Position numbers and translations under genes: made by a program | Shown here: positions 1 through 64,000 of the stretch, in pieces | Position numbering within the stretch: position 1 is the first letter of the stretch | How the letters are laid out: every line of letters begins with the position of its first letter | Assembly: GCF_016786325.1 (NCBI RefSeq) | Contig: NZ_JADWYU010000196.1 | Location: 1 to 64,000, forward strand | Source: Frankia nepalensis | GTDB taxonomy: Bacteria; Actinomycetota; Actinomycetes; Frankiales; Frankiaceae | Length of the DNA: 64,000 bases | Reading direction: 5' to 3' | The notes under the pieces: generated by a model | Told to the model about the DNA's origin: nothing | The model's database searches: none | Seen by the model: the letters and a program-made list of their open reading frames with translations, nothing else

Positions 1-1919
1 GTCCCGGCCGGCCGCCTCGGCGGCGCGGCCGGGCCCGCCGGCCGCTGGCCAGCTCGCGGCGCCGGCTGCGGATCGGCGTCGTCGTGATGACCGTGATGCT
101 GCTGGCGCTGGCGGGCCGGCTGACCCAGCTGCAGGGGTTCGCCGCGGGGACCTACGCCGCGCAGGCCGAGCAGCAGCGGATGCAGGAGATCACGCTGCCG
201 GCGGTCCGTGGCAAGATCACTGACCGGTACGGCGCCACGCTCGCCCAGGACGTCGAAGCCAGGGCGGTCTACGCGGACCCGAGCAAGGTCACCAATCCCG
301 CCGCCACGGCGGCGAAGCTCAGCCCGCTGGTGGCCGTGCCGGCGGCCGACCTCGAGAAGAAGCTGACCCGCGACCGGAGCCTGCTGTTCGTCTACCTCGC
401 GCGGGGCCTGGACCCCGAGGTCGGCGACAAGGTGCGCAAGCTCGGCCTCGTCGGCGTCCACGTGCTCGACGAACGCCGCCGGGTCTACCCGAACGGCACG
501 GTCGCCGCGAACCTCGTCGGCTACACCCGTTTCGGCGAGGACGACCTGCTGGAGGGCAACGGCGGGCTCGAGATGGCCTACGACGCCACGCTGCGCGGGC
601 AGGAGGGCACCCGCCGGCTGGAGACCGACCCGGCCGGCCGGGAGATCCCGTCCGCGGGCAGCAGCGAGAAGGCCCCCCTGGAGGGCTCCGACCTGCGGCT
701 CACCCTGGACACGGACATCCAGTGGAACGCGCAGATGGCGCTCGCCGAGGGCGTGCGGGAGACCGAGGCCGCGGCCGGCACCATAGTGATCATGGATCCG
801 CGCACCGGGGACATCCTCGCGATGGCCGACGCGCCGGAGTTCGACCCGAACGACGTCGCGCACGCCAACCCGGAGGCGCTCGGCAACCGCGCCACCGGTC
901 AGGCGTTCGAGCCCGGCAGCGTGAACAAGGTCATCCCCATGGCCGCCGCCCTCGAACGCGGACTGATCACCCCGCAGACCCCGGTGACGGTGCCGCCCAG
1001 CATCCGCCGCGGCGGCTACGGCATCTCCGACGCGGAGACGCACGGCACGCTCCAGCTCACCGCCACCGGGGTGCTCGCCCACTCCAGCAACATCGGCACC
1101 GTGCTGATCTCCGAGAAGGTCGGTGCCGCGGGCCTGGAGGCGACGATGCGCGCCTTCGGGCTGGGTCAGCCCACCGGGCTCGGCTTCCCCGGCGAGGCCG
1201 GCGGGCAGCTGGCCAAGTCCGCCGACTGGTCCGCGTCGCAGGCCGCCACGATCGCGTACGGCCAGGGAACCACCGCGACCGCGCTCCAGCTGGCCTCGGT
1301 GTACGCGACCATCGCGAACGGCGGGGTGCGGATGACGCCGCGGCTCGTCGACGCCGTCGGCACGAGCGACGGCGAGATGGTGACGACCTCCCGGCAGCCC
1401 GGTACCCGGGTCGTGTCGGAGCGGACGGCGCGGACGCTGTCCGACATGCTCGAGCAGGTCACCACGTCGAGCGGCACGGCGCCGGTGGCCGCGGTGCCCG
1501 GCTACCGGGTCGCGGGCAAGACCGGCACCGCCTACCAGGTCGACCCGACCTGCGGCTGCTACTACGGGTCGGACGGCATGCGGTACGTGTCGTCGTTCAT
1601 CGGGTTCGCCCCCGCCGACAACCCGCGGGTGGTGGTCGCGGTCGTCCTGGACAACGCGAAGAAGCAGTACTTCGGAGGCCTGGCCGCGGCGCCCGTCTTC
1701 AAGAAGGTGCTGACCTTCACCCTCGCGACGCTGGGCGTCCCGCCGGCCGGTTCCGCGCGCCCTGAGCTCCCGCTCGTCCAGCCGGGCGCCGCCCCCGACG
1801 GCGAGCAGGCCGGCGGCACGGTGCCCACCGCCCCGGGCGGCCAGCCCACCGGGGAGCAGGCCAGCCCACCGACGACCGCGACAGACCGGGCGCCGGACGC
1901 GGCACCGGACAGCGGGTGA
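1..1919 (+). CDS. ftsI: Class B penicillin-binding protein FtsI (septal transpeptidase), 5' end missing
   Basis: This is the cell-division transpeptidase that cross-links septal peptidoglycan outside the membrane. The frame is open from base 3 to the stop at 1919. A GTG at 84 would be a possible start, but it lies inside the transmembrane helix (RLRIGVVVMTVMLLALAG), so the true start is upstream of the window. The N-terminal dimerisation domain follows the helix. The transpeptidase domain shows all three catalytic motifs: SVNK with the acyl-ester serine at 918, SSN at 1083-1091 and KTGT at 1518-1529. After the catalytic domain comes a Pro/Gly/Thr-rich tail of about 60 residues, common in actinobacterial FtsI. 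It is the first gene of the dcw cluster here; murE follows after 194 bases that contain a stem-loop. Confidence 0.93.
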   Translation, partial: PGRPPRRRGRARRPLASSRRRLRIGVVVMTVMLLALAGRLTQLQGFAAGTYAAQAEQQRMQEITLPAVRGKITDRYGATLAQDVEARAVYADPSKVTNPAATAAKLSPLVAVPAADLEKKLTRDRSLLFVYLARGLDPEVGDKVRKLGLVGVHVLDERRRVYPNGTVAANLVGYTRFGEDDLLEGNGGLEMAYDATLRGQEGTRRLETDPAGREIPSAGSSEKAPLEGSDLRLTLDTDIQWNAQMALAEGVRETEAAAGTIVIMDPRTGDILAMADAPEFDPNDVAHANPEALGNRATGQAFEPGSVNKVIPMAAALERGLITPQTPVTVPPSIRRGGYGISDAETHGTLQLTATGVLAHSSNIGTVLISEKVGAAGLEATMRAFGLGQPTGLGFPGEAGGQLAKSADWSASQAATIAYGQGTTATALQLASVYATIANGGVRMTPRLVDAVGTSDGEMVTTSRQPGTRVVSERTARTLSDMLEQVTTSSGTAPVAAVPGYRVAGKTGTAYQVDPTCGCYYGSDGMRYVSSFIGFAPADNPRVVVAVVLDNAKKQYFGGLAAAPVFKKVLTFTLATLGVPPAGSARPELPLVQPGAAPDGEQAGGTVPTAPGGQPTGEQASPPTTATDRAPDAAPDSG

Positions 1920-1951
1920 CCCGCGCCCGCCCGCCGGCTCGCCGGGCCGGC

Positions 1952-1977
1952 GGCGGCCACGGCCGGCTGTGGCCGCC
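1952..1977 (+). terminator. Stem-loop between ftsI and murE
   Basis: A perfect 9-bp inverted repeat (GGCGGCCAC at 1952-1960 and GTGGCCGCC at 1969-1977) with an 8-base loop sits 33 bases after the ftsI stop. There is no T-tract, so it could be a GC-rich attenuating hairpin or an mRNA-stabilising structure rather than a classical terminator. Confidence 0.35.
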
Positions 1978-2113
1978 CGTCCCGGGGCGCGGCCGGCCGA
2001 CCGGCACGGACAGGTGTGACATTTCCCGCGCCTTCCTGACAGGTCGCGGTCCCGTGGAACGACACCCTGAGCAGGCGTGAGGGCGTGACCGGTGCCCTAC
2101 TAAGGTCGACGGC

Positions 2114-3793
2114 GTGACCCCTCCGGCACCCCGACCGGCCCACCCGCCGGCGCGGACCCTCACCGAGCTGCGCGGCCTGCTCGCCGGGCTCGGCAGCCTC
2201 CCGCCGACCGCCGAACCGGCCGTCGGCGCCGCCGGCCCGCCCGCCACGCGTGGTGAGGTCGTACTGCGCGGCGTCACCCACGACTCCCGCGCGGTCCGGC
2301 CCGGTGACCTGTACGCCGCGCTGCCCGGGGCCCACGCGCACGGCGCCGACTTCGCGACCGCCGCGGCCGCGGCCGGCGCCGCCGCGGTGCTGACCGACGC
2401 CGCCGGTGCCGCCGCGCTCGCCGGCCGGCTGGACGCGCCCGTGCTCGCGACCACGAACCCGCGCCGCGACCTCGCCCAGATCGCCGACTGGCTCTACGAC
2501 CAGCCGTCGCGCAAGCTCACCCTGCTGGGCGTCACCGGTACGAACGGCAAGACCACCTCGGCCTTCCTCGTCGACGCGGGCCTGCGGGCCGCCGGGCACC
2601 GCACCGGCCTGCTCGGCACCGTCGAGACCCGGATCGGCGACGAGCGCCTCTCCTCGGCGCGGACCACGCCGGAGTCCGCCGACCTGCAGGCGCTGTTCGC
2701 GGTGATGGTCGAGCGCGGGGTCACCGCCGCCACGATGGAGGTCTCCAGCCACGCGCTCGCCCAGCACCGCGTCGACGGCCTGCGGTTCGCCGGCGCGCTG
2801 TTCACCAACCTGAGCCAGGACCACCTCGACTACCACCCGACGATGCGGGACTACTTCGAGGCCAAGGCGACGCTGTTCGAACCGGCGCGCAGCGCGGTCT
2901 CGGTGATCGGCGTCGACCCGGCCTCCGGCGACTGGGGGCGCAGGCTCGCCGACCGCGTCCCGGGAGCGCTCACCTTCGCGCCCGCGCCGCCGGCCGACTG
3001 GTGGGCCGAAGACCTGGTCGTCAGCGAGCGGGGCAGCACGTTCACCGCGCGGGGGCCCCGGGGTTCCGCGCAGGTCGGCGCGGGCGAAACGGATCCGGGA
3101 GGTCCGGGGCTCGCCGTGCCGGTCCGGGTCGGGCTGCCGGGGCGGTTCAACGTCGTCAACGCGCTCGGCGCGCTCGCGCTGCTGGTCGCCGCCGGCGTGC
3201 CCGCCGAGGCCGCGGCGGAGGGGATCGGCGAGCTCACCGGCGTCCCCGGGCGGATGGAGCGGGTCGAGGCCGGCCAGCCCTACCTCGCGCTCGTCGACTA
3301 CGCGCACACCCCGGACGCGGTGGAGACCGTGCTCGGCTCCGTGCGGGGCCTCGTCGAGGGCCGGCTCATCGTCGTGCTCGGCTGCGGGGGGGACCGGGAC
3401 AGGGCCAAACGCCCGCTCATGGGCGCCGCGGCGGCCCGGCTGGCGGACCTCGCGTTCTTCACGAACGACAACCCGCGCTCCGAGGACCCGGCGGAGATCC
3501 TCGTCCAGATGACGGCCGGGGTCGCCAGGGCCGGCACGTCGGCGGCGAAGGTGACGGTCATCCAGGACCGCGCGGAGGCGATCGCGGCGGCGGTCGCCGA
3601 GGCCGGCCCCGGCGACGCGGTCGTCGTCGCCGGCAAGGGCCACGAGCGTGGCCAGGAGCAGGACGGGGTGGTGACTGCGTTCGACGACCGGGAGGCGCTG
3701 GCCGCGGCCATCGCCAGCGCGCTGGCCGCCGGGCCGGCGGCGCCCGCGGGTGGCCGCCCGTCGCCCGCGGGCGGTCAGGCGGCGGGCCGATGA
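2114..3793 (+). CDS. murE: UDP-N-acetylmuramoyl-tripeptide synthetase MurE (meso-diaminopimelate-adding)
   Basis: Cytoplasmic ATP-dependent ligase that adds the third residue to UDP-MurNAc-L-Ala-D-Glu. The 559-residue product has the N-terminal MurE substrate domain (THDSRAVRPGDLY), the ATP loop [10 protein letters not shown], the TTPES substrate segment, the YFEAKATLF segment with the usually carbamylated lysine, and the DNPRSEDP motif. In this family DNPR marks meso-DAP rather than lysine specificity, which fits actinobacterial DAP-type wall. The GTG start at 2114 follows a 194-base gap after ftsI. The last four bases overlap murF (ATGA), indicating translational coupling. The C-terminus carries a short Gly/Pro/Ala-rich tail. 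Confidence 0.94.
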   Translation: MTPPAPRPAHPPARTLTELRGLLAGLGSLPPTAEPAVGAAGPPATRGEVVLRGVTHDSRAVRPGDLYAALPGAHAHGADFATAAAAAGAAAVLTDAAGAAALAGRLDAPVLATTNPRRDLAQIADWLYDQPSRKLTLLGVTGTNGKTTSAFLVDAGLRAAGHRTGLLGTVETRIGDERLSSARTTPESADLQALFAVMVERGVTAATMEVSSHALAQHRVDGLRFAGALFTNLSQDHLDYHPTMRDYFEAKATLFEPARSAVSVIGVDPASGDWGRRLADRVPGALTFAPAPPADWWAEDLVVSERGSTFTARGPRGSAQVGAGETDPGGPGLAVPVRVGLPGRFNVVNALGALALLVAAGVPAEAAAEGIGELTGVPGRMERVEAGQPYLALVDYAHTPDAVETVLGSVRGLVEGRLIVVLGCGGDRDRAKRPLMGAAAARLADLAFFTNDNPRSEDPAEILVQMTAGVARAGTSAAKVTVIQDRAEAIAAAVAEAGPGDAVVVAGKGHERGQEQDGVVTAFDDREALAAAIASALAAGPAAPAGGRPSPAGGQAAGR

Positions 3794-5286
3794 TCCCGCT
3801 GACCCTGGCCGAGGTGGCCGGAGCCACCGACGGCCGGCTGGGCGGTGGCGCCGACCCGGCGGCGTTGGTCACCTCCGTCGTCGTCGACTCCCGGCTGGTC
3901 CGGCCGGGCTCGCTGTTCGTCGCGCTGCCGGGTGCCCGGGCCGACGGCCATGACTTCGCCGCCTCCGCGGTCGCCGCCGGGGCGGTCGCGGTGCTCGCCG
4001 CCCGGCCGGTCGACGTGCCGGCCGTGCTGGTGGCCGACCCCGCCCTCGGGCTGGTGAGGCTCGCCGGGCACGCGCGGACGCTCGCGAAGGCCACGGTGCT
4101 GGCGGTCACCGGCTCCTCCGGCAAGACCACCACCAAGGACCTGCTCGCCGACCTGCTCGGCACCCTCGGCCCGACGATCGCGCCTCCCGGCTCGTTCAAC
4201 AACGAGATCGGGCTGCCGTTGACGCTGCTGCGCCTGGAGGCGGACACCGAGTACGCGGCGCTGGAGATGGGCGCCCGAGGCCTCGGCCACATCGCGACGC
4301 TGTGCGCGATCGCCAGGCCCCACGTCGGCCTCGTGCTCAACGTCGGCTCCGCGCACGTCGGCGAGTACGCCGACGGGCGGGCCGGGATCGCCGCGGCCAA
4401 GGGCGAGCTCGCCGAGGCCGCCAGTGACGTCGCGGTGCTCAACGCCGACGACGAGCTGGTCGCCGGGATGCGCCCGCGGGCCGCCGGCCGGGTGGTGACG
4501 TTCGGGACCGCTCCGGGCGCCGACGTGCGCGCCGAGCGGGTCGAGATCGACCACGCCGGCCGGGCGTCGTTCGACCTGGTCGCCGGCGGCGAGCGGCACC
4601 GGGTGGCGCTGGCGCTGGTCGGCGCGCACCAGGTCTCCAACGCGCTCGCCGCCGCGGCCGCCGCCTGGGCCGTCGGGATGGCGCCCGCCGCCGCGGCGAC
4701 GGCGCTGGCCGCGGCCCGGCCGCGCAGCCGCTGGCGGATGGAGGTGACCACGACCGCCGGTGGGCTCGTCGTCGTCAACGACGCCTACAACGCCAACCCG
4801 GAGTCGATGCGCGCCGCGCTGCGCGCGCTCGCCGACCTGGGCCGGGCACCCGCCGAGCCGGCGCTCGGCCGGGCGGACGGGCCGGTGACCGGGGCGGGCC
4901 GACGGCGGACGTGGGCCGTGCTCGGCCCGATGGCCGAGCTCGGCGCCGCCGCCGACGGCGAGCACGCCGAGCTCGGTGCCTTCGCGGCCGGGCTCGGGAT
5001 CGACCGGGTGGTGGTCGTCGCCGAGGCGGCCCGGCCGCTCGCCGCCGCGGCCGAGGCGGCCGGGACGCGGGTCGACTGGGTCGCCGACGTCGACGCGGCG
5101 GTCGCGCTGCTCGCCGACGCCACGCCGGGCGCCGGAGACGTCGTGCTGGTCAAGGCCAGCCGGTCGTACGGCCTGGAACGGGTCGCGCGGGCACTCACCG
5201 AGGCCGCGGGATCTGGCGGGCCCGGGGCCGGCGAGGCCGGCGCCGGGGCTGGAAGGAACGCACAGACGGCGGAACCAACGCCGTGA
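3790..5286 (+). CDS. murF: UDP-N-acetylmuramoyl-tripeptide--D-alanyl-D-alanine ligase MurF
   Basis: Adds D-Ala-D-Ala to the UDP-MurNAc tripeptide, completing the cytoplasmic pentapeptide precursor. The product is 498 residues. It opens MIPLTLAEVAGATDG, then shows VVDSRLVRPGSLFVALPG (N-terminal domain), the ATP loop TGSSGKTTTKD, SFNNEIGLPLTLL, and the Mur C-terminal domain with NDAYNANPESMRAAL. The open frame extends upstream into murE, but the ATG at 3790 overlapping the murE stop as ATGA is clearly the real start because the family N-terminus begins there. The tail after about residue 480 is low-complexity Gly/Ala. Confidence 0.94.
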   Translation: MIPLTLAEVAGATDGRLGGGADPAALVTSVVVDSRLVRPGSLFVALPGARADGHDFAASAVAAGAVAVLAARPVDVPAVLVADPALGLVRLAGHARTLAKATVLAVTGSSGKTTTKDLLADLLGTLGPTIAPPGSFNNEIGLPLTLLRLEADTEYAALEMGARGLGHIATLCAIARPHVGLVLNVGSAHVGEYADGRAGIAAAKGELAEAASDVAVLNADDELVAGMRPRAAGRVVTFGTAPGADVRAERVEIDHAGRASFDLVAGGERHRVALALVGAHQVSNALAAAAAAWAVGMAPAAAATALAAARPRSRWRMEVTTTAGGLVVVNDAYNANPESMRAALRALADLGRAPAEPALGRADGPVTGAGRRRTWAVLGPMAELGAAADGEHAELGAFAAGLGIDRVVVVAEAARPLAAAAEAAGTRVDWVADVDAAVALLADATPGAGDVVLVKASRSYGLERVARALTEAAGSGGPGAGEAGAGAGRNAQTAEPTP

Positions 5287-5377
5287 TCGAGGGGACGTGG
5301 GAAAAGTTGTTTAGCAGGGCCCGCGGGCCAGAGAAGGTGCCGGCGGTCACGAGGCCAGCCGACCGGGGCGGCCACGG

Positions 5378-6445
5378 GTGAGAGGTGTTCTCGTCGCGGC
5401 TTCGGTCGCGTTGGTCGTGTCGCTGCTGGGCACGCCCTGGGTCATCAAGCTGTTCCGCCGGCAGGGTTATGGCCAGGAGATCCGCGAGGACGGGCCGTCG
5501 ACCCACCTGAAGAAGCGCGGGACGCCGACCATGGGCGGCACCGTCATCGTCATCGCCACCCTGGTTGGCTACTTCATCGCCCACCTGGCCACCGGCGCGG
5601 GGTTCACCGCGTCCGGCCTCCTGGTGATCATGGTGATGGCCGGGCTCGGTGTCGTCGGTTTCCTCGACGACTACATCAAGATCCGCAAGCAGCGCAGCCT
5701 CGGCCTGACCGCGCGGATGAAGTTCGCCGGCCAGGCAGCCGTCGCGCTCGCGTTCGGCCTGCTGGCCGTGCGGTTCAAGAACTCCGACGGGCTGCTGCCC
5801 GGGTCCACCTTCATCTCGGTCGTCCGGGACACCGAGATCTCGGTCGGGATCATCGGTTTCCCGCTGCTCGCCTGGATGATCATCGCGGCGACCTCGAACG
5901 CGGTGAACCTGACCGACGGCCTCGACGGCCTCGCCGCCGGGACCTCGGCGATGGTGTTCGGCGCCTACGTGGTGATCTCGTTCTGGCAGTTCGGCAACCT
6001 GTGTTCGGCCGGGCTCGAGCCGGGGTGCTACTCCGTGCGCGATCCGCTGGACGTGGCGCTGGTGGCGGCGGCGGCGATGGGGGCCTGTTTCGGGTTCCTG
6101 TGGTGGAACGCCAGTCCGGCGAAGATCTTCATGGGGGACACCGGCTCGCTCGCCCTCGGCGGCGCGTTCGCGGCCATCGCCATCGTCAGCCGCACCGAGC
6201 TGCTGCTGTTCGTGCTCGGCGGGCTCTTCGTCATCGAGACGGTGTCGGTCATCCTGCAGGTCGCCGGCTTCAAGCTGACCAAGAAGCGGATCTTCAACAT
6301 GGCGCCGATCCATCACCATTTCGAGCTCGCCGAGTGGCCGGAGACGACGGTCATCATCCGGTTCTGGATCGTCTCCGGCCTCGCGGTCGCGTTCGGGCTC
6401 GGCCTGTTCTACGCGGAGTTCCTCTCCCATGGCGGCCATCTGTGA
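5378..6445 (+). CDS. mraY: Phospho-N-acetylmuramoyl-pentapeptide transferase MraY
   Basis: Integral membrane enzyme that transfers phospho-MurNAc-pentapeptide to undecaprenyl phosphate, forming lipid I. The 355-residue product has about ten hydrophobic segments and the family motifs: [10 protein letters not shown] near the N-terminus, the catalytic FLDDYIK aspartates, [10 protein letters not shown], and [10 protein letters not shown] near the C-terminus. The start is GTG at 5378, 91 bases after murF. The stop overlaps the murD GTG as GTGA. Confidence 0.95.
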
Positions 6446-7953
6446 CCGCCGCTGACGTACCGACCGGCGTCGGCGTCACCGGCGTCGACGACGTCAAGGG
6501 CGTCCCGGTGACGGTCGTCGGCGTCGGGGTCTCCGGCGCCGCGGCCGCGCTCGCGCTCGTCGAGCTCGGCGCCCAGGTGCACGCCGTCGACGCCGGGGAC
6601 GGCGAGCAGGCCCGCGCCGCCGCGGCCGAGCTGCGCGCCGCCGGCGCGCGGGTCACCCTCGGCGGGCTGCCGGCCGAGCCCGGCGCGGCCCGGCTGGTGG
6701 TCACCTCGCCCGGCGTCCCGCCGGGCACGCCGCTGCTCGCCGCGGCCCGCGCCGCGGGGATACCGGTCTGGGGGGAGGTCGAGCTCGGCTGGCGGATCCG
6801 GCCGGGCGCCCGCTGGCTCGCCGTCACCGGGACGAACGGCAAGACCACGACCACCGAGATGCTCGGCGCGATCCTCGCCGCGGACGGCCGGCGGTCCACG
6901 ACCGCCGGCAACATCGGCACCCCGGTCGTCACCGCCGCGCTGGCCGAGCCGCCCTACGACACGCTCGCCGTGGAACTGTCCAGCTTCCAGCTGCACTACA
7001 CCGACACGGCCGCCCCGATCGCCGCCGCGGTCCTCAACGTGGCGCCTGACCACCTCGACTGGCACGGCGGCCCGGACGGCTACGCGGCCGACAAGGCCCG
7101 GATCTGGCGGCACCCGGGCACCATCGCCGTCGGTAACGCCGACGACCCGGTCAGCGCGGCGCTGCTCGCCCGCGCGCCGGGCCGGCGGGTCACCTTCGGG
7201 CTGGACCCGGCCACCGCGGACGTGACGGTCGTCGACGGCGAGCTGGTCGACCGGGCCTTCGACGGCGGGCCGCTGCTCGCCGTCGCCGACCTGCTCGCGG
7301 GTGGCCCGGCCGATCCCGCTGGCGGGCCGCCCGCGGGGGGGAGGCCTCCCGGAGCTCGGGCGCCCTCCGCGGGCGGCGCCGCGGGACCCGGGCGCCACCT
7401 GATCGCGAACGCGCTCGCCGCGGCGGCGCTCGCGCGCGCCGACGGGGTCGCGCCCGCCGCCATCGCCGAGGCGCTCGCCGCCTACCGGCCGGGGGCGCAC
7501 CGCGACGCCCATGTCGTCACCGTCGACGGCGTGCGCTACGTCGACGACAGCAAGGCGACCAACCCGCACGCGGCCCTCGCGTCGCTGACCGCCTACCCGT
7601 CGGTGGTGTGGATCGCCGGCGGGCTGAACAAGGGGCTCGCCTTCGACGAACTGGTCGCGGCGGCCCGCGACCGGCTGCGCGCGGTGGTCCTGATCGGGCG
7701 GTGCGCGGACGAGATCGAGGCGGCTCTCGCCCGACACGCCCCCGATGTCCCCGTGGAACGGGCCGCTGGCATGGACGATGCGGTGGAGGCCGCGGCGAGG
7801 CTCGCCCGGGCGGGCGACACGGTACTGCTCGCGCCCGCCGCCGCCTCGATGGACATGTTCCGCGACTATGCCGAGCGTGGCGATCTGTTCGCCGCGGCGG
7901 CGAGTCGTCGGGGGAGCGACGTCTCCCCGGGTGGGCAGAGTCGAGGAGGCTAG
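6442..7953 (+). CDS. murD: UDP-N-acetylmuramoylalanine--D-glutamate ligase MurD
   Basis: Cytoplasmic ligase adding D-glutamate to UDP-MurNAc-L-Ala. The open frame starts far upstream inside mraY. The GTG at 6442, overlapping the mraY stop as GTGA, places the Rossmann-like N-terminus ([17 protein letters not shown]) near residue 17. The ATP loop [12 protein letters not shown] and the [12 protein letters not shown] segment mark the central domain. [13 protein letters not shown] marks the substrate-binding C-terminal domain. The product is 503 residues, a little long for the family because of a Gly/Pro/Ala-rich insert near nt 7300-7390. ftsW starts eight bases after the stop. Confidence 0.93.
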
Positions 7954-7960
7954 CGGCACC

Positions 7961-10231
7961 GTGCGCGAGGCGCCGAGCACGAGATCGGGAGGCGGGGCCG
8001 GCTCCGGCCTCGGTCCGGCGTCCGGTCAGCGGGCCCGCGCCCGGACCGCCGAGGCCGGCCGAGCCGGCGCTGCCGGCCGGATCCGCGCTGAGGACGCGGT
8101 CCCGCCCGTGGGCGGCGCGGATCTTTCGAACCAGCCTCGCGGAACCGGCGGGAACCCCGGGCGCCGCCAGACCGGGAGAAACCCCGCGCCCGCGCGCCGG
8201 GAACGCTCGGCGCCGTCCCGGGAACCGGCCAGGCCCGCCGCCGGGCGGGACAGGGCCGCGCCGGCGCGCGAGGGCCGCCGGCCGAGGCCCGTGACGCTGC
8301 GTGACGCGATGGCGCCCGCGGTGGGGGCTCCCACGATCGGCAAGACGTCCGGGGCGGCTTCCTCGGCGGCGGCTTCTTCGAGGGCCGCGGAGCCGGGGCG
8401 GCGCCCGGCCCGGGCCGGGCAGCGCCGCGCCGTGCTGCGGGCGGTCCCCGACACGCCGGGTGTCCCGTTCGCCAAGCTGCCGCTGCTGGAGCGGCCGCTG
8501 GCGTCCTACTACCTGCTCGGCTCGTCGGCGGGCCTGCTGCTGCTGCTCGGCCTGGTGATGGTGCTCTCGGCGTCCAACGTGCGCTCGTTCGCCGACTTCG
8601 GCTCGTCCTACACGGTCTTCCTGCGGCAGGCCACCTGGATGGGCATCGGCCTGCCGATCCTGCTCGTCGCGAGCCGCACGCCGGTTCGGCTGTTCCGCCG
8701 GGCCGCCTACCCGCTGCTCGCCGTGACGCTGCTGATGCTCCTGCTCGTGCTCTCGCCGTTGGGCGTGTCGTCCAACGGTGCCCAGCGCTGGGTGGGCTTC
8801 GGGCCGCTCACGCTGCAGCCCAGCGAGCTGGCGAAGCTCGCGCTCGTGCTGTGGTCGGCGGACCTGCTCACCCGCAAGCGCCGCCTCCTCGGCGACTGGA
8901 AGCACCTGATCATCCCGATCGTGCCGGTGACGGTGTTCGTCGGCGGCCTGATCATGCTGCAGCCCGACATGGGTACCACGATCATCGCCTTCTCGGTGCT
9001 GTTCGTCGCGCTGTGGGTGGTGGGCACCCCGGGGCGGGTGTACGGCGCCCTGCTCGGGGTGATCGCGCTCGTCGCCACGGTGCTGGCGGTGATCGAGCCC
9101 TACCGGCTCGCGCGGCTGCTGTCCTACCGCGATCCGTTCGACGACGCCCAGGGCAGCGGCTGGCAGGCCGTGCACGGGATCTACGCGCTCGCCTCGGGTG
9201 GCTGGTGGGGAGAGGGTCTCGGGGCGTCCCGGGAGAAGTGGCCCGACCTGCTGCCCGCGCCCTACACCGACTTCATCCTCGCCATCCTCGGCGAGGAGCT
9301 GGGGCTGCTCGGGTGCCTGGTGGTGGTGACCCTGTTCGGCGTCTTCGGCTACGCCGGGCTGCGGGTGGCGCACCGCACGGACAACCACTTCGTCCGGCTG
9401 GCCGCCGCCGCGTCCACCGGCTGGATCCTCGCCCAGGCCGTGGTCAACATGGGCGCGGTCGTCGGCCTGCTGCCGATCACCGGCATCCCGCTGCCGCTGG
9501 TCTCGTTCGGCGGCTCGTCGCTGGTCCCGACCATGTTCTCGATCGGCATGCTGCTCGCGTTCGCCCGTTCGGAGCCGGCGGCGGCCCGGCTGCTGGCGGA
9601 GCGCGCCGAGGCGCGCAAGGCGGCCCGCCGCGCGCGGCGCGGGCGACGCGGCGCGGATGGCGCCGCCGGGCCGAAGCGGGCCCGCTTCTCCATCCACCGC
9701 GCGGGCCGGAGCGGTCCCGGCCCGCGCGCCGGCGGCTCGGGTCGCGCCGCCTCGGGCCGTGCGACCTCGGGCCGCGTGACGTCGGATCGCGCGCCCTCGG
9801 GCCGCGCTACGTCGGATCGCGCGACGCCGAGCCGTGCGGCGTCGGACCGCGCGGCGTCGAAGCGCGCGACCTCGGGCCGCCGTGACGCGGACGAGCGCGG
9901 CCCGCGCGGCGGCCGGGACCAGAGCGGCCGGGACCAGAAAGGCGGCACGGCGGGCCGAGCGCGTCCCCACGGCAGGGAGCCGGGCGACCGCGCCGAAACG
10001 GGGGCTGAGCCCGGGCCGGCGCGCGCCCGCCCGCGGGCCCGGCCTCGCGCCGGTGAGGGAGGCGCCCGGGAGGCCCGAGCCGCCCGTGGGGGCGCGGGCC
10101 GCCAGGGCACGGCGCGCCAGGCCGGAGCCGCCAGGGACACGGGTGGCGCGGCTCGCGGCCGGCGGAGCCCGGAGCCCGGGCCCTACCACCGTCCGCGCTC
10201 CGGACCGGACGGCCCGCCCGCGGCCGGCTGA
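7961..10231 (+). CDS. ftsW: Lipid II polymerase FtsW (SEDS family) with long disordered N- and C-terminal arms
   Basis: FtsW is the septal peptidoglycan glycosyltransferase that works with FtsI. The start GTG at 7961 is chosen because a GAGGAGG-like ribosome binding site lies at 7943-7949 and it clears the murD stop. The SEDS membrane domain runs from about residue 175 to 550. It contains the [30 protein letters not shown] and [12 protein letters not shown] segments typical of FtsW/RodA. It is flanked by a basic, Ser/Ala/Arg-rich N-terminal arm of about 170 residues. The C-terminal arm is about 200 residues and very rich in Arg, Gly and Ser, with short repeats such as SGRAT and SDRA. FtsW proteins are usually 400-550 residues, so the 756-residue length is due to these arms. 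Confidence 0.9.
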
Positions 10232-10317
10232 GGCCGCGCGGCGGCGCTTCTCGGACCCTTCGGGCGATCATGGACCGGCCGGTGGCGGGCGGCGGCCGAT
10301 GTGCCATCGTGGATTCG

Positions 10318-11448
10318 ATGCTGAAGAGTGTGCTGCTCGCCGGCGGCGGAACGGCCGGCCACGTCGAACCCGCCCTCGCGGTCGCTGACGCCTTGCGCGC
10401 GGCGGAACCGCGGGTCCGGCTGACCATGCTCGGCACCGCGACGGGCCTGGAGGCCCGCCTGGTGCCCGCGCGCGGCTACGAGCTGGCGACCATTCCGAAG
10501 GTGCCGCTGCCCCGGCGTCCCACACCGGCGCTGCTGACCGTCCCCGGCAGGCTCGCCGGCGCGGTGAACGCCGCCGCCGACGCGATCGTCCAGGCCCGCG
10601 CGGACGTCGTCGTCGGCTTCGGCGCCTACGTGGCGGTGGCGGCCTACCTCGCGGCCCGCCGCAAGGGGGTGCCGATCGTGGTGCACGAGGCGAACCCGCT
10701 GCCGGGGTTCGCCAACCGGCTTGGCTCCCGGTTCACCTCGTATGTCGCCACGTCCTACCCGAGCACGCCGCTGCGTGGCGCCCGGCTCACCGGCATCCCG
10801 CTGCGCGCGGAGATCCTCACCCTCGACCGCTCGCCGGCGGCGGCCCGCGCGGCCCGGCAGCGTTACGGGCTCGATCCGCATCGCCCGACGCTGCTGGTCT
10901 TCGGCGGTTCGCAGGGCGCTCGCTCGCTGAACACCACGATGACGCGGGCGGCCCACGCGCTGACCCGGTCCGGCGTCCAGGTGCTGCACGCCACCGGCCC
11001 GAAGAACATCGACGACGTGATGGCTGACCTGCCGGCCGGCCTGCCTGCGCCCTACCAGGTCCTGCCCTATCTCGACCACATCCCGTCGGCCTACGCCGCC
11101 GCCGACATGGTGTTGTGCCGCTCCGGCGCGATGACCTGCGCCGAGCTCGCCGCCGTCGGGCTGCCGGCGGCCTACGTCCCGCTGCCGCACGGCAACGGCG
11201 AGCAGCGCCGCAACGCGTTGCCGACGGTCGAGGCCGGCGGTGGCCTGCTCGTCGAGGACGCGAACCTCTCCGCGGACTGGATCATGGCCGAGGTGCTGCC
11301 GGTGCTCGCCACGCCCGAGCGGCTGGCGAAGATGAGCGCCGCCTGCGCCGGCACCGGTCACCCCGGGGCGGCCCAGGCGATCGTCGCGATGATCCGTGAG
11401 GCGGAGGCGTCCCGCAAGCGCTCCGGCGGCCGGCACGCCGCCCACTGA
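10318..11448 (+). CDS. murG: Lipid II synthase MurG
   Basis: Peripheral membrane glycosyltransferase that adds GlcNAc to lipid I. The 376-residue product begins [20 protein letters not shown], the classic GGGTAGH donor/lipid loop. It also shows [44 protein letters not shown], and the C-terminal nucleotide-sugar site [20 protein letters not shown] followed by [11 protein letters not shown]. The frame is open from 10270, but the ATG at 10318 matches where family members begin; neither start has a strong ribosome binding site. It is the last co-directional mur gene: murC lies convergently downstream. Confidence 0.93.
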
Positions 11449-11484
11449 GGCGGGCCGGCGCGCCGTCCGCTGACGCTCGCGAAC

Positions 11485-11514
11485 CGCCCTGCCCTGCCCC
11501 GCCCTGCCCTGCCC
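11485..11514. repeat. Two tandem 15-bp pyrimidine-rich units
   Basis: The unit CGCCCTGCCCTGCCC occurs twice in a row (11485-11499 and 11500-11514) in the murG-murC convergent spacer, followed by a partial third unit. One strand is almost free of purines. It is a simple tandem repeat, possibly from slippage. Confidence 0.7.
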
Positions 11515-11516
11515 CG

Positions 11517-11539
11517 CCCCGGCCGTCAGCCGGCCGGGG
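11517..11539. terminator. Possible bidirectional hairpin at the murG-murC convergence
   Basis: CCCCGGCC (11517-11524) and GGCCGGGG (11532-11539) can pair around a 7-base loop; the structure includes the murC stop codon. No T-tract is present. The position between convergent genes makes a terminator plausible. Confidence 0.35.
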
Positions 11540-12980
11540 TGAGCAGGGCGAGCAGGTCGGGGCCCAGCTCGGTGATCGTGCCGGCGCCGAGGGTCAGCAG
11601 CAGGACGTCGTGGCCGGCCAGGTCGGCCACGAGCCGCTCGGGCAGCTCCGTCCAGCCGACGTAGCTCGTCTCGGACGGTGTGCGTACCCGCTTGGCGAGG
11701 TCGGCGGCGTGCAGGCCCAGGTCGTCGCGTTCCCGGGCGGCGTAGATGTCGGTGACGTAGAGCCGGTCGGCGTCGCCGAACGCGACGGCGAAGTCGTCGA
11801 GCAGCGCGGCCAGCCGGCTGTAGGTGTGCGGCTGCAGGACCGCCCAGACCTGCCGGCCGGCGGCCCGCTGGCGGGCGGCGGCGAGCGTCGCGCGGATCTC
11901 GGTCGGATGGTGGGCGTAGTCGTCGACCACCTCGACGGCACCTGTTCCGGGCAGCTTCGCCGACCCGAGTCGCTGGAACCGGCGGGCCGCGCCCGCGTAG
12001 CCGGCGAGCGCCGTGAGGCTCGTCTCGACGGGCACGCCGAGCTCGCTGGCGGCGGCCAGCGCCGCCAGCGCGTTGAGCACGGTGTGCCGGCCTGGCAGCG
12101 CGAGGCGCAGCGTGCCGACGGGCTCGCCGTCGCGCAGCACGCGCGTGCTGGTCACGACCGCCGGCCCGCCCTCCCCGGAGGGGCCGGCGGCCGTGGGGTT
12201 GACGGCGGTGACGTCGACCGCGCGCCAGGCGAGGCCGTCGCCGAAGCCGTAGCGCACGACCCGCGGGCCGCCGCCCTGGTGCTCGGCGAGCGTGCCGAGC
12301 ACGGCCGCCACCCCGGGATCGTCACCGCAGGCCAGCAACGTGCCGCCGGGGCGGATGCGGCCGGCGAACGCGGTGAAGACGGCGCGTACCGCCTCCTCGT
12401 CCGGGAAGAGGTCCGGGTGCTCCCACTCGACGTTCGTGATGATGGCCAGCGCTGGGTCGAGCCCGCCGAAGGCGCCGCCGTACTCGTCGGCCTCCAGCAC
12501 GAACAGGTCACCGCCGCCGACCAGCGCGCCGCCGCCCAGCTGGGGCACCTCGCCGCCGATGACCGCCGTCGGGTCGAGGCCCGCGGCGCGCAGGACCACG
12601 GTGAGCATCGCCGAGGTGGTCGTCTTGCCATGTGACCCCGCGACGGCGACGAGCCGGTAGCCGGTGGTCAGCTCGGGCAGCCAGTCCGAGCGGCGGCGCA
12701 CCGGGATGCCGAGCGCCCGGGCGGCGGCCACCTCCGGATGGTCGTCGCCCAGCGCGCTGGAGGCGACGACGACCTCCACTCCGGCGAGCTCGGCCGCCAG
12801 GCCCGCGGCGTCGGGGGGGCCGCCGGCTCGCACCCGCGCGCCCAGCGCCCGCAGGGCGTCGACCCGCGCCGAGGGCTCCTGGTCGCTGCCGGAGACGGTG
12901 TCGCCGCGGGCCAGCGCGATCCGCGCCAGCGGGGCGAGCCCGGACCCACCGATGCCAAGGAAGTGCACGTGCGCGCTCAC
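11526..12980 (-). CDS. murC: UDP-N-acetylmuramate--L-alanine ligase MurC, inverted and of atypical type
   Basis: Adds L-alanine to UDP-MurNAc, the first Mur ligase step. The 484-residue product from GTG 12980 opens with HVHFLGIGGSGLAPLARIAL. It has the ATP loop AVAGSHGKTTTSAM (residues about 112-125) and the C-terminal DDYAHHPTEI motif (about 330), which identify MurC. The frame is open back to 13055, but family homology begins at 12980. Two things are unusual. The gene reads against the rest of the dcw cluster. The metal/substrate segment reads LEADEYGGAFGGL followed by NVEWEHPD, whereas E. coli-type MurC has EADESD. EADEY is more like Mpl ligases and MurC-like ligases of Chloroflexi as I remember them. 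This suggests a replaced (xenologous) copy. Confidence 0.9.
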   Translation of the reverse strand: MSAHVHFLGIGGSGLAPLARIALARGDTVSGSDQEPSARVDALRALGARVRAGGPPDAAGLAAELAGVEVVVASSALGDDHPEVAAARALGIPVRRRSDWLPELTTGYRLVAVAGSHGKTTTSAMLTVVLRAAGLDPTAVIGGEVPQLGGGALVGGGDLFVLEADEYGGAFGGLDPALAIITNVEWEHPDLFPDEEAVRAVFTAFAGRIRPGGTLLACGDDPGVAAVLGTLAEHQGGGPRVVRYGFGDGLAWRAVDVTAVNPTAAGPSGEGGPAVVTSTRVLRDGEPVGTLRLALPGRHTVLNALAALAAASELGVPVETSLTALAGYAGAARRFQRLGSAKLPGTGAVEVVDDYAHHPTEIRATLAAARQRAAGRQVWAVLQPHTYSRLAALLDDFAVAFGDADRLYVTDIYAARERDDLGLHAADLAKRVRTPSETSYVGWTELPERLVADLAGHDVLLLTLGAGTITELGPDLLALLTPAG

Positions 12981-13375
12981 GACCGCAGTGAACACCACCG
13001 GGCGGCGGGACCGGTGGCTGGTACCGGCTTCCCTCGCGTGGCCGCCGCTCCCCACGTGGTCTTCGGCACGCTATGAGGGCTCCGCGGCGGCGAGCCGGGG
13101 GAACTCGCGCCTGGCGGCGGGGTGCCCGCTCCAGAGGCGCCGGATCGTTCCTGAGGAGCCGGGGCCGGGCGACGTCCTTGCGTCCCAGTGCCTTCGCGCG
13201 CTCGACGCCGTGGGCCACCGGTACCGGGCGTGCCACACGCCGCGCGGGGTCGCGTAGTGGCAGGACAGTGGGCCTGACAGTGTGACGAACGGGACGGGAA
13301 TTCCATCGGCAGACGCGCCGGGAGGTTCCTTGACCCATGCGGACGCCATGCCTACTGTCCATCCACAGTCGCAAG
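12981..13375. other. Divergent intergenic region between murC and the ftsZ promoter element; no ftsQ
   Basis: No convincing gene fills the 546 bases between the murC start and ftsZ. Open frames on both strands here are compositional (Arg/Ala/Pro-rich) and match nothing. In most actinobacteria ftsQ sits directly before ftsZ; the space is too small for it, and no POTRA- or FtsQ-like sequence is visible. Confidence 0.6.
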
Positions 13376-13416
13376 TTGACATAACTCTAACCGTCTAGTG
13401 GACGGTGAAGGTTGAG
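13376..13416 (+). promoter_or_regulatory. ftsZ upstream element: TTGACA-type hexamer with nested dyads
   Basis: A locally AT-rich stretch begins with TTGACATAACTCTAACC (from 13376). TTGACA matches a consensus -35 hexamer. Two nested inverted repeats follow: ACCGTC (13390-13395) with GACGGT (13401-13406), and CTCTAACC (13385-13392) with the near-complement GGTTGAG (13410-13416). From memory, very similar TTGACATAAC..CTAAC motifs stand before ftsZ in other actinobacteria. It lies about 110-150 bases upstream of the ftsZ start. A good -10 hexamer at standard spacing is not evident, so the motif may act as an operator or RNA structure instead. Confidence 0.55.
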
Positions 13417-13526
13417 GCTCGGCGGCTACTTCTCCCGACTCGTTACCGTGGTCAGGTCCCGACGGACAGGCCGGCGAGCCGGGCGTTTGTCCGCCCCACC
13501 GACGCCGCTGGAGGACCAACCCCGCA

Positions 13527-15005
13527 ATGGCTGCCCCGCAGAACTACCTAGCGGTCATCAAGGTTGTCGGCATTGGTGGTGGCGGCGTCAACGCCGTGAA
13601 CCGCATGATCGAGGTCGGTCTCAAAGGCGTCGAGTTCATCGCCATCAACACCGACGCCCAGGCGCTGCTGATGAGCGACGCCGACGTGAAGCTCGACGTG
13701 GGCCGAGAGCTCACCCGCGGCCTCGGTGCCGGCGCGGACCCGGAGGTCGGCCGGCAGGCCGCCGAGGACCACCGCGAGGAGATCGAGGAGGTCCTCAAGG
13801 GCGCGGACATGGTGTTCGTGACCGCCGGTGAGGGCGGCGGCACCGGTACCGGTGGCGCGCCGGTCGTCGCGAACGTCGCCCGTTCGCTCGGGGCTTTGAC
13901 CATCGGCGTCGTGACCCGGCCGTTCACCTTCGAGGGCCGGCGTCGGGCGAACCAGGCGGAGACCGGTATCGACACGTTGCGCAACGAGGTCGACACGCTC
14001 ATCGTCATCCCGAACGACCGGCTGCTGGCGATGACCGACCGCGACATCAGCGTGCTCGACGCGTTCCGCAGCGCCGACCAGGTGCTGCTGTCGGGTGTCC
14101 AGGGCATCACCGACCTGATCACCACGCCCGGCCTGATCAACCTCGACTTCGCCGACGTCAAGACGGTCATGTCGCACGCGGGCAGCGCGCTCATGGGCAT
14201 CGGCCGCGCCCGCGGCGACGACCGGGCGACGGTCGCCGCGGAGCAGGCCATCGCCTCCCCGCTACTCGAGGCCAGCATGGACGGCGCGCAGGGCGTGCTC
14301 CTCAACATCTCCGGTGGCTCCGATCTCGGCCTGTTCGAGATCAACGCGGCCGCCGAGCTGGTCGCCGACGCCGCCCACCCCGAGGCCAACATCATCTTCG
14401 GCGCGGTGATCGACGACGCGCTCGGTGACGAGGTGCGGGTCACCGTCATCGCGGCCGGATTCGACGCCGTGCACGACCGGCGGGCCAAGAGCATCGCCCA
14501 GCAGCGGGGTGCCCGCCCCACCCCGCCGCCGGTCGCGGCCGCTCCGGGGCCGGCCGGCGTGCTCCCGGCGATCCCGCCCGTCAATGTCCGGGCCCCCCAG
14601 CAGGCCCCCCGGATCGGCTTCGCCGACACCCCGGGAAGCCCGGCCTTCGCCGACCCGGCGGGAACCTCGCCGCCGGCGCAGCGGCCAGCCCCGAGCTACG
14701 CGCCGCCGCTCGGCCCGCCGCCGGCCGCCCCGGCGCCTGCTCCGCCGCAGTACGTCCCCGAGCCGCTGGAGGCCCGGCCCGACCTGGACGAGCCGCCGCA
14801 CCGCTACACCGCGGCGCAGCACGACCAGGAGGATCCGGACGGGGGCCCTCGGCCGGGGGCGGCCGGCGGCTACGGCGTCGGCTCGGCGGACCCGGCGGGC
14901 GCCGGCCGCTCCGGCGCCCGGCCGACCTACCCGCCGCCGCGGCGGCCGGTCCGGCCCATCGCCGACGACGAGGACGAGCTGGACGTCCCGGACTTCCTCA
15001 AATAG
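13527..15005 (+). CDS. ftsZ: Cell division GTPase FtsZ
   Basis: Tubulin homologue forming the division ring. The ATG at 13527 has GGAGGA at 13510-13515. The 492-residue product contains [15 protein letters not shown], the tubulin signature [15 protein letters not shown] (about residues 102-116), [15 protein letters not shown] and the T7-loop region [13 protein letters not shown] Pro/Ala-rich linker of about 150 residues follows. The acidic C-terminal peptide [13 protein letters not shown] is the conserved docking site, which in actinobacteria binds SepF (encoded three genes downstream). pgeF begins two bases after the stop. Confidence 0.97.
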
Positions 15006-15007
15006 CC

Positions 15008-15697
15008 GTGCCGCTCCTGTTCACCGAGCGGGCCGGTGGCGTGTCCACCGGCCCGTACGCGTCGCTGAACCTTGGTGGCCACGTCGGCGACGACCCCGAG
15101 GCGGTGGCGACCAACCGGCGCCGGCTGACCGTCCGCGCCGGCGTGCCCGTGCACTTCACCCGCCAGGTCCACGGCGCGCGGGTGCTCACGTTCTCCGCGG
15201 CGGGCGGCTGGCTGCGCCACCCGGCGCCCGAGGCGGACGCGATGGTCACCGACATTCCGGGGTTCGGGCTCGGGGTGCTGGTCGCCGACTGCGTCCCGGT
15301 GGTGTTCACCGCGCCCGGCGCGGCCGGGGTGGCGCACGCCGGGCGAGCCGGGCTTGCCGCCGGCGTGGTGCCCGCGACCGTGGCCGCGCTCGCCGCCCTG
15401 GGCGCCGAGCCGGGCCAGCTCCACGCGGAGGTCGGGCCGTCGGTGTGCGGCCGGTGCTACGAGGTGCCGGCGGCGATGCGCGACGACGTCGCGGCCGCTG
15501 TCCCGGGCACGGCGAGCACCACCAGGGCCGGCACGCCGGCGCTCGACCTGCGGGCCGGGGTCGCCGCCCAGCTGCGCGCGGCGGGTGTCACCGACATCAC
15601 GGTCTCCGAGCGCTGCACGATGGAGGATCCGGAGCTGTTCTCCCACCGTCGCGACGGGGCCCGCACCGGTCGCTTCGCCGGTGTCGCGTGGCTGTGA
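15008..15697 (+). CDS. pgeF: YfiH/PgeF-family laccase-domain protein (purine nucleoside phosphorylase / peptidoglycan editing factor)
   Basis: Family members bind a metal through conserved His/Cys residues; they have been described as purine nucleoside phosphorylases and, in E. coli, as preventing L-Ser misincorporation into muropeptides. The 229-residue product has RAGGVSTGPYASLNL, RQVHGARVL, VADCVPVVF, GVAHAGRAGLAAGV and VGPSVCGRCYEV, giving the expected His, Cys and His ligands. The GTG start is two bases after the ftsZ stop, so the two are surely co-transcribed; this neighbourhood is conserved in actinobacteria and fits a cell-wall role. Confidence 0.88.
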   Translation: MPLLFTERAGGVSTGPYASLNLGGHVGDDPEAVATNRRRLTVRAGVPVHFTRQVHGARVLTFSAAGGWLRHPAPEADAMVTDIPGFGLGVLVADCVPVVFTAPGAAGVAHAGRAGLAAGVVPATVAALAALGAEPGQLHAEVGPSVCGRCYEVPAAMRDDVAAAVPGTASTTRAGTPALDLRAGVAAQLRAAGVTDITVSERCTMEDPELFSHRRDGARTGRFAGVAWL

Positions 15698-15711
15698 GGC
15701 GGTCGGCTCAA

Positions 15712-15729
15712 GGTCGCCCAGGGGCGACC
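15712..15729 (+). terminator. Hairpin after pgeF
   Basis: GGTCGCC (15712-15718) pairs with GGCGACC (15723-15729) around a 4-base loop, 15 bases after the pgeF stop. There is no T-tract. Confidence 0.3.
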
Positions 15730-15734
15730 CGGAC

Positions 15735-15886
15735 CTCCCAGATCGCTTCGCGATCCGGCAGGGACCCCGGCCGCTCCGCCTGTCGGGCGCTGAGCCTAAC
15801 CTCCCAGCAGACCTCCCAGATCGCTTACCTCCCAGATCGGCTACGCCGATCCGGCAGGGTCCCTGTCGCCGATCCGGCAGGGACCC
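15735..15886. repeat. Cluster of short dispersed repeats (CCTCCCAGATCG and GATCCGGCAGGG units)
   Basis: The 380-base gap between pgeF and yggS holds no gene. It contains three copies of GATCCGGCAGGG followed by ACCC or TCCC (15752-15767, 15848-15863, 15871-15886). It also has several copies of CCTCCCAGATCG, two of them followed by an imperfect palindrome of the type ATCGCTTCGCGAT or ATCGGCTACGCCGAT. The units look like fragments of a dispersed intergenic element rather than regulatory sites for a single gene. Confidence 0.6.
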
Positions 15887-16077
15887 TGCTCCCCACCTGG
15901 TTCCGGGTCGGGGCATATGAGGGTGGTCGACCTGGTTCTGGCTCAACGAGGTGGCTGGTTGGCGCCAGCGCTGAGGCGCCGTCACCACGGGGGTCAGCTA
16001 CCGCTTACCAGAGAGTGGCGGGCGCTGGGGTGTTCCGGACCTACGGAGATACGGCGAACACGGAGGGACCTGCGGGT

Positions 16078-16884
16078 GTGGCGGTGACTTCGGCCGCTGA
16101 TCTGGCGCGGCTGGCGGTGAACCTGGCCGATGTCCGGGAACGGATCGAGGCCGCGGCGCGTGCCGCCGGCCGGGATCCGGCCGAGCTGACCCTGGTCGCC
16201 GTGAGCAAGACCTGGCCGGCGAGCGACGTGCTCGGGCTGTGGGCGCTGGGGGTGACCCACTTCGCGGAGAACCGCGAGCAGGAGGCCGCGCCCAAGGTCG
16301 CCGCCGTGCTGGCGGCGCTGGCCACCGGGCCGTCGGGCGGCGGCGGGCCGGAGGCCGGCGAGGGGACGGCGGTGGCCGGTGGCCCGCCGGCGGGGCCCGC
16401 GTCGCCGGTGTGGCACTTCGTCGGCCAGTTGCAGCGCAACAAGGTGAACGCGATCGCTCGCTGGGCCGACTGGGTACAGTCCGTCGACCGGCCCGAACTG
16501 GTGGCGAGCCTGTCGCGGGCGGCGGTGGCCGGCGGCCGAGTTCTGACCATCTGCGTGCAGGTGTGCCTGGACTCACCCGGAGGTGCTGGCGCGGCCGGCC
16601 GGGGCGGCGTCGCGCCCGGAGATGTCGGCAGTTTGACGGAATTGGTCGCCAATGCCGAGGGGTTGCGGCTTGCCGGTGTGATGGCGGTGGCTCCTCGGGG
16701 AGAACCGGCACGACCCGCCTTCGCGCGGCTACGAACGGTCGCGGAACGCCTGTGGCGAGACCATCCCGACGCACGGGTCATCAGCGCTGGAATGTCGGGT
16801 GATCTCGAGGACGCAGTGGCCGAAGGCGCGACACACCTACGGATCGGCACCGCTTTGTTCGGTGAGCGGCGCCCTGTCCCTTAG
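16078..16884 (+). CDS. PLP-binding YggS/YBL036C-family protein (pyridoxal phosphate homeostasis)
   Basis: Alanine-racemase-fold protein that binds PLP but is not known to be catalytic; it buffers PLP and amino-acid metabolism. The open frame runs back over the end of ftsZ, but the GTG at 16078 is preceded by GGAGGG at 16062-16067 and gives a 268-residue product of family size. Visible motifs are LVAVSKTWP with the PLP lysine, HFAENREQEAAPK, WHFVGQLQRNKV, ISAGMSGDLEDAV and THLRIGTALFGER. A Gly/Pro-rich insert lies before WHFVGQ. It is directly followed by sepF, nine bases downstream. Confidence 0.9.
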   Translation: MAVTSAADLARLAVNLADVRERIEAAARAAGRDPAELTLVAVSKTWPASDVLGLWALGVTHFAENREQEAAPKVAAVLAALATGPSGGGGPEAGEGTAVAGGPPAGPASPVWHFVGQLQRNKVNAIARWADWVQSVDRPELVASLSRAAVAGGRVLTICVQVCLDSPGGAGAAGRGGVAPGDVGSLTELVANAEGLRLAGVMAVAPRGEPARPAFARLRTVAERLWRDHPDARVISAGMSGDLEDAVAEGATHLRIGTALFGERRPVP

Positions 16885-16893
16885 AGTCGCGCC

Positions 16894-17433
16894 ATGGGGC
16901 TCGGGCGCAGGGCGATGGTCTACCTCGGTCTGGCCGAGGAGGACGACGAAGACTACGACGACTACCTCGACGACGAGGACGATGGTCGGGATGACCAGCG
17001 GGACGTGCGTGAGCCCGTCCCGTTCGACCGGACAGTGCGGCGCATCGACGCGCGTGAGGAGCCGCCTACAATGGCCAGACGTTCCTCTGTCGAACCGCTG
17101 CGTCCCTCTGGAGCCGTTCCGATGCGCAGAGTGGCAGCCGTCGAGGAAGCCTCCCCCTACCGGATCACAACGCTCCAGCCGCGGAGCTACAATGACGCCC
17201 GTCAGATTGGTGAGGAGTTCCGGGACGGCACCCCCGTCATCATGAACCTCACCGAGATGGACGACGTCGAGGCCAAGAGGCTCATCGACTTCGCCGCTGG
17301 GCTGATCTTCGGGTTGCACGGGGGGATCGAGAAGGTGACCAACAAGGTCTTCCTCCTCACTCCCGCGAACGTTGAGGTCACGGAAAGCGACAAGCGTCGC
17401 ATCCGCGAAGGCGGCTTCTACAACCAGTCCTGA
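16894..17433 (+). CDS. sepF: Cell division protein SepF
   Basis: SepF links FtsZ to the membrane in actinobacteria, which lack FtsA. The 179-residue product has an N-terminal segment MGLGRRAMVYLGLAEEDDED that can form the membrane-binding helix, followed by an acidic linker. The C-terminal SepF dimer domain has the motifs RSYNDARQIGEEFRDGTPVI, DFAAGLIFGLHGGIEKV and FLLTPANVEV. ATG start at 16894. Gene order ftsZ-pgeF-yggS-sepF-yggT-divIVA is the standard actinobacterial one. Confidence 0.95.
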   Translation: MGLGRRAMVYLGLAEEDDEDYDDYLDDEDDGRDDQRDVREPVPFDRTVRRIDAREEPPTMARRSSVEPLRPSGAVPMRRVAAVEEASPYRITTLQPRSYNDARQIGEEFRDGTPVIMNLTEMDDVEAKRLIDFAAGLIFGLHGGIEKVTNKVFLLTPANVEVTESDKRRIREGGFYNQS

Positions 17434-17502
17434 CGTCACGGTGTGTGAAGCCGTGGGTGTCCCGCAGATCGAGGAGAGGCAGTCATCAGCGCTCTAGGCC
17501 AG

Positions 17503-17769
17503 GTGATCTCTTGGGTGCTGCTTGTGTACCTCCTGCTTCTGTTCGCGCGGATGGTCATCGACATGGTGCAGTCGGTGAGCCGGTCCTTCCGGCCCACCGG
17601 CCCGTGGGTGGTGCTCTGCGAGGTCGTGTATACGGCAACTGACCCTCCGTTACGATTGCTTCGGCGGTTCATCCCGCCGCTGCGCGTGGGGCCCGTCGCC
17701 TTCGACCTCGGTTTCCTGCTGTTGGTCATCGTGATCTGGGTGTTGCGCGCATACGCCCAGAGGTTGTGA
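17503..17769 (+). CDS. YggT-family small membrane protein
   Basis: Small membrane protein with two hydrophobic regions and the family segment YTATDPPLRLLRRFIPPLR between them. Its function is not established; position between sepF and divIVA suggests a link to septation. The conventional start is GTG at 17503 (88 residues). However, a strong GAGGAGAGG ribosome binding site lies at 17471-17479, too far from 17503. It is well placed for an in-frame ATC at 17485 that would add ISALGQ, matching the usual N-terminus of the family. A non-standard ATC start is therefore possible. Confidence 0.85.
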   Translation: MISWVLLVYLLLLFARMVIDMVQSVSRSFRPTGPWVVLCEVVYTATDPPLRLLRRFIPPLRVGPVAFDLGFLLLVIVIWVLRAYAQRL

Positions 17770-17862
17770 CGGGGTCGTGTGCACACCGCCGACACGGGCG
17801 CGGGAGACTGCCCGTAGACCGCCCTCTCTTCGGGGAGCGGCGATGCCGCAAGAGGAGGCGAC

Positions 17863-18792
17863 GTGGCGCTGACACCACAGGATGTGCAGAACAAGGTCTT
17901 CAGCCCGACGAGGTTCCGGACCGGCTACAACGAGGACGAGGTCGACACGTTCCTCGACGAGGTCGAGGCGGAGCTGACCCGGCTGCTCGACGAGAACGCC
18001 GACGTGCGTCGCCAGCTTGACGAGGCCCGCCGCGCCGGTGGGGGAGGCCCAGGCGTCCCCGCCCAGCTGATCGACGAGAACCAGGCGCTGCGCCGGCAGC
18101 TCGACGAGGCCCGCCGCGCCGCCGCCCAGGCCCAGGCGGCCGCCCAGCAGGCCCAGGCCCAGGCCCAGGCGGTCGCCGCGCGTGGCCCGTCCACCTCGCC
18201 GGTGCCGATTCCCGGTGGTGCGACGCAGGTCATCCCCGCCGTCGGCTCGCGCACCCCGGCGCCGACCGCCTCGGGCAGCCCGGCGATCGACCAGGAGATC
18301 GAGCAGCGGGTCGCCCGTACCCTGGTGCTCGCCCAGCGGACCGCCGACGAGGCGCTGCGCGAGGCGCGCGCCGAGTCCGAGCGCGCCCGTCGCGAGGCCC
18401 GGCAGGACGCGGACCGCATCCTCGCCGAGGCGCGGGCCCACGTCGCCGAGCAGCTCGGCGGCCTGGAGGAGGACAAGCGTCGGCTCGAGGGCCAGGTCGA
18501 GCAGCTGCGCGCCTTCGAGCGCGAGTACCGTACCCGGCTGCGGGCCTACCTGGAGATGCAGCTGCGTGACCTCGACGGCATGCCGACCCAGCCGGCCGTC
18601 GGCGCGGGTGGCCCGCAGCGGCCCGGCCTGAACCCCGGTACCCAGGGCGGCCAGCCGCAGCAGGCACCGCAGCCCGCCGCCGTCGGCGTGCCCGCTGGCG
18701 CCTACCAGCCCGGCCCGCAGCCGATGGCCGCGCAGAACGGCGGTCGTCCCGACCATGACCCGCGCGCCGGCAACGGCATGCAGGAGTTCTGA
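17863..18792 (+). CDS. divIVA: DivIVA/Wag31 polar growth and division-site coiled-coil protein
   Basis: DivIVA binds curved membrane at poles and septa and directs apical wall growth in actinobacteria. The GTG start at 17863 has AGAGGAGG just upstream. The 309-residue product has the lipid-binding N-terminal domain (FSPTRFRTGYNEDEVDTFLD, residues about 13-32) and a first coiled coil with QLDEARRA repeats. An Ala/Gln-rich linker follows, then a second coiled coil (about residues 140-235) and a Gly/Pro/Gln-rich tail. It closes the division cluster. Confidence 0.95.
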   Translation: MALTPQDVQNKVFSPTRFRTGYNEDEVDTFLDEVEAELTRLLDENADVRRQLDEARRAGGGGPGVPAQLIDENQALRRQLDEARRAAAQAQAAAQQAQAQAQAVAARGPSTSPVPIPGGATQVIPAVGSRTPAPTASGSPAIDQEIEQRVARTLVLAQRTADEALREARAESERARREARQDADRILAEARAHVAEQLGGLEEDKRRLEGQVEQLRAFEREYRTRLRAYLEMQLRDLDGMPTQPAVGAGGPQRPGLNPGTQGGQPQQAPQPAAVGVPAGAYQPGPQPMAAQNGGRPDHDPRAGNGMQEF

Positions 18793-18954
18793 GCACCGGC
18801 GCGGCAACCAGGAAAGGGTCGGTGTGGCGTTGCCCGCCCGACGACCCACCGACGGCGCCGTCGTCGCCCGAGTCGTCCGTCGTCCCGCGGTCGCGAGCAC
18901 CCCACCGGTCTGGCCCCCACCGGTGGGTGAAGCGCGCGGCCGGAGAGGTGGACC

Positions 18955-19134
18955 GTGATCGTTCTGAGCGGCGCGCTGCTGGCCGCCGCCGCCGTGTTGT
19001 TGGCCGTCGGCGCGGCCGGGCCGACGGCCTGTGTGTATGCGTCGCTGGCCGCGACGCTGCTCGCGGCCGGCCTCCTGCCGCTCGGCGCCGCCCGGCGGGC
19101 CGAGCGCGGGCCGCGCGGCGAGACCGGCGCCTGA
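18955..19134 (+). CDS. Small two-helix membrane protein downstream of divIVA
   Basis: A 59-residue open frame from GTG 18955 to TGA 19134 has GGAGAGG at 18942-18948, about six bases before the start. The product begins with a hydrophobic helix (VIVLSGALLAAAAVLLAVG), continues with a second (YASLAATLLAAGLLPLGAA) and ends in an Arg/Gly-rich cytoplasmic tail. I do not recognise a family. The ribosome binding site, membrane pattern and position after divIVA support a real small gene. Confidence 0.6.
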   Translation: MIVLSGALLAAAAVLLAVGAAGPTACVYASLAATLLAAGLLPLGAARRAERGPRGETGA

Positions 19135-19215
19135 GCAGCCCGCGGACCGCTCCGGCCTGGTCGGCGCGGGCCGTGTCAGACGCTGGCGCGTCGACCAGGA
19201 GCCAACGGGGATGGC

Positions 19216-20211
19216 CTAGGGCTGGTCCGGCCTGACGGGGATGAACCTCGCCGCGTGCTCGTAGGTTCCCGGCGGGGCGACGTCGACCACGCGCACCGTG
19301 GGGTCATGCCGCAGCTCGACGAGCCTTCCGGCCGGCGCCCGGACGACCGCGGCGAACAGGCAGGCACAGTAGCCGCGCAGCGCGTCCGCCTCGGCGCGCG
19401 AGCTCGCCTGGGTGGCGGCGTCCACGGCGCTCACGGCCCGGGCGGCCGCCGCCGTCGCCCGCGCGTCGAACGCGGTCTTCACGTCCTCCGGGTCATGGAT
19501 CGACGCCTGGTACACCTCGCCGCTCCCCGGCACCGCGAAGAACACCTGCGTGACACGGTACAGGCGCAGCATCGAGTACAGGTCCAGCGGCTCCCGGTAC
19601 CCGGTCAGGCTCACCACCGCGAGCAGGTCCGCCGTCGGGGCGTCGGCGGCCAGACCGGTCAGCGTGAGGTCGGCCGCGGCGAGGTAGTCCGCGGTCGCGC
19701 CGTCCTGGCCAGGGCCGATGGTGACGAGAGGCAGCTCACCGCCAGCGCCCGTCTCCGGCGCGCCGCCGCCCGGGGCCAGGCCGGCTGGGGGGTCGGCGGG
19801 CGGGTGGTCGCGGCGAGGGTGCCCGTCGAGCCCGGGCAACATCGCGGCCGTGGCGCTCAGCATGATCATCGCGACCAGGCCGAGGACCGCGATCCGGGCG
19901 CCGCGCTCCAGTACCGCCCGGCCGGTCGATGGCGCCCCCGCGGGGTTGGACGCCTCCGACGCCTCGCCGCCGCCGGCGGCGGCCGCGGGGGCCGAAATCA
20001 GCCGGGTGCGCAGCGCGAGGCGCAGCAGGTGGGCCGTGACCACCCGGCTCGCGGCCGCGGCGGCGCCGACGACCACCTCCAGCCCTTGGCCCGCCACCGG
20101 TACGGCGACGTCGTCGAGCCGGTCGAGCACCGGCCCTGCCCGGCCCGCGGCTCGCCTCACCGCGTCCGCGGCACCCCGCCGCGCGGCGCCGGGAGGCGTC
20201 GGCGGGCTCAC
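19216..20211 (-). CDS. Hypothetical membrane-anchored protein
   Basis: Function unknown. The frame is open upstream through rluD, but the GTG at 20211 overlaps the rluD stop as GTGA and is the likely start, giving 331 residues. The N-terminal third is Ala/Arg-rich. One clear transmembrane helix ([20 protein letters not shown]) lies near residue 120. A Pro/Gly-rich linker follows, then an extracytoplasmic domain of about 170 residues with [39 protein letters not shown] and a C-terminal [11 protein letters not shown]. It is translationally coupled to the pseudouridine synthase gene. Confidence 0.65.
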
Positions 20212-21158
20212 GACATCGTCCGCAGCCGCTCCAGCGCCTCGGCGAGATCCGGCGGGTCGGGGCTCGTGAACGTCACCGGCCGCCCGTCCGCGGGGTGCTC
20301 GAACGAGAGCTGGTAGGCGTGCAGCCACTGCCGGCGCAGGCCGAGCCGTTCGGCGAGCGTGGGGTCGGCGCCGTAGGCCAGGTCGCCCACGCAGGGATGG
20401 CGCAGTGCCGCCATGTGTACCCGGATCTGATGGGTCCGACCGGTCTCCAGCCCGATGACGAGCAGGGAGGCCGCCCGGAACGCCTCGTCGAGGTCGTAGT
20501 GGGTGACACTCGGCTTGCCGCCGGCGACGACGGCGAACAGCCCGGGTTTGCGCGGGTGCCGGTCGATCGGGGCGTCGACGGTGCCGCGCAGCGGGTCCGG
20601 GTGGCCCTGCACCACCGCGCGGTAGCGCTTGTCGACCGAGCGCTCCCGAAACGCCCGCTTGAGTGCGGCATACGCCGACTCGCTCTTCGCGACCACCATG
20701 ACGCCGGTGGTGCCGACGTCAAGGCGGTGCACGACTCCCTGGCGCTCAGCGGCGCCGGAGGTGGCGATCCGGTAGCCGGCGGCGGCCAGCGCGCCGATCA
20801 CGGTCGGGCCCGTGTAGCCGGGCGCCGGATGCGCGGCGACCCCGACCGGTTTGTCGACTACGACGATGTCGTCGTCGTCATGCAGGATTGTCAGCCCCGT
20901 GACCGGGGTGGGGGCCACGTCGGTGGCCGGGCGCGGCGGCGCGGGCAGCTCGACATCCAGCCAGGCGCCGCCGCGGACCCGGTCCGAGCGGTCGGGAACC
21001 CGGCCGTCGACGCTGACCTGGCCCTCGTCGACCAGCGCGGCGGCGGTGGTCCGGGACAGCCCGAACATCCGGGCGAGCGCGGCGTCGAGGCGCAGGCCGT
21101 CGAGCCCGTCCGGCACCGGCAGGGAGCGGCGCTCGCCGTGGGTCGTCACGGGTGTCAT
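20208..21158 (-). CDS. rluD: RluA/RluD-family 23S rRNA pseudouridine synthase
   Basis: Isomerises uridine to pseudouridine in 23S rRNA. The start is ATG 21158, overlapping the lspA stop as ATGA, giving 316 residues. It has an N-terminal S4 RNA-binding domain ([26 protein letters not shown]). The catalytic domain has [13 protein letters not shown], the active-site aspartate in [16 protein letters not shown], and the [10 protein letters not shown] and [10 protein letters not shown] segments. The lspA-rluD pairing is common in actinobacteria. The exact target uridine cannot be read from sequence. Confidence 0.9.
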
Positions 21159-21994
21159 TCCCGCGCCGCCGGCCCGGCCGAGGTCTCCGACGGCGCTGTC
21201 ACCTCGGCCTTCTCGGTCAGGCCGGACTTCTCGCCCGCCCCGGCCCTGCCGGGGGAGTCCTGGCTGGTGAGCCGCTGACCGTCGAGGCCGACGCCGAGCG
21301 CCGAAAGGATGACGGCGAGGACGGCGGCGACGACGATCGCGGAGTCGGCGACGTTGAAGATCGGCCAGTGGTGCAGGTGGACCCAGTCGACCACGTGACC
21401 GCGCAGCGGCCCGGGGGACCGCAGCAGCCGGTCGACCAGGTTCCCGGTGGCCCCGCCGACTATCGCGCCGAGCACGACCGCCCAGCCGCTGGAGGCGAGC
21501 TTGCGCGCCGTGCGGACGATCACAGCCACCACGATGCACGCGATGACGGTGAACACGACCGTGGCGCCGCCGCCGATGCTGAACGCGGCGCCGGAGTTAC
21601 GGATGAGCCGCAGGTCGAGCACCCCGGGGATCAGCGTGACCGGGGCATGGCCGGAGAGCTTCTCCACCACGATGATCTTCGTGATGATGTCGAGCAGAAG
21701 CACTCCGAGGCTGGTCGCGAGGAGCAGGTGGACCGGCCGCCGTGACAGCGGCCCACGGGGGGCGGTCCCTCCGCCCCGGTCCTCCCCGTCCTTGCCCGGC
21801 CGGGTGACCCCGCCGGCCGCCCCGTCCGTCCGCGTCGCCGCGTCCGGTCCGGTGTGCGGGCCAGTGGCCTTCCCAGCCGCCAGTTCGGGCTCCTTCCCCC
21901 ACTCCAGGTACGCGCGGGTGGACCGGTCCTCCGGCCCTTCCCCGCGCGCCTGGCGTCCAGGCAGGTCGCCCTCGCTGGTCGGTGCTTCTCCCAC
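21155..21994 (-). CDS. lspA: Lipoprotein signal peptidase LspA with long cytoplasmic N-terminal arm
   Basis: Aspartyl protease in the membrane that removes signal peptides from diacylated prolipoproteins. Four hydrophobic helices are visible. Conserved family segments are [22 protein letters not shown] and [11 protein letters not shown]; the last two carry the catalytic aspartates. From GTG 21994 the product is 279 residues, with about 85 residues of charged, Gly/Thr-rich sequence before the first helix. LspA proteins are typically 150-210 residues, so this arm is an extension or the true start is further in. Confidence 0.9.
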
Positions 21995-22121
21995 GCACCA
22001 ACTCTACGGGCGCCCGTGCCCGGGCTCGCCGCCGCCCGTGGGGTTGCTCACCGGCACCGCGGGCGCGGCGACCGTCGGTCGCCGGCCGGTCGCCGGGGGC
22101 TCGCGGCCGGCGCGGGCCGGG

Positions 22122-23303
22122 TCAGCCCGGCAGCGCGGCCGTCTCGCTCAGGTCAGGCTGCTCCAGCACCAACCGGTAGGCCTGCAGCTGGCCGGTCACG
22201 AACCCCGCGGTCGATCCCCACAGGAAGGCCCGGAACTTCAGGTAGAGCTCCGTTCCCCAGCGTTCGGTGACCTGCTCGCGGGCCGCCTCGAGGCGCAGGG
22301 CCCAGGCCCTGCAGGTCAGAAGGTAGTTGCGGGTGTCCTCGATGACGGTCCGCACCCGGAACGGCGACCGCGCGACGCAGGCGAGGTAGTCGTGCAGCAC
22401 CAGCGGTGTGGACCGGCCGGGGTAGATGTGCCGGCTCATGAAGCTGGACAGGTGGTGCTTGCGGCGCATCGCGACCGCGTCGAGGTAGACCAGGCCGCCG
22501 GGACGGACCAGTGCCGCGTACTTGCGCAGCGTCGTCTGGTAGTCGGGCAGGTGCTCGGTGACTCCCATGTTCACCAGCGCGTCGTACTTCTCGCCGTCGC
22601 CCTCGTAGGCGAACAGGTGCTGGCGCACGACGGTGGCGTCGTAGCCGCGCTCCTTGGCGAGGTCGTTCATGAACGTCTCGGACGCCCGCGACAGCGTGAG
22701 TGATGTCACTCGCGCGCCCTGCTCGGAGCCGTACTGCAGGAACGCCCCCCAGCCGCCGCCGACCTCGAGCACCCGGGCGCCCGGCTTCAGCTCGAGCGAG
22801 TCGTAGGCGTAACGCATCTTGTTGGCCATGGCGGTCTCGAGCGGCTCGTTGCCGGTCGTGAAGACCCCGTGGGTGTAGCAACGGAAGTCGCGGTCGAGGA
22901 ACGTGCGGAAGAAGTCGGCGTCCTCGTCGTAGTGCGCGGCGATCGCCTCGTCGTCCTTCTGGCGCTGGCCGCGTCCGCCGAGTGCCAGCGGCGCGAACCG
23001 GCGGATCCAGACGATCGGGTGGAAGTCGGAGAAGACCTTGCGCGAGGCGAAGGCGGTCACCATGTCGCCCTGAATGTCGAGTGCCCCGGCGATGAACGCG
23101 TCACCCACCTGGAACAGGTCCATCGAGGACAGCGCCCGGTCCCCGGCGCTGGATCGGCTTTCCAGCCAGAACCGGGGCTCACCGTCCCCGACCTGGAAGG
23201 AGTAGCCGTCGGACATGCGGACCCCGAACGGCGTCCGCATCGACTTCTTCTGGCACGCCCGTCGCAGCTTCCCGGTAAAACGGTCCCAGGTCGACGCGCT
23301 CAT
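22122..23303 (-). CDS. Cyclopropane-fatty-acid-synthase-like SAM methyltransferase
   Basis: SAM-dependent methyltransferase of the CFA/mycolic-acid cyclopropane synthase superfamily, expected to act on unsaturated acyl chains of membrane lipids. After an N-terminal domain of about 120 residues, as in CFA synthases, the catalytic domain shows AHYDEDADFFRTFLDRDFRC, the SAM-binding VLEVGGGWGAFLQY, SLTLSRASETFMN and the NMGVTEHLPDYQTTLRKYA segment in place of the usual EHxG..Y pattern. ATG 23303 has AGGACGG upstream; GTG 23309 is an alternative. The 393-residue length fits. It lies alone, divergent from the ileS leader. Confidence 0.82.
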   Translation of the reverse strand: MSASTWDRFTGKLRRACQKKSMRTPFGVRMSDGYSFQVGDGEPRFWLESRSSAGDRALSSMDLFQVGDAFIAGALDIQGDMVTAFASRKVFSDFHPIVWIRRFAPLALGGRGQRQKDDEAIAAHYDEDADFFRTFLDRDFRCYTHGVFTTGNEPLETAMANKMRYAYDSLELKPGARVLEVGGGWGAFLQYGSEQGARVTSLTLSRASETFMNDLAKERGYDATVVRQHLFAYEGDGEKYDALVNMGVTEHLPDYQTTLRKYAALVRPGGLVYLDAVAMRRKHHLSSFMSRHIYPGRSTPLVLHDYLACVARSPFRVRTVIEDTRNYLLTCRAWALRLEAAREQVTERWGTELYLKFRAFLWGSTAGFVTGQLQAYRLVLEQPDLSETAALPG

Positions 23304-23632
23304 CGTCACCCGTCCTCAGCATCCTCCGGGGGGCCCGGAAATAGCCGACTTTTCGCGAGTATGACCGGAGCGTGCCGCCGATGGGAACACTGGCGTGACC
23401 AGCGCGGGAACCCTGGAAGGCCATTCCGCGCGGCTTCCTGCCCGGCTCCAGCAGGACACCGGCCGGTTCCGGTGGGACACCGAGCCAGCGGCGACCGGCC
23501 CGATTCGCCACGCACGGTCCGGACCCCGGACGCCTGCTTCGTCCTGGTGCGATCATGCCTCCGTCCCCCCGCGCCCCGACGAAAATCGGTGGCCAGATCC
23601 GCTACGCTGAGACACAGCAAGCCAGCGGCAAG
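23304..23632. other. Divergent spacer between the methyltransferase and the ileS T-box
   Basis: About 330 bases with no convincing gene. It should contain both promoters. A TACGCT hexamer at 23603-23608 is a candidate -10 for the ileS transcript, about 25 bases before the T-box stem I, but no good -35 is evident. Confidence 0.4.
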
Positions 23633-23950
23633 GCGTCGACGGGGACGAGTAGCGACGAGTGCGGCCGAAGCGAGCCGGGGGTGGTGTGAGCCCGGTGGCC
23701 AGCGCGTCGTGAAGATCACCCCCGAGTCGTCGGGAGAACGCGCCTCAGGCAGCGGAAGGTCTGAGGCGTCAGTAGATCCGGCAGCCCTGGCATGAACGAG
23801 CGGCCGTCGCCGGCCGGGAGAGCTGGCGGCGCGCAAGGAGGGTGGTACCGCGGTGCCCCCACCGCCGGGCCGGTCACGGCCTGGGAGCGGTGTGGGTGTC
23901 GTCCCTCCGCCGGAACAGCCATGTCCGACGGAGACCGGGACCCAGACGAG
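23633..23950 (+). promoter_or_regulatory. T-box riboswitch controlling ileS (tRNA-Ile sensing, probably translational)
   Basis: The leader has the stem I start (GACGGGGACGAGTA, from 23639). The specifier loop GAAGATCACC has ATC, an isoleucine codon, at 23715-23717. The invariant T-box AGGGTGGTACCGCGG is at about 23839-23853. TGGT would pair with a tRNA acceptor end whose discriminator base is A, as in tRNA-Ile. Downstream, GTCCCTCCG (from 23910) can pair with CGGAG and GGGAC near 23929-23941, hiding a GGAG ribosome binding site. There is no terminator with a T-tract, so regulation is probably at translation, as in other actinobacterial ileS T-boxes. Confidence 0.88.
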
Positions 23951-26900
23951 ATGACCACCCCCAGCACCTCAACCAGCACCGCGACAGCCGCCGGCACCGC
24001 GACAGCCGCCGGCACCACGACGGGCGCCGGGCGCCCCGCGGCCTTCGCGCCGCTGCCGGCGAAGGTCGACCTGCCCGCGTTCGAGCGGGAGACGCTCGAC
24101 CGCTGGCGTGACACCAAGGTCTTCGAGCGCTCGCTGCGGGCGAGCGCCGACGCGCCGCTCTGGGTCTTCTACGAGGGCCCGCCGACCGCCAACGGCAAGC
24201 CGGGCGCGCACCACGTCGAGGCGCGGGTCTTCAAGGACGTCTTCCCGCGCTACCGGACGATGAAGGGCTACCACGTGCCTCGCCGGGCGGGCTGGGACTG
24301 CCATGGCCTGCCGGTCGAGCTGGCCGTCGAGAAGGAACTCGGCTTCACCAGCAAGAGCGACATCGAGAAGTTCGGGATCGCCGAGTTCAACGCTCGCTGC
24401 CGCGAGTCGGTGCTGCGCCACGTCGCCGACTTCTCCGCGATGACCGAGCGGATGGGCTACTGGGTCGACCTCGACGGCGCCTACCGCACGATGGACACCC
24501 CGTACATCGAGTCGGTGTGGTGGTCGCTTCAGCAGATCTTCGCCAAGGGCCTGCTCGTCGAGGACTTCCGGGTCACCCCGTACTGCCCGCGCGACGAGAC
24601 GCCGCTGTCCGACCACGAGGTCTCCCAGGGCTACAAGGACGTCGCCGACCCGTCGGTCTACGTCCGCTTCCCGGTAGTCCCCGGTACCGGTCCGGAAGGC
24701 TTTTTCACCCCGGAACGGGACGCCAAACTGCTCGTCTGGACGACCACGCCCTGGACGCTGGTCTCCAACACGGCCGTCGCGGCCCACCCGGACGTCACCT
24801 ACGTCCTCGCCCGCACGGCCGCCGGCGAGCACCTCGTCGTCGCCGAGCCGCTGCTCGCGGCGGCCCTCGGTGACGCCGCCGAGGACGCCGAGGTCGTCGA
24901 CCGGCTGACCGGCGCCCAGCTCGCCGGCACCCGCTACCACCGCCCGTTCGAGCTGCTCGACGCCGCCCGCTTCGCCCCGGGCGCCGACGGCGTCACCGGC
25001 CGGCTCGCCGCCGGCGCCGCGCCGGCCGCCCCGCACTCGGTCGTGCTCGCCGGCTACGTCACCACCACCGACGGCACCGGCCTGGTCCACCAGTCCCCGG
25101 CGTTCGGCGCCGAGGACCTCGCCGTCTGCCGGTCGAACGGCCTGCCGGTCGTCAACCCGGTCGGCCGCGACGGCCGCTTCCTGCCCGAGGTGCCGCTCGT
25201 CGGCGGGATGTTCTTCAAGGAGGCCGACGAGCCCCTCTCCGCCGACCTGCGGGCGCGCGGGCTGCTCTGGCGCGGCACCAGCTACGTGCACAGCTACCCG
25301 CACTGCTGGCGCTGCCACACGCCGCTGATCTACTACCCGCTGCCCAGCTGGTACATCCGCACCACGGCGGTCCGCGACCGGCTCGTCGAGGAGAACGAGA
25401 AGACCGACTGGCACCCTGACCGGATCAAGCACGGCCGCTACGGCGAGTGGCTGCGTAACAACGTCGACTGGGCGCTGTCGCGCAACCGCTACTGGGGCAC
25501 CCCGCTGCCGGTCTGGCGCTGCGAGAACGACCCGGCGCACCTGACCTGCGTCGGGTCGCTGGCCGAGCTGTCCGCCCTGACCGGCCGGGACCTGGCCGCC
25601 CTCGACCCGCACCGGCCGTTCGTCGACGAGGTGACGCTGCCCTGCCGCGCCGAGGGCTGCGGCGGCACCGCGCGCCGCGTGCCCGAGGTGATCGACGTCT
25701 GGTACGACAGCGGCGCGATGCCGTTCGCCCAGTGGGGCGCGCCGCACCGCAACCAGGACGAGTTCGAGCAGCACTACCCGGCGCAGTACATCTGCGAGGC
25801 GATCGACCAGACCCGCGGCTGGTTCTACACGCTCATGGCCGTCGGGACGCTCGTCTTCGACCAGTCGAGCTACGAGACGGTGCTCTGCCTCGGCCTGCTG
25901 CTCGACGCAGAGGGCCGCAAGATGTCCAAGCACCTCGGCAACATCCTCGACCCGTTCGCCCTGTTCGAGCAGCACGGCGCGGACGCGGTGCGCTGGCTGA
26001 TGCTCGCCGGCGGCTCGCCCTGGTCGGACCGCCGGGTCGGCCACGAGGGGATCGAGGACATCGTCCGCAAGGTCCTGCTGACCTACTGGAACACCGCCTC
26101 GTTCTTCGCCCTCTACGCGTCGGCCGCCGGCTGGGACCCCGCGGCCGCGCCCGGCCGGGACCCGCGCGCGCGGCCGGTGCTCGACCGCTGGGCGCTCTCC
26201 GAGCTCGCGGCGACGGTGCGCGAGGTCGACGAGGCGCTGGAGAGCTTCGACTCGCTGCGCGCCGGCCGGCGGCTGTCCCGGTTCATCGACGACCTGTCCA
26301 ACTGGTATGTCCGCCGCTCGCGGCGCCGCTTCTGGGACGGCGACCCGGACGCGCTGGACACGCTGTACCGCTGCCTGGACGGCGTGACGCGGGCGATGGC
26401 TCCGCTCGCCCCGTTCCTCACCGACTGGCTGTGGGCGCGGCTGTTCGCCGCGGCCCCCGGCGCGCCGGACTCGGTGCACCTGGCGGGCTGGCCCGAGACG
26501 CCAGCAGGGTGGGCCGACGAGACGCTGTCCGAGCAGATGGACCTGGTCCGCCGGATCGTGGAACTGGGCCGCGCCGCCCGGGCCGCGAGCTCCGTACGCA
26601 CCCGCCAGCCGCTGCCCCGGGCCGTCGTCGGCGGGGCCGCGTTCGAGGCGCTGCCCGCCGAGCTGCGCGCCCAGATCGCCGACGAGCTCAACGTCACCGC
26701 GGTCGAGGGCGCGACCGCCGACGTCGTCGACGTCACCGTCAAGCCGAACTTCCGGGCGCTGGGCCGCCGCTTCGGCAAGCGCACGCCGGTCGTCGCCGCC
26801 GCCGTCGCCTCGGCCGGGCTCCCGGTCGACGGGACGCTGACGGTGGACGTCGAGGGGGAGCGGATCGAGCTGTCCGGCGACGAGCTGATCGTGACCGAGA

Positions 26901-27247
26901 CCCCGCGCCAGGGCTGGGCGGTCACCTCGGAGTCCGGCCTGTCGGTCGCCCTCGACCTGGAGATCACCCCTGAGCTCGCCCGGGCGGGCCTGGCCCGCGA
27001 CGTCGTCCGCGTCCTGCAGGACGCCCGCAAGAGCTCCGGCCTGGAGATCACCGACCGCGTCGACGTCTGGTGGACCGCCACCAGGCAGGAGACGGCCACG
27101 GCGCTGCGCGAGCACGCCACGACGGTCGCGGGCGAGGTCCTCGCCGTCCGCTTCGTCGAGGGCCCGCTGCCCGCCGGCACCCACCACAGCGCCGACGACC
27201 TGGGCCTGACCTTCGCCCTGGGCGTCGCCGAGCCGGCGGCCGGCTAG
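23951..27247 (+). CDS. ileS: Isoleucyl-tRNA synthetase (type 2)
   Basis: Charges tRNA-Ile and edits valine. The frame is open back to 23792, but that stretch lies inside the T-box RNA; ATG 23951 or ATG 23921 is the real start. I prefer 23951 because 23921 sits in the predicted sequestering hairpin. The product of 1098 residues has the HIGH-type motif PPTANGKPGAHHVEAR, an inserted editing domain, GWFYTLMAVGTL, and KMSKH at about residues 657-661. The anticodon-binding domain follows. HHVEAR in place of HIGH, plus the long C-terminus, place it in the eukaryote-like type 2 group usual in actinobacteria. A Thr/Ala-rich leader of about 25 residues precedes the conserved part. Confidence 0.94.
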   Translation: MTTPSTSTSTATAAGTATAAGTTTGAGRPAAFAPLPAKVDLPAFERETLDRWRDTKVFERSLRASADAPLWVFYEGPPTANGKPGAHHVEARVFKDVFPRYRTMKGYHVPRRAGWDCHGLPVELAVEKELGFTSKSDIEKFGIAEFNARCRESVLRHVADFSAMTERMGYWVDLDGAYRTMDTPYIESVWWSLQQIFAKGLLVEDFRVTPYCPRDETPLSDHEVSQGYKDVADPSVYVRFPVVPGTGPEGFFTPERDAKLLVWTTTPWTLVSNTAVAAHPDVTYVLARTAAGEHLVVAEPLLAAALGDAAEDAEVVDRLTGAQLAGTRYHRPFELLDAARFAPGADGVTGRLAAGAAPAAPHSVVLAGYVTTTDGTGLVHQSPAFGAEDLAVCRSNGLPVVNPVGRDGRFLPEVPLVGGMFFKEADEPLSADLRARGLLWRGTSYVHSYPHCWRCHTPLIYYPLPSWYIRTTAVRDRLVEENEKTDWHPDRIKHGRYGEWLRNNVDWALSRNRYWGTPLPVWRCENDPAHLTCVGSLAELSALTGRDLAALDPHRPFVDEVTLPCRAEGCGGTARRVPEVIDVWYDSGAMPFAQWGAPHRNQDEFEQHYPAQYICEAIDQTRGWFYTLMAVGTLVFDQSSYETVLCLGLLLDAEGRKMSKHLGNILDPFALFEQHGADAVRWLMLAGGSPWSDRRVGHEGIEDIVRKVLLTYWNTASFFALYASAAGWDPAAAPGRDPRARPVLDRWALSELAATVREVDEALESFDSLRAGRRLSRFIDDLSNWYVRRSRRRFWDGDPDALDTLYRCLDGVTRAMAPLAPFLTDWLWARLFAAAPGAPDSVHLAGWPETPAGWADETLSEQMDLVRRIVELGRAARAASSVRTRQPLPRAVVGGAAFEALPAELRAQIADELNVTAVEGATADVVDVTVKPNFRALGRRFGKRTPVVAAAVASAGLPVDGTLTVDVEGERIELSGDELIVTETPRQGWAVTSESGLSVALDLEITPELARAGLARDVVRVLQDARKSSGLEITDRVDVWWTATRQETATALREHATTVAGEVLAVRFVEGPLPAGTHHSADDLGLTFALGVAEPAAG

Positions 27248-27327
27248 CCTTACCGCCCTCGCTGATCCCGGGGCCCGTCCGATGGGTCAAGAGCGGGCGG
27301 ACCTGAGTGAGCCCGGCCGCGGTCCGG

Positions 27328-28191
27328 CTACAGGTGTCGAAGCACGCGGGCGGAACCGCCGACCGTGGTGGTGACGCCGGCGGGGGTCCGGGTGGCCGTG
27401 GCGTGGACGGTGGAGGGGTGGCCGAGGGCGTCGCCCTGGTCGACGGCGACGGCCGGGGCCCGGCCGGTGAGCAGGAGGTGGGCGGCGAGGCAGCCGGCGC
27501 TGTTGGCGTTGGCGACGTCCTCGGGGACGCCGATGGCGGGCGCGAACATGCGGCCGGCCGCCGGCGCGGTGGGGGTCGGTGGGACGTAGACGAAGCAGCC
27601 GAGCTGCCCGTGGCGGTGGCTCTCGGCGGCCAGCCGCTCCAGGTCCGGCCGCAGGCCCGCGAGGATGGCACGGTCGAGGACGGGGACCAGGACGCGTTCC
27701 CGGCCGGGAGAGGCGACGCAGATGTCGTCGTCCGCGCCCAGCGCGCCTGGATCCAGGCCGAGAGCGGCGAGGAAGGCGTCGCGTTCCAAGGCCGTGGCGG
27801 CACGATGCGCCACCAGGCCCTGGTCGAACCGAGCCTCGACGACGTCGCCGGCCGAGCCGGTGGTGATCCGGCCGGCGGCCTCGAAGTCCCGCCCGGCCAC
27901 GCGCAGCAGGCCAGAAAAATCCTTTCCCGGGTCCTGGAGCGCCAGGACGGTGATCGCGGCGACCGTCCCGTGGCCGCAGGCGGGCAGCTCGCCCGTCGCT
28001 GTGAAGAACCGGACCGCGTGGTGCCCACCCGGCCGGGGGCGCGGGTCGACGACCGCGACGTGCGAGGTACCCGCCTGCGCGGGAATCCGTGCCAGCTCCG
28101 CGTCGCCGAGCCCGTGGCCGTCCAGGACGACCGCCGTGGGGCTGCCGCCACCGCCGCGCCGCAGGCACGCGGCGACCGTGATGACCTTCAC
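27328..28191 (-). CDS. PhzF-family epimerase/isomerase
   Basis: The family shares the diaminopimelate-epimerase fold; PhzF itself isomerises a phenazine precursor, but most members have unknown substrates. GTG 28191 is chosen because GGAAGG lies seven bases upstream and the family N-terminus (KVITVAACLRRGGGGSPTAV) starts there; the frame is open to 28521. The 287-residue product has VRFFTATGELPACGHGTVAA, where the family's G.E...CGHAT motif includes the catalytic glutamate, and the C-terminal ANSAGCLAAHLL and DQGDALGHPS segments. It is convergent with ileS and has no phenazine genes nearby. Confidence 0.82.
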   Translation of the reverse strand: MKVITVAACLRRGGGGSPTAVVLDGHGLGDAELARIPAQAGTSHVAVVDPRPRPGGHHAVRFFTATGELPACGHGTVAAITVLALQDPGKDFSGLLRVAGRDFEAAGRITTGSAGDVVEARFDQGLVAHRAATALERDAFLAALGLDPGALGADDDICVASPGRERVLVPVLDRAILAGLRPDLERLAAESHRHGQLGCFVYVPPTPTAPAAGRMFAPAIGVPEDVANANSAGCLAAHLLLTGRAPAVAVDQGDALGHPSTVHATATRTPAGVTTTVGGSARVLRHL

Positions 28192-28789
28192 CGGGAACCC
28201 TTCCATGCCATCAGGTGACCACATCGCCGTCACGGCACGGCCTGCGCGGTGACCTGAGCGCCGGCGTCCGGCCGGCCCGCCGCCGGCGGCGGCGGCCGCG
28301 AGAGGACACGGTCCCGTCGGCGGGGCGTGGGCCGCGCGCGGTGGCTGAGTCGATCCTGCTTTCGGACGAGGGCCCAGGGCGTGAGCGGTGACGGTGCGCG
28401 GCCGGGCGGTGGTGATTCGGACATCTGGGCCAGGGCCGGGCAGTGTGCTCGCGGGCGCGTAGACCCGGCTTCCTGGCCGGGGAGCGCCGGGAGATGATGG
28501 AGGTTCCTCGCATAGCCACAAGGGTTCGCGCCTGGCGTCGAGCGGCCGTGCGCCGGAGCGGCGTGATGCGGGGTCATTGCTGGGCAGTTGAGGTGATCAG
28601 TGACGATCGCGACGGATGGTCACAGAGCGCCACTATCGGCCGTACTGTTTGGGGGTACCGGCGCGCGGCCGCGCGCGGGGCCTATGGGTCCGCGTGGCGT
28701 CGGAGGCGACGGGTGGGGCTCCCGACGGGTAGACGGCCGGGACCGCGGTGTGCCGGGATGGCACCAGACGTAAGGGATGAGGAGCTTCG
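28192..28789. other. Spacer without a recognisable gene
   Basis: Nearly 600 bases between the divergent PhzF gene and the next plus-strand gene. The open frames present are low-complexity and without ribosome binding sites. I see no repeats or clear promoter hexamers. Confidence 0.5.
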
Positions 28790-29434
28790 GTGAAGCTGGC
28801 GATGGGCACCCGGGAGGTCTTCGACGCGGAGAGCCTGCTCGAGGAGTACCTGGGACCGCGCAAGCGCGGCCTGCGCTACGCCTATCCCTACTACGACGGA
28901 CTGGTCACCAACGACGACCCTGACCTGCTCTGCACCGGGGACCTGCTCGCGCCCTGCCTGCTTGGCGTCAACGTCGACGTCGACCGGCTGCACACCCTGA
29001 CCGCGCTGCTGCCGCTGCTCCAACGAGCGCTCGACAAGCTGCCCCCGGGGATCGAGCTCATCGAGGCCGACGACGTCACCCTCGACCTGGTGGCCGCGCT
29101 GTACGACCCGCTGGACGACCCCGACGTCTCCGACCGCGACGTCAAGGGCTCGCTCATCGCCAAGGTGCTGCACCGCAAGCGTCCCGGGCTCGTCCCGCTG
29201 TTCGACTCGAAGGTGCGGATCTTCTACCAGCACGAGAACTGCGTCCCGGCGGCACCGAAGGACGGCCGTTCCTGGCGCCAGTACATGCAGCTGCTGGTGC
29301 GGGCCATGCAGTACGACCTGCGCGAGAACGCCGAGGAGTTCCAGCGCCTGGGCACCCTCGTCCCGGACGGCGGCCCTCGGGTCACCCCCCTGCGGATGCT
29401 CGACGTCGTGGTCTGGATGAGCAGCGCGGTCTGA
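28790..29434 (+). CDS. Conserved hypothetical protein (DUF6308-like)
   Basis: Function unknown. The 214-residue soluble product starts at GTG 28790 with AGGAGC close upstream. It opens with MKLAMGTREVFDAESLLEEY and contains RYAYPYYDGLVTNDDPDLLC, LIAKVLHRKRPGLVPLFDSKV and a C-terminal RMLDVVVWMSS. The pattern of a helical protein ending with a conserved RxLDVxxWM motif recalls the actinobacterial DUF6308 family, a recollection rather than a search result. It stands alone before the ABC operon. Confidence 0.65.
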   Translation: MKLAMGTREVFDAESLLEEYLGPRKRGLRYAYPYYDGLVTNDDPDLLCTGDLLAPCLLGVNVDVDRLHTLTALLPLLQRALDKLPPGIELIEADDVTLDLVAALYDPLDDPDVSDRDVKGSLIAKVLHRKRPGLVPLFDSKVRIFYQHENCVPAAPKDGRSWRQYMQLLVRAMQYDLRENAEEFQRLGTLVPDGGPRVTPLRMLDVVVWMSSAV

Positions 29435-29477
29435 GCCCGCGGCCCGCCGTGTCCGCACGAGTGAGCTTTCGGACAGC

Positions 29478-30473
29478 ATGACTGTTCGGAACGGCCCGGA
29501 CGTACTGGAGAATGGCCGGGTGTGCAGCTTCGCCGTCCGGGGACTGACCCGTCGGCATCGGACCGGGGATCGAGTCGTGGTCGCCAACGACCACATCGAC
29601 CTTGATGTCCCCCGCGGCGAGGTGTTCGGGATCCTGGGGCCCAACGGGGCGGGGAAGACGACGCTGGTACGGCAGCTGATGGGGCTGCTGCGGCCAGACG
29701 AGGGCAGCATCGAGCTGTTCGGGCACGACGTGGTGGCCCGACCCGACCTGCCCGCCCGGCTCGTCGCCTATCTTGGCCAGAGCGACCTCGCGCTGACCGA
29801 CCTGCCGGTGGCGACGGCGGTGGAGACCACCGGTCGGATGCGCGGCCTGTCGAAGGTGGCGGCCCGGGCCGAACGGGACGCGGTGCTCGCCGAGCTGGAA
29901 CTCGGTGAGGTCGCCGACCGGCCCCTGGGCCGGATCTCCGGTGGCCAGCGCCGTCTGGCCTGCGTCGCGACCACGCTCGTCGGCGCCCGGCCGGTGCTGG
30001 TCCTCGACGAGCCGACGACCGGGCTCGACCCGCGCAGCCGGCGCGCGGTCTGGACGGCGTTGCGGCGTCGGCGCGACGAGGCCGGCGTGACGGTCGTCCT
30101 GATCACCCATAACGTGCTGGAGGCGGAGACGGTGCTCGACCGGGTCGCGGTGCTCGAGGCCGGCCGGGTGATCGCCTGCGACACTCCGGGTAGGCTGAAG
30201 GCGCTGGTCGACGCGGATGTTCGCCTCGAGCTCGCCTGGCGCGAGGAACCCCCGCCCGACGACCCGACGGTGCGCTGGCTCAGCCAGGGCGCGAGCCGCG
30301 CCGGCCGGCGCTGGACGGTGCGCATGCCGGCGGATCAGGCCCGCGAGGCGCTGGCCATGCTCACCACCGGCCCGGCGTTCGCCGCGCTCGACGACTTCAG
30401 CCTGGCCACGCCGTCCCTGGAAGACGTCTACCTGTCGCTCGGCGGCACCGCCCGCGACCTGGAGCGCGCATGA
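29478..30473 (+). CDS. ABC transporter ATP-binding protein (ABC-2 type exporter)
   Basis: Cytoplasmic ATPase that powers the permease encoded next. The 331-residue product has Walker A GILGPNGAGKTTL, the ABC signature RISGGQRRL, Walker B VLVLDEPTTGLDP and the switch histidine in VLITHN. A C-terminal domain of about 110 residues is typical of drug/lipid exporters of the DrrA type. ATG start at 29478. The stop (30471-30473) is 40 bases from the permease start. Substrate cannot be read from sequence. Confidence 0.9.
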   Translation: MTVRNGPDVLENGRVCSFAVRGLTRRHRTGDRVVVANDHIDLDVPRGEVFGILGPNGAGKTTLVRQLMGLLRPDEGSIELFGHDVVARPDLPARLVAYLGQSDLALTDLPVATAVETTGRMRGLSKVAARAERDAVLAELELGEVADRPLGRISGGQRRLACVATTLVGARPVLVLDEPTTGLDPRSRRAVWTALRRRRDEAGVTVVLITHNVLEAETVLDRVAVLEAGRVIACDTPGRLKALVDADVRLELAWREEPPPDDPTVRWLSQGASRAGRRWTVRMPADQAREALAMLTTGPAFAALDDFSLATPSLEDVYLSLGGTARDLERA

Positions 30474-30513
30474 TCCTGACCCGCCCGTTCACTCGCCCAG
30501 GGCAGGTGCATCC

Positions 30514-31506
30514 GTGACCGTGACCCGCTATGCGGCGCAGGGGCCTCCGGCACTCGGGGTTCCGGCCGGCCCCGGGGTTCCGCCCCAGCCGGCGGAGCCG
30601 ATCGGGGAGGGCCGGGAACCGGTCCGGCAGGCCGTCGGCGGCCAGCCCGCCGAGCTCTCGGGCCTTGCCGCGCCCGACGGCCGGCCCGGGCTCGGGGCCA
30701 CCGTCGCCGCGGCGGCGGGGCTGGCGCCGGCGGGCCTGGGGGTGGTCCCCGCGGTGCCGGACCGCACGCCGTTCCCGGCGGCGTTCGCCGCCGTCTACCG
30801 TGGCCAGATCGCCCGCGGCAAGGTCGCCCGGATGCCGCTGATGTTCGTCGCCACGCTGCAGTCCGTCGGCATTCTCGCGCTGCTGCGCGGCGTCGTGGAC
30901 ATCGACGACGCCGCGATCTGCGCCCAGGTCGTCGCGGGCTGCACGGTGCTCGTGGTCGCGTTCGTCGCGCTCAACCTCCTCGCCCAGCGGTTCGGCGCGC
31001 TGCGCGCCGCCGGCGCGCTCGACTACTACCTGACGCTGCCCGTCCCTGGCTCGGCCGTCGTGCTTGGCACCGCCGCGTCCTACGCGACGTTCGCCGTCCC
31101 CGGTGTCGTCGTCACCGCGGTCACCGGCGCGCTGATGTTCGACCTGCCGCTGTCCGGGCTGTGGGTGCTCGCTCCGGTGGCGCTGCTGGCGGGCGCGAGC
31201 CTCGCCGGCATCGGCGCCGCCTTCGGCCTGCTCGCGCCGCGTCCCGAGCTCGCCACGATCGCCGGCCAGCTCGGGATGAGCGTCGTGCTCTTCGCCGGGA
31301 TCATCCCGGCGGACCGGCTGCCCGGCATCGGCTGGCTGGCGCGCGACCTGCTGCCCAGCAGCTACGCCGTCGACGCCCTCAGCGCGACGTTCCTGCCGGC
31401 GGCCCGCTGGGCGACCGTCGCCCTCGACCTGGGGGTGTGCGCGCTGGTCGCCCTCGTCACGCTGGCCGCCGCGGCGGCGGCGCTGCGCCGGGCGGGCACG
31501 GCGTGA
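30514..31506 (+). CDS. ABC-2 type transporter permease
   Basis: Membrane half of the exporter. GTG 30514 is chosen because AGGGCAGG stands about eight bases upstream and it follows the ATPase gene; the frame is open from 30217. After a Pro/Gly-rich N-terminal stretch of about 85 residues, six hydrophobic segments are visible, including VATLQSVGILALLRGV, VVAGCTVLVVAFVALNLLA and a C-terminal DLGVCALVALVTLAAAAAAL. The conserved LPSSYAVDALSA segment fits the DrrB/ABC-2 group. The stop overlaps the next gene as GTGA. Confidence 0.86.
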   Translation: MTVTRYAAQGPPALGVPAGPGVPPQPAEPIGEGREPVRQAVGGQPAELSGLAAPDGRPGLGATVAAAAGLAPAGLGVVPAVPDRTPFPAAFAAVYRGQIARGKVARMPLMFVATLQSVGILALLRGVVDIDDAAICAQVVAGCTVLVVAFVALNLLAQRFGALRAAGALDYYLTLPVPGSAVVLGTAASYATFAVPGVVVTAVTGALMFDLPLSGLWVLAPVALLAGASLAGIGAAFGLLAPRPELATIAGQLGMSVVLFAGIIPADRLPGIGWLARDLLPSSYAVDALSATFLPAARWATVALDLGVCALVALVTLAAAAAALRRAGTA

Positions 31507-32465
31507 CCGGCGCGCTCGGCCCGACCGTCCCCGGCGGCCAGGACGGCGACGGCGACGGCGACCAGGACGAGCTCGACGACCCGGGCGGGCCCGGCGGCGA
31601 CGGGTTCGGCGGCCACGCCGGGCCTGGCGGCACGGCGACGGACGCGCGCGGGCATCGTGCTCACCGGCGGCTCCCCGTGTTCCTCGGCCACCTCGACCCT
31701 GGCCTGCGGGCCGGATTGGTCTGCCTGCTGGGGCTGACGCTCGCGGGGCCCCTGCTGGGCCTGCTGTGGGCGGCCGTCTCACCCCGCCTCGACCTGACCG
31801 CCGCCATCAGCGGCAGCGAGACGGCCTTCGCCGCGCAGGGCGACATCGACGCGACCTTCGGGTTCATCTGCCTCGGGGCGGGCGTCGTCGCCGGGCTGCT
31901 GGCCCGCTGGCGCGCGGCGGACGCCGGCTGGCCGGTGCCGGTAGCGCTCGGCCTCGGCGGCGGCGCCGGCTCGCTGATCGCGGGAGCGGTCGGGCACGCG
32001 ATCCGCTCGCCGGACGTGCTGGACAAGCTGCCAGACGGCGCGAACGACTACGTCATCGATCTGGTCGACATGAAGGTCCGCGCCCCTGGGCTGTATCTGG
32101 TGCTTCCGGTCGTCGCGCTGCTGGTGCTCGCGCTGACGCTGTGGCTGCCGGCGCCGTGGCCGCCGCGCCGCCGCGCGAGCCGGACACCGCCCGAGGAGCA
32201 GGAACCGGACGCGGTGTTCGCCACCGCGTCGGCCTTCCGACCGGTCGCCCACCTGCCGATGTCGACAGCGTTGGACGACCCGGCCGTGACCGTCAACCCG
32301 AGCGGGCCCCCCGTCGCCGGCGCGACGCCGAACGGGGCGAGCCCTCACGGGTCCACCAACGCCTCCGCGAACGGGAGCGGCTCCGACGGCGCCGGCCCGG
32401 ACGACCCGGCTTCGAGCGGCGCCCCCGGCCCTCCCGGCGAGCACGGCCGGCGGATGCCAGGCTGA
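31503..32465 (+). CDS. Four-helix membrane protein of the ABC operon
   Basis: Unknown function. The GTG start at 31503 overlaps the permease stop, so it is coupled to the exporter. Of 320 residues, about 60 at the N-terminus are Gly/Asp-rich. Four hydrophobic segments follow (LVCLLGLTLAGPLLGLLWAA, GFICLGAGVVAGLLA, VALGLGGGAGSLIAGAVG, LVLPVVALLVLALTLWLP). Between helices 1 and 2 lies a loop with ETAFAAQGDIDATFGF. A disordered Ser/Asn/Gly tail of about 100 residues ends the protein. The layout resembles actinobacterial DUF2567-type proteins, which I cannot confirm. Confidence 0.7.
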   Translation: MTGALGPTVPGGQDGDGDGDQDELDDPGGPGGDGFGGHAGPGGTATDARGHRAHRRLPVFLGHLDPGLRAGLVCLLGLTLAGPLLGLLWAAVSPRLDLTAAISGSETAFAAQGDIDATFGFICLGAGVVAGLLARWRAADAGWPVPVALGLGGGAGSLIAGAVGHAIRSPDVLDKLPDGANDYVIDLVDMKVRAPGLYLVLPVVALLVLALTLWLPAPWPPRRRASRTPPEEQEPDAVFATASAFRPVAHLPMSTALDDPAVTVNPSGPPVAGATPNGASPHGSTNASANGSGSDGAGPDDPASSGAPGPPGEHGRRMPG

Positions 32466-32487
32466 CCGCGCCCCGACCGGGGTTCCT

Positions 32488-33369
32488 CTAGGAGACCTGG
32501 AACGAGCGGCGGGACAGGCCCCACATGGTGCCGACGATCGTGGTCGTGACCGGCTGGCCCGGGTCGGTGGCCGCGCCGAGGGTGACGAACAGCGGGACGA
32601 AGTGCTCGACCGTCGGGTGCGCGTACGGCATCCCCGGCGCCTTCGCCTGGTAGGCGGCGAGCTCGTCGACGTCGCCGTGGTCGAGCGCGTCGGCCGCCCA
32701 GGCGTCGAAGTCGCGCGACCAGCCGGGCACCCTGCCGGTCAGCATCGCCTCGCGCAGGAACGGCAGCCCATGCGTCATGAAGCCCGAGCCGATCACCAGC
32801 ACGCCCTCGTCGCGCAGGGGCCGCAGCCGCTTCCCCAGCTCCAGCAGCGAGCCCGGGTCGCTGCTCGGCAGGCTCAGCTGCAGCACGGGCACGTCCGCCA
32901 GCGGGTACATCACCTTCAACGGCACCCAGGCCCCGTGGTCCAGGCCGCGGCGCCGGTCCTCGTGCACCGCGGGGCTCCCGGCGGCGGCGAGGGTCGCCCT
33001 GACCCGACCGGCCAGCCGGCCGGCGTCGGGTGTCGGGTACTTCAGCTCGTAGTAGCGGCGGTCGAAGCCGCCGAAGTCGTAGACCAGCGGCGTGCGCGCC
33101 ATGGACGCGGACAGGCGCGCCGGCGCCTGCTCCCAGTGCGCGCTGACGATCAGGATCGCTCGTGGCTTGGGCAGCGCCGTGGCCCAGGCCAGCAGCTCGT
33201 CCATCCAGGGCCCGTCGTCGAACAGGGGCGGCGCGCCGTGGCTGACGAACAGGGCCGGCAGCGCGCCGTCGGCGGGCGTCCAGGCGCGGTGGGATCTGCT
33301 GGTCGCGACCGCCCCACCGATGAAGGCGTCGAACGCCCCGGCCGGCACGTCGGGGAAGCGGGAACTCAT
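32488..33369 (-). CDS. LigB/DODA-type extradiol ring-cleavage dioxygenase
   Basis: Class III extradiol dioxygenase of the 4,5-DOPA dioxygenase (YgiD) type, which opens catechol rings using a metal ion. ATG 33369 has AGGAGG 11 bases upstream; the frame is open to 33513. The 293-residue product shows the metal and catalytic histidines in FVSHGAPPL, IVSAHWE, GLDHGAWVPL and HPTVEHFVPLF. It is convergent with the ABC operon. The substrate is unknown; HpaB-type hydroxylation encoded about 14 kb away would make catechols, but no direct link is shown. Confidence 0.85.
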   Translation of the reverse strand: MSSRFPDVPAGAFDAFIGGAVATSRSHRAWTPADGALPALFVSHGAPPLFDDGPWMDELLAWATALPKPRAILIVSAHWEQAPARLSASMARTPLVYDFGGFDRRYYELKYPTPDAGRLAGRVRATLAAAGSPAVHEDRRRGLDHGAWVPLKVMYPLADVPVLQLSLPSSDPGSLLELGKRLRPLRDEGVLVIGSGFMTHGLPFLREAMLTGRVPGWSRDFDAWAADALDHGDVDELAAYQAKAPGMPYAHPTVEHFVPLFVTLGAATDPGQPVTTTIVGTMWGLSRRSFQVS

Positions 33370-33923
33370 GACGTCGGTCGTCCTCCTGTTCGAGCTGCCC
33401 GGACGGGGCAGGCCAGAGGCCAGCCGCGCGGGTCGGGCCACCTCACGCGGGCGCAATGGTCGTGAGCGCCATGGTGAGCCCCCGCGCGTCGGTGGGTTTG
33501 GTGCTGCCAGCACACAGGTGCCGGGCGCGGCGTCTCTGGCCCGCCCTGGTCGAGGCGCTCCGCGTGATCGTTACTTGGTGTGACACAGCCGGACCATTCG
33601 CGTCGGTCAGGCCGTTTCGGCCGGTCGCCGACGGGTCGCGCGGCGCGGCGGCGGCGCACGAGGCGCTCGCCGGCCGCGCTCACGGCCGGTGCTCGCGGGC
33701 CGCTGTCCCGCGAAAGACAGCGCGCGGGCGCCGGCTGATGCGGTGGCCGCGCCGCCAGGCTGTTAGGTTCCGGTCAGTCCGGCGCACATCGGGTGTCGGC
33801 CGAGGGTGCGACCATAAGGGCGGTCGCGGCCGCGGCCTGGCCACCGGGGCGGCCGCGGCGCGGGCGGAGGCCCGGGCCGGGCGCCGGACCAGGCCGGATC
33901 ACAGGGCGGGCGGGAGGTACAGC
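33370..33923. other. Divergent spacer before the TerD-AIM24 cluster
   Basis: About 550 bases without a convincing gene, though a frame is open from 33456 into the next gene. A TAGGTT hexamer near 33765 is a possible -10 for the TerD-AIM24 gene. Otherwise I see nothing. Confidence 0.4.
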
Positions 33924-35504
33924 GTGGTCACGCAGTTCGATCGGGGACAGAAGAGCCAACTGTCCGCGATCACGCAGGGTACCGATCTCTACATCGGTAT
34001 CCAGATCAACGCCCCGGGCACCAGCTGGGACATCTCCTGCTTCGGGCTCGACGCGGCCGACCGGCTCTCCGACGACCGGTACTTCGTGTTCTTCAACCAG
34101 CCCAAGTCGCCGGAGGGCTCGATCCAGCAGCTCGGCGCGCAGTCGGGCGACACCGAGTCGTTCCGGCTCACCCTCGACGCGGTGCCCGCCTCGATCCACA
34201 AGCTGTCGTTCTGCGCGGCGCTGGACGGCACCGGGAACGCGAGCTCCATCGCCTCCGGCTACTTCCGGATCGTCGTCGGCGGCCAGGAGGTGATGCGGTA
34301 CTCCTTCTCCGGGGCCGACTTCACCGCCGAGCGCGCCGTCATAATCGGCGACGTCTACCGCAAGGGCGTGTGGCGGGTCGCGGCGAACGGGCAGGGTTTC
34401 GCCGGCGGGCTCGCCGAGCTGATCCGTTCCTTCGGCGGCGAGGTCGCCGACGAGGCTCCGCCGGCCCCGCCGCCGGCCGCTCCCGGCTTCGCGCCGCCGC
34501 CGCCGGCCCCGGCGCCGGCCCCGGGCTTCGCGCCTCCGCCGCCGTCGCCCTCCCAGGCCAAGCCGCCGATGCCGCCGGCCGTTCCGCCGGCCCCGCCCGT
34601 GCCGCAGGCTCCGCCGGCGCCTGCCTACGGCCAGCCGGCGGCGCCCGGCTACGGGCAGCCGGCTCCCGGACACGCACCCGGCGGTCCCGGCTTCGCCCAG
34701 CCGCCCGCGCCGCACCAGCCCCCGGCGCCGCACCAGCCTCCGGCGGGCCCCGGTTACGGGCAGCCGGCGGCCGCGCCGGCCGCGGCCGGGTACCCGGCGC
34801 CCTACCCGATGGCCGAGCCGCTGCCGTCCCAGGTGCAGCCGGTGCCGCCGGGCGCGATGAACAGCCTCAGCCCGTACCGGGAGGCGCAGGCGACCGGCCG
34901 CTGGAGCGCCCAGAACGGCAAGATGGTCAAGGTCACGCTCGGTCCAGAGGCGCTCGCGCTGCGTGGTTCGATGGTCGCCTATCAGGGCAACGTCGACTTC
35001 GACTACAAGAGCGGCGGGATCCGCGGCCTGATCGAGGAGAAGCTCACCGGCCAGGGCCTCAAGCTGATGACCTGCCGGGGCCAGGGCGAGGTTTTCCTCG
35101 CTCAGGACGCCGCGGACCTGCACATCGTCGAGCTGGCCCAGGGCCAGTCGCTGTGCGTCAACACCAAGAACGTGCTGGCGATGGACGCGACGATCCGCAG
35201 CGAGGTGAAGCGGATCGAGAGCCCCGGCATCCCCGGCGGCGGGTTCTTCCACTTCGAGCTGGCCGGCCCCGGCGCGATCGTCGTGATGACCAAGGGCACA
35301 CCGATGACGCTGGGCGTGCAGGGCCCGACGTTCGCCGACATGAACGCCCTCGTTGCCTGGACCACCGGCATGCGGGTGAGCGTGAACACCCAGGTCCGGG
35401 TGTCCCGACAGATCTACCACGGGGCTACCAACGCCGAGACGTTCGCGCTGCAGTTCATGGGCTTCGCCGGTCACTTCGTCGTCGTCCAGCCGTACGAGGT
35501 GTAG
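33924..35504 (+). CDS. TerD-AIM24 fusion protein with proline-rich linker
   Basis: GTG 33924 has GGGAGG at 33912-33917. The 526-residue product has an N-terminal TerD domain (about residues 1-180) with YIGIQINAPGTSWDISCFGLD, LSDDRYFVFFNQPKSPEGSI and VYRKGVWRVAANGQGF. TerD domains bind calcium and belong to tellurite/stress-response systems. A Pro/Ala/Gly-rich linker of about 130 residues with PAPGYGQP-like repeats follows. The C-terminal AIM24 domain has GSMVAYQGNVDFDYK and LTGQGLKLMTCRGQGEVFLA. It heads a run of three AIM24 genes. The linker suggests a flexible scaffold; function is unproven. Confidence 0.85.
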   Translation: MVTQFDRGQKSQLSAITQGTDLYIGIQINAPGTSWDISCFGLDAADRLSDDRYFVFFNQPKSPEGSIQQLGAQSGDTESFRLTLDAVPASIHKLSFCAALDGTGNASSIASGYFRIVVGGQEVMRYSFSGADFTAERAVIIGDVYRKGVWRVAANGQGFAGGLAELIRSFGGEVADEAPPAPPPAAPGFAPPPPAPAPAPGFAPPPPSPSQAKPPMPPAVPPAPPVPQAPPAPAYGQPAAPGYGQPAPGHAPGGPGFAQPPAPHQPPAPHQPPAGPGYGQPAAAPAAAGYPAPYPMAEPLPSQVQPVPPGAMNSLSPYREAQATGRWSAQNGKMVKVTLGPEALALRGSMVAYQGNVDFDYKSGGIRGLIEEKLTGQGLKLMTCRGQGEVFLAQDAADLHIVELAQGQSLCVNTKNVLAMDATIRSEVKRIESPGIPGGGFFHFELAGPGAIVVMTKGTPMTLGVQGPTFADMNALVAWTTGMRVSVNTQVRVSRQIYHGATNAETFALQFMGFAGHFVVVQPYEV

Positions 35505-35577
35505 GGCCCATGCGACCAGGGCGGCAGACCCAGACCAGGCAGATCCAGATGAGGCAGACGAGGCAGGGGAGCGGGCC

Positions 35578-36255
35578 GTGTTCGGAACGCTGACGCAGAA
35601 CTATGGCCCGACCCCGATCATGGACCGGATGAGCAAGCACGGATCCAAGATCGCAAAGGTGGTCATGCAGCCTGGCATGGACCTGTTCTGCCGGGTCGGT
35701 TCGATGATCGCCTACGAGGGTCTGATCGACTTCAACGCGCAGCCGCCGCAGCTCGGCCGGATGGCGGCCTCGTGGGCCACCGGCGAGGGCGTGCCGCTGA
35801 TGACCGCCACCGGGCAGGGCCTGCTCTACCTTGCCGACTACGGCAAGGAGGTCATCGTCCTGCAGATGTCCAACGAGGCGCTGTCGGTCAACGGGAAGAA
35901 CATCCTCGCGTTCGATGCCCATCTTCAGTGGAACATCGAGAAGGTGCGCGGCGTCAGCATGCTGTCCGGCATGGGCATGTTCAACGTGGTGCTCCGCGGC
36001 AGCGGCTGGGTGGCGCTGACCTCCAAGGGCAACCCGGTCATGCTCGACACCCGCGAGGCGCCGACCTTCGTCGACACCGACGCCCTCGTCGCGTTCACCG
36101 AGGGCCTGCGGGTCGAACCCCGGCGCACCGCCCGGCTCGGCGGCCTGATCGGCCGCGGCTCCGGCGAGGCGTTCCAGCTGGGCTTCTCCGGTCAGGGCTT
36201 CGTCGTCGTGCAGCCCAGCGAGGACGAGCGCCCGACCTTCTCGGTGCGAGGCTGA
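35578..36255 (+). CDS. AIM24-family protein (single domain)
   Basis: Stand-alone AIM24 domain of 225 residues from GTG 35578. Shared features with its neighbours are GSMIAYEGLIDFN, ATGQGLLYLADYGKEVIVL, SVNGKNILAFDAHLQWNIEK and a final GQGFVVVQPSE. AIM24 is a beta-rich fold named after a yeast mitochondrial protein; the bacterial role is unknown. It lies 73 bases after the TerD fusion gene and 64 before the third member, so the three are probably one operon. Confidence 0.85.
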   Translation: MFGTLTQNYGPTPIMDRMSKHGSKIAKVVMQPGMDLFCRVGSMIAYEGLIDFNAQPPQLGRMAASWATGEGVPLMTATGQGLLYLADYGKEVIVLQMSNEALSVNGKNILAFDAHLQWNIEKVRGVSMLSGMGMFNVVLRGSGWVALTSKGNPVMLDTREAPTFVDTDALVAFTEGLRVEPRRTARLGGLIGRGSGEAFQLGFSGQGFVVVQPSEDERPTFSVRG

Positions 36256-36319
36256 TCCGGATGACCACCCTCGCGCCCCCGCCCGCCGACCTGATCGTGG
36301 CTGGAAGGACGACGTCGTC

Positions 36320-37534
36320 ATGAGCTACCCGCCGCAGCCCGGTCAGGGCTACCCGCCTCAGCAGCCTGGTCAGGGCTACCCGCCCCAGCCTGGTCAGGGC
36401 TATCCGCCTCAGCAGCCCGGTCAGGGCTATCCGCCCCAGCAGCCTGGCTACCCGCAGCCCGGGGCTCCGGGCGGCTACCCGCCCCAGCCGGGGGGCCCCG
36501 GCTACCCGCCCCAGCCGGGAGGCCACGGCCCGATGCCCGGCGCTCCGGGCGGCTACCCGCCGGGCGGGATGCCTCCCGGCGCCCCCGGCATGCCGCCGGG
36601 CGCCCCGGGGATGCCAGGCGGCATGCCTGGTGCTCCGGGCGCCCCCGGGGGGATTCGCAGCTCGCTGCTGAACAACCCCGAGGTGACCTCGAACGAGCGG
36701 TTCGCGTTGCAGAACGGCAAGATGCTCAAGGCGACGCTCGGCGCACAGGGCATGCGGGAGTTCTACGCCCGCGCGGGCTCGATGGTCGCCTACCAGGGCG
36801 GAGCGACCTTCGACTCCCACTGGGAGGGCTGGGCAAGCCACCTGCGCCGCCACTTCACCGGCGGCGAGGGCCTGAACCTGATGAAGGTCGCCGGCCAGGG
36901 CGCCGTCTACCTCGCCTACCAGGCCCAGGACATCCACATCCTGGACATCTCCAGCGACCCGTTGACGATCGACGGGCGCAACGTGCTCGCCTTCGACCGC
37001 GACCTGCAGTGGGATGTCGTGCGCATCGACACCCAGGTGGGCATCGCCGGCGTCGGCAACTACCAGATCGAGCTGCGCGGTCAGGGCAAGGTCTGCATGT
37101 GCACGACCGGCGCGCCGCTGGTCATGCACGTGACCCCGATGAACTACTACTTCGCGGACGCGGACGCGGTCGTCGGCTGGTCGTCGAGCCTGCAGGTCTC
37201 GATGCAGGCGGCGGTGACGTCGTCGTCGGCGTGGCGGCCGCGTGGCAACACCGGCGAGAGCTGGCAGATGCAGTTCTCCGGCGACGGCTACGTCGTCATC
37301 CAACCGAACGAGCTGATGCCCCCGTACAACGCCCTCGCCGGCACCGACATGGCCGGCCGTTTCGGCCTCGGCCAGCAGGGCTTCGGCGGCAACCAGCTCG
37401 GCGGCCACGGCCAGGGGGGCCACGGCCAGGGCGGCATGGGCGGCCTGTTCGGTGGTGGCGGCCACGGGCAAGGCGGTATGGGCGGGCTGTTCGGCGGGGG
37501 TGGTGGCCACGGCCGTGGTGGCCTGTTCGGTTAG
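36320..37534 (+). CDS. AIM24-family protein with PGQGYPPQ repeats and glycine-rich tail
   Basis: The 404-residue product starts at ATG 36320. It opens with about 110 residues of PGQGYPPQ and PGAPGG repeats (nt 36329-36650), a composition seen in proteins that sit at membranes or phase-separate. The AIM24 domain (about residues 115-330) has GSMVAYQGGATFDSHWEGW, IDGRNVLAFDRDLQWDV and GDGYVVIQPNE. The tail is rich in Gly and His with GGHGQGGMGGLFGGG repeats. It is the third AIM24 member of the cluster. Confidence 0.85.
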   Translation: MSYPPQPGQGYPPQQPGQGYPPQPGQGYPPQQPGQGYPPQQPGYPQPGAPGGYPPQPGGPGYPPQPGGHGPMPGAPGGYPPGGMPPGAPGMPPGAPGMPGGMPGAPGAPGGIRSSLLNNPEVTSNERFALQNGKMLKATLGAQGMREFYARAGSMVAYQGGATFDSHWEGWASHLRRHFTGGEGLNLMKVAGQGAVYLAYQAQDIHILDISSDPLTIDGRNVLAFDRDLQWDVVRIDTQVGIAGVGNYQIELRGQGKVCMCTTGAPLVMHVTPMNYYFADADAVVGWSSSLQVSMQAAVTSSSAWRPRGNTGESWQMQFSGDGYVVIQPNELMPPYNALAGTDMAGRFGLGQQGFGGNQLGGHGQGGHGQGGMGGLFGGGGHGQGGMGGLFGGGGGHGRGGLFG

Positions 37535-37715
37535 GACCCGCCAGAGCTGACGTCGCCGGCCTGGGCCGTTCATCGCCCGGGCGACGAACCGGACGCTGTC
37601 CAGCGACGACCCGGCGCCATCGGCGCCGGGCCGTCCGTCTCCGGACATCGGGGTTCGGTGTGGCGTGGACAGCCGACATAGGTGGATCAGACCGGCGGCC
37701 CGATACGGTCGGCGC

Positions 37716-38042
37716 ATGGTCGCCGCCCTGTATCTCACTCTGGCCATCGGGCTGGAGATCGTCGCCACGTCCGCGCTGCGCCAGTCGGACGGTTTCACGA
37801 GGCTCTGGCCGACGGTGCTGGTCGCGACCTGCTATCCCGTGTCGTTCTACCTGCTGTCGCTCGCTCTGCGCACGATCTCGCTCGCGGTCGCGTACGCGAT
37901 CTGGTCCGGCGCGGGCACCGCTGTCATCGCCGCCATCGGGGTGATCGCATACCAGGAGCACATGAACGCCCTCAAGGCCGCCTGCCTGGCCCTCATCGTC
38001 CTAGGCGTTGTCGGTCTCCAGTTCAGCGGCACCCACCGCTGA
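37716..38042 (+). CDS. Small multidrug resistance (SMR) efflux protein
   Basis: Four-helix proton-coupled exporter of cationic compounds, working as a dimer. From ATG 37716 the product is 108 residues, close to EmrE's 110. It begins MVAALYLTLAIGLEIVATSA, with the essential membrane glutamate in helix 1. It continues with YPVSFYLLSLALRTISLAVAYAIWSG, here split by loops, and LALIVLGVVGLQFSG. The frame is open from 37665, but the family N-terminus fits 37716. It stands alone. Confidence 0.9.
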   Translation: MVAALYLTLAIGLEIVATSALRQSDGFTRLWPTVLVATCYPVSFYLLSLALRTISLAVAYAIWSGAGTAVIAAIGVIAYQEHMNALKAACLALIVLGVVGLQFSGTHR

Positions 38043-38104
38043 TCCGCCGGGCTCCGCGAACGGCCCGCGGTGGGGTGACGGCTCGCCAGGCTGACGCCCT
38101 CGGC

Positions 38105-39475
38105 TCAGCAGTCGCGCAGGAGCCGGTCGAGGACGCGGGCGCCGAACTCGAGGGCGTCGACCGGCACCCGCTCGTCCACGCCGTGGAACAGGGCGGTGAA
38201 GTCCAGGTCCGGCGGGAGCCGCAGCGGGGCGAAGCCGAAGTGGCGGATGCCGAGCCGGGCGAAGGACTTCGCGTCGGTACCGGCGGAGAGCATGTACGGC
38301 AGCAGCCGGGCGCCCGGGTCCTCACCGGCGATCGCCCGGGCCATCGCGTCGACCAGCGCCCCGTCGAAGCTCGTGCTCACGCCGGGCAGCGTGTCCCACA
38401 CGGCCTCGACGTCCGGGCCGAGGACCGTGACCAGCTCGCGGGCCATCGCCGCCTCCCGGCCCGGCAGGAACCGGGCGTCGACGGTCGCCTCCGCCACCGA
38501 GGGCACCACGTTCGACCGGTAGCCGGCGTTGAACAGGGTGACGTTGGCGGTGTCCCGCAGCGCCGCGCCGATCAGTCGGGAGAGGTTCCCGAGCCGGTCG
38601 ACCGCGGCCCGCGGATCGTTCTCGTCGAAGGGGACGCCGGTGAGGTCCGCCACGCCCTCGAGGAACTCCCGGACGGGATCCGTGAGGATCAGCGGGAAGC
38701 GGTGCGCGTCCAGCCGGGCCACGGCGGCCGCCAGCTTCACGATCGCGTTGTCGTCATGCAGCATCGCGCCGTGCCCGGCTGTGCCGCGGGCGGTCAGCCG
38801 CAGCCACATCGAGCCCTTCTCCGCGGTCTCGACCAGATAGGCCCGGACGGGGTCGGCGGACGTGCCGGCGCCGGTCCGGCGGCCGGGGAGGGCGACCGAG
38901 AACCCGCCGACCTCGCTGATCGCCTCGGTCACCCCCTCGAACAGGTCCGGGCGATGCTCCACCAGCCAGCGCGCCCCGAGGATCCCGCCGGCCTCCTCGT
39001 CGGCGAGGAACGCGAAGACCAGGTCCCGGGGCGGGACGACCCCCTCGCGGCGCAACCGGCGGGCGACGGCCAGCGTCATCGCGACCATGCCCTTCATGTC
39101 GACGGCGCCGCGTCCCCAGACGTACCCGTCGGCCACCTCACCGGAGAACGGATGGACCGTCCACTCGCTCGCGTCGGCCGGGACCACGTCCAGATGGCCG
39201 TGCACCAGCAGCGCGCCGCGGGACGGGTCCGCGCCCGGCAGCCGGGCGATCACGTTGCCCCGGCCCCGGCCTCCTGACTCCAGAAAGGTCGGCTCGTAAC
39301 CGGCCTCGGCCAGCTTCGCGGCGACGTACTCCGCCGCCGCTCGTTCGGTTCCCGGCACGTCTGGATCGCCGAGGTTGGTGGTGTCGATGGCGATCAGCTC
39401 GCTGGCCAGCGCCACCACCTCGGCGGCCGGGTCGGCGCCGGTCCCGCTCCACGGGACGCGGCCGCCTTCGGTCAC
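38105..39475 (-). CDS. M20-family metallopeptidase/deacylase
   Basis: Zinc-dependent amidohydrolase of the ArgE/DapE/CPG2 group, cleaving terminal amino acids or acyl groups. GTG 39475 has GAGGGAG at a workable distance; TTG 39484 is an alternative. The 456-residue product has metal ligands in LLVHGHLDVVPAD, GRGAVDMKGMVA and FLADEEAGGILGARW, where the glutamate pair is catalytic. A central dimerisation domain follows, then SAGTDAKSFARLGI near the C-terminus. The substrate is not predictable. It is convergent with the SMR gene. Confidence 0.88.
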   Translation of the reverse strand: MTEGGRVPWSGTGADPAAEVVALASELIAIDTTNLGDPDVPGTERAAAEYVAAKLAEAGYEPTFLESGGRGRGNVIARLPGADPSRGALLVHGHLDVVPADASEWTVHPFSGEVADGYVWGRGAVDMKGMVAMTLAVARRLRREGVVPPRDLVFAFLADEEAGGILGARWLVEHRPDLFEGVTEAISEVGGFSVALPGRRTGAGTSADPVRAYLVETAEKGSMWLRLTARGTAGHGAMLHDDNAIVKLAAAVARLDAHRFPLILTDPVREFLEGVADLTGVPFDENDPRAAVDRLGNLSRLIGAALRDTANVTLFNAGYRSNVVPSVAEATVDARFLPGREAAMARELVTVLGPDVEAVWDTLPGVSTSFDGALVDAMARAIAGEDPGARLLPYMLSAGTDAKSFARLGIRHFGFAPLRLPPDLDFTALFHGVDERVPVDALEFGARVLDRLLRDC

Positions 39476-39739
39476 GGTGCCCAACTCCCTCGATCGCGGC
39501 CCAGAGAGCCGGACTCGCGCTGTATCACCTCAACCGGCCGCGGGCCGCCGCGGGAAAGCCCATCATTGCCGTCGAGATTGTCGAGTATATGCGCGAGGCC
39601 GCCCGCGGCGTGAACCGGTAGCGGATTCGGAAGGGCGGTCCTCCGGTGTCGGCGAATCTCGTGCGCCCCGGTCCGCGCAGCGCGAAGGCGGTGGCACCCG
39701 TGGATGCCACCGCCTCGAACGTGTTCGCGGGAGTGCCGC

Positions 39740-40093
39740 CTACCCGGCCGCCGCGAGCTTCCGGCACGCGGCCGCGGCCCTGCGGCAGGCCTCCGCGCAG
39801 GCCGCCATCTGGCGGTCGTCGGGCATCTTGGCGCACATGTCGGCGCACCGGGTGCACATGTCCGCGCACATGCGGCACATGTCCTTCACGCTGCCCGAGT
39901 CCCGCATGATCATGTCGGCGCACATGCCGCAGGTGTCGCTGCAGTCCAAGAGCATCCGCATCAGGGCGGCGTCCATCATCGCCCCGCCCTGGCGCATGCA
40001 GTAATCCATGGTGCTACGACACGTCGAGCGGCAGTCGATGCATGCGTCAATGCATTCCTGCATTTCGGCGGTACGCACAGAAAGAGTGGCCAC
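39740..40093 (-). CDS. Cysteine-rich four-helix copper-binding protein (Csp-like)
   Basis: From GTG 40093, preceded by AAGGAG seven bases upstream, the product is 117 residues with 16 cysteines. Most are in CxxxC or CxxC spacing (MQECIDACIDCRSTC, CSDTCGMCADM, MCRMCADMCTRCADMC). This is the pattern of copper-storage proteins of the Csp/DUF326 type, four-helix bundles that hold Cu(I) on cysteines lining the core. There is no signal peptide from this start, so it would be a cytosolic (Csp3-like) store. Longer upstream starts would add unrelated basic sequence. Confidence 0.85.
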   Translation of the reverse strand: MATLSVRTAEMQECIDACIDCRSTCRSTMDYCMRQGGAMMDAALMRMLLDCSDTCGMCADMIMRDSGSVKDMCRMCADMCTRCADMCAKMPDDRQMAACAEACRRAAAACRKLAAAG

Positions 40094-40398
40094 TGCACTT
40101 CTCCTTATGGGGAGTAGGCCTGATGAAAACTGCCGAGAACGCGACCGTGTCACGCCTTCGGCAAAGGACGGACTATTCGTCGCGCGTGGCAATCGCAGCG
40201 TAGCACCGCGTGATAGTCCCAGCAAGGCGCCGCAAACCGATCAGGGCGGGTAGCCGCCAATTCTTGGCGTGGCCGGAAGTCGGGCGCGGTTCCGATTTTC
40301 TGCCGCCGTGTGGTGCGGCGTGCTCGTCGCCGCCTTTGGCCCGTTGGAGCGGGAAATGCCGCTGGTGCCAGGAGCAGGTACGCGCGAGCCGGCGTAGA
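40094..40398. other. Spacer between the copper protein and the pseudogene patch
   Basis: About 300 bases with no recognisable gene. It should hold the promoter of the Csp-like gene; I see no clear operator. Confidence 0.4.
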
Positions 40399-40798
40399 TC
40401 AGCGAGGAAGTGAGGCGTGTCGTTCCAGGAAGGCGGCGACGTCACTCTCCGACTCGATTGGCAGGGGATACACGAGGAGACGGTCGACCCCGAGATCGGC
40501 GTACCGGCGAGCTGAGTCCACGTTGACCTCGACCGGGTCGAGCTGGATATAGATAATTTCCAAACGGCCGAGCCGGGCCGGCCGCGGCCACATAGGCCAG
40601 ATGTATGAGCGGATCCAGGAGCGGGTCCGTGGCCTCCATCGGCGATGCCGGCACCCGAGGGCTGGGCAGGACGACGTGCTCACCAGCCCACCAGGAGCGG
40701 TACGCCAGCTCCTGGGCCAGCCGGGCCAGACGGGCGGTCGTCTCCGGGCCCGTCGTCGCCTTCGCGTTCAGGCCACTGACACCGAGCTCCACGCTCAT
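40399..40798 (-). pseudogene. LLM-class flavin (F420)-dependent oxidoreductase, internally deleted and frameshifted
   Basis: From ATG 40798 about 73 residues match the start of an LLM-class oxidoreductase (LAQELAYRSWWAGEHVVLP, SPMEATDPLLDPLIHLAYVA). Near nt 40575-40580 the reading frame changes and the sequence jumps to the C-terminal end of the same family (LEIIYIQLDPVEVNVDSARR, ADLGVDRLLVYPLP), stopping at 40399. About 150 central residues, which hold most of the cofactor site, are missing. The gene cannot make a working enzyme. Confidence 0.8.
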
Positions 40799-40819
40799 GC
40801 TCCTCGAAAGCTTCTGTCG

Positions 40820-41028
40820 GGTCGTCTCCGTGCCGGCCGGAGGCAGCAGGTCCGCCAGCGTCAGCTCAGTCCGCGGTGTGCGTTCAGCATTGGGCACGAT
40901 CCGTGACGGCGCTGCGCAGACCGGGATGTCCCACCCGAAGGCCACGACCGGCGTGCCGGGCACAGGACGGAACCGTCTTCAGCCGCGGCGACGACAACCC
41001 CGGCGGCGTCCCAGCCGTGAGCCTGCAT
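40820..41028 (-). pseudogene. Fragment of a zinc-type alcohol dehydrogenase/quinone oxidoreductase
   Basis: From ATG 41028 a short frame reads MQAHGWDAAGVVVAAAEDG, like the GWDaaGvV segment of the GroES-like domain. After a shift of frame it continues as PGTPVVAFGWDIPVCAA, which fits the next strand of that domain. The remainder (RTELTLADLLPPAG) I do not recognise. The piece is too short and frameshifted to be functional. It looks like a partner of the neighbouring LysR remnant. Confidence 0.4.
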
Positions 41029-41119
41029 GGTTGCCTCCCCTCGAGGACTGCGCGGTGGCGGTCAGGAACCTGTCAGATCACCGTGCCGGGTTACTCCGTG
41101 CCGATCCAAGACCCGTTGT

Positions 41120-41136
41120 CATAACCAATGGTTATG
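41120..41136. promoter_or_regulatory. Perfect 17-bp palindrome of LysR-box type
   Basis: CATAACCA (41120-41127), one central base, TGGTTATG (41129-41136). It contains ATAAC-N5-GTTAT, a typical LysR T-N11-A box, and it overlaps the start codon of the LysR fragment. It is probably the old autoregulatory operator of that gene pair. Confidence 0.6.
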
Positions 41137-41205
41137 GACGTTCACGTGCAGAATCTCCGTTATTTCTTGGCGGTGCCTGGGACGGGCTGTGAGGCAGCCG
41201 TGTAG
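41134..41205 (+). pseudogene. N-terminal remnant of a LysR-type regulator
   Basis: ATG 41134 begins MDVHVQNLRYFLAV, the classic first helix of LysR-family DNA-binding domains. The similarity ends after 14 residues, and the frame stops at 41205 after nine unrelated residues. Only the extreme 5' end of the gene survives. Confidence 0.6.
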
Positions 41206-41248
41206 GTGCCCGAGAACCCGACCGGCTTCGGGCGCGGGATCACATTGA

Positions 41249-42109
41249 TCATGCGCCTGTGAAGGTGTCCAGGTGGTCGAGCGCCCAGGCCTCGAAGCTG
41301 GTCGCGGGGCGTCCCAGGAGCCTGGGCACGTCGTCGGTGAGGATCGCGTTGTGCCCCGCCCGCGCCCACCCGGAGCCGGTGATGATGACGTCGACGGCGG
41401 AGGTGTCCATTCCGGAGGCGAGCATCTCCTTGCGCGCCACGTCGAGGGGCATGTCGACGGTCGTGACAGCGGTGCCGAGAAGCCGCTGGAGCTGGGCGGC
41501 CTGGTCGGGCACAGCGAGCAGTTCCGGGCCGGTCAGGGTATAGGTCTGACCCGTGTGGGCGGAACAGGTCAGGGCTTCCACGGCAACGGCGGCCACGTCT
41601 CGCGGGTCGATGACGCCCTGCCTACCGTCGCCGGTCAGGTTGGGTATTGGATTGCCAGATCTGATGGGTGCGGCCCAGTGCAGCGTGTTCGAGGCGAAAC
41701 TGGACGGCCGCAGCACGGTCCAGGCCATGGGACTCGCGCGCACGGCCTCCTCCGCCCGCCGATGCCAGGCTCCTACTTCCCTGCCGTGGGCGTCGGTTTC
41801 GCCGGTCCCGATGGCGGAAAGCTTCACCACTCTGCTCACCCCGGCCGCCACGGCGGCGTCGAGCAGGGCCACGTCATGGTGGGTCGCCGGCGACGCCGGC
41901 GCGGTCAGCAGGAAGACCCTCTCGGCTCCGGCCACCGCCGCGCGCAGCGACGCGGAGTCGTCGAAGTCGGCCCGCGCGATGTCCACACCGAGCGAGCCGG
42001 GAACGTTCGCGGGGTTCCGTGTCATCGCGCGGACGGCCGCACCACGGGCGACCAGGAGCCTGAGGACCTCGCGTCCGACGGTGCCCGTGGCACCGGTAAC
42101 AAGGATCAT
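41249..42109 (-). CDS. NmrA-type NAD(P)-binding atypical short-chain dehydrogenase
   Basis: The 286-residue product starts at ATG 42109 with MILVTGATGTVGREVLRLL, a complete GxxGxxG dinucleotide-binding loop. It continues with AMTRNP (NADP ribose-phosphate contact), FLLTAP and VVKLSAIGTGETDAHGREVG. The conserved TVLRPSSFASN segment is also present. This is the NmrA/QOR2-like atypical SDR group, whose members reduce quinones or sense NADP rather than act on a single known substrate. It is divergent from the AraC regulator gene 70 bases away, which is likely its regulator. Confidence 0.85.
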   Translation of the reverse strand: MILVTGATGTVGREVLRLLVARGAAVRAMTRNPANVPGSLGVDIARADFDDSASLRAAVAGAERVFLLTAPASPATHHDVALLDAAVAAGVSRVVKLSAIGTGETDAHGREVGAWHRRAEEAVRASPMAWTVLRPSSFASNTLHWAAPIRSGNPIPNLTGDGRQGVIDPRDVAAVAVEALTCSAHTGQTYTLTGPELLAVPDQAAQLQRLLGTAVTTVDMPLDVARKEMLASGMDTSAVDVIITGSGWARAGHNAILTDDVPRLLGRPATSFEAWALDHLDTFTGA

Positions 42110-42179
42110 GGGGCAACGGTGTCAGCGCTGGCAGCGCGGCGGCTAGGACGTTTCGGCAGTCCTTGTCCGCGCGATCACG

Positions 42180-43010
42180 GTGGCCGGCCGGCGCACTCAG
42201 GCTTCTATCGTGGGCACGGTGCTGAACGATGGCTCCGAACGCGTCCTCCCCGTGCCGGCCGCGCTGCGGCCATGGATCTCCCAGCTGAGCACTGCCGCGG
42301 TCGGCGAGCCTGTTGTCCCTGTCCGGACCGAGGTGCCGGACACCGCCACGGCGCTGGTCGTACGGGCGAGCGGCGACCGCCAGGAGGTCGTGGTCATGGG
42401 GCCGCGTACCCATGCCGCGTATTTCGAGGTGAGCCGGGTGCCGTTCTGTGTGAAGGCGCGGCTGCGGCCCGGGCGGGCTCGGGCGTTGCTCGGTGTTCCC
42501 CCGCGCGGGCTTGTCGACCGGGCCGTCCCGCTGGATGACCTGTGGGGCGCGGCAGGTGACCGGCTTGCCGAGGCCCTGTCCGACGTCGGTCCAGATGCCG
42601 CCGCGGTCGTCGAACTCCTCGAGAAGACGCTGATCGGTCAGGTATCGGCTCTGTCGGGTCAGGACCTGGCACGCGACGAACTCGTGCACAGCGCAACCTC
42701 GGCCCTGACCGCTCTGGCCATACCTGGACCTCGGCGGGTCCGGACGACGGCTCGGCGTCTGAACGTCAGCGAGCGGCACCTGCGCAACCTGTTCACCGAT
42801 GCCGTGGGTATCCCGCCCAAACACTTCGCCCGCATCGACCGGCTACGACACGTGCTCACGCGTGCCAGCCAGCAATCCTTGACCCACCTCGCGGTCGAGG
42901 CGGGCTACTACGACCAGTCCCACATGACGGCCGAGTTCCGCCGCATGATGGGGGTATCTCCCGGAGCATTCATCACCGGGCAACTCCCCGCCGCCACTCG
43001 CTGCCGCTGA
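42180..43010 (+). CDS. AraC-family transcriptional regulator
   Basis: The 276-residue product from GTG 42180 has an N-terminal AraC sensory-type domain, with VPAALRPWISQLSTAAVGEP and VEVSR-like strands. It ends with two helix-turn-helix motifs: TTARRLNVSERHLRNLFTDA and LTHLAVEAGYYDQSHMTAEF, then the conserved RRMMGVSPGAF. It is transcribed away from the NmrA-type gene, with the shared 70-base spacer the natural operator site. A slightly later start is possible because no strong ribosome binding site precedes 42180. Confidence 0.87.
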   Translation: MAGRRTQASIVGTVLNDGSERVLPVPAALRPWISQLSTAAVGEPVVPVRTEVPDTATALVVRASGDRQEVVVMGPRTHAAYFEVSRVPFCVKARLRPGRARALLGVPPRGLVDRAVPLDDLWGAAGDRLAEALSDVGPDAAAVVELLEKTLIGQVSALSGQDLARDELVHSATSALTALAIPGPRRVRTTARRLNVSERHLRNLFTDAVGIPPKHFARIDRLRHVLTRASQQSLTHLAVEAGYYDQSHMTAEFRRMMGVSPGAFITGQLPAATRCR

Positions 43011-43154
43011 CAGCGATTCTGGCGGGCGAAGCGGCGGGCGGATTCTGGTCCATCCGTGTTGGCCTCGCGATCGCTGGATCGGCTGGCCTGGACCGGCGCC
43101 AGCCCGCTCATCTGTTGACCACCGTCGTTGATGACGCCAGTAAGGTTCTTGACC

Positions 43155-43829
43155 ATGGAGACAGGCGCGGGAGCAACGATGATCGCCATCCCGGCGGGGT
43201 TGGTGACGCTGTCGGACCGGCGAACGCGGTGTACGTGGTCGGTCGAGCTCACGCCCTACCGCCTCGGCGCGTTTCCGATCACTCAGGCGCAGTACGCACA
43301 GGTCGTCGGGCATCGGCCGAGCGCGGTCGATGGGGATCTTCTGCCCGTGGAAGGTGTGTCCTGGTGGGACGCCGTCCGTTTCTGCAACGCGCTGTCGCAA
43401 GGCGAAGGACTGGCGCCGGCCTATAACATCCGCGCCGAAGGTGAGCACGTCGAGTGGGATATCACCGCGGCCGGATATCGGCTGCCCACCGAGGCCGAAT
43501 GGGAGCACGCCTGCCGTGCCGGCACGACAGGTCCGCGATATGGATCGCTCGACGACATCGCGTGGTACCGGCAAAACTCACACGGCCGAGTTCATGAGGT
43601 GGGCGCCAAGCTGCCCAACCCGTGGGGCCTGCACGACATGCTAGGCAATGTGTGGGACTGGTGCTGGGACGTCTATGACGCCGAGGTTTACGGCCCGTAT
43701 CGGGTGCTGCGCGGCGGTGGATGGGCCGACGAGCACTGGAGCTGTCGAGCCTCGGTGCGGCGCCGCGGCCATCCGAACTTCCGGGTAGACGATGTCGGTT
43801 TTCGTGTCGCGCGTTCTGGTCCGGTCTGA
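43155..43829 (+). CDS. SUMF1/EgtB-fold protein lacking the formylglycine-generating cysteine pair
   Basis: C-type-lectin-like fold shared by formylglycine-generating enzyme, EgtB and PvdO. Start candidates are ATG 43155 (AAGG nine bases upstream) and ATG 43179. The product of about 224 residues has FPITQAQYAQVVG, VEGVSWWDAVRFCNALS, YRLPTEAEWEHACRAGT, NPWGLHDMLGNVWDWCWD and VLRGGGWADEHWSCRASVR. True aerobic FGE carries two cysteines after GGSF; only one is present here, in WSCRAS. A sulfatase-activating role is therefore unlikely, and no sulfatase gene is nearby. The actual reaction is unknown. Confidence 0.83.
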   Translation: METGAGATMIAIPAGLVTLSDRRTRCTWSVELTPYRLGAFPITQAQYAQVVGHRPSAVDGDLLPVEGVSWWDAVRFCNALSQGEGLAPAYNIRAEGEHVEWDITAAGYRLPTEAEWEHACRAGTTGPRYGSLDDIAWYRQNSHGRVHEVGAKLPNPWGLHDMLGNVWDWCWDVYDAEVYGPYRVLRGGGWADEHWSCRASVRRRGHPNFRVDDVGFRVARSGPV

Positions 43830-43921
43830 TCCGTGTTGGTCCGTCGCCGAGGCTGAACGGACGATCCGCGTCCGCCTGGCTCGCTGGGTCCTGCCTCGGT
43901 CCGGACCGCCGCGAGCGGGAC

Positions 43922-44794
43922 CTATCCGGTGGGCGGCTGGTCGCGCGGGTCGGGGACGCCGACGGGGTTGGGCCACAGCAGCAGCGGGGCCGCGGCCTCG
44001 GCGACGGGGGCCAGCAGCGCCGCGGCGCGCCGGGTCGCGTCCGGGCCGAGCGCGTCCCAGGCCGGGCTCGCGAGCCGGTCCGTCGTCGCCTCCAGGTCAC
44101 GGGCGGCGGCCAGCGCCGCCTCGGTCGGCGCGCCGTCGTCGTCGAGCCAGCCGCGAGCCCGCAGTCGGCCGGCCGCCGCGTCCCACTCGTCGTCGGTCCA
44201 GCCGCGGATCCGCTGGTAGAAGGCGCGGTCGGTGCCGCCCCTGCTGACCCGCCAGACAAGGCTCTCCGGGCCGTCGAGACCGGCGGTGAGCAGGGCGGCG
44301 ACATGCCCGTCGCCGCGGTGCTCCCGCAGGACGGTCGCCGCGTGCCAGAGGGTGCCGAGCGGATCGTCGGGCCAGGGGATCCCGGCGTTCGCGGCGCCGA
44401 GCACCCGGCCGGCGACCGGGGCGTGCTCGGCCGCCGACCGCAGCAGCGCGGCCAGTTCGGTGAGCTCGTCCGCGCCGATCCCGGCGACCAGCGGACCGAG
44501 CGCCGCGCGGGCGCCGTCGAGCCGGACGGCGAGCGCCTTCTCCGGGGAGACCCAGGTCCAGACGTCCGGCAGCGCCCGGGCCACCATGGCGGGCGCGAAC
44601 CCGAAGAAGGCGCCGACGACCGGCCCGGCCTCGACCGGCCCCAGCGGCGCCGCCCGGCCGGCGAAGTACCCACGCCAGTAGCCGCGCACCCCGGCGTCCT
44701 GCCACGTCGCCAGGCTGGCCGGCGCGAAGTACGTGACGGCGTGCACCGGCTCGAACAGCCGCCACATCCGCTGAGCAACGGGCACCTCGACCAT
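43922..44794 (-). CDS. SCO6745-like conserved protein
   Basis: Function unknown. The frame is open to 45046, but ATG 44794 gives the expected N-terminus AQRMWRLFEPVHAVTYFAPA. The 290-residue product continues with GYWRGYFAGRAAPLGPV, PAMVARALPDVW and FYQRIRGWTDDEWDAAAGRL, the last part resembling a winged-helix region. The EPxHAVTYF opening is what I remember of the actinobacterial SCO6745 family. It lies 80 bases downstream of the dehydrogenase gene on the same strand. Confidence 0.75.
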   Translation of the reverse strand: MVEVPVAQRMWRLFEPVHAVTYFAPASLATWQDAGVRGYWRGYFAGRAAPLGPVEAGPVVGAFFGFAPAMVARALPDVWTWVSPEKALAVRLDGARAALGPLVAGIGADELTELAALLRSAAEHAPVAGRVLGAANAGIPWPDDPLGTLWHAATVLREHRGDGHVAALLTAGLDGPESLVWRVSRGGTDRAFYQRIRGWTDDEWDAAAGRLRARGWLDDDGAPTEAALAAARDLEATTDRLASPAWDALGPDATRRAAALLAPVAEAAAPLLLWPNPVGVPDPRDQPPTG

Positions 44795-44874
44795 GACCCA
44801 ACCCAATTCCGCCGACCGACCGAGGTCAAGCCCCGCCGCTGCGGCCCACGAGGCCCGCCGATCCGGTCGCGCTG

Positions 44875-45831
44875 TCAGGCACCGGCCGGCGGCGTGGTCG
44901 TCCGTGCCGGGATGACGACGTTGTGCGGGGGCGCGCCCGCTGACAGGGCGTCGAGCTGGCGGCGGAGAAGGGCGACGACCCGTGGCCGCATCGCGGCGCT
45001 GTGGCCGCCGACATGGGGGGTGAGCAGGACCTCGTCCAGGTCCCACAGGGCGTGTTCCGGTGGTAGCGGCTCGGGATCGACGACGTCGAGCGCGGCGCGG
45101 ATCTGGCCGGCACGGACCGCCTCGACGAGGTCCTCGGTGACCACCACCTGGCCGCGCGCGACGTTGACCAGCAGGGCACCCGGCCGCATGGTGGCCAGGA
45201 ACTCCCGGTTCACCAGGCCCACCGTGCTCGCGTTCAGGGGCACGGCGAGCACGACGACGTCCGCGTCGGGCAGCAGGCCCGGCAATTCGCCAACGGCCCA
45301 GACGACGCCCTCGGCGTCCTCACGGTGGGTCGCCGCCACGCGGACGACGTCGACCTCGAAGGGGCGCAGGCGGCTGACGACCGCGCGGCCGACGCCGCCC
45401 TGCCCGACCACGAGCACGCGCGAGTCCGCGAGCGACAGCGATGCGGCGTGTGCCCACCGGTGATCAGCCTGAGCGCGGATCAGGGCCGGCAGTCGCCGCT
45501 GGCTGGCGATCATCAGCCCGATCGCCAGCTCGGCGGTGGAGGTCTCGTGGACCCCCGCGGCATTGCTGAAGGTGAGGCCCGCGGGGAGCACGGCGCTCAC
45601 ACCCTCGTAGCCGATGGACTGGCTCTGGACGAGCAGCGGGCGCAGGCCCTCGAGCGCCGTAAGCGCCGTCGGGTCAGACATGTACGGCACCACGACGACG
45701 TCGAGGTCCGGCCGGGGCGGCTCGCCGGACAGGTCCCAGACCACCACGTCCGTCGCGGGAACCGACGCCAGGGCCTCGCGGAGGTCCTCGGTGGGAACGG
45801 CCACGACCAGCGGCCGGCGGAGTTGGGGCAC
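44875..45831 (-). CDS. D-isomer-specific 2-hydroxyacid dehydrogenase
   Basis: NAD(P)-dependent reductase of 2-oxoacids. GTG 45831 has AGGAGG eight bases upstream. The 318-residue product has the NAD loop VLVVGQGGVGRAVVSRL. Its catalytic residues are the arginine in NVARGQVVV, a glutamate in VVDPEPLPPEHALW and the histidine in LLTPHVGGHS. The N-terminal substrate domain has SNAAGVHETSTAELAIGLM. The substrate is not predictable; a glyoxylate or hydroxypyruvate reductase is possible. It is divergent from the FMN reductase gene. Confidence 0.88.
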   Translation of the reverse strand: MPQLRRPLVVAVPTEDLREALASVPATDVVVWDLSGEPPRPDLDVVVVPYMSDPTALTALEGLRPLLVQSQSIGYEGVSAVLPAGLTFSNAAGVHETSTAELAIGLMIASQRRLPALIRAQADHRWAHAASLSLADSRVLVVGQGGVGRAVVSRLRPFEVDVVRVAATHREDAEGVVWAVGELPGLLPDADVVVLAVPLNASTVGLVNREFLATMRPGALLVNVARGQVVVTEDLVEAVRAGQIRAALDVVDPEPLPPEHALWDLDEVLLTPHVGGHSAAMRPRVVALLRRQLDALSAGAPPHNVVIPARTTTPPAGA

Positions 45832-46015
45832 GACGGTTCCTCCTGAAGATGGGTGCGCCCGGCCGGAACGCGCGGCATCGGTTTCCTGGACGCACGACTC
45901 CCTGGACGTGCGACCGCGACCCGCCGCGCCGCGGCACGCGGTTCGATGGTGGCCCTCTCGGGGCTAGTCTGTGCCCGGTCTGGCAGCGGAGGGCGGCGCG
46001 GCCGACCGTAGGGCC

Positions 46016-46609
46016 ATGAGCCAACCGAGCAAACTCGTCATCGTCGTCGGGAGTGTGCGGGAGGGCAGGTTCGGCCCGGTCGTGGCCTCGTGGGTCGCCG
46101 AACAGGCAACCGCGCACGGAAGCTTCGACATCGAGGTGGTCGACCTCGCCGAGTTCGAGATCCCGCTTTCCCTGCCAGCCGCGTCGCCGAAGTACGCGGG
46201 AGCCACGTACCCGCGCCCGGCGGGCATGGCGACCCTGACCGCGCGGTTCGACGCCGCGGATGCCTTCGTCCTCGTCACCCCCGAGTACAACCACAGCTAC
46301 CCCGCCTCGCTGAAGGCCGCCATCGACTGGCACTTCACGCAGTGGACCGCGAAGCCGGTCGCGTTCGTCAGCTATGGGGGCGCGGCGGGCGGGCGGCACG
46401 CGGTCCTGCACCTGGAGAACGTCCTCACCGAACTGCACGCGGTGACCATCCGCGACGGCCTGGCGTTCCCGAACTACTTCGTGACCTGGGACGCGGGCCA
46501 GCCGGCCGACCCGGACGCGCCGGGCTACGCCAAGACGATGTTCAACCAGCTTGCCTGGTGGGCGGCCGCGCTTCGCAAGGCGCGCGCCGAGGCGCCCTAC
46601 CCCGACTGA
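46016..46609 (+). CDS. NAD(P)H-dependent FMN reductase
   Basis: Flavodoxin-fold flavoprotein of the FMN_red family. The 197-residue product from ATG 46016 has IVVGSVREGRFGPVVASWV (phosphate loop), VTPEYNHSYPASLKAAIDW (the family signature) and AFVSYGGAAGGRHAVLHL. The frame is open from 45971, but the family N-terminus fits 46016. Such enzymes supply reduced flavin. It converges on the HpaB-type monooxygenase gene 157 bases away, which would need FADH2 from a partner, so a functional pairing is possible but not shown. Confidence 0.87.
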   Translation: MSQPSKLVIVVGSVREGRFGPVVASWVAEQATAHGSFDIEVVDLAEFEIPLSLPAASPKYAGATYPRPAGMATLTARFDAADAFVLVTPEYNHSYPASLKAAIDWHFTQWTAKPVAFVSYGGAAGGRHAVLHLENVLTELHAVTIRDGLAFPNYFVTWDAGQPADPDAPGYAKTMFNQLAWWAAALRKARAEAPYPD

Positions 46610-46766
46610 TCATGGTCGCCCGGCGAGGCGGCGCCAGGACGGGCAGGCGCGGCGCGGGACCGGCGGCCTGGCCGAGATGATCGCCCCGCCGGGATCGGAT
46701 GACTGTCACCGCCGTCGGCGGGCGGCGGCGGCCGCTGACGCGTGCACCGCCGCCCGCCCGGCGGAG

Positions 46767-48200
46767 TCAGGCGAGGATCGAGTCGACCAGGCCGAAGTCC
46801 GCGCCGCGGGCCGCCTGGCGCTGGGCGAGCTGGAGGAACCGGCCCGGCGAACCGAGGTAGAACCGCTCGTACAGGTCGGAGCGGCCGGCCAGCCCGGTGC
46901 CGACGAAGTCCCAGGCGAGCCGGAACAGCGCCGCCCGCTCGCCGGCGGGCATTCCGTTCGCGCCCTGGTAGTAGCGCTCCAGCAGCGGGCGCAGCCGCGG
47001 GTCGTCCAGCTCGGCCCTGGTCGGCGTGGCGAGCAGGCTGTGGCTTCCCAGCAGTTTGATGATCTCGGTGACCCGGGGGAACCAGCGTGGCAGGGTGGGG
47101 CGCAGGGCCGCGAACGGGGGCTCCGCGCAGAACCACGTCCCCGCCCCCCATTCGTGGGCGCCGGCCTCGGCGGCGGTCAGCGCGGACCTGGTCAGCTCGA
47201 GGTACGTCCAGATCTCGCCGAGCATCTCGATGGCGGCGGGGCTGGTGTTGTTGACCGCCTCGGCCATTCTGGTGGCGAGCTCCCAGGCGAACTGGAGCTT
47301 CGAGACGGCGCGGATCGTGGTCTGCTGCATGACGTTCGCGGTCCAGCCGGACCGCTGCATGACGCGGTTGTAAAGGTCCACGTCCCCGTCGAGGAAGACG
47401 CGGTGGCGTGGCACCTCGACGTCGTCGAAGATGATGACGGCGTCCTGCTCGTCGAACCGGCTGGACAGCGGCGCGTCAGCGGCTGGCGCCGACGAGGAGT
47501 AGCTGTCCCGGCAGAGCACCCGCAGGCCCGGGGTCGACATCGGGATGGCGAAGACGACCGCGTACCGTTCGTCGCCCTCGGTCAGCGGATAGCCGGGGTA
47601 GACGAAGATCTCGTCGGCGAACGGCGCGAGGGTCGCGAGTGCCCTGGCGCCGCGCACGACCATTCCCTCGGCGGTGTCCGCCACCTTGTGAACGACGATG
47701 TCTCCGCCGCCGGCCGCGGTCTCCGGCATCGACCGGTCGACGGTCGGGTTGACGATCGCGTGCGTGAGCGCCAGATCGTGGCACATGACGTGGCGGTGAT
47801 AGGCGATCAGGTTGGCGGTGCCCTGGTCGTTGCCGCCGCGGCTCCACACGTCGGGACGTCCGGCGAAGCCGGCGAGCGTCACGTTGAGGTAGTCGGGGCT
47901 GCGGCCCATCAGCCCCAGGGTGCGCCGCGCGATGCCGGCGATCGCGTCGTGCCGGCGGGCCAGGTCCGCGGCCGACCGGGGAACCAGATGCGTCACCGCG
48001 ACCGTCTCCCCGCTGTCCGGGTCCACGGTGAGGTACCGGTCGGGCCGCTCGTGCTGCAGGTCGAACAGGCCGGCGAGCGTCCTGGCGGCGCCGGCGGTGC
48101 GCGGATGCGTGGTCACGTCGGCCACTCGTTCGCCGTCCAGCCAGACCTCGCGATCGTCCATCAGCCCCTTGAGGAACTCGGTGCCGGTTCGCGCGCCCAT
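46767..48200 (-). CDS. HpaB/PvcC-family FAD-dependent aromatic hydroxylase
   Basis: Two-component flavin monooxygenase family that uses FADH2 and oxygen to ortho-hydroxylate phenols such as 4-hydroxyphenylacetate. The 477-residue product starts at ATG 48200. Typical segments are YHRHVMCHDLALTHAIVNPT with VDRS (flavin site), ALATLAPFADEIFVYPGYPL, FDEQDAVIIFDDVEVPRHRV and a helical C-terminus. No reductase domain is present. It is the last gene of a six-gene operon, 19 bases after E2. That context suggests an aryl-acetyl or tyrosine-like substrate made by the upstream genes. Confidence 0.88.
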   Translation of the reverse strand: MGARTGTEFLKGLMDDREVWLDGERVADVTTHPRTAGAARTLAGLFDLQHERPDRYLTVDPDSGETVAVTHLVPRSAADLARRHDAIAGIARRTLGLMGRSPDYLNVTLAGFAGRPDVWSRGGNDQGTANLIAYHRHVMCHDLALTHAIVNPTVDRSMPETAAGGGDIVVHKVADTAEGMVVRGARALATLAPFADEIFVYPGYPLTEGDERYAVVFAIPMSTPGLRVLCRDSYSSSAPAADAPLSSRFDEQDAVIIFDDVEVPRHRVFLDGDVDLYNRVMQRSGWTANVMQQTTIRAVSKLQFAWELATRMAEAVNNTSPAAIEMLGEIWTYLELTRSALTAAEAGAHEWGAGTWFCAEPPFAALRPTLPRWFPRVTEIIKLLGSHSLLATPTRAELDDPRLRPLLERYYQGANGMPAGERAALFRLAWDFVGTGLAGRSDLYERFYLGSPGRFLQLAQRQAARGADFGLVDSILA

Positions 48201-48219
48201 TTCTTCCCCCGTCTCGTTC

Positions 48220-49803
48220 CTACAGTTCTGCGATCATGGTGAGTGGCTGCTCGACGCAGTGGGCCAGGAAGGTGATGAAGCCGGCCACGGGCGAGCCGTC
48301 GCAGGCGCGATGGTCGAAGGCGACGGTGAGCTGGGCGACCTTGCGTGGATGGATCTCGCCGTTCACGACCCACGGCCGCTCGGCGATCCGGCCCACCGCG
48401 AGCTGCGCGACCTCCGGATGGTTGATGATCGGAACAGCGCCGTCCGTGCCGAGCGCGCCGTGGTTGTTGATGGTGAACGTGCCTCCGGTGAGCTCGGCGG
48501 GAGTCAACGCGCGGTCACGTGCCCGGGTGGTGAGCTCGGAGAGCCGCTCGGTCAGCCGCGGCGCCGTCATGGCGTCGGCGTTCCTGACGACGGGGACGAC
48601 CAGGCCGGCGGCACCGGCGATCGCGAATCCCAGGTGGACTGACGGATACCGGATGATCTCGTCCCGTTCGGTGTCCACGGTGGCGTTGAGCTCGGGATGG
48701 CGCGCGAGCCCCGCGACGCAGATCCTGGCCAGCAGGCCCGGCACACTCACCGGCCGGTCCGGGTTCAGGGCGTTGATCGCGTCGCGGGCCGCGAGCAGGT
48801 CGGTGAAGTCCACGTCGCGCCAGGCCGTCGCCTCCGGGATCTCCCGCCGGCTACGAACCATCCGCTCCACGACCACCCGCCTGGTGGCCAGGGGAACGCG
48901 GTGGACCGTCGGCGACGTCACCGGATCAGACGTCACCGGATCAGACGTCACCGGATCAGACGCCACCGGATCAGGGGACGGCGGCGGGCGGTGCTCGGCG
49001 CGCCGCGCCGCGGCCAGGGCGTGCTCCACGTCGGCCCGGCGGACGACGCCGCCGGCGCCGGTCGCGGGCACCTCGCCCAGGTCGAGGCCCGCGGTCTGGG
49101 CGAGCCGCCGAACCACCGGCGAGATGACCCGCGGCGCGACCGCGGCGCTCGCCGAATCCGCGGCATCTGCCCGTCCGGCTCGCCCGGCCGGCACGACGGC
49201 CGCGACCGTCGGCCTCACCGCGCCGTCCAGGGCCCTGGTGCCGTTCGAGGTCACCACGTCGTCCGACGTCGCGGCGCCGTTCGGTCGCGGTATGCCCAAC
49301 GCGGGCTGGTGTCCGCCGATCCTCGGCGTCCGGCGCCGCCAGCGGGCAACCCCCGCGGCCTGGGCGGGTTCCACCGCCGCCGGGCCGAAGCCGACGAGCG
49401 CCGGCCCTCCCGCTGCCGGAGGCTGTCGCGGGAGGTCACCCGCGAGCGGCGCCGAGAAGGCGGCCTGGGGGCGTGCCGGGCCCGGGGCTCCGACGGATGC
49501 CGAGCCGGCCGACGGGCCGGTGACCGTGCCGGTCCGCTCCCGGACCCGCACGAGGGGAGAGCCGACAGCCAGGACCTCGCCGGCGCGGCCGTGGCGGCTC
49601 TCGACGATCCCCGCGTAGGGGCAGGGAATCTCGACGAGCGCTTTCGCCGACTCCACCTCGACGATGGGCTGGTCGATCTCGACCGGCTCCCCGACCTCGA
49701 CGAGCCACCGCACGACGACGGCGTCGGTGAGCCCTTCGCCGAGGTCGGGGAGGGCGAACTCGGCGACGCCGGTCGCCGGGGCCGCGTCACGTGAACCGTT
49801 CAT
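48220..49803 (-). CDS. 2-oxoacid dehydrogenase complex E2 (dihydrolipoyl acyltransferase)
   Basis: Core of a pyruvate/branched-chain-type dehydrogenase complex, transferring the acyl group from lipoyl to CoA. ATG 49803 has GAGGGAG nine bases upstream; ATG 49821, overlapping the E1-beta stop, is an alternative. The 527-residue product has one lipoyl domain with lysine 54 in VESAKALVEIP. A long Ala/Pro-rich linker follows, then the E1/E3-binding domain (ISPVVRRLAQTAGLDLGEVP) and a second linker with four ASDPVTSDPVTS-type repeats. The catalytic domain has the active-site motif DHRACDG near the C-terminus. Confidence 0.92.
   Translation of the reverse strand: MNGSRDAAPATGVAEFALPDLGEGLTDAVVVRWLVEVGEPVEIDQPIVEVESAKALVEIPCPYAGIVESRHGRAGEVLAVGSPLVRVRERTGTVTGPSAGSASVGAPGPARPQAAFSAPLAGDLPRQPPAAGGPALVGFGPAAVEPAQAAGVARWRRRTPRIGGHQPALGIPRPNGAATSDDVVTSNGTRALDGAVRPTVAAVVPAGRAGRADAADSASAAVAPRVISPVVRRLAQTAGLDLGEVPATGAGGVVRRADVEHALAAARRAEHRPPPSPDPVASDPVTSDPVTSDPVTSPTVHRVPLATRRVVVERMVRSRREIPEATAWRDVDFTDLLAARDAINALNPDRPVSVPGLLARICVAGLARHPELNATVDTERDEIIRYPSVHLGFAIAGAAGLVVPVVRNADAMTAPRLTERLSELTTRARDRALTPAELTGGTFTINNHGALGTDGAVPIINHPEVAQLAVGRIAERPWVVNGEIHPRKVAQLTVAFDHRACDGSPVAGFITFLAHCVEQPLTMIAEL
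48914..48973. repeat. Four tandem 15-bp repeats in the E2 linker
   Basis: GACGTCACCGGATCA occurs three times exactly and once with one change (48914-48928, 48929-48943, 48944-48958, 48959-48973). On the coding strand it reads as repeats of SDPVT. The near-identity suggests recent slippage; length variation between strains is likely. Confidence 0.85.
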
Positions 49804-49817
49804 GTCGCCGGGCTCCC

Positions 49818-50957
49818 TCATGTGTCCGCGAGCCAGCGGGCGTCCGGTTCGTCGTCCCACTGCAGGCGCTCGAAGGCGTCGAGGATGCGCGCGACGCTCG
49901 GCTGGTGGTGGTGCTCGAGCTTCGGGGCGGGATACGGAACGTCCCATCCGGTCACCCGCAGCACCGGCGCCGCGAGCGAGTGGAAGCAGCGTTCCTGGAC
50001 GCGTGCCGCGATCTCCGCGCCGACCCCGGCGAATCCCTGGGCCTCGTGCAGGACGACGCAGCGGCCGGTGCGGCGGACGCTGGCGACGACCGTGTCGTCG
50101 TCGAACGGCACGATGGACCGCAGGTCGACGACCTCGACATCCCAGCCGTACCCGGCGGCGACCTGGGCCGCCTCCAACGCGAGCGGGACGGTCGGCCCAT
50201 AGGTCACCACCGTCACGTCCCGGCCCGCCCGGCGCAGCGCCGCCTGGCCCAGCGGCTCGGCGCGCACGGGCAGATCCACCGGCGACCGGCTCCAGTACAG
50301 CCGTTTCGGCTCCAGGAACACCACCGGGTCGGGATCGTCGATCGCGTCCCGCAGCAGGGAGTAGGCGTCCGTGACCGTCGCCGGGGTCACGACCTTCAGG
50401 CCCGCCGTGTGCGCGTAGTACGCCTCCGAGCTGTCCGAATGGTGCTCGACCGCGCCCACCCCGCCCCCGTAGGGGATGCGCAGCACCATGGACGGCCGGA
50501 CCCGGCCGCCGGTCCGCGCGCCCAGCTTCGCCACGTGGCTGACCACCTGCTCGAACGCCGGATAGGCGAAGGCGTCGAACTGCAGCTCCACGACCGGCCG
50601 CAGGCCGTACATCGCCATGCCGACCGCGAACCCGACGATCCCGGCCTCCGCCAGCGGCGTGTCGAAACAACGCCGCTCGCCGAAGGCGGCGCGCAGCCCG
50701 TCGGTGACGCGGAACACTCCGCCCAGGCGGCCGACGTCCTCACCGAGGACCAGTACGCGCTCGTCCGCCGCCATCGCGTCCCGCAGCGCCCGGTTGAGCG
50801 CGCCGGCCATGGAGACCGCCGGCGCCGAGCGGGGCTGGCTCCCGGCCGTGTCGGGAGCGGCCCCCGGGCCGGCGGCCCGGGCGCGGGCATCCCGCGCCGG
50901 CTCCGCCGATCCGGCGGAAGCCCCGGGGGAGACGAGGGCGGGCCGGCTCGTGGTCAT
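49818..50957 (-). CDS. 2-oxoacid dehydrogenase E1 beta subunit
   Basis: Thiamine-diphosphate-dependent decarboxylase subunit pairing with E1 alpha. The 379-residue product starts at ATG 50957, overlapping the E1-alpha stop as ATGA. After a low-complexity leader of about 45 residues it shows VLVLGEDVGRLGGVFRVTDG, FDTPLAEAGIVGFAVGMAM, RIPYGGGVGAVEHHSDSSEA and VVDLRSIVPFDDDTVVASV. These fit branched-chain/aryl-type complexes better than the single-chain pyruvate E1 of most actinobacteria. Substrate cannot be fixed from sequence. Confidence 0.92.
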   Translation of the reverse strand: MTTSRPALVSPGASAGSAEPARDARARAAGPGAAPDTAGSQPRSAPAVSMAGALNRALRDAMAADERVLVLGEDVGRLGGVFRVTDGLRAAFGERRCFDTPLAEAGIVGFAVGMAMYGLRPVVELQFDAFAYPAFEQVVSHVAKLGARTGGRVRPSMVLRIPYGGGVGAVEHHSDSSEAYYAHTAGLKVVTPATVTDAYSLLRDAIDDPDPVVFLEPKRLYWSRSPVDLPVRAEPLGQAALRRAGRDVTVVTYGPTVPLALEAAQVAAGYGWDVEVVDLRSIVPFDDDTVVASVRRTGRCVVLHEAQGFAGVGAEIAARVQERCFHSLAAPVLRVTGWDVPYPAPKLEHHHQPSVARILDAFERLQWDDEPDARWLADT

Positions 50958-52078
50958 CGCGCGCCCTCGCCACCCGCGTCGAGCTCCGAGAGCAGAGCCG
51001 CCCGCTGCTCGGCCAGGAAGGCCGGCGCGGCCGCGTAGACATGGTCGATGATGTCCGTCGGCGCGACGTGCGCGTCGTGGGCGACGCCGGCCCGCACACC
51101 CGCGGCGAGCGCCTCCGCCCGCGCCGTGACGGCCGCCTCGGCCGCGTCGTCGAGCAGGCCGCGCCGGCGCAGGTAGGCCCTCAGGCGCTCCACTGGGTCC
51201 CGTCCCCGCCAGCTCGCGACCTCGGCCTCGTCGCGGTAGCGGGTCGGGTCGTCGGCACTGGTATGCGGCCCCATCCGGTAGGTGTGCGCCTCGACCAGCA
51301 TCGGCCCAAGACCCGCCCGGGCATGGTCCACGGCCTCGGCCAGCACCGACAGGACGGCGACGGCGTCGTTGCCGTCGACCTGCTCGGCGCGCACCCCGTA
51401 GCCGATGCCCTTGTAGGCCAGCGACGGCGCGGCGCTCTGCTGGGAGAGGGGAACGCTGATCGCGTACCGGTTGTTCTGCACGAGGAACACCACCGGGGCG
51501 CGGAACACCGCGGCGAAGTTCAGCGCCTCGTGGAAGTCGCCCTCACTCGTCGCCCCGTCGCCGAGCAGGACGAGCGCGACCTCGTCGGTGCCCTTCCAAC
51601 GCGCCGCGACGGCCAGGCCGGTGCCGTGCGGCGCCTGCGTCGCCAGCGGCGTGCTCATCGGGGCGCACCGGTGGGCGTAGGGGTCGTAGCCGCAGTGCCG
51701 GTGCCCGCGGACCGGGGCCAGCACGTCCAGGGGATCCACGCCCCGGGACAGCAACGCGCCGCTGTCGCGGTAGGTCGGGAACAGCCAGTCGCCCGGGCGC
51801 AGCGCCAGCGCCGCGCCGGCCTGGCACGCCTCCTGGCCCACGGACGACGGGAAGGCCGCGATCCGGCCCTGCCTGGCCAGCGCCGTGGCCTGCGCGTCGA
51901 ACCGGCGGCCCAGCACCATGGCCTCGTACGCCTGGACCAGCAGCTCGTCCGGCGGCGGCCGGTAGCCGCCGTGCTCGTCGACCGGCTCGCCGCCGTCGTC
52001 CACGAAACGGATCGGCGACGGCGACGGGAGCAGCTTCGCGACGACCGCGCCGAGCCCGCCGGTGGTCTCGGTGGTCAT
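50954..52078 (-). CDS. 2-oxoacid dehydrogenase E1 alpha subunit
   Basis: Binds thiamine diphosphate and starts oxidative decarboxylation of a 2-oxoacid. The 374-residue product starts at ATG 52078, overlapping the tyrA stop as ATGA. Motifs include FPSSVGQEACQAGAALAL and the thiamine signature GDGATSEGDFHEALNFAAVF with VQNNRYAISVP. The phosphorylation-loop-like TYRMGPHTSADDPTRYR is also present. No E3 (dihydrolipoyl dehydrogenase) gene is nearby, so the complex would borrow a shared E3. Position directly after prephenate dehydrogenase suggests an aryl-pyruvate substrate. Confidence 0.92.
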   Translation of the reverse strand: MTTETTGGLGAVVAKLLPSPSPIRFVDDGGEPVDEHGGYRPPPDELLVQAYEAMVLGRRFDAQATALARQGRIAAFPSSVGQEACQAGAALALRPGDWLFPTYRDSGALLSRGVDPLDVLAPVRGHRHCGYDPYAHRCAPMSTPLATQAPHGTGLAVAARWKGTDEVALVLLGDGATSEGDFHEALNFAAVFRAPVVFLVQNNRYAISVPLSQQSAAPSLAYKGIGYGVRAEQVDGNDAVAVLSVLAEAVDHARAGLGPMLVEAHTYRMGPHTSADDPTRYRDEAEVASWRGRDPVERLRAYLRRRGLLDDAAEAAVTARAEALAAGVRAGVAHDAHVAPTDIIDHVYAAAPAFLAEQRAALLSELDAGGEGAR

Positions 52079-53184
52079 GCCGACCTCAGTCCGTCGATGC
52101 CGCTGAGGCGCTCACCCAGGGCTCCTCGGGTGGTGGGCAGGGACCTTGCCGCCTCCAACCGGTCGCGGCCCGTGTTCCCCAGCTGGAACAGCGACTCGAC
52201 GACCGGAGCGGCCCCACCACCCCCACCCGTGCCGGCGCCGAGCGCGTCCCGCACCCGGCCGAGGTCGGCGATGACGTCGTCGAGCAGATCGGCGAGCGGC
52301 GACGCGTTGGCCTCGACGATCTCCGTCCACAGGTCGGCGTTCGCCCCGGCGATCCGGGTGAAGTCCATGAGGCCGGGACCGGCGAGCCGGGCGAGGTCCT
52401 CCGGCATCCCGGCCAGCCGGGCGGCGATCGCGCTGGCCACGATGTGCGGCAGGTGGCTGAGCAGGCCGAGCGCGAAGTCGTGCGTGTGTGGATCGAGCCG
52501 CGTGACCCAGGCGCCGCAGCCGACGGCCACGAGGCGGGCGTGCCGCTCGGCGAGCGGCGAGGTCGCCGCCGACGGGGTGATGACCCAGGGCCGATTGGCG
52601 AACAGGTCCTGGAGGGCCCATTCGGGACCGCCGCGCTCGCGGCCGGCCACCGGATGGGCGCCGCAGATCCTGGACATGTCCGCGCCGAGGCGTTCGGCGT
52701 CGGTGAGCGGTTCGACCTTCACCGACGCCGTGTCGCTGAACGTCGCCTCGGGAAGCAGGCGCTGCCAGGCGAGGAGCGTCCGGCCCACGTCGCGCGGGGG
52801 AACGGCGATCACGACGTGGTCGACGGCCTGCCTGGCGTCCGCGACGAGGGCGCCGACGTCGGCGGCGAGGTCGTCCGCGCCGCCGGCCGAGCGTGGCCGC
52901 ACGATTCCGGCCGGTCGGGGATCCGGGAACGGCCAGACCCGGCCGGCTCCGCGGCTCGCGGCCACGGCGGTCTGGGCTGGGCGCCGGTCGTGGAGCAGGA
53001 CGTCGGTCCCGTGCCGGCGCAGCGCCATGCCGACCGAGGTGCCGATCAGGCCGGACCCGACCACCAGGACCCGCAGGTTCGCGAGGTCCGCGAGGTCGGC
53101 GTCCGCGAGGCCGGCGCCGGACGAGGCATCCGGGTCCGCCGCCGTCACCGCCGTGAGATCAACCAGGCGCGCGTGCATGGTCAT
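52075..53184 (-). CDS. tyrA: Prephenate dehydrogenase TyrA
   Basis: Oxidatively decarboxylates prephenate to 4-hydroxyphenylpyruvate. The 369-residue product starts at ATG 53184, overlapping the upstream acyltransferase stop as ATGA. The NAD domain has VLVVGSGLIGTSVGMALRR. The catalytic domain has FSDTASVKVEPL, the ICGAHPVAGRERGGPEWALQ segment with the family histidine, and LLSHLPHIVASAIA. No ACT domain or chorismate mutase is fused. A tyrA inside an operon with a 2-oxoacid dehydrogenase and a phenol hydroxylase suggests supply of precursor for a special product rather than only tyrosine synthesis. Confidence 0.9.
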   Translation of the reverse strand: MTMHARLVDLTAVTAADPDASSGAGLADADLADLANLRVLVVGSGLIGTSVGMALRRHGTDVLLHDRRPAQTAVAASRGAGRVWPFPDPRPAGIVRPRSAGGADDLAADVGALVADARQAVDHVVIAVPPRDVGRTLLAWQRLLPEATFSDTASVKVEPLTDAERLGADMSRICGAHPVAGRERGGPEWALQDLFANRPWVITPSAATSPLAERHARLVAVGCGAWVTRLDPHTHDFALGLLSHLPHIVASAIAARLAGMPEDLARLAGPGLMDFTRIAGANADLWTEIVEANASPLADLLDDVIADLGRVRDALGAGTGGGGGAAPVVESLFQLGNTGRDRLEAARSLPTTRGALGERLSGIDGLRSA

Positions 53185-54776
53185 CGCTCAACCGCTCTCT
53201 CGTCACTGTGGTGTCTGGTCGCCGCCGCACCGACGGTCGCCGGATTCCCCGACTCGCTGGCCGGTATCGCGCCGGGCGTGTCGAGTGGGTGCCGTCTGGC
53301 CGAGTGGGTAGCCCCGGTGAGGCTGCCGACGGGGCCAGCCGCGCTTCCCGCTGACGGATCGGGGCGGATGCCGGCCGCGGCCTCGAGGGCGTCGAGCTCG
53401 GCCGCGAACAGCTCGGGGAGCCGCGCGTGGTCCACCACCGAGCCGTCCGCCGAGAAGCCGACCCGTACCTGCTTGTCCAGCCCGCTGAGCAGTACCGCCA
53501 GGCGCTGGCCGGCGGGGACCGGGGGCACGGGGACGGCGTCGACGACCGGTCGGCCGAGGATCTCGAACGGGCCGGTCAGGCCGGCCGGGTTGGAGGCCGT
53601 CAGCGCGAAGCCACGGGTGGCGATCCCGGTGGACAGCGCCGCGGTCCGCAGCGGCGCCGGAACCGTCCAGAGAAAGAGGCGCTCCGCGACACCCGGGGTC
53701 CCGCTCTCCTTGAGCCGCAGGGTCTGGCGACGGATCGCGCCGACCCGTTCGTGAATCGACGCCTCACCGTAGGGCAACGCGATCCGCACGGTTGTCAGGT
53801 AGTTGCCCACCACGTCCCGCTGCGCCGCCCGCCGGGTGCTGACCGGCATCGCGGCGTGCACCGCGCGTCGACCGGCCCGGCTGGCCCGGCCGTCCCGGTC
53901 GGGGGCCGGGGGACACCAGGCACGCAGGGCGCCGGCGAGCGCGGCGAGGAAGACGTCGTTCACGGTCGCCCCATGGGCCCGGCCGATCGCCCGCAGCCTG
54001 GCGAGGTCGATCTCGAGCCAGGCGTGGTGGGTGCTCCCGGTCGCGGTCGCGCTGGCGAGCGGGCCGATGGAGGTCGTTCTCGTGAGGTAGCCGAGTGAGT
54101 GCGCCGCGGCCGTGGCGACCGCGCGGAGGCTGTGCCGCCGGTGGTCCGGCAACGGGCGCCGAGGTTCCGGTCGCGCGCCCTGGCCGGACGGGCCGAACAG
54201 CTTGCCCAGCACCAGGTCCAGCGCGGTCCCGTCCATCCGCGCGTGGCTGCCGCGGAAGAGCACGGCGAAGCCGTCGGGGCGGTCGCCGTGCAGCAGCCAG
54301 AGCTGCCACGGCGCCGCGTCCATCGAGATCTCGACGGCGGACAGCCGCTCGATCGCCTCGCGCAGCCCGGTGAATCCCGAGCCGGCTGGCAGCCGGCACT
54401 CCTGGACGTGCCGCGCCGGGTCGAATCCGGGGTCGGCGGCCCAGGCGAGGCGGCCCCACCCCGCCGGCACGAGCCGGTGCGTCAGCGGTGGGAAGTCGCG
54501 CGCCCTTTCCACGACCAGGTCGCGCAGCTCCTGGAGATCGGGCGCCGGGCCGGCGGCGACCAGCAGGTTGCCGACCGCCAGTCTGGTCCGTGGATACGCT
54601 CGCTGGTACCCCAAGATGATCTTGTCGACGGGGGTGAGTGCCCGCGCGTCCGCGCGGTCGGCGCCATCGTCGGCGCGGACCGCGGCCGGCCCGCGCGCCT
54701 CCGTCTCGTCGCCCAGGTGGTCGCGCGGCGCCGTGCCCGTGCGCGAGGAACGCCGTCGACGATCTCCACGCGTCAT
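53181..54776 (-). CDS. WS/DGAT-like acyltransferase (condensation-domain superfamily)
   Basis: Member of the HxxxDG acyltransferase superfamily that includes wax-ester synthases and peptide-synthetase condensation domains. From ATG 54776 the product is 531 residues. It has LTPVDKIILGYQRAYPRTRL, the catalytic SHARMDGTALDLVLG, LRAIGRAHGATVNDVFLAAL and VVGNYLTTVRIALP. A basic leader of about 45 residues and a disordered C-terminus flank the fold. It heads the six-gene operon and reads away from a second, related gene 868 bases off. It may join an acyl-CoA made by the E1/E2 complex to an alcohol or amine; that is inference. Confidence 0.83.
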   Translation of the reverse strand: MTRGDRRRRSSRTGTAPRDHLGDETEARGPAAVRADDGADRADARALTPVDKIILGYQRAYPRTRLAVGNLLVAAGPAPDLQELRDLVVERARDFPPLTHRLVPAGWGRLAWAADPGFDPARHVQECRLPAGSGFTGLREAIERLSAVEISMDAAPWQLWLLHGDRPDGFAVLFRGSHARMDGTALDLVLGKLFGPSGQGARPEPRRPLPDHRRHSLRAVATAAAHSLGYLTRTTSIGPLASATATGSTHHAWLEIDLARLRAIGRAHGATVNDVFLAALAGALRAWCPPAPDRDGRASRAGRRAVHAAMPVSTRRAAQRDVVGNYLTTVRIALPYGEASIHERVGAIRRQTLRLKESGTPGVAERLFLWTVPAPLRTAALSTGIATRGFALTASNPAGLTGPFEILGRPVVDAVPVPPVPAGQRLAVLLSGLDKQVRVGFSADGSVVDHARLPELFAAELDALEAAAGIRPDPSAGSAAGPVGSLTGATHSARRHPLDTPGAIPASESGNPATVGAAATRHHSDERAVER

Positions 54777-55644
54777 CGCATGCCGTCCCGGATAACGCCG
54801 GCGGTTTGCCGCGCGATTTTCACGACTGGCTCCCTGGCTGAGCTGGAAACCGGTTTACATCCGGCATGCTAGGTGGCGGGAGCGCCCGCCGCGGAGCGAC
54901 GCGGTCGTAAACCAAACGACAGCGACGAATATACGCGCGCGGTGGGCCGCGTACCCAGGAAAAGCCTGGTCAGCGAACCCTGGGATTTCCAGGCCCTCCT
55001 GGGCGCGGGCTCCCGGCCGGCTGGGCGCTGGTTCGGCGCGCCCAGGCTCCTGACCTGGGCATCCGCGAATTCCCGCCGCGGACGGCCGGCTTGGGGTGGG
55101 CCAGTTCGGACGTTGGCAACCCTGGGTTGGAGACAAGTGCGAGACAGCGGGCTCAAACACGGGCGGGGAGGCCGATGTCGGCGACGCGACAGGGGCAGCA
55201 CTGTTTGACGATCGCCCGGGACCCGCGGCGAACGCATCCCACGGGGCGAGAGTGGACTTCGCGCGAGATCCGAGAGGAAAGAGCGGGGCTCCGCCGGACT
55301 TCCGTCAGTAAAGAGTTCGAGCCGATTCCGCCGCGGATACCAGGACCATGATCGGTGGGTCGGGACGTGCCCGGTGACCACGCGCCGCGGCGGCTCGCGG
55401 TGCCGGCCCGAGTTCCGGCGGCGGCCGGAAGGATCTCCGCCGTCTCCGGGGCGTCCCGCATCCGCCCCCCCGCGGTTGCTCGCTGGTGCGTCAGTGGGTC
55501 GCGGCCCTGCCACGGTACCGCCCATACAGGGTGTTACGGTCATGCGCGGCTTCCGGCTCGGTTCGGAAGAAACAGCGGAGATCCTTCTCGCGCGGGGCGG
55601 GCCTGGCGCTGGCGAAGGGCCCGCGTCGCGAGACGGGGGTCGGG
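54777..55644. other. Divergent control region between the two acyltransferase genes
   Basis: Nearly 870 bases without a convincing gene; frames here are Arg/Pro-rich with no ribosome binding sites. The stretch from about 54820 to 54995 is less GC-rich than its surroundings and contains the inverted-repeat pair listed separately, so promoters for both directions probably lie here. Confidence 0.5.
54955..54993. promoter_or_regulatory. Pair of inverted repeats (CCAGG-N5-CCTGG and CCTGG-N5-CCAGG)
   Basis: CCAGG AAAAG CCTGG occupies 54955-54969 and CCTGG GATTT CCAGG occupies 54979-54993. The centres are 24 bases apart, about 180-215 bases upstream of the minus-strand acyltransferase start. This could be an operator pair; the short arms make chance possible. 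Confidence 0.35.
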
Positions 55645-56988
55645 ATGCGATCAGAGTCCCTTGGTGGAGTCGACTCCCCTGGTGGCGCGCACCTGGGTGG
55701 CCGGCCGCTGAGCCGGATGGACCGGCACATGCTCGACTTCCAGCGCGCCTATCCCACCCGTCCGGTCAGCGTCACCTGTTGTCTGTTGCGGGTGGCCGGG
55801 GTGCCGGATCTCGACGAGGTGCGGGCGGCGGTGCTCGAACGCGTCCAGGCGTTCCCGGCGCTCACGGAGCGGCTGGTGGAACGCCGCGGCCGCGCCCCGC
55901 GCTGGGAGCCCGGTGGGGAGATCGACATGGCCCGCCAGGTGCGGGAGCACCGGCTGCCGGCGGGCGCGACCGAGGACGACCTGCGGGCGGCGGCCGCGCG
56001 GCTGTCGGGGATCGTGACGCCGCTGGACGGGCCGGCGTGGGAGGTCGGCCTGCTCACCAGCCCCGGCGCGGGCGACTCCCATGTCTTCTTCCGCGCCAGC
56101 CACGTCTGGGTGGACGGCCTCTCGCAGAACAGGGTGCTGACGTTCCTGTTCGGCGACGAGACCGCGGCCGGGGCCGGCCCGACCTGGACGCGGACCGGAA
56201 AGCTGACGCCCGGCGCGCTGATGTCGGCCGCGAGGCTCCAGGCCGCCAGCTGGGCCGGACCGTCCGGCGGGCTCGCGGCCCTCGCCGGGCCAGCCGAGGA
56301 TCGCCACAGCGTGGGCTGGGCGTCCGTCGGGGTCGACCGGTTGCGCGCGGTCGGCCGGGCCTACGGGGCTTCCGTCAACGACGTGTACCTGGTCACCGTG
56401 GGTGGGGCGCTCGCGGCCTGGTCGTCGCCGGTGGGTCGGTCGCCGGTGCGGACGGTGCTCTCGGTGAGTGCCCGACGCGCGAGTGAGCACTCCGTGCTCG
56501 GCAACGCCTTCGTGGCGACCCGGGTGGCGCTGCCCCTGGGACTCGCCTCGCCAGCCGAGCGGTTCGAGCGGGTGTGCCGCCAGACCGCCCCCTACAAGGG
56601 GGGCTCGAGCGTGAGCCTTGGCGTGCGTTTCTGGTCCGACCGGGTGCCGGCCCGGTTCGGGCACCTGACCATCGGGGGCGGCCAGGAGCTCGGCAAGGCC
56701 GCGGTGAACACATCGAATCTGGGGCCGGTTTCCGGGCCGCTGACGGTGGCTGGAGCTCCGGTCACCGCGGTGTTGCCGGTGCCGGCCGCGCGGGAGGGCC
56801 GCCGGCAGGTGCTCGTCACGCTCGGTGGCCTCGGGCGGACGGCCACCGCCGGCTTCACCGTGCCCGTGCCAGGTGGCGCGGAGCTGGCCGAGCTCTGGCT
56901 GGCCGAGATCGAGGACCTGGAGCGCGCGGCCGGGATCGTCCCGGCGCCAGACCAGGCCGTGGCCACGCTGGCCGAAGATCGCGGATAG
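55645..56988 (+). CDS. Second WS/DGAT-like acyltransferase
   Basis: The 447-residue product from ATG 55645 resembles the divergent acyltransferase: LSRMDRHMLDFQRAYPTRPV at the start, the catalytic-type SHVWVDGLSQN (HxxxDG with tryptophan and valine), VGRAYGASVNDVYLVTVGGA and VLGNAFVATRVALPLGL. The two are probably paralogues or two partners acting on one pathway. The frame is open from 55486, but similarity begins after 55645. The ribosome binding site is weak (GGGGGT). A DHA2-type exporter gene follows 160 bases downstream. Confidence 0.8.
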   Translation: MRSESLGGVDSPGGAHLGGRPLSRMDRHMLDFQRAYPTRPVSVTCCLLRVAGVPDLDEVRAAVLERVQAFPALTERLVERRGRAPRWEPGGEIDMARQVREHRLPAGATEDDLRAAAARLSGIVTPLDGPAWEVGLLTSPGAGDSHVFFRASHVWVDGLSQNRVLTFLFGDETAAGAGPTWTRTGKLTPGALMSAARLQAASWAGPSGGLAALAGPAEDRHSVGWASVGVDRLRAVGRAYGASVNDVYLVTVGGALAAWSSPVGRSPVRTVLSVSARRASEHSVLGNAFVATRVALPLGLASPAERFERVCRQTAPYKGGSSVSLGVRFWSDRVPARFGHLTIGGGQELGKAAVNTSNLGPVSGPLTVAGAPVTAVLPVPAAREGRRQVLVTLGGLGRTATAGFTVPVPGGAELAELWLAEIEDLERAAGIVPAPDQAVATLAEDRG

Positions 56989-57148
56989 CGCTGGCGCTGG
57001 ACAACGGACGGGGCACGTCCTTCGCGGAGCGAACGCTCGTCCGTGCGCGTCCCGACTCGAGGGGCGCAGGTGACGCGTGCCAGGATGAGCGCCTGGCCGG
57101 CCAGCGCGACCGACCCACGACGCCGCAGGTCAGGGAGGGGGTACGGAC

Positions 57149-58621
57149 GTGGCCGCCGAGGCCATGCCGGGGGTCGCCACCGGGACGTCCCAGGTAGTCA
57201 GGTTCCGCGCGGGCGCGCAGTACGCGCTGCTCGCCGGCCCGCTGTTGACGATGCTCGACTCCAGCATCGTCAACGTCGCCGTCGAGCCGATCGCCCGACA
57301 GACGGACGCGTCGCTGCCGACGGTGCAGTGGATCGTCAGTGGTTATCTGCTGGCTCTCGGCACGGGGCTCGCGCTCACCTCCTATCTGTCTCGGCGCTTC
57401 GGCATCATCCCCACCTACACCGGGTTCCTTGCCGCCTTCACCGCCGCGTCCGCGCTGTGCGGGGTGGCGCCGGGCGTGGGTGCGCTCATCGCCGCGCGGG
57501 TGCTGCAGGGCCTCGCGGGCGCTCCGCTCGTACCGCTGGCGATGTCGATGCTGCTCGGCGGGTCCGGTGGGTCGAGACGGATGTCGCCGGCCGCCGGCGT
57601 CCTGCTCTTCCTCGGTCCGGCGCTCGGCCCCAGCATCGGCGGCATGCTGCTCGGCGCGGTCGGCGGTGGCCAGGGCTGGCGGGCCATCTTCTTGATCAAC
57701 GTTCCGATCGGGCTGCTGGCCGTCGCCGCGGCCCGGCGGCTGCCCACGAACCTCGCGCCGCCGGCCGAGCCGGCGGCCCGGCCCGATCTCGCTGGCCTTG
57801 GCCTGCTCGCAACAGGGCTGGTCGCCGTGTTCTACGGCGTGGACCAGGTCACCCGCGCGGCCCTGAGCCCGCCGGAGACGTGGGGGCCGATCGTCGGCGG
57901 CGTCGCGGTGCTGGCCATCTACGCGTTCCGGTCGGGTCGGGTCGCGCATCCGGCGCTCGACCTGTCGATCCTGCGCCAGGGGACCGTCGCGCTGGCTTTC
58001 ACGCTGTGCGGGGCCGCATCGGTCGCGGCGTGGTCGATCGTGTTCGTCGTCCCGATCTTCCTGGAGTCGGGCCAGGGGCACTCGGCGTTCATGACCGGTG
58101 TGACGCTGTTGCCACAGGGGATCGTCACCGGAGTCGGCACGCTCGCGGGCGCGGGCGCGGCCGCGCGTATCGGGGTGCGCCCCACGGTCCTGTCCGGGTT
58201 CGCCCTGCTCGTCGCCTCGAGCGCGGGCCTGTTCGCGATCGGCGCGGGGACCCCGCTGTGGCTGACCGGGCTGATCCTGACCGCCCGCGCCGCGGCGGTC
58301 GGGCTGGTCATCACGCCGCTGGTCCTGGTGGCGACCGAGCCGCTGCGGCCCGAGCAGCAGGCCGACGCGAACACCGCCTTCAACGTCGTCCAGCGGGTTC
58401 TCGGCTCGTTCGGGATCGGCATCGTCGCGACCCTGTTCACCCACCGCGCCGCCGCGGCCGGGCAGGTGTCCGCGCTGCACACCGTCGCCATCGTGATCAC
58501 GATCCTGGCCGCCCTGGCGACGCTCGCGGCCGTGTTCCTCCCGGAGGCGCGCGCGGAGAACCTGCTGGCCATGGGCGGGCAGGGCAAGAGCACGGCTGAC
58601 GGCGATCCGGGCGGCGACTGA
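57149..58621 (+). CDS. DHA2-family (EmrB/QacA) MFS exporter
   Basis: Proton-driven exporter of drugs or metabolites in the cytoplasmic membrane. GTG 57149 follows AGGGAGGGG. The 490-residue product has about 14 hydrophobic segments. Helix 1 has the family motif LLTMLDSSIVNVAVEPIA; helix 2 carries VQWIVSGYLLALGTGLALTS, and motif C-like GVLLFLGPALGPSIGGML follows. The middle holds an inserted loop (residues about 190-215). In this context it may export the product of the acyltransferase/tyrA locus and give self-resistance. Confidence 0.88.
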   Translation: MAAEAMPGVATGTSQVVRFRAGAQYALLAGPLLTMLDSSIVNVAVEPIARQTDASLPTVQWIVSGYLLALGTGLALTSYLSRRFGIIPTYTGFLAAFTAASALCGVAPGVGALIAARVLQGLAGAPLVPLAMSMLLGGSGGSRRMSPAAGVLLFLGPALGPSIGGMLLGAVGGGQGWRAIFLINVPIGLLAVAAARRLPTNLAPPAEPAARPDLAGLGLLATGLVAVFYGVDQVTRAALSPPETWGPIVGGVAVLAIYAFRSGRVAHPALDLSILRQGTVALAFTLCGAASVAAWSIVFVVPIFLESGQGHSAFMTGVTLLPQGIVTGVGTLAGAGAAARIGVRPTVLSGFALLVASSAGLFAIGAGTPLWLTGLILTARAAAVGLVITPLVLVATEPLRPEQQADANTAFNVVQRVLGSFGIGIVATLFTHRAAAAGQVSALHTVAIVITILAALATLAAVFLPEARAENLLAMGGQGKSTADGDPGGD

Positions 58622-58743
58622 GGCTGTTCACGGCCGGTTCAGCGCGTCGACGGGGGAGTCCCCGACCTGGCGGTTCCTCCTTCTCCCGCGCGACCCGGAA
58701 AGAGGATGGGAAATATTTCACGGCCAGCTGGAAGGAGTGGGCG

Positions 58744-59004
58744 ATGGAATTCTCCTGGCCCGAATTCGCGACAAACGAGACCGTCGACGGGGAGCGTTCC
58801 TGGACGGCGGTGTTCGACAGCTACGACCAGTACCGCGAATTCTGCTACTACCTGGTCAAGATATTCGACGGTGACCGGCAGGTGGGCGAATTCACAGCCA
58901 AGGTGGGGACCGAGTTCGCCGGCGACGACTGGACCACGCCGGCCTTCGAAAGCGAGTTACGAGAGCGGATAGCGCGGGCCGCCGCCGCTTACCCCGAGCC
59001 GTAG
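58744..59004 (+). CDS. Small acidic hypothetical protein
   Basis: The 86-residue product from ATG 58744 has AAGGAG ten bases upstream, a convincing start. It begins MEFSWPEFATNETVDGERSW and is rich in aromatic and acidic residues (DQYREFCYYLVKIF, EFTAKVGTEFAGDDWTT), ending with a helix. I do not recognise a family. It lies between the exporter and the giant gene; it could belong to either unit or be independent. Confidence 0.65.
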   Translation: MEFSWPEFATNETVDGERSWTAVFDSYDQYREFCYYLVKIFDGDRQVGEFTAKVGTEFAGDDWTTPAFESELRERIARAAAAYPEP

Positions 59005-59315
59005 CGCGCGGGACCCTTCTGACGCCCGGCTCCGCGCGCGCGAGTTCGTCGTCGCCGCGCGGCGCCGGCCGCCCTGGCCGTCTCCGCCGGAGCCGGCCCC
59101 GGACCGGGCATCGCTGGCGCCGTGCCGCTCTGCCTGCCCGAGCCGTCGCGGCGCCGCCGCCGCCCGCGGCGGCCTATCCACTGAGAAAGTGGGGCGACGA
59201 GTTCGGCGAATCCGCTTGACCGCGACGCGCCGGTGCGCTGAAGTCATGGAGGCCGACGCGCGCGGGGGACGGGTCAGGGCCTTCTTCTCCCGAGCCTGTG
59301 TCCGGGAGGGGCCTC
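59005..59315. other. Spacer upstream of the giant gene
   Basis: About 310 bases with no convincing gene. It should carry the promoter of the giant-protein and radical SAM unit; CCGCTTGACC near 59211-59220 is a weak -35-like match only. Confidence 0.35.
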
Positions 59316-62300
59316 GTGGATTTCGCCGCGCTCGACGCTCGTTTAACGGTTACGAACGGCGTGTTCGTGCTCGCCGCGAACACGCTGCCGGACGCCGGTC
59401 TGGCCGAACTGCTCGCGCGCAACAACGCCGGCCAGCCGATCCGCGTCACCCAGGCCGTCAAGCAAAGACCGAAACGGGTCGGCTCCGGCTCGCGCGACAG
59501 CATTCCCATCACGGGCGTGGCGACTTTCCTCAACGTACCCGACCTGCGAGTCGAGGCGTTGTTCTCCCTGGATGACGCCGGTAACCCGGTGTTCCTCCTC
59601 CGTTTCGAACTGGAGACGCGGACCGGCCCCGAGCGGCCCTTCGGCTGGCGCTTCTCGACCAGCTTCCCGACCCTGCCCGCCGGCAAGAGCGGGCCGGCGG
59701 GCGGGTCGGCCGCGCCCACGTCGGGCCCGGCCACCCCGGCCGCGCCCGGGCCGCTCGACGGCCTCACGCTGTCCAACGCCACCTTCGTGCTCACCAACCG
59801 GTCGGGCATGGACGGCCGGGTGCCGGTGTCCGCGGGCCTGAACTTCGTCTCCCGCGTCGACCCCGCGCCGCTGCTCGGTCCGCTCGGGCCGATCGTCGGC
59901 GACGTCGGCAAGCCCACCCTGTACGGGCCGGTGCACCTGCCGCTGCCGACCGAGGTGACGCCGCCGCTGCCGCCGGGCCGCTGGCCGTGGGAGGCCGACC
60001 TCGCGCCGGTGCCGGGGCTCACGCTGCGCGTCGACGTCGGCCGGTCGATCGCCGTCCCCGGGGTCAACGTCAACGTGCGCGACACCGAGATCGTCCTCTA
60101 CTCGCCGATCAGCGAGGCGTGGCTCGAGGCCAACCCGACCTACCAGCCGTCGGTCGGCCTCACCGGGACCCTCAGCGCGCCCGCGTTCGTCCCCGCGCCG
60201 ATCCTCCTGACGGCCGACATCCCCTTCGGCTGGTCGTCGGCGACGCTGTCCGCGACCTTCACCGACGCGAGCCTCGCGAACCTGACGGGCCTCGGCGGGC
60301 TGTTCGGCCGTAGCGACCTGTTCGCGGCGCTGCCGGCGCCGCTGCGCGCCGCCGGGCAGGCGCTCGGCGGCATCAGCCTGCGCCTCGTCGCGTTCCACGT
60401 GACCGCCGGCGACCGGGGGCTCACGCTCGACGCGGCCCGCGCCGTCGTCGAGCTGCCGACGCTGCGCTACGCCGTCGGCGACCTGGTCACGCTCGCCGCG
60501 CCCCGGGTCACGTTCCTCGCGCTCCCGCCCGCCTCGGGCAGCGGCGGCCTCTCGACCAGCGTGATGATCGGCGGCACGGGCACGATCCCCGCGCTCGGCG
60601 CGGCCTTCGAGCTCGACGTCGACGTGACGCAGGGCGTCGCGTACGGCTCGCTCGCCGACGCGACGCTGCCCCTGCGGCGGGTCTTCGACGATCTGGCCCT
60701 GCCCGCCCCCGCCGACCTGGTCATCGACGCGGCGCGGATCAGCATCGCCCCCGGCGAGGCGTACGAGCTCAATGCCACGATCGCCGAGGACGTCCCGTGG
60801 ACGCTCGACCTCGGCCCGGTGCCGGTCTCCGTGCGCGGCATCGTGCTCGTCGCGATGAAGATCGTCGGCGAGCCGGCCTCGGCGTCGCTGGCGGGGCGGA
60901 TCAGGTTCGGGTCGTCGCTCGAGATCGCCGCGCTCTACGAGCTGCCCGGCGACTTCGTGATCACCGGGACCTTCGGGCCCGGGTCGCTCGGCGATCTGGT
61001 GACGGCGTTGACCGACGCCGAGGTCACCCTGCCCGCCGGCTTCGACCTCGAGATCGAGCAGGGGTTCGTCTGTGTCGACTCGGTCGCCGGCGGGCTGCGC
61101 TTCACCGCCACCGCGCTGATCGACGGGTTCGGCGCGCTCGCGTTCACGGCGAGCCGCCGCGACGGCCGCTGGAGGTTCGCCGCCGGGCTGAACGTCACCG
61201 AGGGCCTCGTCACCCTCGAGTCGGTCCCGGGCCTCGGCGCGCTCGCCGAGCTGCGCGCGCTCGTCGGGCTGACCGACCTGATGATCGTCGTGTCGTCCCT
61301 GGACGACCCCGGGTTCACGTTCCCCGAGCTGGCCGTGCCGCCGCCGCCCGACCTCGGCGGCCCGCGGCCCGCCCTGCCCGCGCAGGCGACCGGCGTCGGC
61401 GCCGGGCTCACGGTCTACGGCCGGGCCGACCTCGGCGCGAGCCGCGCCGTCCAGACGATCGCCCGCTGGCTCGACGTCGACATCGCCGGGACCGCCGCCG
61501 TGACGCTCGTCGTCAGCGCGCCCGACCCCGGCGCCGGGTCGCGGCTGTTCGTCAGCGTCGCGACGACCGTCGACGGGATCGTGGTCACGGGCCGGCTCGG
61601 CCTCGGGCTCGTCAACCGCCGCCCCGAGGTGTTCCTCGACGGCACGGCGCTCGTCACCCTCCAGGGCCAGCCGGTCCTGTTCTCGCTGGCCGCCGCCGTC
61701 GCCGCGAACGGCGTCCTGATCTCCGGCGGGTACCGCGGCACGATCCACTTCGACCTCGGCGCGGGCCTCGGCGGCTTCACGCTGAGCAACCTCGGCCTCG
61801 TCGTGGGACTGAGCTGGGAGGGCATCCCCGCCTTCGGCGTCGCGGCGACGATCGACGCCCGGACCTTCTCCAGCTCCGTCGCCGTGTTCTTCGACTCGAC
61901 CGACCCGAGCCGTAGCCTGCTCGCGGGGTCGGTCACCGAGCTGTCCCTCTACGACGTCGTCGCCACGATCGCGGGGCAGACCGACGTCGCCGAGGCGCTC
62001 GCCGTCGTGCTGCGCGAGATGGCGCTGCGGGCGCTCGACGCGTTCACGCTGGACGCGGCGGTCGTCGCTGCGCTCGACGGGCGCGACCTGGCCGCGGTCG
62101 CCGCCGCGTTCGCGCCGCGCCGGCCGGTCCCCTCCGGCGCGGACCAGGTGCTCCTGAACGTCGGCGAGCCGGGCCGGTCCTGGCACCTGACCGACCTCAC
62201 GACCATGACGCACTTCAGCCTCGCCGCGACCGGGGCGGGCGTCGAGGTCAGCTACGACCCGCAGCTCTACTGCGCGCCGAACGACACCCAGATCGGGCCG

Positions 62301-63389
62301 AACCGCTTCCCGCGCGGCTTCCACATCCAGACGGCCATCGAGTTCCTCCTGTTCGACCTCGACCGCCTGTGGGTCGAGATCAGCCCGGCGCGCGGGATCG
62401 CGGCGGACGCCATGGTCGCGCCGATCGTCGTCGGGCACCCCGACCTGTTCTCGATCACGAACGCCGCGCGCGACGGCGGGCCGACGCTGTCCCTCGCGAC
62501 GTACACGCGGTCCGCCGCCGAGCAGCCCGACCCGGAGCTGCGCCCGCCGCACGTCCTGGTCAGCGGCGCGCTGCGGCTGCTCGGCACCGACTTCGGCTCG
62601 GTCCACCTCAACGTCAGCGAGTCCGGCGTCACCGTCCGGATCACCGCGACCGTCGGCGGCGGGGTCCGGGTCGACCTCGCGGGAAGCGTGACGAGGGAGG
62701 CGCTGCGGATCTCGGGCACGCTCGCCGTCGGCGTCGGCGGCACCATCGACCTCGGCCCGCTCGGCCGGATCGACGTCACCACCCAGGCGCGGGGCACCCT
62801 GGAGATCGAGTTCGCGCGCGACTCGCTGAGCGCGACGGTCCGCGTCGGGGTGACGCTGCCGGGCCTGGGCTCGCTGACCCTCCCGCCGATCCACCTCACG
62901 GTGAGCGGCGTGCCGCTCGGCGAGATCGGGAGCGTGATCTGGTCCGAGATCATCGAGACGGTCGTCGCGGCCGTACAGGACGCGACGCGCTGGGTCGGCT
63001 TCGTCCGCGACGGCCTGATCAAGGGCATCGAGGGCGCGGCGCGGGTCGCCGAGGTGCTCGCCGAGCAGTGGAACCTCGCGGCGGACGCCGTCGGCGACGT
63101 CCTGCACGACGCCGGCTACACGGCGAACCAGGTCGCGGAGGGGATGCGGGCCGTCGGCGCGACCGCCGAGGACGTCGCGCGGACCCTCGTCGACTTCGGC
63201 TACGCCACGGACATCGTCAACAGCGCGGTCGGCATCTTCGGCGGCCACACCGACTTCGTCGCCGGGCACTTCGACATCCCCGGCGGCTTCCACACCGACG
63301 GGCACGCCGACTTCGGCCTGCTCGGCGGCGGCCACGTCGACGAGCGGATCCCGCCGCACACGGACAGCCGCATCCATGTCGACACGTGA
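59316..63389 (+). CDS. Giant beta-rich protein of unknown family with C-terminal His-X-Asp tail
   Basis: GTG 59316 has GGAGGG five bases upstream (59305-59310); GTG 59298 lacks a site. The 1357-residue product has no signal peptide or transmembrane helix that I can see. Nearly all of it alternates hydrophobic and polar residues in short strands, with repeated phrases such as DGLTLSNATFVLTN, FTLSNLGLVVGLSWEGIPAF and LPGLGSLTLPPIHLTVSG. This suggests long stacked beta-sheet modules. Residues about 1215-1305 are helical (GFVRDGLIKGIEGAARVAEV). The last 47 residues hold seven HxD motifs. A radical SAM gene follows, so the tail may be a modification substrate. I do not recognise the family. Confidence 0.75.
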   Translation: MDFAALDARLTVTNGVFVLAANTLPDAGLAELLARNNAGQPIRVTQAVKQRPKRVGSGSRDSIPITGVATFLNVPDLRVEALFSLDDAGNPVFLLRFELETRTGPERPFGWRFSTSFPTLPAGKSGPAGGSAAPTSGPATPAAPGPLDGLTLSNATFVLTNRSGMDGRVPVSAGLNFVSRVDPAPLLGPLGPIVGDVGKPTLYGPVHLPLPTEVTPPLPPGRWPWEADLAPVPGLTLRVDVGRSIAVPGVNVNVRDTEIVLYSPISEAWLEANPTYQPSVGLTGTLSAPAFVPAPILLTADIPFGWSSATLSATFTDASLANLTGLGGLFGRSDLFAALPAPLRAAGQALGGISLRLVAFHVTAGDRGLTLDAARAVVELPTLRYAVGDLVTLAAPRVTFLALPPASGSGGLSTSVMIGGTGTIPALGAAFELDVDVTQGVAYGSLADATLPLRRVFDDLALPAPADLVIDAARISIAPGEAYELNATIAEDVPWTLDLGPVPVSVRGIVLVAMKIVGEPASASLAGRIRFGSSLEIAALYELPGDFVITGTFGPGSLGDLVTALTDAEVTLPAGFDLEIEQGFVCVDSVAGGLRFTATALIDGFGALAFTASRRDGRWRFAAGLNVTEGLVTLESVPGLGALAELRALVGLTDLMIVVSSLDDPGFTFPELAVPPPPDLGGPRPALPAQATGVGAGLTVYGRADLGASRAVQTIARWLDVDIAGTAAVTLVVSAPDPGAGSRLFVSVATTVDGIVVTGRLGLGLVNRRPEVFLDGTALVTLQGQPVLFSLAAAVAANGVLISGGYRGTIHFDLGAGLGGFTLSNLGLVVGLSWEGIPAFGVAATIDARTFSSSVAVFFDSTDPSRSLLAGSVTELSLYDVVATIAGQTDVAEALAVVLREMALRALDAFTLDAAVVAALDGRDLAAVAAAFAPRRPVPSGADQVLLNVGEPGRSWHLTDLTTMTHFSLAATGAGVEVSYDPQLYCAPNDTQIGPNRFPRGFHIQTAIEFLLFDLDRLWVEISPARGIAADAMVAPIVVGHPDLFSITNAARDGGPTLSLATYTRSAAEQPDPELRPPHVLVSGALRLLGTDFGSVHLNVSESGVTVRITATVGGGVRVDLAGSVTREALRISGTLAVGVGGTIDLGPLGRIDVTTQARGTLEIEFARDSLSATVRVGVTLPGLGSLTLPPIHLTVSGVPLGEIGSVIWSEIIETVVAAVQDATRWVGFVRDGLIKGIEGAARVAEVLAEQWNLAADAVGDVLHDAGYTANQVAEGMRAVGATAEDVARTLVDFGYATDIVNSAVGIFGGHTDFVAGHFDIPGGFHTDGHADFGLLGGGHVDERIPPHTDSRIHVDT
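63246..63386 (+). other. HxD-repeat tail: candidate core peptide for radical SAM modification
   Basis: Residues 1311-1357 contain HTD (1311), HFD (1318), HTD (1326), HAD (1330), HVD (1340), HTD (1348) and HVD (1354), separated by Gly/Pro-rich or aromatic spacers. Aromatic-X-Asp triads are the kind of site cross-linked by three-residue cyclophane (triceptide) radical SAM enzymes, and His-X-Ser repeats mark the Hxs systems. Assignment as a core is inference from motif and neighbour. Confidence 0.55.
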
Positions 63390-63464
63390 GCCCATGCCGA
63401 CACGTGGCCCCCTGCCGTCACGCGATCTCCTGCCGTCACGAGGCCCCGCGTCGACACGTGACCC
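63375..63464 (+). repeat. Five imperfect 18-bp tandem repeats spanning the giant gene's stop codon
   Basis: Units begin at 63375, 63393, 63411, 63429 and 63447. Typical forms are CATGTCGACACGTGAGCC and CATGCCGACACGTGGCCC; units 3 and 4 have CTGCCGTCACG in place of ATGCCGACACG. Unit 1 encodes HVDT and the TGA stop (63387-63389). Read in the same frame past the stop, unit 2 encodes HADTWP and unit 5 encodes RVDT, so the repeat is an extension of the HxD tail that is now outside the gene. Confidence 0.75.
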
Positions 63465-63539
63465 CGGCTCGGGTGGCGCGCCCGGGGGCCGGGACGGCCG
63501 GCCGGGCCGCCGGGCCGGCCTCGGCGTCGAGGACGTCCG

Positions 63540-64000
63540 ATGACGCTCGAGCTGCGCCCACTCGGCGTCGCGTGCAACATCGCCTGCGCCTACTGCTACC
63601 AGGACCCGCAGCGCGACGCCGGCAACGTCGAGGCGCGCTACTCGCTCGACGCGATGAAGGCGGCGGCCGAGCGGCGGGGCGGCCCCGTGACGCTGTTCGG
63701 CGGCGAGCCGTTGATGCTGCGCCTCGCCGACCTCACCGACCTGCTGCGCTGGGGCGCCGAGCGGCCGGGCGGCGTCGGGATCCAGACCAACGGCACCCTC
63801 GTCACGGACGCGCACGTCGCGCTGTTCCGGACGTACCAGGTGAAGGTCGGGATCTCCGTCGACGGCCCGGATGAGCTCAACGACCTGCGCCGGCAGGGAT
63901 CGCTCGAGCGGACCCGGGCCGCCACGCGGGCGACGCTCGACGCGGTCGCCCGCCTCGCCCGCGAGCACCAGCCGCCCGGGCTGATCGTCACCCTGCACCG
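63540..64000 (+). CDS. Radical SAM enzyme, probable peptide/protein maturase (3' end beyond window)
   Basis: ATG 63540 starts a frame open to the right edge (153 codons). The product begins MTLELRPLGVACNIACAYCY, with the radical SAM cysteine motif CxxxCxxC at residues 12, 16 and 19 binding the [4Fe-4S] cluster. TLFGGEPLML carries the GGEP motif that contacts SAM, and IQTNGTLV and GISVDGPDELND follow as in SPASM-type maturases. It lies 150 bases after the giant gene. A SPASM or twitch domain would be beyond the window. The family's use of adjacent precursors suggests it modifies the HxD tail. Confidence 0.85.
   Translation, partial: MTLELRPLGVACNIACAYCYQDPQRDAGNVEARYSLDAMKAAAERRGGPVTLFGGEPLMLRLADLTDLLRWGAERPGGVGIQTNGTLVTDAHVALFRTYQVKVGISVDGPDELNDLRRQGSLERTRAATRATLDAVARLAREHQPPGLIVTLH

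Follow-up and report, generated by a model that had tools for sequence, protein, structure and literature searches.

A SPASM radical SAM enzyme family associated with aromatic-x-Asp/Asn tails of giant bacterial proteins and with phage repeat proteins

The substrates known for radical SAM cyclophane chemistry are RiPP precursor peptides, and the anaerobic sulfatase maturase (anSME) oxidises a β-carbon without making a cross-link. In Hxs systems, His-x-polar repeats lie beside radical SAM genes, with HxsB and HxsC as the radical SAM pair. The known three-residue cyclophane enzymes (3-CyFEs) make i,i+2 cross-links of the Trp-Asn/Asp, Tyr-Asp, His-Ala and His-Arg types (PMC11002830), and the ChlH domain of ChlBH hydroxylates His and Asp in a cyclophane peptide (PMC12636437). 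Furthermore, a 2024 paper noted a radical SAM (rSAM) module in the Thermus phages phiMa and Cumys, composed of an rSAM protein, a DUF483 protein and a third protein, and guessed at a function in DNA modification (PMC11437467). Here we analyzed a locus of Frankia nepalensis (genome of 10.7 Mb), located at the end of a 64,000-nucleotide stretch of DNA, termed the window, which combines a giant protein ending in His-x-Asp (HxD) triads with an adjacent radical SAM gene.

The giant carrier protein comprises 1357 residues (59316–63389, forward strand) and yielded zero matches in Pfam, NCBIfam or the PDB sequences, whereas an orthologue from the same genus shares 57–59% identity with it. Its start was assigned to the GTG at 59316, where the ATG of this orthologue aligns; another GTG is found at 59298. 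The carboxy-terminal 47 residues (63246–63386, forward strand; HTDFVAGHFDIPGGFHTDGHADFGLLGGGHVDERIPPHTDSRIHVDT) form a tail with seven HxD triads (HTD HFD HTD HAD HVD HTD HVD), the proposed modification site, where all 7 His and all 7 Asp fall within the triads. Seven triads were reached in 0 of 200,000 tail shuffles, with a maximum of 6 obtained once, and shuffles of the whole protein never gave more than 3 HxD per 47 residues. In the same scan, which covered 524 reading frames in the window, no other frame exceeded 3 HxD, and the giant protein itself has two further HxD outside the tail, at about residues 811 and 1041. The reading frame, the Pfam and NCBIfam searches and the shuffles thus confirm the original prediction of a 1357-residue protein outside known families that ends in a seven-triad tail. 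Between the orthologous tails the His and Asp residues are kept at 14/14 positions, compared to 14/34 for the others.

The final ~330 residues of the giant protein are homologous to crystallin- and laminin-G-bearing giants of Myxococcota. Immediately 5' of the tail, a segment that looks helical by sequence (62926–63245, forward strand, boundaries approximate) is common in the alignment to the Nannocystis giants and the giant of genome G1017, and is a candidate recognition region, which may act as a built-in leader. Five degenerate 18-bp tandem units span the stop codon of the giant gene (63376–63465, forward strand); read in frame past the stop they give AHADTWPPAVTRSPAVTRPRVDT, in which HAD and VDT are still present, and they may be what is left of a formerly longer HxD tail. 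The region 5' of the giant gene (55486–58621) encodes a WS/DGAT-type acyltransferase-like protein and an MFS transporter, and no phage gene was recognised in the scan of the window-end proteins.

The radical SAM/SPASM gene starts at 63540 on the forward strand, 150 nt past the stop codon of the giant gene, with its first 153 codons inside the window (63540–64000), and carries the CxxxCxxC and GGEP motifs, all in agreement with the original prediction. On the extended contig (C253; 72,856 bp) the complete gene occupies 63540–65702 (L009 9540–11702) and encodes 720 residues, comprising the radical SAM and SPASM parts (1 to ~350), a Gly/Ala linker and a DUF483-like domain (~450–700), the latter matching a profile built in this analysis with an E-value of 3e-28. 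The SPASM domain, whose presence had been left to this extension, has the complete Cys pattern (C245-x14-G-x4-C265, C299-x2-C302-x5-C308-x3-C312-x15-C328), which is invariant in alignment A1. The HExxH motif of the TIGR04267-type domain is absent from the enzyme sequence, and in the actinomycete and Nannocystis enzymes the DUF483-like part carries a degraded form of the LGYPxCC motif. As to the genes following the enzyme, also left to the extended contig, a third gene encoding 324 residues lies past the window (C253 65699–66673; L009 11699–12673) and overlaps the enzyme stop by 4 nt. Its product weakly resembles endonuclease/exonuclease/phosphatase proteins (E 2e-4, under the gathering score), its order is kept in the same-genus genome G001 (38% identity) and it may belong to the same operon as the enzyme.

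The closest PDB sequences to the enzyme were anSME (1.8e-15) and then ChlB (1e-10). Likewise, the predicted enzyme structure (pLDDT 90) aligned to ChlB and anSME over 322–326 residues, the two being tied at a Z-score of about 29.5, whereas CteB reached 24, EpeE 14 and the others less than CteB. A radical SAM core with a full SPASM domain is the architecture of three-residue cyclophane enzymes, although none of the curated cyclophane-maturase models (AmcB, YhhB, GrrM/OscB, XyeB, FxsB) was reached, the best being AmcB with 64.5 bits against a cut-off of 425; the enzyme of locus L012 gave 76.7 bits against these models. Assignment as an anaerobic sulfatase maturase was rejected, with TIGR03942 at 52.8 bits against a cut-off of 349 and no sulfatase recognised among the scanned window-end genes. 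Membership of the Hxs systems was rejected as well, based on the HxD/HxN repeats, the single radical SAM gene and the lack of any Hxs model among the 25 best of 63 NCBIfam matches. The analysis identified neither a separate leader nor an RRE domain. For the DUF483-like protein (model pLDDT 91), which has conserved CC and PCxxxC cysteines, the best structure was 2guk, of unknown function, with a Z-score of 8.4 over 102 residues, which is no clear fold match. Neither NCBIfam (2026) nor PHROGs holds a dedicated family for the enzyme or the substrates.

The enzyme family spans at least four bacterial phyla, one haloarchaeal provirus-like region, 49 IMG/VR contigs and three isolated Thermus phages. 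In a survey of the same class the enzyme was found in 2 of 394 genomes, both from the genus of the host, while genome scans yielded close relatives with 41–56% identity in the best segment in the armatimonadote Chthonomonas, two acidobacteria and three Nannocystis. Whole-genome searches added G001 from the same genus, G745 from the search of the phylum Acidobacteriota, and G1017 and G1143 from Myxococcota or relatives. Each of these bacterial relatives adjoins a triad-bearing protein, but the carriers differ. Chthonomonas has a small protein that combines a signal-like segment with six HxD, Granulicella an anchored-looking protein with seven HSD, locus L014 two proteins with 13 HxD apiece and G745 (L029) a 120-codon frame with nine HxD. 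The Nannocystis carriers are giants with beta/gamma-crystallin domains (Pfam E 5.5e-31), and that of G1017 is a giant with four laminin-G-like domains (E 1.6e-101). The giants of the window, its orthologue and the Myxococcota measure 1100–1627 residues and the phage repeat proteins 186–1476; given these sizes, the substrate at the window locus would not be a short precursor peptide. The DUF483-like part is a gene of its own in Chthonomonas, Granulicella and L014. An alphaKG-HExxH peptide hydroxylase domain (E 1.8e-22) is added to the Nannocystis enzymes, and sequence similar to this domain closes the frame of G1017.

Searching IMG/VR with a profile built from seven enzymes gave the 49 viral loci, in most of which the enzyme is accompanied by a DUF483-like protein and by a repeat protein whose HxD count reaches about 90, with at most 18 per 70 residues. 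The arrangement is not a one-off but one case of a family found far more often in phages, where the proposed substrate is a repeat protein that, where genes are annotated, lies beside tail-fibre genes. Among isolated phages the enzyme is encoded by the Thermus phages phiMa, Cumys and phiLo, of which phiMa and Cumys have Thermus thermophilus HB8 as host. The gene order in Cumys is baseplate proteins, tail collar fibre, a small protein, Cumys_13 (343 residues, 54 HxD), the enzyme and the DUF483 protein, and in phiLo three repeat frames (157, 802 and 478 residues) contain 18, 101 and 72 HxD, respectively. PHROGs places the upstream genes of two contigs in tail fibre, tail spike and host-specificity families, and has zero families for the repeat proteins or the DUF483-like protein. 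On a haloarchaeal plasmid the trio lies downstream of a baseplate J gene, with a repeat protein that blends HxD, YxD and FxD.

Many viral repeat proteins begin with three ~25-residue GSxWIxGxxLxYID units (e.g. L081 7961–8250), which are also present in the haloarchaeal provirus-like region; this triple repeat is a candidate recognition or attachment domain. In 41 of 62 loci the carboxy-terminus of the enzyme itself is a short HxD tail (e.g. L081 9001–10251, L047 5001–6236; example HGDSPHGDSHGDSDHGDSHGDHND), possibly reflecting self-modification or substrate mimicry. The DUF483-like protein is often fused to a carboxy-terminal methyltransferase-like domain with a VLDLGCGNG motif (L047 6220–7581, L035, L060 and other viral loci), a fusion hinting at additional modification. 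The array of L058, a 156-kb viral contig, consists of HxN rather than HxD. On the same contig two proteins (2476–3165 and 6880–8070) show 2OG-oxygenase-like His/Asp motifs by eye, with no Pfam match; they are interspersed among two radical SAM genes and two DUF483-like genes, next to the HxN repeat protein.

The cassette is conserved across this family. An HxD array in another frame was scored at 55 of the 62 enzyme loci, or 54 after dropping a spurious match at L079, where the contig is truncated, and the DUF483-like domain was found at 58 of the 62. The eight exceptions include L030, where the giant protein ends in FVD/HID/YVD, and L058 with its HxN array. Five more are cut at or near the 5' end of the enzyme (L039, L068, L075, L078, L079), and the eighth, L034, is an 8-kb fragment, whose sister phage phiLo has arrays 4.4 kb off. 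The reverse search, a DNA pattern scan of IMG/VR for four period-4 HxD codon sets, also picked up many HxD microsatellites, which were set aside because their repeat units are invariant. The genuine arrays nearly all come with the enzyme; on L111 and L123 a more distant enzyme is encoded elsewhere along the contig, and on the short viral fragments L169 and L188 arrays are present and the enzyme was not found.

Among the homologues of the carboxy-terminal region of the giants, those with an aromatic-x-D tail (G061, G062, G063, G1017 and one copy in G1143) are in all cases directly followed by the enzyme gene, which passes the co-occurrence test on which the original prediction had staked itself. 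In contrast, the enzyme was not found beside the tail-less homologues (the second copies in G062 and G1143, as well as G1123, G1087 and G1097), and it is absent across the whole genomes of G1123, G1087 and G1095. This contrast, read from sequence comparison, is the strongest evidence for the tail as substrate. Since homologues retain tail and enzyme jointly, the tail is very likely the substrate of the adjacent radical SAM/SPASM enzyme, as originally proposed.

Motif statistics for 49 non-redundant arrays (12,930 residues) revealed an aromatic-x-Asp/Asn rule. Asp occupies the +2 position of 94% of the His residues, and Asn is enriched 5.9-fold at the same position. At Asp residues that lack a His two positions earlier, the enrichment at that position is 5.0-fold for Tyr, 4.2-fold for Phe and 3.5-fold for Trp. 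With His, Asp and Asn fixed and the other residues shuffled, aromatic-x-D/N was seen 176 times against 64 in the permutations (maximum 91), and HxN 27 times against 5. As the codons of Phe and Trp are two or three base changes away from those of His, this enrichment indicates selection for an aromatic ring rather than mutation. The arrays were found in genomes of 33% to 68% GC with matching codon choice and varying middle residues, indicating a signal at the protein level. An aromatic residue at i with Asp or Asn at i+2 corresponds to the substrate motif of three-residue cyclophane enzymes; it fits cyclophane formation and argues against metal binding.

The main alternative to a cyclophane is an anSME-like β-carbon oxidation without a cross-link. 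More generally, the enzyme could modify the HxD tail by hydroxylation-type chemistry, epimerisation or another Asp/His bond, which is suggested by the tie of anSME with ChlB in structure and its rank as top PDB sequence match, by the hydroxylase domain added in the Nannocystis copies and by the methyltransferase-like domain that many phage copies add to the DUF483-like protein. We consider such chemistry unlikely as the full account, although it deserves to be taken seriously: selection for an aromatic residue at i with a fixed acidic or amide partner at i+2 matches the rule of three-residue cyclophanes, aromatic substitutes would be unnecessary for a modification of Asp or His alone, and the epimerase structure EpeE is distant. 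That the HxD repeats bind metal, with the radical SAM gene acting on some other target, would draw on His and Asp being good metal ligands and on the His-rich motifs that bind iron in certain phage tail-fibre tips. Because His is preferentially replaced by Phe and Trp, which bind no metals, we rejected metal binding alone as the main account; with tail and enzyme gained and lost jointly and with the HxN array of L058, it appears improbable.

A function in DNA modification, as suggested for phiMa and Cumys from cyanobacterial homologues near deazapurine genes (PMC11437467), is set against a constant partner that is an aromatic-x-D repeat protein next to tail genes, and against an enzyme of SPASM type that is closest to peptide-modifying enzymes. 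The text of that paper mentions neither His nor HxD, and we regard this function as highly improbable. Chance adjacency or a low-complexity DNA repeat might be read from the degenerate 18-bp units after the window tail and from the viral HxD runs that are microsatellites. It is, however, refuted by the shuffle tests of tail and whole protein, by the complete retention of His and Asp between the orthologous tails and by the codon match and varied middle residues across the GC range, leaving it scarcely any credence.

Taken together, we favor as the probable explanation that the adjacent SPASM enzyme turns the tail triads into cyclophanes and that the system is a domesticated phage cassette. The enzyme, aided by its DUF483-like domain, would join the aromatic ring at i (His; Tyr, Phe or Trp in relatives) to the β-carbon of Asp or Asn at i+2. 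The product would be a chain of three-residue cyclophanes at the end of a large carrier protein, with 2 H lost per triad. In the phage version, a neighbour of the tail-fibre genes would encode the substrate, in which triads number from tens to about a hundred, and the product would be a stiff, protease-resistant rod. Points that speak against this explanation are the scores far short of the curated maturase cut-offs, the structural tie with anSME, the lack of an identified separate leader or RRE domain, the degraded LGYPxCC motif and the arrays without an enzyme on the fragments L169 and L188. In a tree of 63 sequences with midpoint root, the ten enzymes from bacteria fall into a single cluster (96/96 support; 97% of bootstrap trees) within the phage diversity. 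The bacterial systems are likely a chromosomal form domesticated from the phage cassette, as judged from these sequences, and this origin is likely rather than proven because the sampling of bacteria started out from the window and the placement of the root is uncertain.

More tentatively, and with slightly more doubt than confidence, we envisage that radical-made His-Asp (and Tyr/Phe/Trp-Asp/Asn) cyclophanes, tens to about a hundred per protein, are present in tail-associated proteins of many tailed phages and that bacteria adopted this machinery to stiffen or protect the carboxy-terminus of giant binding proteins. To our knowledge, a covalently rigidified fibre of the cyclophane kind is not known in any virion. 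By strong genetic association, a distinct and tightly conserved SPASM family acts on the tails of giant proteins as well as on repeat proteins of phages. If cyclophanes are indeed the product, this would be the first radical-SAM cross-linked virion component known to us; it would also supply repetitive peptide rods that are covalently rigid and give the DUF483-like family a function.

Compared to known systems, the new element would be the shift of cyclophane-type radical SAM maturation onto large proteins and phage repeat proteins. Of the two analogies in the original prediction, the three-residue cyclophane fits better, given the aromatics at the His and the Asn at the Asp positions, while Hxs fits less well: its His-x-polar repeats likewise adjoin a radical SAM gene, but here they are HxD/HxN and one radical SAM protein with a DUF483-like part replaces the HxsB/HxsC pair. 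With the 3-CyFEs the family shares SPASM radical SAM enzymes and aromatic-x-x triads; it differs in that the triads lie in tails of 1100–1627-residue giants or in phage proteins with up to about 100 HxD instead of RiPP precursor peptides, in the constant DUF483-like partner and in scores under every NCBIfam cut-off. His-Asp cross-links were not found in the searched open literature, nor did it yield a report tying HxD proteins to radical SAM enzymes. Each half of the proposed His-Asp bond has precedent in OscB (Trp-Asn/Asp), YxdB (Tyr-Asp), and HaaB and YhhB (His); based on the known His, Tyr-Asp and Trp-Asp/Asn cross-links and the action of ChlH on His and Asp, a His-Asp bond made by this family would therefore be a conservative extrapolation. 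ChlBH, a fused radical SAM and alphaKG-HExxH protein (ChlB, PDB 9gm3/9gmc), is alike in that ChlB is among the two nearest structures and that the same HExxH domain type occurs on the Nannocystis enzymes, but the window enzyme has a DUF483-like domain without HExxH and the carriers differ. The rSAM module of phiMa and Cumys comprises the same genes (Cumys_13/12/11), and the window pair, with its radical SAM, DUF483-like and third-gene components, is a relative of it; what differs is that we read the third protein as the putative substrate and add the chromosomal giant-protein versions.
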